A stretch of DNA of 16,495 bases, from NCBI GenBank assembly GCA_003155465.1, contig PMCR01000338.1, positions 1-16,495 on the forward strand, written 5' to 3'. Each line of letters begins with the position of its first letter. Positions within the stretch are counted from its first letter, which is position 1. Position numbers and translations under genes: made by a program. The notes below the pieces were generated by a model. The model made no database searches and was not told the origin of the DNA. It saw nothing but the letters and a program-made list of their open reading frames with translations. Source of the DNA: Myxococcales bacterium (lineage in GTDB: Bacteria; Myxococcota; Polyangia; Fen-1088). Positions 1 to 16,495 of this stretch are shown here, piece after piece.

Positions 1-1114
1 TACTGTTGGTCTCGGCGTTCCCGTAGTCGAAGCAGCACCCACCGTTGTAGTAATTGCCGCTGGTCACCATGTACATAGACTCCGGCTCGTCTTTGACTGC
101 GATGCCCGAGGTCTTGTCGTTGCGATAACCGGTGCCAGCCGGAATGTGAACTCCGTAGACCGTGTGGCCACCGACGGTCAACTTGAGAGCGGTCGCGACT
201 GCTTCGTTGTCTGTTGTGTTTTTGGCCCCGCCCGCCGGCGCCTTTGTGAGGTGGTTGCCCTTCTCGGACTGGTCATAAATGATAGAGATAGTGCACGACG
301 TGCCGGAGCAGAACGTGTCTTGCGCGGCCGCGTCGGCGAAGCCTCCAGGGGTCAGAGCTCCGATGTCCTTGGTTGTGTTGTCTGATGCGCGCTTGACCTG
401 GTAGAGCTTCCCGCTGTACGCGCCGGCAAGAGCCCGCACCGTGCTGTGTGCTGCAACACATGGTGTGTTGCCGGATGCATAGATGTCGCAAGGCCCGGTG
501 ACGGCCGTTGCCGTGCCGCCCGAACCGGTGGTTCCACCCCTACCGCTCGTGCCGCCCGAACCAACCTGACCGCCGGAAGCGCTTGCGCCTGAAGTGGGCT
601 GTGCCCCGCCGGTTGAAACTGTTCCACCCGTGGCCCCTGTGCCTCCAGTGCTTGTGATTCCCGCAGTTGCAATGGCGCCACCGGTCGCCGTCGTGCCCCC
701 AATGCTTGTGATTCCCGCAGTTGCAATGGCGCCACCGGTCGCAAGGGAACCGCCTGTATCTGTTGCGCCTCCGGAGTTCCGCATTCCACCGGTCGCCATG
801 CCTCCGCTTGCTACGGTGCCACCCGTGCCCGTGGTCATGCTCCCTCCGCTGGCAAGCGAGCCACCGGTTGCGACCGAGCCGCCAGTCTCGACAGAACCTC
901 CCGTGTTTATGCTTCCCCCGGCACTGCTTCCTCCCGTGCTCGTCACCCCTCCAGTCGCCGTCGAGCCACCCGCGCTGTTCTTGCCGCCTGTCCCCTGCTT
1001 TACGTTCCCACCAGGTGCAGAACATCCTAGGAGGAAAGCTCCGACCATCCCGGAGAGCAGTAGAGTTCTTGCAAATCGAAGCGTCCGCGTGGCGCCTGGC
1101 GCTGTGAACATCAT
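1..1114 (-). CDS. GH54 alpha-L-arabinofuranosidase, secreted lipoprotein (5' part, cut by the window edge)
   Basis: Read by hand on the minus strand: 371 codons stay open from ATG 1114 to the left edge. A GAGAGGAG ribosome-binding site lies 7-8 nt upstream; ATG 1111 is an equally possible start. Residues 1-30 are a lipoprotein signal peptide ending in the lipobox FLLGC, with the lipidated Cys at 31. Residues ~35-205 are a low-complexity linker of short Gly/Ser/Thr units (STGG, ATGG, SVETGG). From residue 207 the sequence (GPCDIYASGNTPCVAAHST, then IIYDQSEKGNHLT, GTGYRN, GGCCFDYGNAETN) matches the N-terminal catalytic part of GH54 AbfB enzymes. It includes the adjacent Cys360-Cys361, which in GH54 form a vicinal disulphide at the arabinose site. 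GH54 enzymes release arabinose from arabinan and arabinoxylan. The nucleophile and acid/base residues lie beyond the window. Expected location: tethered to the outer membrane or cell surface. Confidence 0.9.
   Translation of the reverse strand, partial: MMFTAPGATRTLRFARTLLLSGMVGAFLLGCSAPGGNVKQGTGGKNSAGGSTATGGVTSTGGSSAGGSINTGGSVETGGSVATGGSLASGGSMTTGTGGTVASGGMATGGMRNSGGATDTGGSLATGGAIATAGITSIGGTTATGGAIATAGITSTGGTGATGGTVSTGGAQPTSGASASGGQVGSGGTSGRGGTTGSGGTATAVTGPCDIYASGNTPCVAAHSTVRALAGAYSGKLYQVKRASDNTTKDIGALTPGGFADAAAQDTFCSGTSCTISIIYDQSEKGNHLTKAPAGGAKNTTDNEAVATALKLTVGGHTVYGVHIPAGTGYRNDKTSGIAVKDEPESMYMVTSGNYYNGGCCFDYGNAETNS
641..748 (-). repeat. 54-bp tandem duplication in the glycosidase linker
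   Basis: Two adjacent 54-bp units (641-694 and 695-748) share an identical 40-bp core (650-689 and 704-743). The period is 18 codons, so the duplication keeps frame and encodes two near-identical GGAIATAGITSxGGT-type units in the linker. Surrounding linker codons follow the same TGG theme but have diverged more, so this pair looks recent. Such repeats change linker length by slippage or unequal exchange. Confidence 0.85.
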
Positions 1115-1261
1115 CACAAGACTCCTCTCGCAAGAGTGGCGTTGATCATGGTCGTTGGGCATCATTGAATCTCCATCCTCTCCGATGGCAGTTCCACAAG
1201 CAAGGCCGGCAGAAAGCCCCCGACGATCTTGAGCAAGCGCTTGATCATGGCGCCGACGATT

Positions 1262-2557
1262 CTATCGTCCCAACGATCGCCGCAAGTTCACGCGTGCAAT
1301 CGCCAGTTCGTACTGGGCGCGCAGGTGGTTGAGGCGGGCCTGTGTCAGGGCTGACTGTGATTCGAGTAGATCTGTGGTGGTGGCGGTTCCGGCCTGGAGT
1401 TGTGCGTCGGTCACACGATAGGCTTCCTGCGCGCTGTCGATGGCCTGTTCTGCAACGGAAATGGCGCTGGCCGCGGCGTCGAGCTGGGCTAGGCCCGAGG
1501 CCACCTCGGCGCGAATCTGCAGCTTCTGGTTTTCCAGGTCCAAGGCCGCCGCGCGCGCCTGCGCCTGGCTGGCGCGATACGCGGCCCAGCTGGCGCCCCA
1601 TTCCCAGATGGCCCACTTGGCATTGAGACCGACAAAGGCGGAATTCGTGGGCAGGATGACCTGACCGTAGGAGCGCATGTACGCTCCCTCCAGATCAATC
1701 TCGGGCAGCAGGGCATACTGACGGGCCCGTCGCTGGTGTTCGCCCGCGTCGAGCAACAGCCGAGTCTGCAGAATCTCGGGACGGCCATCCAACGCCTGTA
1801 TCTGAGCGGCTGCTGTCTCAGGGCGATTCTGGCCCGATTCGAGTAGGGATCTCGGCTCGGCAAACGACACACCGATGTCGTCGGCCGGCAGACCCATCAA
1901 TGCCAGTAGGCCGGCACGCGAAACCAGTCCCTGCGCATGCGCTGAAATCGCCTGCTGGCGCGCGTTTGCCGCCGCCACTTTCACCCGCAGAACGTCAGCT
2001 TCGGTCAGCACCCCTGTGGCCAACTGCGCGCGCGCCACGCCCAAACGATCGTTGAGCTCGCGCTCAGAGGCAAGCGCGGTTTCCTCAAGCGCCTTGGCCT
2101 CGAAAACACGTAAATAGATGGTTTCCACGGCTTGCCGCAGAGACAGCTCGGCGCTTTGCTCCTGCGCCGCACCCGCCTGGGCGATCTCTTGCTGGCCGTG
2201 GTAGTCGGCAGACAAGCGCAGCAGACCAAGCAAGGGCTGATCCGCGGCAACCGTGAACATATTGGTGTCTTGCTTGCGAACCTGAAAAGATCCGGGCCCG
2301 ATCGCCGCATCGAAGGGCGAGTTGTAGTGCAGAAATTCATCACTGACATGAATGGCGGGCGCCAGGCGGCGGCCGGTGCTGCTCGCCATGGCTTGGCCAC
2401 CCTCCAGACGCGCCCGCACCGCTTGCAGAGCAGGATTCTGTCCCCGTGCAAGCGCCACCGCTTCCTCGACCGTGATGACCCGGTTCTCGTCCGCCCACGC
2501 AGCCGTGGAAAATCGCAGCGCGAGAGCGCAACAGAGCAAGCTACGAAAGCAACCCAT
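1262..2557 (-). CDS. TolC-like outer membrane efflux protein (OEP family)
   Basis: 431 residues, near the usual length for the outer membrane efflux family. Residues 1-22 form a signal peptide ending ...STAAWA. The mature part opens with ITVEEAVALARGQNPALQAVRARL, the usual first helix of OEP proteins. Two long Ala/Gln/Glu-rich coiled-coil repeats follow (about 130-220 and 325-425), each with the conserved Gly-x-leading-to-Asp/Leu turn (ATGVLTEADVLRVK; QAGTATTTDLLESQSALTQAR). TolC-type trimers form the outer membrane channel for drug pumps and type I secretion. ATG 2557 lies 3 nt after the emrA stop, and an AGG (from the last emrA codon) sits just upstream, so it is translated with the two genes before it. 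It is the last gene of the operon. No U-tract terminator is evident in the 147-bp gap that follows. Confidence 0.92.
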   Translation of the reverse strand: MGCFRSLLCCALALRFSTAAWADENRVITVEEAVALARGQNPALQAVRARLEGGQAMASSTGRRLAPAIHVSDEFLHYNSPFDAAIGPGSFQVRKQDTNMFTVAADQPLLGLLRLSADYHGQQEIAQAGAAQEQSAELSLRQAVETIYLRVFEAKALEETALASERELNDRLGVARAQLATGVLTEADVLRVKVAAANARQQAISAHAQGLVSRAGLLALMGLPADDIGVSFAEPRSLLESGQNRPETAAAQIQALDGRPEILQTRLLLDAGEHQRRARQYALLPEIDLEGAYMRSYGQVILPTNSAFVGLNAKWAIWEWGASWAAYRASQAQARAAALDLENQKLQIRAEVASGLAQLDAAASAISVAEQAIDSAQEAYRVTDAQLQAGTATTTDLLESQSALTQARLNHLRAQYELAIARVNLRRSLGR

Positions 2558-2560
2558 GGC

Positions 2561-3790
2561 TCACCTGAGGTGTACAGTCACGTCGACAGAATAGCCGGCG
2601 CGCAGATCGAGGTCCTTCGGAGGATTGGCCCAGGCAATGCGCACGGGAATTCGCTGGACCAGTTTGACGAAATTTCCCGTGGCGTTGTCAGACGGAATCA
2701 AGGAGAAGGTCGCACCCGTGCCGCCCGAGAGGCTTTCCACCCGGCCCTCCAGCTTGCGGCCCGGGTAGGCGTCCACGGTGATAACCGCCCGCTGGCCGAT
2801 CTTCATCCGGCCCACCTGCGTCTCCTTGAAATTGGCCACCACGTAGCTCGCGGTCGGGACAATGGAAATCACCGGCTGCCCGACCGCGGCCAGTTGCCCT
2901 GCGTGTGCCACCAGCCTGGAAGCCCAGCCGTCAGCCGGTGCCAAGATCTTGGTGTACGACAGTTGCAACCGCGCCAGGTCTAGCGCTGCCTGGGCGCTTT
3001 GCACCCGCGCATGGGCCAAAGCCGCGTTGGCCTCAGCCGCGGCGATCTGCGGCTCCACCGGCGCAGTCTGGCTCAAATGCCCCCGGGCTTCGTTCACGCG
3101 GGTCTGGGCGCCCCGGCGCGCGTCCCGGGCAAAAGCAAGTTGCGCGCGCGCTTGCCCGAGCGCGGCCTGGCTGCCATCAGAAGCGATCTGGGCTGCGTCC
3201 AGACGATCTTGTGGGATGGCATGCGCCGCCCGCAACTGCTTGGCGCGATCGAGATCGATCTGGGTCTTGTGGAAGTCAGCCTCGGCGCGTGCCACGGCGG
3301 CATTGGCCGCTGCCACCTGGGCGGAGGCACTGCTCACCCCGACGGAAGAGCCACTGACCGCGGCTTGCGCACTGGCGAACCCGCCGCGCGAGGTGGCACG
3401 CACCACCTGCACCTGGGCATCGGCAGACTGGGCCTGTGCCTGGGCGCTCGCCAGCTCGGCCTCGGTCTGACGCACCCGTGCCGTGTAGTCAGCATCGTCG
3501 ATCTCGGCCAGCGGGTCGCCCTTCTTGACCGTCTGGTTCTCCGAGATGCGAATGGCCACGAGCTGTCCCGCCACACGGGTGGCCACCGGGACCACGTCGG
3601 ACGTGATCTGGGCATCGTCGGTTTCTTCTTGGCCCGCGGTGGTGACGGCGTATGTGGCCACACTGGCCAGCACCGTGCCGATGATCACGGCCAGAACCAC
3701 GAAGGGCCGCCGCTTGTTGCGCGGGGCGGGCGCAGCCTCGTCGACCGGTGGGCTGTTCTTCGGAAAGGCAGATTGGGCAGATTCCTTCAT
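2561..3790 (-). CDS. emrA: EmrA-like periplasmic adaptor (HlyD/MFP family)
   Basis: 409 residues. A short cytoplasmic Lys/Arg-rich N-terminus is followed by one membrane anchor (about 29-50, FVVLAVIIGTVLASVATYAV). Next come the EmrA-type ETDDAQITSDVVPVATRVAGQ strand of the lipoyl/barrel-sandwich domain and SENQTVKKGDPLAEID. An Ala/Gln-rich helical hairpin spans about 100-270, then the second half of the lipoyl domain (LSYTKILAPADGWASRL) and a beta-barrel (VVANFKETQVGRMKIGQ). The hairpin spans the periplasm and meets TolC, while the anchor pairs with the EmrB permease. ATG 3790 begins 1 nt after the emrB stop, with GGAG 7 nt upstream formed by the end of emrB, a clear translational coupling. 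Substrate cannot be told from sequence. Confidence 0.93.
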   Translation of the reverse strand: MKESAQSAFPKNSPPVDEAAPAPRNKRRPFVVLAVIIGTVLASVATYAVTTAGQEETDDAQITSDVVPVATRVAGQLVAIRISENQTVKKGDPLAEIDDADYTARVRQTEAELASAQAQAQSADAQVQVVRATSRGGFASAQAAVSGSSVGVSSASAQVAAANAAVARAEADFHKTQIDLDRAKQLRAAHAIPQDRLDAAQIASDGSQAALGQARAQLAFARDARRGAQTRVNEARGHLSQTAPVEPQIAAAEANAALAHARVQSAQAALDLARLQLSYTKILAPADGWASRLVAHAGQLAAVGQPVISIVPTASYVVANFKETQVGRMKIGQRAVITVDAYPGRKLEGRVESLSGGTGATFSLIPSDNATGNFVKLVQRIPVRIAWANPPKDLDLRAGYSVDVTVHLR

Positions 3791-3791
3791 G

Positions 3792-5402
3792 CTACATCTC
3801 CACGTGAACCGCGGGCTGTACAGCAGCGGCCGACGCTTGACGAGGCGAGCGCCTCAAGAAGTACACCAGGGGCAACACGCACAAGAACGAGAGCCCGGTC
3901 AGCAGAAACACCTGTTCAAACGCGATAACCGCAGATTGTTTCGCGACTGCCCCCGCCACCGCGCGCACAGCGCCGGCGCGCGCCGCGGACGGGTTCATCC
4001 CCATACGCTCGAACGCCTGCTGCGCACTGTAGAGGCGGGGCATGAGGGTGGACGAACCGGCCACGATATGCGTGCCGAGGACGGCGCGAACCATCGACAT
4101 CCGGCGTGTGAGCACAGTGGCGAAGATCGCCAATCCAATCGAACCCCCGATGAAGCGAACCACCGAGTTCAGCCCGGCCGCATCGGCCAGCTTGTGGCGC
4201 GGCACGCGGCTCAGCGCCACTGTGGCCAAGGGCACGAACAGACAGCTGAACCCGAGTCCCTGCACCAGCAATGCGCCTATGATCCCGCTTTCCGACGTGG
4301 CCAGGGTGTAGTGGCTCATCATCCAGGTGCTGACCGCCACGCAAATCACGCCGAAGCTGACCACCAGGCGGGGCGAAAGAACGTTGTAGGTCCGGCCCAC
4401 GATGGGCGTGACCACCATCATGATCAGCGCCCGAGGCATGAGCGCCAGCCCCGACTGCGTCGCGGTGTAGCCCAGCACCTCTTGCAGAAACACCGGCAAC
4501 AGGAAAGTCACCGCCATCAGCAGCGCGAACATCACGCCACCCACCAGCGTCCCTGCGGCGAAGACCTTGTCTTTGAATAGCGAGATGTCCACCGCAGGAA
4601 CCGCAGCAGTCAACTCGCGCACAATGAAGGTTGCAATCGCAATGAATGAAACCAGGCTGAGGCTGGAGATGACCCGCGAGTCGAACCAGTCGTCGCGATT
4701 GCCTTCTTCGAGCACGTACTGCAGAGCTGCCAGGCCGATGCTGAGCAGGGCAATGCCGATCCAGTCCAGGTTTGCGCGCCGTTTTACCGCCATGGCCCGC
4801 TGGGCAGAGCGAAGATCCTCGGGCTCGCGGACGAAATTGGATACCATGACCAGCGCGAGCAGGCCGACCGGCAGATTGATGAAAAAGATCCACGGCCAAC
4901 TATAGTTGTCCACGATGTATCCGCCCAGGGTTGGCCCCAGCGCGGGTCCGATGATCACCGCCATGCCGAATACGGCCATCGCCATGCCCTGTTCTTTGGG
5001 CGGAAAGGTCTGGCGCAGGATCGCCTGCTCGGTGGGCTGCAGGGCGCCGGCCCCCAGCCCCTGGATGAAACGAAAGGCCACGAGCGTGGTCAGGCTACCG
5101 GCCAGCCCGCATAGGGCAGACGACAGGATGAAGATCGATAACGCGGCCATGTACACACGTTTTTGGCCGAAAAGATCTCCCAGAAACGCGGTCAGAGGCA
5201 TCACCACCACGTTGGCAATGACGAAACCGGTGGTGACCCAGGTGATTTCCTCGACTGTGGCGCCGAGTGATCCGCGCAGATGCGGCACTGCCACGTTCAC
5301 AATCGATGCGTCGATGGTGCCCATCAGGGTTCCAAAGGTCACGGAAATCGTGACCAGCCACTTGTTTACCGGTGGCGGCCCGCTGGGCGCGGGAGGGATC
5401 AT
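3792..5402 (-). CDS. emrB: DHA2-family MFS drug efflux permease (EmrB-like, 14 TM)
   Basis: 536 residues from ATG 5402; a TTG at 5435 would add 11 residues, and a stop lies just before it. Neither start has a clear ribosome-binding site, so the start is uncertain. Features of the DHA2 family: TMS1 motif TIDASIVNVAVPHL, motif A GDLFGQKRVYM after TMS2, RFIQGLGAGALQPTEQAIL, and the antiporter motif C GMAVIIGPALGPTLGGYI in TMS5. A hydrophobic profile consistent with 14 segments runs to the end, which is a short basic/Ala-rich cytoplasmic tail. EmrB exports hydrophobic compounds using the proton gradient, through EmrA and TolC. It is the first gene of the three-gene operon. No TetR or MarR regulator is adjacent. 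Confidence 0.93.
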   Translation of the reverse strand: MIPPAPSGPPPVNKWLVTISVTFGTLMGTIDASIVNVAVPHLRGSLGATVEEITWVTTGFVIANVVVMPLTAFLGDLFGQKRVYMAALSIFILSSALCGLAGSLTTLVAFRFIQGLGAGALQPTEQAILRQTFPPKEQGMAMAVFGMAVIIGPALGPTLGGYIVDNYSWPWIFFINLPVGLLALVMVSNFVREPEDLRSAQRAMAVKRRANLDWIGIALLSIGLAALQYVLEEGNRDDWFDSRVISSLSLVSFIAIATFIVRELTAAVPAVDISLFKDKVFAAGTLVGGVMFALLMAVTFLLPVFLQEVLGYTATQSGLALMPRALIMMVVTPIVGRTYNVLSPRLVVSFGVICVAVSTWMMSHYTLATSESGIIGALLVQGLGFSCLFVPLATVALSRVPRHKLADAAGLNSVVRFIGGSIGLAIFATVLTRRMSMVRAVLGTHIVAGSSTLMPRLYSAQQAFERMGMNPSAARAGAVRAVAGAVAKQSAVIAFEQVFLLTGLSFLCVLPLVYFLRRSPRQASAAAVQPAVHVEM

Positions 5403-5462
5403 GGAATTTTGCACAGACGGCAAACGAGATTCCAAACATCAGCGGACAGAATTCGAACTCGC

Positions 5463-5490
5463 AAGATACTGGCCAGATCGGCATAGTCAA
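5463..5490 (-). promoter_or_regulatory. sigma70-like promoter for the efflux operon
   Basis: Read on the minus strand: TTGACT (5490-5485), a 16-bp spacer, then TATCTT (5468-5463). This matches -35 in 5 of 6 positions and -10 in 4 of 6. Transcription would begin near 5456, giving a leader of about 20 nt to TTG 5435 or 54 nt to ATG 5402. A TTCGAA palindrome lies around the expected start and a TGGCCA palindrome inside the spacer; either might be an operator, but neither is a recognised site. Confidence 0.5.
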
Positions 5491-5833
5491 CCGCATGGAT
5501 ACAACGCTGCTGAGGGGTACGATGCTGCCGTCAGCGCGGAGTTACATTGTGCGCCCCCGCGAATAGCCGGTTCTCCGTCGAGTCGACCGGCGCGGCTTCC
5601 CATGAGATCGTGCTCGGCGCCAGCGCCGCGTTCCAGGACGCCGTGGACTGCATGCAGAAAGGGGCTGCGGACTACTTGGCCTCCGCCGCGTCTTGGTTCA
5701 TATCCTGACCCGATGCGGCGCTTCCTTCAGGAAGTGAAGGGCCTCGCCTGCAGCGGTATCAGCGCCCCGCGGCGGCTCCGATTCGGCGCGCCAAGTTCTT
5801 CTCCAGCGCCACTCCGGTGTTGGACAGAGGGAA

Positions 5834-5860
5834 TGGACATCTCCTCCAAGCCAGAATAAT
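5834..5860 (+). promoter_or_regulatory. possible promoter for the TPR/barrel protein gene
   Basis: TGGACA (5834-5839) resembles a -35 box and AATAAT (5855-5860) a -10 box. The spacer is only 15 bp, shorter than ideal. The region is AT-richer than its surroundings and ends about 30 nt before ATG 5891. Weak call. Confidence 0.3.
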
Positions 5861-5890
5861 GATAGGACCCTGCCGCCAGGAGCTGCACTC

Positions 5891-7690
5891 ATGAAGATAT
5901 ACCGCTGTTTTCTCCCGCACCTTGTCGCTTTCTTGTCCGCTTTCGCCCTGTTGTCGCAGTCCGGCATCGCGATGGGGAAGTCCGGCAAGGGCCAGGACCC
6001 GGTGAGCAAAGCCGTCGAGATCAACAAGCAGGCCTTGGGCCAGCTGCAGGCGGGGAAGTACGAGGCCGCGCGCGATGCCCTCTGGGGCGCCATCGCGCTT
6101 CTCACCGACGCGAACCTGGGTGAGCACGCGATCGCGGCGCGAACCCACGTGCACCTGGCCGCCGTCTACATGACGGGCTTCAACGACAGGAACAAGGCCA
6201 TCCGACAGTTCGTGCTCGCCCTCAAGATCGACCCCAACATCAAGATTACACCGCAGGTCGAGACCGCCGCTTTGGACGAGGCCTTCGACGCGGCCCACGG
6301 CCAATCCGGACTGGCGCCCCAGACGAGAACGGCTTCTGCCCCGGCGGGCAAGACCTCGGCTGCGACAGTGCCGTCAGCAGGGGAGGACCGCGCGGCGGCC
6401 AGCGGTTCCTCGACTGGCGCGTCCGCGGGTGGCCGGCGTGGATTGCGCGGGGCCAAACTATTCGTGGACCAGGAAGAGCCGGCACCGCCGGCAAGGGTTC
6501 CCGAGCCGTTCTACTGCCCCCTGCCCAGCGAGGTGCCGCCCAAGCAGGACATCATGGTTCGCTGCCTCACGCAGAAGCAGCCACGGCGGGCCAGCGCCAC
6601 GATCTTCTATCGTGAAAGCGGCGCTGAGGACTTCACGCCCCTCCCCATGACTCGTTCACCCAAGGGCTGGCTCACGGCCACTGTTCCCGCCGCTGCTGTC
6701 ACGGGTAGCGCATTCCAGTACTACCTGGAAGCGAAGCTTCCGGGCGTGAAGGAGCCCCTGACCATCGGAACTGCCGACGGCCCGAACCTGATGCCAATCA
6801 TCGACGGTGCGGCGCCCGTGAACAACACCGTGTTGGCGATGCTGTTGCAGGGCAAGGACACCAGCACGAGAACCGCACCTGTGGCCGATGACAACGCCCC
6901 GCTGGAGGAGATCAACAAGCAGTACCAGATCGACGAAGACTTGCGAAAGTACCACCGCCGTCTGGCTGGGGCGTTCTTCCTTTCGGTTGGCGGCGGCGCG
7001 TTTGCGATGACCTACCACGGTGCGATGACCCAAGACAGCCATGACAAGGCCAACGGGAATCCCCTCCACATAACGGCGGGCTACTCGCCAGCTAACCTCT
7101 ACCAGATTCTCCCGGAACTCGGCTACCAGGTTACTGACAGGTTTGCCCTCTCGCTGCAGATGCGCTATCAGAGCACCCCGCCCCTTTCCGCCCAGTGGGT
7201 TCCCGCAACGGGCGTGCGCAACCCGCCGACCCATGCGCTGGCTTTCTTTCTCCGCGGCCAGTTCGCCTTTCTCACGGCTGGGAACTTCCAGGCCTTTGGG
7301 TCAGGCGTCGCGGGTTACGGGATCGGGAGGACATTCTTGGGCTACATCGCGAGGGAGTGCGATCTCTCAAATGATTACGGTCAGCAGTGCCTTCTCGAGA
7401 AGCCGGGCAAGGGGCATAGCGACACGGTCAGCGGAGGGCCACTGGCCTTTGGCGCGGGCTTGGGCGTGACGTACCACCTGTCGCGCTGGCTCGCGATCTG
7501 GGTGGAAGCGCGTGGCATGTCCAGCGTGGCACCGACCATGCTGCTGGCCGAGTACAATGCGGGCCTCACCTTCGCGCACAAGTTTGAAAGGTCAGGCGCG
7601 CCACCCCCGATGCAGGAAGGCGCCGGCGGATGGGAGAGGCCGCCGGAGGAACGGGAGGCGCCCCCGGCTGACGCGCCTCCCTCGGAATAG
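5891..7690 (+). CDS. Envelope protein: TPR-like N-terminus, beta-sandwich middle, predicted outer-membrane barrel
   Basis: 599 residues; ATG 5891 has AGGAG 8 nt upstream. Residues 1-27 are a signal peptide (hydrophobic FLPHLVAFLSAFALLSQSGIA). Residues ~38-120 look like TPR helices (AVEINKQALGQLQAGKYEAARDAL; HVHLAAVYMTGFNDRNKAIRQF; LALKIDPNIKI). An Ala/Ser/Pro-rich linker follows (about 135-200), then a beta-rich domain (about 205-310; FYCPLPSEVPPKQDI, ASATIFYRESG, FQYYLEAKLPG). From ~350 to 575 alternating Gly and aromatic strands (AFFLSVGGGAFAMTY, PELGYQVTDRFALSLQMRY, LAFFLRGQFAFL, GAGLGVTYHLSRWLAIWVEARG) suggest an outer-membrane barrel, ending in a Pro/Glu-rich tail. Proteins of this plan are common and uncharacterised in myxobacteria. 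A role in envelope structure or in assembling a surface complex is only a guess. Confidence 0.75.
   Translation: MKIYRCFLPHLVAFLSAFALLSQSGIAMGKSGKGQDPVSKAVEINKQALGQLQAGKYEAARDALWGAIALLTDANLGEHAIAARTHVHLAAVYMTGFNDRNKAIRQFVLALKIDPNIKITPQVETAALDEAFDAAHGQSGLAPQTRTASAPAGKTSAATVPSAGEDRAAASGSSTGASAGGRRGLRGAKLFVDQEEPAPPARVPEPFYCPLPSEVPPKQDIMVRCLTQKQPRRASATIFYRESGAEDFTPLPMTRSPKGWLTATVPAAAVTGSAFQYYLEAKLPGVKEPLTIGTADGPNLMPIIDGAAPVNNTVLAMLLQGKDTSTRTAPVADDNAPLEEINKQYQIDEDLRKYHRRLAGAFFLSVGGGAFAMTYHGAMTQDSHDKANGNPLHITAGYSPANLYQILPELGYQVTDRFALSLQMRYQSTPPLSAQWVPATGVRNPPTHALAFFLRGQFAFLTAGNFQAFGSGVAGYGIGRTFLGYIARECDLSNDYGQQCLLEKPGKGHSDTVSGGPLAFGAGLGVTYHLSRWLAIWVEARGMSSVAPTMLLAEYNAGLTFAHKFERSGAPPPMQEGAGGWERPPEEREAPPADAPPSE
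7653..7681 (+). other. stem-loop at the 3' end of the envelope protein gene
   Basis: Perfect 9-bp inverted repeat GGGAGGCGC (7653-7661) and GCGCCTCCC (7673-7681) with an 11-nt loop, inside the last codons before stop 7690. There is no U-run after it, so it is not a canonical intrinsic terminator. It may slow decay or reduce read-through into the kinase gene that starts 23 nt after the stop. Confidence 0.4.
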
Positions 7691-7713
7691 TCGCGTCGAT
7701 CAGGGGCGCCGGG

Positions 7714-8769
7714 GTGGAGGCTCAGGCCAATATCATCCAGGCGCGCGTCCTGCCCAACTATCCGGGCCTGGACGGCGCGCAGGTCGCGCCGCTGGGTAGC
7801 GGTCTGGTCAACCAGACCTACCTGGTCAGCGGTGGCAGCGAGCGATTCGTCCTGCAGCGGCTGAATCCCGTCTTCTCGGCCGCGGTCAACCAGAACATCG
7901 ATGCGGTCACCCGGCGGCTGGCCAAGCTGGGCATGGTCACGCCGCGCCTGGTTCCGACCGTGAACGGCAGTCTGTCGGTCGATCTTGGGGTGCAGGCCGG
8001 TCTGTGGCGGCTTCTGACCCACGTCGATGGTGTGTCCTTCGACCTGGTGGCCAGCCTGGGCCAGGCTCGCGCGGCCGGGGGGCTGGTGGCGCGGTTTCAT
8101 CGCGCTCTCGACGGGCTTGACCACGAATTCGCCGGCATGCGCGCGGGCGTGCATGACACCGCCCAGCACATGGCCAGGCTGCGCGAGGCACTGGGTGTCC
8201 ACCTGGAACATCGGCTTCATCGAGAAGTCAGTGCCTTGTCCGCGGACTTGTTTTCTGCGGCCTCCGACCTGCCGCTTCTGCCGACCCTGCCCAGGCGCGT
8301 GTGCCACGGCGATCTCAAGTTCAACAACATCCTGTTTTCCGGCTGCGAGTCGCCTGCGTCCGAGCGGGCTCTGTGCCTCATCGACCTGGACACCGTGGGA
8401 CCCATGCTCCTGGCGCATGAGTTGGGGGATGCCTGGCGCTCGTGGTGCAACCGGAATCCCGAGGACGCGAGCCCGGCCATGTTCGATTTGGGGGTCTTCC
8501 GCGCATCTTTCGAAGGTTTCCGCGACGGTCTGGGCCGAGCTCTCAGCGTCGAGGAGCGTCGCGCTTTTCTGCACGGGGTCGAATGGATCAGCCTCGAGCT
8601 GGCGATGCGTTTTGCCGCCGATGCGTTGCTGGAATCGTACTTTGGCTGGGCGCCCGAGCGCTACCCCGGTCGGGGCGAGCACAATCTGGCGCGCGCGCGC
8701 GGGCAATGGGCCTTGCACCGGGCGGTCTGCGCGACCCGGCGCGAACGTGCCCAGGTTCTCGAAGCTTGA
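7714..8769 (+). CDS. APH-fold kinase, N-acetylhexosamine kinase (NahK)-like
   Basis: 351 residues from GTG 7714, within the usual range for the aminoglycoside phosphotransferase (APH) superfamily. The N-lobe has the nucleotide loop LGSGLVNQTYLV and RFVLQRLNP (likely ATP-binding Lys replaced by the Arg/Gln context seen in NahK-type kinases), then NIDAVTRRLA. The catalytic motif is HGDLKFNN with His198, Asp200 and Asn205, and the metal motif IDLDTVG has Asp224/Asp226. This arrangement (GSGLxNxTYLV...FVLQRxN) resembles N-acetylhexosamine 1-kinases more than antibiotic-modifying enzymes. The likely reaction is ATP-dependent phosphorylation of a sugar or other small molecule in the cytoplasm. It begins 23 nt after the envelope gene and may be co-transcribed. 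The start has no strong ribosome-binding site. Substrate is unknown. Confidence 0.8.
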   Translation: MEAQANIIQARVLPNYPGLDGAQVAPLGSGLVNQTYLVSGGSERFVLQRLNPVFSAAVNQNIDAVTRRLAKLGMVTPRLVPTVNGSLSVDLGVQAGLWRLLTHVDGVSFDLVASLGQARAAGGLVARFHRALDGLDHEFAGMRAGVHDTAQHMARLREALGVHLEHRLHREVSALSADLFSAASDLPLLPTLPRRVCHGDLKFNNILFSGCESPASERALCLIDLDTVGPMLLAHELGDAWRSWCNRNPEDASPAMFDLGVFRASFEGFRDGLGRALSVEERRAFLHGVEWISLELAMRFAADALLESYFGWAPERYPGRGEHNLARARGQWALHRAVCATRRERAQVLEA

Positions 8770-10824
8770 CTACACACGCACTCTGCTGAGACCTTCCATC
8801 AGGGCTTTGAACCCCGGAAAGTCCAGACTCTGGTCGCCGTCGGATAGCGCCTTGTCGGGTTCGGGGTGAACCTCGATGCTGACGCCGTGGGCGCCGCAGG
8901 CGCGCGCGGCCCAGGCCATGGGCGCCACATAGGGCCGCTTGCCGGTGCCGTGGCTCGGATCCACGATGATGGGCAGATGGGTGCGCTCGCGCAGCACCAC
9001 CACGGCGGACAGATCCAGCGTGTTGCGGGTGGCGCTTTCGAAGGTGCGAATGCCTCGTTCGCACAGAATGACTTGGCCGTTGCCCTGCGCCAGGATGTAT
9101 TCGGCAGCCGCCAGCCATTCCTCGATGGTGCTCGACAGGCCGCGCTTGAGCATCACCGGCCGGTCCACCTTGCCCACGGCTGACAGCAACGGGAAATTCT
9201 GCATGTTGCGTGCGCCGATCTGCAGGATGTCCGACTTCTCGGCCACCAGGTGCACCTGGTCGATGGTCATCACCTCGGTGATTATGGGCAGGCCTGCGGC
9301 CTTGCCCGCAGCGGCCAGCAGATCCAGACCGTCGCGGCCGAGCCCCTGGAAAGCATAGGGGCCGGTGCGTGGCTTGAACACGCCCCCGCGCAGGATGTGG
9401 GCCCCTTGCTCGCGCACAAAAAGGGCGGTGCGGTTGATCTGGTCTTCCGACTCCACTGAACAGGGACCGGCAATGACCACGAAGCCAGTGCCGCCGATGA
9501 GCAGCGATCCCACTCGGATGATGGTGTCTTCGGGATGGGTGGCGCGGTCGGCGAGCCGGTAGTGCTTGGAGGCACGCGCGATCGGCTGGCCGGGCGCAGC
9601 TCGGCTGGCGGGCGGTGCCTCCGGTATGGCAGTCGTGACCTCGGCGGCATGGGGCAGGGTGGTGGTTTGGGCGTCGGCGGGCGTGGCCTTGGCGGGATAG
9701 CAGCCGAGGATTTTCAGGTAGAGCGCCTCGCTGCGCAAGGCTTCAAGCGCCACGGCGGCCCCCTCTTGCGCCACGTTGCCCTCGAAGTCGATGAAGAACA
9801 TGTATTCCCAAGGACGGTTCGGTCGCGGCCGCGATTCCAACTTGGTCATGCTCAGCCCGTACTCGGCCAGGATGTGCAGGCAACGGAGCAGAGCACCCTT
9901 TTCGTGCCGGGTGGACAGGATCAGGCTGGTCTTGCAGGGCACCCGGACATCCACGGAAACGGGCGCGCGGGCCAGCGCCACGTAGCGCATGAGGATTTCT
10001 TCCTGGTTGCCCACGTTGCGGTTCAGAACACGAAGGTCATGCGCTGCCGCGGCCTCGGGGGAGCCGATCGCGGCCAGGGTCGGATCCTTGGCCTCAGCCA
10101 CGGCGCGCATCGCCTCGCGGGTGTCGAGGTAGGGCACTGCGCGTGCCTGGGGCAAGGCTGCGATGAAAGCGGAGCACTGGTCGAGCGCCAGCGGGTGCGA
10201 CAGAATCCGGCGCAGCGCGGCCGCGGGCACATCGGCAGTGGCCGCGAGGCACAGTTCGACCCGGTACGACTCTTCGCCCACGATGTGCAGGTCTTGCTCG
10301 CGCAAGACGTCGTACACCTGATTGATGCTGCCTGCGACGGTGTTCTCGATAGGCAGAAAGGCGAGATCGACTGCACCGGACGCCAACGAGTCGATCACCT
10401 GCTTGAGTGTAGGCAAGCCCGCGAAGCGGCCGGGCAAGTCCTGGCTGGCCACGTACTGCTCCGCGGCCAGGTTGTTGTAGGTCAGCGACGAGCCCTGAAA
10501 GGCGACCACCACCTCGGTCCGTTCGCCCTCGATCCCGGCCAGCGATGCCACCTGGCGGCTGACCGAGTAGCTGATGATCTCGGAGAATATCTTGCGCGCC
10601 AGGGGGGCCGACAGCCCCAACGATTGGGCCAAAGTCTCAACCCGCGCCAAGACCTCGCGTTCGCGTTCCGGATCCCGAATGGCCTGGGTCGAACCGGCCT
10701 TCTCCTTGGCGATGAGGCCGACCGTATCCAGTCGCTTGGCCAGAAGATGGACGATCTCGTCGTCCATCTGGTTGAGACGTTGGCGCAGATCTTTCAGGGC
10801 GGGATTCGCGGATTCGTTGCTCAT
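8770..10824 (-). CDS. aroF: Three-part fusion: chorismate mutase (AroQ) - prephenate dehydratase-like/ACT - DAHP synthase (type I beta)
   Basis: 684 residues from ATG 10824. Residues 10-95 are an AroQ chorismate mutase with the E. coli-type catalytic set in place (Arg14, Arg31, Lys42, Asp51, the RDPERE motif, Ser87, Gln91). Residues ~104-290 are prephenate dehydratase-like ([15 protein letters not shown] 157-166, SHPLALDQC), but family active-site positions are changed: the TRF motif reads MRY (279-281). Residues ~298-375 are an ACT domain with KGAL (309-312) and ESRP (330-333), the Phe-binding motifs. An Ala/Pro/Thr linker (378-428) leads to DAHP synthase (430-684): GPCSVES with Cys455, [34 protein letters not shown] with His625, EVHP with Glu651 and SDG with Asp662, the four metal ligands. 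So the first shikimate step and chorismate-to-prephenate sit in one chain, probably Phe-regulated. Start lies 24 nt after the preceding oxidoreductase gene. Confidence 0.92.
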
Positions 10825-10848
10825 GCGGGGCGTAAGCTTATCACGCGA

Positions 10849-11919
10849 CTAGAGCGGTAGCGTCACGGGTGCGCCGCTTTCGGCGGACTGGTAGACGCCG
10901 AGGACGATCTCCAGCGCTCTGCAGCCTTCCTCGCCGTCGATCGCGGGGCATCGCTCCTCACGTATAGCGTCGAGGAAGTCCTCCAACTGGCGTTCACGGC
11001 AGGCCAGGTCCACATGGCGCGGGTCGGGCGCGCCATTGCCGCCGGTCAGCTGCGCTGCACGCCATCTTTCCAATTCCGCCTCTTCCTCGCCGCGGTTGTC
11101 CAGGCGCCAGGTCGTGATCTCGTCGCCTTCAAGGATGATGCTGCCCCGCTCGCCGTGCAGTTCCAGCCGGCGCAAGAAACCCGGGGCCACCGCCGTGCTG
11201 GCCTGGATGACACCTGTGGCGCCTGAGCGGAAGCGCACCACCGCCCAAGCGGCGTCTTCGCACTCGATGTGGGAATGGCGAAGCTTGTCGGTCATGCCGA
11301 AGACCGAAGACACGGGGCCGGCCACGTGCTGAAGCAGGTCCACGGTGTGGATGGCCTGATTGATGAGCGCGCCACCGCCATCGAGCGCGCGCGTACCCCG
11401 CCAGGCGGCGGCTTCGTAGTAGGACCGCGGGCGGAACCATTTGACGTAGGCGTCGGCCATGTAGATTCGTCCCAACCGGCCATTGTCGATGGCACGCTTG
11501 ATGAGCCGAACCGCCGGGAGGAAGCGCGATTGGAGTAGCACCCCGAGGCTGACCCCGTGCTGCCGGCAGGCACCGATGAGGGCGTGCGCCTTTTCCAGCG
11601 TGACCTCGATGGGTTTCTCCACCAGAACGTGCTTGCCCGCACGAGCCGCACGCGCACCGAGTTCGGCGTGGGTGCCATTGGGGGTGGCGATGGTGACCAC
11701 CTGGATGTCCGGGCGTGCGAAGAAGCGCTCGGCGTCCACCATGGCATCTACGCCGAAGCGGTCGGCCATGGCCTGGGTGGCGTCACGCCGCCGGCCGAGA
11801 AAGGCCCGTAGTTTGGCACCCGGGATGGATGCGAGGGCCTGGGCGTGGACAGGTGCGATGTTCCCGACACCGACCACGCCAAATCCAACCTCAAACTTGG
11901 GCAGGGGTGCGAGCACCAT
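10849..11919 (-). CDS. Gfo/Idh/MocA-family NAD(P)-dependent oxidoreductase
   Basis: 356 residues from ATG 11919, chosen over TTG 11955 because GAGGA lies 7 nt upstream of the ATG. The N-terminal Rossmann fold has GVVGVGNIAPVHAQ (Gly17, Gly19) and ATPNGTHAE, followed by the family motif EKP (101-103, catalytic Lys102). The C-terminal alpha/beta domain carries GGGALINQAIHTVDLL with the conserved His191. These enzymes oxidise or reduce a hydroxyl/keto group of a sugar or cyclitol in the cytoplasm; the substrate cannot be named. The stop lies 24 nt before the fusion gene start, so the two are probably one transcript. No metabolic link to aromatic synthesis is obvious. Confidence 0.88.
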   Translation of the reverse strand: MVLAPLPKFEVGFGVVGVGNIAPVHAQALASIPGAKLRAFLGRRRDATQAMADRFGVDAMVDAERFFARPDIQVVTIATPNGTHAELGARAARAGKHVLVEKPIEVTLEKAHALIGACRQHGVSLGVLLQSRFLPAVRLIKRAIDNGRLGRIYMADAYVKWFRPRSYYEAAAWRGTRALDGGGALINQAIHTVDLLQHVAGPVSSVFGMTDKLRHSHIECEDAAWAVVRFRSGATGVIQASTAVAPGFLRRLELHGERGSIILEGDEITTWRLDNRGEEEAELERWRAAQLTGGNGAPDPRHVDLACRERQLEDFLDAIREERCPAIDGEEGCRALEIVLGVYQSAESGAPVTLPL

Positions 11920-12061
11920 GAGCGTATCCTCGTCGGCGGGGCACCCCCACGTCAATCGCCTCGCAGCTCACGCGCTGACAGGCGTCTTGCACGCTTGACA
12001 TTCAGAGCGGCTGTGGGTCACGGCCTCGCCAGGGCCATGAGCGGCGAGACCGGTGGCCGGT

Positions 12062-12089
12062 GGGCCGGAATCGGTTCCGGTCCCGGCCC
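12062..12089 (-). terminator. GC-rich stem-loop downstream of fabI, possible terminator
   Basis: Nested, alternative inverted repeats: GGGCCGG (12062-12068) with CCGGCCC (12083-12089), or CCGGAA (12065-12070) with TTCCGG (12075-12080) around a 4-nt loop. It lies 19 nt past the fabI stop in the 188-bp gap before the next gene. There is no U-run, so factor-independent termination is unproven. Confidence 0.35.
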
Positions 12090-12107
12090 GCGGCCTCCGG
12101 CCCCCGG

Positions 12108-13013
12108 TTACGGCATAGGTGCCACGGCCATGCCCATGGCGTGATAGCCCTTGTCGACGTAGACGGTGCTGCCCGTGATGCCAGAGGCGAGCGGGCTTGC
12201 GAGGAAAGCCGCCACCGCACCCACCTCGGCAGCGGTGATGGCCTGGGGCAAGGGTGAGTTGGCGCGGCAGTAGTCAATCATGGGTTGGATTGAGCCGATG
12301 GCGCTGGCCGCGCGCGAGGGCCACGGGCCAGCGGAGATCACGTTTACGCGCAGACCCCACTTGCGGCCAGCCTCGAAGGCGAGCACCCGCGCATCGCTTT
12401 CCAGAGCGGCCTTGGCCGACGCCATGCCGCCCCCGTAGCCGGGCACCACACGCAGGCTGGCGAGGTAGGACAGTGCCAAGAACGAACCACCGGGCCGAAC
12501 CAGCGGGCCCAGCCGCTGCACCATGGAGGCAAAGGAAAAGCTGCTCGTTCCCACTGCAGCCAGGTATCCCTTGCGACTGGTTTCGAGCAGCGGCTTCTTC
12601 ACTTCAGGGCCGTTGGCCAGGCTGTGCACCACGATGTCCAGGCACGATTCGCCGAAGTCTGCGCGCAGGCGGTCTGCCAAGCCCGCGATGCTGAAATCGC
12701 CGCAGTCGCGATAGCGCCGGTGTTCGCGCACGGCGGAGGGGACATCGGCGTCGCTGTCGAAGTCGGCATCCATGGGCCAGGTGCGTTCGAAAGCAAGCGT
12801 GCTTCCGTCTGATAGGCGCAAGGACTCTTCGAGCTTGCCCCGCTCAAGCAGAGAACGGAAGATCCCTAGCACCGGCGGCCAGGTGGCGAGGCAAATGGTC
12901 GCGCCCGCCTCGGCCAGCGCCTTGGCGATGGCAAAGCCAAAGCCGCTGTCGTCCACCACGCCAGCGACCAGGGCACGTCTTCCGGTCAGATCAATCTTGA
13001 GCATTCCGCACAT
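12108..13013 (-). CDS. fabI: Enoyl-ACP reductase FabI, plant/Chlamydia type
   Basis: 301 residues from ATG 13013; ATG 13004 (MLKIDLTG) is equally plausible, and an upstream GTG at 13079 is unlikely because it falls inside a large inverted repeat. It is a short-chain dehydrogenase that performs the last, NADH-dependent step of each fatty-acid elongation round. The cofactor loop reads VAGVVDDSGFGFAIAK. Diagnostic stretches HSLANGPEVKKPLLETSRKG, PGYGGGMASAKAALESD and RVLAFEAGRKWGLRVN are near-identical to plastid and apicomplexan FabI. The catalytic Tyr193 and Lys201 are eight apart, as in plants, not seven as in E. coli FabI. It also keeps the insert around WPMDADFDSDADVPSAVREHRRY typical of that clade. 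The gene follows pheA after a 171-bp gap holding the repeat. No other fatty-acid gene is nearby. Confidence 0.93.
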   Translation of the reverse strand: MCGMLKIDLTGRRALVAGVVDDSGFGFAIAKALAEAGATICLATWPPVLGIFRSLLERGKLEESLRLSDGSTLAFERTWPMDADFDSDADVPSAVREHRRYRDCGDFSIAGLADRLRADFGESCLDIVVHSLANGPEVKKPLLETSRKGYLAAVGTSSFSFASMVQRLGPLVRPGGSFLALSYLASLRVVPGYGGGMASAKAALESDARVLAFEAGRKWGLRVNVISAGPWPSRAASAIGSIQPMIDYCRANSPLPQAITAAEVGAVAAFLASPLASGITGSTVYVDKGYHAMGMAVAPMP

Positions 13014-13050
13014 GGTTTCGCGGGTTGGGCTTCTCGTCAAGGCGCCGGCC

Positions 13051-13147
13051 GAGAACGCAGAGGGGAGAGGGGATGTCACAGTGTCGGAGGCTGCGCGTTC
13101 GCCTTCCTCGTGCCTCTCGGTGGACTCCCTCTCCCCTCAGTGTTCTC
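13051..13147. repeat. Large inverted repeat between pheA and fabI
   Basis: Arms of 21 bp (13051-13071 and 13127-13147) pair at 19 of 21 positions, including 11 uninterrupted pairs (AGGGGAGAGGG with CCCTCTCCCCT) and six at the ends (GAGAAC with GTTCTC), around a 55-bp loop. It could form a long RNA hairpin in the pheA-fabI transcript (attenuator, processing site or terminator without U-run), or be a dispersed intergenic repeat, since CCCTCTCC palindromes are often multi-copy in bacterial genomes. Confidence 0.7.
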
Positions 13148-13184
13148 AAGTGCGGGTGGCTGGCGAGGTGAACTGGCAGTTTTC

Positions 13185-14069
13185 CTAGATCTCCGCTCGA
13201 GGATACGACCCGAAGATGCGCACGCTCTCGGCGGCGCCGGCCAGGGCGGCCAGGGCGCGGCGTACATTGGCATCGTTCCTGTCGCCGACGAAGTCCAGAT
13301 AGAAGGAATACTCCCAGGGCCGGCCTACGATGGGACGCGACTCGATCTTGGTCAGGTCGACCTGTTCGGCAGCGAAAGCGTAGAGCGAGGCGTACAGCGA
13401 TCCCGGGCGGTTGGCGATGCGGAACACCAGGCTGGTCTTGCGTTCCTTGGACTGGCCGTTCAGGGGAATGCGCGCCACGCGGTCGGGGCGCGCCATGACG
13501 AAGAAGCGGGTGAAGTTCTGCGGGTTGCTCTCGATGCCCGAGGCCAGGATATGCGCGCCGAAGACCTCGGCGGCGCTCCTGCTTGCGATGGCGGCCTCGT
13601 CGTGCCGCCCGTTTTTCACCACCATCTTCACTGCACCGGCGGTGTCGTACGCGGGCAACACCTCCAGATCTGGTGTCTGTTGTCGCAGCTTGCGCAGATA
13701 ATCCTCGCATTGGGCCAGCGCCACCGGGTGCGAGAGCACGCGGCGCACATCGCCGAGTTTGACACCGCGGGGAGCGATGAGGTTGTGCGCCACGCGCAGC
13801 ACCACTTCGCCGATGATGGTCAGGTCGTAGCCCACCAAGAGGTCGTAGTTCTTGATGACCGATCCAGCCAGGGTGTTCTCGATGGGGACCACCGCGCAGT
13901 CGGCGTCTCCCCGCACCACCGCGTCGAACATGTCGTCGAACTCGCGCTGGGGCAAAGGCTCTAGCCGTCGCCCCAAGAAGCGGCGGGCCGCCTCCTCAGA
14001 AAATGCGCCGCGCTCGCCCTGGAAGGAGGCTCGAATCCGTCCTTTTCTTGCTGTAACCGTCTTGGTCAC
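13185..14069 (-). CDS. pheA: Prephenate dehydratase with ACT domain (monofunctional)
   Basis: 294 residues from GTG 14069, a normal length for a stand-alone prephenate dehydratase. It converts prephenate to phenylpyruvate, the committed step to Phe. Family motifs are intact: FQGERGAFSEEAA (16-28), VPIENTLAGS (61-70), IIGEVVLRVAHNL with His95, SHPVALAQC (113-121) and the catalytic NFTRFFV with Thr187-Arg188-Phe189. The C-terminal ACT domain (about 211-290) has the ESRP motif (243-246) and GSL in place of the usual GAL, so Phe inhibition is likely. No chorismate mutase domain is attached. The GTG overlaps the stop of the upstream regulator by 4 nt (GTGA), so translation depends on that gene. 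It is the second dehydratase-type sequence in the window and the only one with a complete active site. Confidence 0.95.
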   Translation of the reverse strand: MTKTVTARKGRIRASFQGERGAFSEEAARRFLGRRLEPLPQREFDDMFDAVVRGDADCAVVPIENTLAGSVIKNYDLLVGYDLTIIGEVVLRVAHNLIAPRGVKLGDVRRVLSHPVALAQCEDYLRKLRQQTPDLEVLPAYDTAGAVKMVVKNGRHDEAAIASRSAAEVFGAHILASGIESNPQNFTRFFVMARPDRVARIPLNGQSKERKTSLVFRIANRPGSLYASLYAFAAEQVDLTKIESRPIVGRPWEYSFYLDFVGDRNDANVRRALAALAGAAESVRIFGSYPRAEI

Positions 14070-14758
14070 GACGTGCCTGGTGCACGCATCTTATAACCTA
14101 CGTGGCGCACCGTCTCTATCATCTCGGCGCCAGGTCCCAACTTGGCGCGCAACCGCCGAACATGGATGTCCACCGTGCGTGTGTTGCCGGTGTAGCGGTA
14201 GCCCCACACCCGCGACAGAAGCTGCTCGCGCGTAAACACACGGCCTGCGCCCACAGCCAGGAACTTGAGGAGCTGGAACTCCTGCCGCGGCAGTTTGAGC
14301 ACGCGGCTGCGGTAGCTGGCCTCCACCGCCACGGTATCGATGACCAGATCGCCCAGCTTGATGCGGCCCGAAGCCGAGAAGGACGACAGCCGCCAATCGA
14401 GCTGGCGCACCCGCGCGTAGAGCTCGGGTCCCACGATGGGGAGGAGGACGAAGTCATCCATGCCCAGCTCCGGATCGAGGCCGGGCAATCGAGAAACTTC
14501 GATGCACAAGAGAATGGGCACCTCGGCCAGGGTGGGGATCTGCTTGGCGTGCTTGACCACAGCGCGGCCCACCTCCAGGTACGGGCCCGCGTCCACCACC
14601 ACCACGGCAGGCCGGATGTGCTCCAGATCGTCAGGCAGGTCATCCAGGTCGTAGCCGACGGGAACCACCTCGCAGCCCAACTCGCGCAGGGCGGCTGCAG
14701 GCGAGTCCACCTCGGCTGCGCCGACCTGCGGTCTCGACATGATGACGACTGCGCGCAT
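14066..14758 (-). CDS. Atypical OmpR-family response regulator, GlnR-like
   Basis: 230 residues from ATG 14758; an upstream ATG at 14818 would add 20 residues that look non-coding and cover the likely promoter. Residues ~1-120 have receiver shape but are degenerate: the acidic pair after strand 1 is missing (MRAVVIMSRP). Asp56 is kept (AVVVVDAGP), the Thr/Ser is replaced by Cys (ILLCIE), and the Lys of the KP motif is lost (MDDFVLLPIVGPELYARV). Residues ~133-226 are an OmpR winged helix (RVLKLPRQEFQLLKFLA, GRVFTREQLLSRVWGY, TRTVDIHVRRLRAKLG, IETVRHVGYKM). Both halves, including the GxDDxxL...GPxE stretch, resemble actinobacterial GlnR, a nitrogen regulator that works without normal phosphorylation. 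It is divergent from gltB and overlaps pheA by 4 nt. No sensor kinase is adjacent. GlnR-like function is inferred. Confidence 0.85.
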   Translation of the reverse strand: MRAVVIMSRPQVGAAEVDSPAAALRELGCEVVPVGYDLDDLPDDLEHIRPAVVVVDAGPYLEVGRAVVKHAKQIPTLAEVPILLCIEVSRLPGLDPELGMDDFVLLPIVGPELYARVRQLDWRLSSFSASGRIKLGDLVIDTVAVEASYRSRVLKLPRQEFQLLKFLAVGAGRVFTREQLLSRVWGYRYTGNTRTVDIHVRRLRAKLGPGAEMIETVRHVGYKMRAPGTS

Positions 14759-14770
14759 TTCTAGAAACAC

Positions 14771-14799
14771 AGGGTAGCAGGGACAAAAACAATAGTCAC
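14771..14799 (-). promoter_or_regulatory. candidate promoter for the regulator-pheA operon
   Basis: Minus-strand GTGACT (14799-14794), a 17-bp spacer rich in T, and TACCCT (14776-14771). The predicted transcription start near 14764 would leave only about 6 nt before ATG 14758. That fits the absence of a ribosome-binding site there and suggests a near-leaderless mRNA. Confidence 0.35.
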
Positions 14800-14853
14800 T
14801 ACGGGCAGAAGGATTCATGCATTGTTTCGATGGCGCGCGGCCGCAGGGCTATT

Positions 14854-14891
14854 GTGGCCAACTTGTTTCCAATGTGTTTCGCTTCGGAAAA
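14854..14891 (+). promoter_or_regulatory. tandem 11-bp-spaced pentamers, candidate GlnR-type operator
   Basis: GTGGC (14854), GTTTC (14865), GTTTC (14876) and GAAAA (14887) begin exactly 11 bp apart, each separated by 6 nt. GlnR of actinobacteria binds GTnAC-N6-GAAAC-type arrays (GTTTC on the other strand), and OmpR-family dimers bind direct repeats one helical turn apart. Two further GTTTC copies occur at 14824 and 14917. The array lies about 90-130 bp upstream of gltB and 55-95 bp beyond the candidate regulator promoter, so it could serve both genes. Confidence 0.45.
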
Positions 14892-14981
14892 ATCTGTCTC
14901 ATTCGCGGAGGGAGCGGTTTCGTAGCAACCGGGTGAGCGCTAGGCTTCATCAAAAAGACAAGGCACTCCGAAGAGACTCAA

Positions 14982-16495
14982 ATGAACAGCACGAAAGCAA
15001 CGCGGCAAGATGGCCCCCGGCGGCAGGGGCTCTACGATCCGGCCAACGAGCACGAAGCATGCGGCGTGGGCTTTGTGGTGGATATCGCGGGCAAGAAGTC
15101 GCACCGGATCGTGCGCGATGGGATTCGGGTTCTGGAGAACCTGGGCCATCGAGGGGCCAGCGGCTCTGAGGAGAACACGGGCGACGGCGCCGGGATCTTG
15201 GTTCAGCTCCCTGATGCCTTTCTGCGCAGCGTGACCGCCAACATCGGCATCAAGTTGCCTCCTGCCGGCCAGTACGCAGTCGGCATGGTCTTCTTGCCGT
15301 GCGAGCCGGCCGCGGCCGCCGCGTGCCAGCGCCTCTTTGAGACTGGCGCCGGCGAGTTGGGGCACAAGGTGATTGGTTGGCGCGAGGTTCCCACCAACCC
15401 GACCGGCTTGGGCAAGACCGCGCTGGAATCCCGCCCGGCCATGGCGCAGGTCTTTGTGGACCGGCCTGCGGCGCTTGTTGACGACGCGGCTTTCGAGCGA
15501 CGCCTGGTGCTCGTGCGCCGCACCGCCGAGAGGCTGGTCAGGACAAGCGATCTGGGCGGGCGCAAGTCCTTCTACATTGCCAGCCTCTCGTGCCGGACCT
15601 TGGTGTACAAGGGAATGCTCAACGCCGACCAGCTCGACACCTTCTTCCCCGATCTCTCCGAGCTATCACTCGAATCTGCGCTGGCTCTGGTGCACTCGCG
15701 TTTCTCCACCAACACCTTCCCCAGTTGGTCACGCGCCCATCCCTACCGGGTGATTGCCCACAACGGGGAGATCAATACCCTACGCGGCAACGTGAACTGG
15801 ATGTCGGCGCGCGAGCATGACCTGGCTTCGCCGCTCTTTGGCGCCGACATCGAACGGCTGCATCCGGTGGTCGACGAGACCGGCAGCGACTCGGCCATGT
15901 TCGACAACGTGCTGGAAACCCTGGTCATCGGCGGCCGCAGCCTTCCCCACGCGGTGATGATGATGATCCCGGAGCCATGGCACAAGCACAAGACCATGAG
16001 CCCGGAGAAGCGCGCCTTTTACGAGTACCACTCTTGCCTGATGGAGCCGTGGGACGGCCCAGCCGCGATCTGTTTCACCGACGGCGCGCAGATCGGCGCG
16101 GTGCTGGATCGCAACGGTCTGCGGCCTCTGCGCTACACTCTCACCAGCGACGGCCTGGTGGTCATGGCGTCGGAGACGGGAGTGCTCGACATTCCGGCCG
16201 AGAAGATCGTGCAGAAGGGCCGTATCCAGCCGGGGCGCATGTTCCTGGTAGACACCGTCGAGAGGCGCATCGTCCCGGACGAAGAGATCAAGACCAAGGT
16301 CGCGGCCGAGCTGCCCTACGCGGAATGGGTCGAGTCCCAGCGGGTCCATATGAAAGACCTGCCGCCGGCCCCCGCGACGCCGTTGGCCGATCACGAGACC
16401 CTGGAGCTTCGGCAGAACGTCTTTGGCTACACCGCTGAGGTGCTGCGCCTGTTGCAGCCCATGGTGGAAACCGGGGGCGAGGCCATCGGCTCCAT
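14982..16495 (+). CDS. gltB: Glutamate synthase (GOGAT) large subunit, N-terminal part, cut by the window edge
   Basis: 504 codons are open from ATG 14982 to the right edge; the full protein should be about 1500 residues. The N-terminal class II glutamine amidotransferase domain spans about 27-420. A 26-residue propeptide precedes the nucleophile Cys27 (EHEACGVGF), which becomes residue 1 after cleavage. Family motifs follow: LGHRGASGSEENTGDGAGIL, HSRFSTNTFPSW, HNGEINTLRGNVNWM (from His260), DETGSDSAMFDNVLE, MMIPEPW, EPWDGPAAICFTDG and DRNGLRPLRY. The last residues enter the central domain. The enzyme takes the amide of glutamine and, with 2-oxoglutarate, makes two glutamates; the FMN/Fe-S part lies outside the window. 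The ribosome-binding site is weak (GAAGAGA). It is divergent from the GlnR-like regulator and has a possible operator upstream. Confidence 0.97.
   Translation, partial: MNSTKATRQDGPRRQGLYDPANEHEACGVGFVVDIAGKKSHRIVRDGIRVLENLGHRGASGSEENTGDGAGILVQLPDAFLRSVTANIGIKLPPAGQYAVGMVFLPCEPAAAAACQRLFETGAGELGHKVIGWREVPTNPTGLGKTALESRPAMAQVFVDRPAALVDDAAFERRLVLVRRTAERLVRTSDLGGRKSFYIASLSCRTLVYKGMLNADQLDTFFPDLSELSLESALALVHSRFSTNTFPSWSRAHPYRVIAHNGEINTLRGNVNWMSAREHDLASPLFGADIERLHPVVDETGSDSAMFDNVLETLVIGGRSLPHAVMMMIPEPWHKHKTMSPEKRAFYEYHSCLMEPWDGPAAICFTDGAQIGAVLDRNGLRPLRYTLTSDGLVVMASETGVLDIPAEKIVQKGRIQPGRMFLVDTVERRIVPDEEIKTKVAAELPYAEWVESQRVHMKDLPPAPATPLADHETLELRQNVFGYTAEVLRLLQPMVETGGEAIGS

Follow-up and report, generated by a model that had tools for sequence, protein, structure and literature searches.

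The stretch of DNA that we analysed, hereafter the window, covers positions 1 to 16,495 of contig PMCR01000338.1 from a Myxococcales bacterium (16,495 nucleotides). Positions 8770–10824 of its reverse strand encode a protein of 684 residues, for which domain profiles gave the order AroQ chorismate mutase (CM), prephenate dehydratase (PDT), ACT and type I-beta DAHP synthase (DAHPS). The CM domain (residues 13–91, 10552–10788; PF01817, 1.7e-19) is followed by the PDT module (residues 104–290, 9955–10515; Pfam match 107–287, PF00800, 1.1e-41), which scored 143 bits against a cut-off of 25.2 although its catalytic set is incomplete. An ACT domain (residues about 296–380, 9685–9939) and a fast-evolving linker (9583–9684) lead to the DAHPS domain (residues about 415–682, 8779–9582), which reached 430.5 bits with NF006421 (cut-off 335) and 384.7 bits with TIGR01361 (cut-off 267.75). 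All of these segments are read from the reverse strand.

The same strand carries, 24 bases upstream of the fusion gene, a gene for a Gfo/Idh/MocA-family oxidoreductase (10849–11955) and, further upstream, a separate monofunctional PheA of 294 residues (13185–14069) with GAFS, His and TRF present. An enoyl-ACP reductase-like gene (12108–13079, reverse strand) lies between pheA and the fusion. A gene for an OmpR-type regulator (14066–14818, reverse strand) overlaps pheA by four bases; since Pfam matches only the DNA-binding part of its product, the receiver half appears atypical or degenerate. Elsewhere in the window we noted a tripartite efflux set at 1262–5435 (reverse strand) comprising an outer membrane efflux protein, an HlyD-type membrane fusion protein and an MFS transporter, a tandem repeat at 639–742 (1.9 copies of a 54-base unit) within a proline/valine-rich open frame, and an open frame at 14982–16493 (forward strand) that exits the window and by eye resembles the beginning of the large subunit of a glutamate synthase.

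Altered residues of the fused dehydratase module

We compared the fusion with E. coli PheA, taken as DNA from NC_000913, and with the separate PheA of the window. Residues E159, N160, S208 and Q215 of E. coli PheA map onto the identical E160, N161, S209 and Q216 of the fusion, H190 corresponds to L191 (10252–10254, reverse strand), and T278, the catalytic Thr of TRF, corresponds to M279 (codon ATG, 9988–9990, reverse strand). The segment FQGERGAFSEEAA of the separate PheA (encoded on the reverse strand) aligns with 13 residues of the fusion spanning L114-T115-Y116-N117 (10474–10485, reverse strand), which replaces the GA[FY]S-type motif. Judged by the catalytic Thr and a GxxS-type motif, the module does not qualify as a PDT, because the window protein reads M279 and LTYN at these places. 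PIENT, KGAL and ESRP are kept, and the stretch HEKGALL together with ESRP provides, as far as sequence can tell, the GAL and ESRP motifs of the Phe-binding ACT domain of PDT. The E. coli CM residues R11, R28, K39, D48, R51, E52, S84 and Q88 are found as R14, R31, K42, D51, R54, E55, S87 and Q91, making up a complete AroQ CM set, and the metal and substrate residues C455, K484, H625, E651 and D662 of DAHPS are intact. We take the catalytic positions to be those of E. coli CM and of T. maritima DAHPS, respectively. Every letter of the residue changes named in the preliminary description was confirmed by the alignment with the separate PheA, and its statement that PIENT, the ACT motifs and the CM and DAHPS catalytic residues are kept held as well. 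According to PMC6599085, the substitution T278A was used to abolish the PDT activity of E. coli PheA.

Conservation among close homologues

As close homologues we took the best 120 of 1,354 proteins at E ≤ 1e-20 (7,996 candidates scored) and aligned all 120 of them. They are at least 71% identical over the aligned part of the query, and the NCBI names shown are Polyangia. This alignment of many fused modules, a check that the preliminary description had proposed, bore out that the changes are fixed among the listed proteins: L114, T115, Y116 and N117 each occur in 120/120, M279 occurs in 119 (P0073 has Thr) and L191 in 117, the other three having Pro. E160 is also invariant among them, N161, S209, H210, Q216 and R280 are each found in 120/120, and so are the GAL and ESRP motifs of ACT. 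The CM set is complete in 117 of the 120 listed proteins (P0055, P0060 and P0063 are gapped there). A complete DAHPS set was read in 118, the exceptions being P0045 (503 residues) and P0085 (396 residues), whose chains are short, and the PDT set is complete in none.

The genome scan yielded 11 loci, eight from Myxococcales and one each from Deltaproteobacteria, a Proteobacteria metagenome assembly and Peptoclostridium litorale (31% identity). The assignment of the G-numbered relatives to Myxococcota is based on the record titles of L001–L010. One homologue, L009 (genome G009, 64% identical), reads YTFN with His kept and Met279, and another, L109 (genome G392, 62% identical), reads YSYD with His kept, Cys279 and Gly209. 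Given these motifs, Gly114, Ser117 and Thr279 (numbered, like His191, by position in the window fusion) are replaced throughout G001–G009 and in G392, and His was apparently lost later than the other three. The contig-edge piece of the fusion in G010 shows Met279 only.

The change of His191 to Leu, which the preliminary description had counted as evidence of lost chemistry, did not survive comparison with sister genomes. In six of their CM-PDTs the His is replaced by Met or Leu, yet GTFS or GSFS and TRF are kept, and in five of these six genomes this protein is the sole PF00800 match. We therefore dropped Leu191 as a mark of inactivity.

The invariant positions also bear on the question of whether the cleft has been rebuilt, so that it would bind prephenate or another ring acid without turnover or perform other chemistry. 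The new residues L114, T115, Y116, N117 and M279 match in invariance the retained E160, N161, S209, Q216 and R280, whose conservation suggests a partly intact cleft with possible residual or altered activity. Moreover, S209 is stricter in the clade (120/120 listed) than in the other fusions considered below (170 of 240 listed), and the fused CM of the Geobacillus and B. subtilis DAHPS is described as sensing prephenate or chorismate (PMC5526877). However, the listed clade is so close-knit, with 65 of 187 module positions invariant, that the invariance of the new residues carries little weight, and YTFN and YSYD at 114–117 in L009 and L109 argue against a single fixed new site. We regard a rebuilt cleft as rather doubtful.

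Derivation of the loss

Among the 377 genomes from the phylum of G002, 181 had a match, and the best-scoring places in other genomes showed the same four-domain order with G-[AS]-[YF]-S, His and TR[FML]. In the order of G002, the fusion is present in 11 of 18 genomes (one as a fragment), a CM-PDT without DAHPS in six, and one has no match. The fusions of G291 and G260 (the latter being P0241) have complete CM, PDT and DAHPS sets, and that of G395 keeps the PDT and DAHPS sets and carries ASL instead of GAL as its ACT motif.

For a wider comparison we used 240 other fusions, namely the best 120 listed for each of two PDT-intact queries (L057 and L034), which are not random samples. All 240 carry CM, PDT and DAHPS Pfam matches. 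G114 was found in 237 of them and S117, H191 and T279 in 238 each; the sets of all three enzymes are complete in 200, the PDT set in 230 and the DAHPS set in 214. By the completeness of all three catalytic sets the window clade is thus not trifunctional, its PDT set being complete in 0/120 listed proteins versus 230/240 elsewhere. Among positions conserved to at least 95% in the 240 fusions, those changed in the clade number 11 of 35 in PDT, 2 of 13 in CM, 1 of 24 in ACT and 5 of 77 in DAHPS (Fisher test of PDT versus the rest, p = 5.5e-4, a descriptive value since positions are not independent). The PDT changes thus exceed what chance would give.

In PDT-ACT trees the window group formed one clade, with seven rows at 100/98 in one tree and six rows at 100/99 in another, and it nested in a 35-row set (100/96). 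Gly, Ser, His and Thr are kept in most of the remaining rows of this set. The exceptions are P0347 and, with a single change each among the four residues, P0166 and P0351; P0179 and L061 are changed elsewhere in the PDT set. TRF is kept in the outgroup rows whose motifs were read. Because the other listed fusions are mostly complete and both the 35-row neighbours and the outgroups mostly keep the motifs, we take the CM-PDT-ACT-DAHPS architecture to be usually trifunctional and the PDT loss to be derived in the window lineage. The preliminary description had held that homologues of this architecture retaining TRF and the other active-site residues would refute its reading. The outcome of this check is mixed: such homologues exist, as the Thr in 238 of 240 listed fusions attests, but they belong to other lineages, so that they mark the loss as derived and do not overturn the reading.

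The P0347 fusion reads G114A, S117G, N161D and T279A with an intact DAHPS set, and it is a candidate for a separate, independent PDT loss. L061 (genome G066, 1019–2776) is a PDT-ACT-DAHPS protein without CM whose gene adjoins a CM-PDT gene on the same strand. We do not claim it as a further dead PDT on DAHPS, as GAHS, His and TRF are kept and its substitutions S209A and Q216E are shared by 49 and 5 of the 240 other listed fusions, respectively.

Selection and predicted fold

The dN/dS ratios (Nei-Gojobori) for eight clade pairs, which share sequences and are not independent, were 0.065–0.195 for the PDT module, close to the 0.04–0.23 for CM, with 0–0.22 for ACT, 0.01–0.15 for DAHPS and 0.19–0.97 for the linker. 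A pair of complete fusions (L033/L034) gave 0.24 for PDT. In the pairs L040/L041 and L036/L040, which have the converse defect described below, the broken DAHPS gave 0.27 and 0.63 and the live PDT 0.11 and 0.27. PDT identity exceeds CM identity by 5 to 20 points in seven live-PDT pairs, and the difference is –5 to +8 in six window-group pairs; this narrowed gap points to a mild rate shift in the window group without collapse. The module is maintained under purifying selection, and the low dN/dS rules out a decaying pseudo-domain in the window clade. Lost catalytic residues are thus combined with purifying selection on the domain, the combination by which we recognise a pseudoenzyme. The AF2 model of PDT-ACT had a mean pLDDT of 92.8, and its top solved matches were 6vh5 (PDT with Phe) and 2qmx (L-Phe-inhibited PDT) at TM 0.86–0.87. 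The model supports a retained PDT fold, and it speaks to the fold and not to activity or Phe binding.

Purifying selection on a dead domain would suit a structural role as well as sensing. The module could have become a scaffold that no longer relays Phe control and just holds CM and DAHPS assembled, and the persistence of the G392 protein, in which PDT and DAHPS are broken and the CM set is intact, fits this. Against such a scaffold, GAL and ESRP are invariant in the 120 listed close homologues and are kept in G392 and G009 too, and only one of the 24 conserved ACT positions has changed in the clade. We therefore think it unlikely that the module is a scaffold only.

Genome context

Nine of the ten carrier genomes (G001–G010) have a second, separate PDT. 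GAFS, His and TRF were read in the separate PheA of eight carriers and are visible also in G009, whose gene is divided between the ends of two contigs. G010 had no PF00800 match, with only the contig-edge piece of the fusion present. G392 has two PDTs side by side, its separate PheA adjoining the fusion. In the PDT-ACT tree the separate PheA sits on a different PDT branch from the fused module. G291 and G260, with complete fusions, have one PF00800 match each. A second PheA does not by itself predict PDT loss, because G395 keeps the PDT set of its fusion despite a second PDT-ACT match. Two PDTs occur also in G221, G380, G197, G135, G268 and G178, whose PDTs are of the converse type described below or related to it.

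The fused CM is the sole AroQ CM match in eight of the ten carriers; in the two others, G004 has a run of N there and in G010 the fusion is cut at the contig end, and neither gave an AroQ CM match. All carriers show one or more additional PF00793 matches; that of G008 is a fragment only, beside class II DAHPS fragments, and G009 additionally has a class II DAHPS. The one examined from G002 (L131) is a DAHPS of type I-beta with a ferredoxin-like regulatory domain; this domain was not found in the G006 stretch tested.

These data also weigh on whether the module might still be an active dehydratase with unusual residues. The predicted PDT fold and the several cleft residues kept would allow it. 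Prephenate is acid-labile and readily decarboxylated, which also counts in its favour. GqqA adds a caution, since it rescues a pheA mutant even though, by the count of its authors, no more than two of the four catalytic residues of E. coli are conserved in it (PMC8192741). In our reading of the sequences, Y16 and S17 of the GqqA cleft would be the Tyr-Ser pair and T174 the Thr; the window fusion has lost this Ser and this Thr. Against retained activity, Thr279 is kept in 238 of the 240 other listed fusions and another PDT is present in nine of the ten carriers and in G392. An active fused dehydratase is thus highly improbable.

Broken DAHPS and the origin of the fusion

The converse state exists as well. 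G135, G268, G221, G380, G197 and G141 retain an intact PDT set alongside broken DAHPS residues, the extent of the damage varying among the first five. Of the 240 other listed fusions, 26 likewise combine a complete PDT set with an incomplete one for DAHPS. In G392 (L109/L128) the PDT and DAHPS sets are both broken, and the CM set and the ACT motifs are intact. At the level of single loci, L036, L040, L041, L042, L049 and L057 have an intact PDT and a broken or remnant DAHPS. L062 and L067 have tails of 235 and 259 residues past ACT with no DAHPS profile match, possibly a further DAHPS remnant.

In a 2005 paper, an aroA-I-beta pseudogene fused to aroQ-pheA in Shewanella oneidensis is described as "bizarre" and of unknown origin, and its authors muse that a discarded fusion domain might turn regulatory (PMC1173090). 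This is a precedent for the idea and for the converse state, not for a dead PDT.

On whether the fusion arose once, the trees disagree. The 16 fused DAHPS domains sampled lie on one side of a 95/96 branch, apart from 13 without PDT fusion, in a tree with long branches. The PDT-ACT tree, by contrast, rejects a separate clade of fused rows that would leave out E. coli PheA and other unfused proteins (AU p 1.9e-101). The DAHPS tail was therefore likely lost in some lineages, though it may instead have been gained repeatedly. E. coli PheA (L101) falls among the four-domain fusions in this tree. Its placement, though not secured inside one fused subgroup (p 0.265), suggests a DAHPS-bearing ancestor as a possible source of gamma-proteobacterial PheA.

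A pseudo-dehydratase as a probable coupler

Sequence evidence makes it likely that dehydratase chemistry has been lost in the fused module. We favour, as probable though far from certain, a pseudo-dehydratase that descends from a working dehydratase and is kept to couple CM and DAHPS, both structurally and by sensing Phe. In one lineage of soil Myxococcota that also carries a separate PheA, PDT catalysis would have been lost from a trifunctional CM-PDT-ACT-DAHPS ancestor. The PDT fold would have been kept because it bears the Phe-binding ACT domain and relays an open/closed change to the flanking CM and DAHPS; open and closed states of PDT regulated by Phe binding are reported in PMC8192741, citing Tan 2008. 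Phe would then restrain both the entry to the pathway (DAHPS) and the branch to prephenate (CM) in spite of the dead fused dehydratase. The lack of activity in the fusion, Phe binding and the direction of control are what we infer from the sequence pattern.

The preliminary description had taken the module for a pseudoenzyme kept for regulation, an interpretation that our data support in part. Its first part, the loss of chemistry, is well supported by sequence, as G114, S117 and T279 are replaced clade-wide and a separate PheA occurs in nine of ten carriers, and the low dN/dS speaks for maintenance. Its second part, a putative Phe feedback on DAHPS, fits the invariant GAL and ESRP. The case of G392 cautions that the PDT shell is kept for more than the control of DAHPS, because the DAHPS residues are lost there and such control cannot be the role of the module in that protein.

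A more speculative extension, which we consider unlikely as it stands, is a two-input sensor: Phe at ACT and unreacted prephenate, the product of the fused CM, in a rebuilt PDT cleft, with one polypeptide reporting both to DAHPS. More broadly, a widespread trifunctional protein of the aromatic pathway would repeatedly shed one catalytic unit and keep the shell.

Comparison with known systems

The literature searched, which covers the field partially and is no proof of absence, yielded no account of a DAHPS fusion whose PDT is dead; the same partial coverage yielded no experimental study of a trifunctional CM-PDT-ACT-DAHPS protein. The P-protein PheA of the E. coli type shares the CM-PDT-ACT order, the CM residues and the GAL and ESRP motifs of ACT with the window fusion, which differs by lacking the catalytic Thr and the GxxS-type motif, by the added C-terminal DAHPS and by being the sole AroQ CM in eight carriers. 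Other four-domain fusions, with Phycisphaerae, Planctomycetes, Ignavibacteria, Melioribacteraceae, Rhodocaloribacter, Stygiobacter and Myxococcota among their sources, have the same domain order and full-length homology. Unlike the window clade, which lost the PDT set, 200 of the 240 listed have the catalytic sets of all three enzymes.

HisZ, the regulatory subunit of ATP phosphoribosyltransferase, resembles the window fusion solely in the way it works: through it, what was once an enzyme conveys end-product control to the enzyme at the head of a pathway. In contrast to the window fusion, HisZ is a separate subunit in another pathway. We take HisZ to be a dead HisRS paralogue.

In the type I-beta DAHPS of B. 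subtilis, Listeria and Geobacillus, a pathway-enzyme domain also serves as the allosteric regulator; as described in PMC5526877, that regulator is a CM sensing chorismate or prephenate, whereas the window fusion has a dead PDT with a Phe-type ACT domain. The aroQ-pheA-aroA-I-beta fusion of S. oneidensis, compared by its description in PMC1173090, shares the order of the fused parts and likewise contains a single dead catalytic domain, which there is DAHPS, and the four-domain fusions are a candidate origin of this PheA-fused DAHPS pseudogene. The complete fusions, those in which only PDT or only DAHPS is broken and that of G392 with both broken offer a natural series of steps by which an enzyme joined to working neighbours may turn into a regulator. 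If control by Phe or prephenate holds true, the window fusion would represent a new allosteric layout for the entry step of the shikimate pathway.
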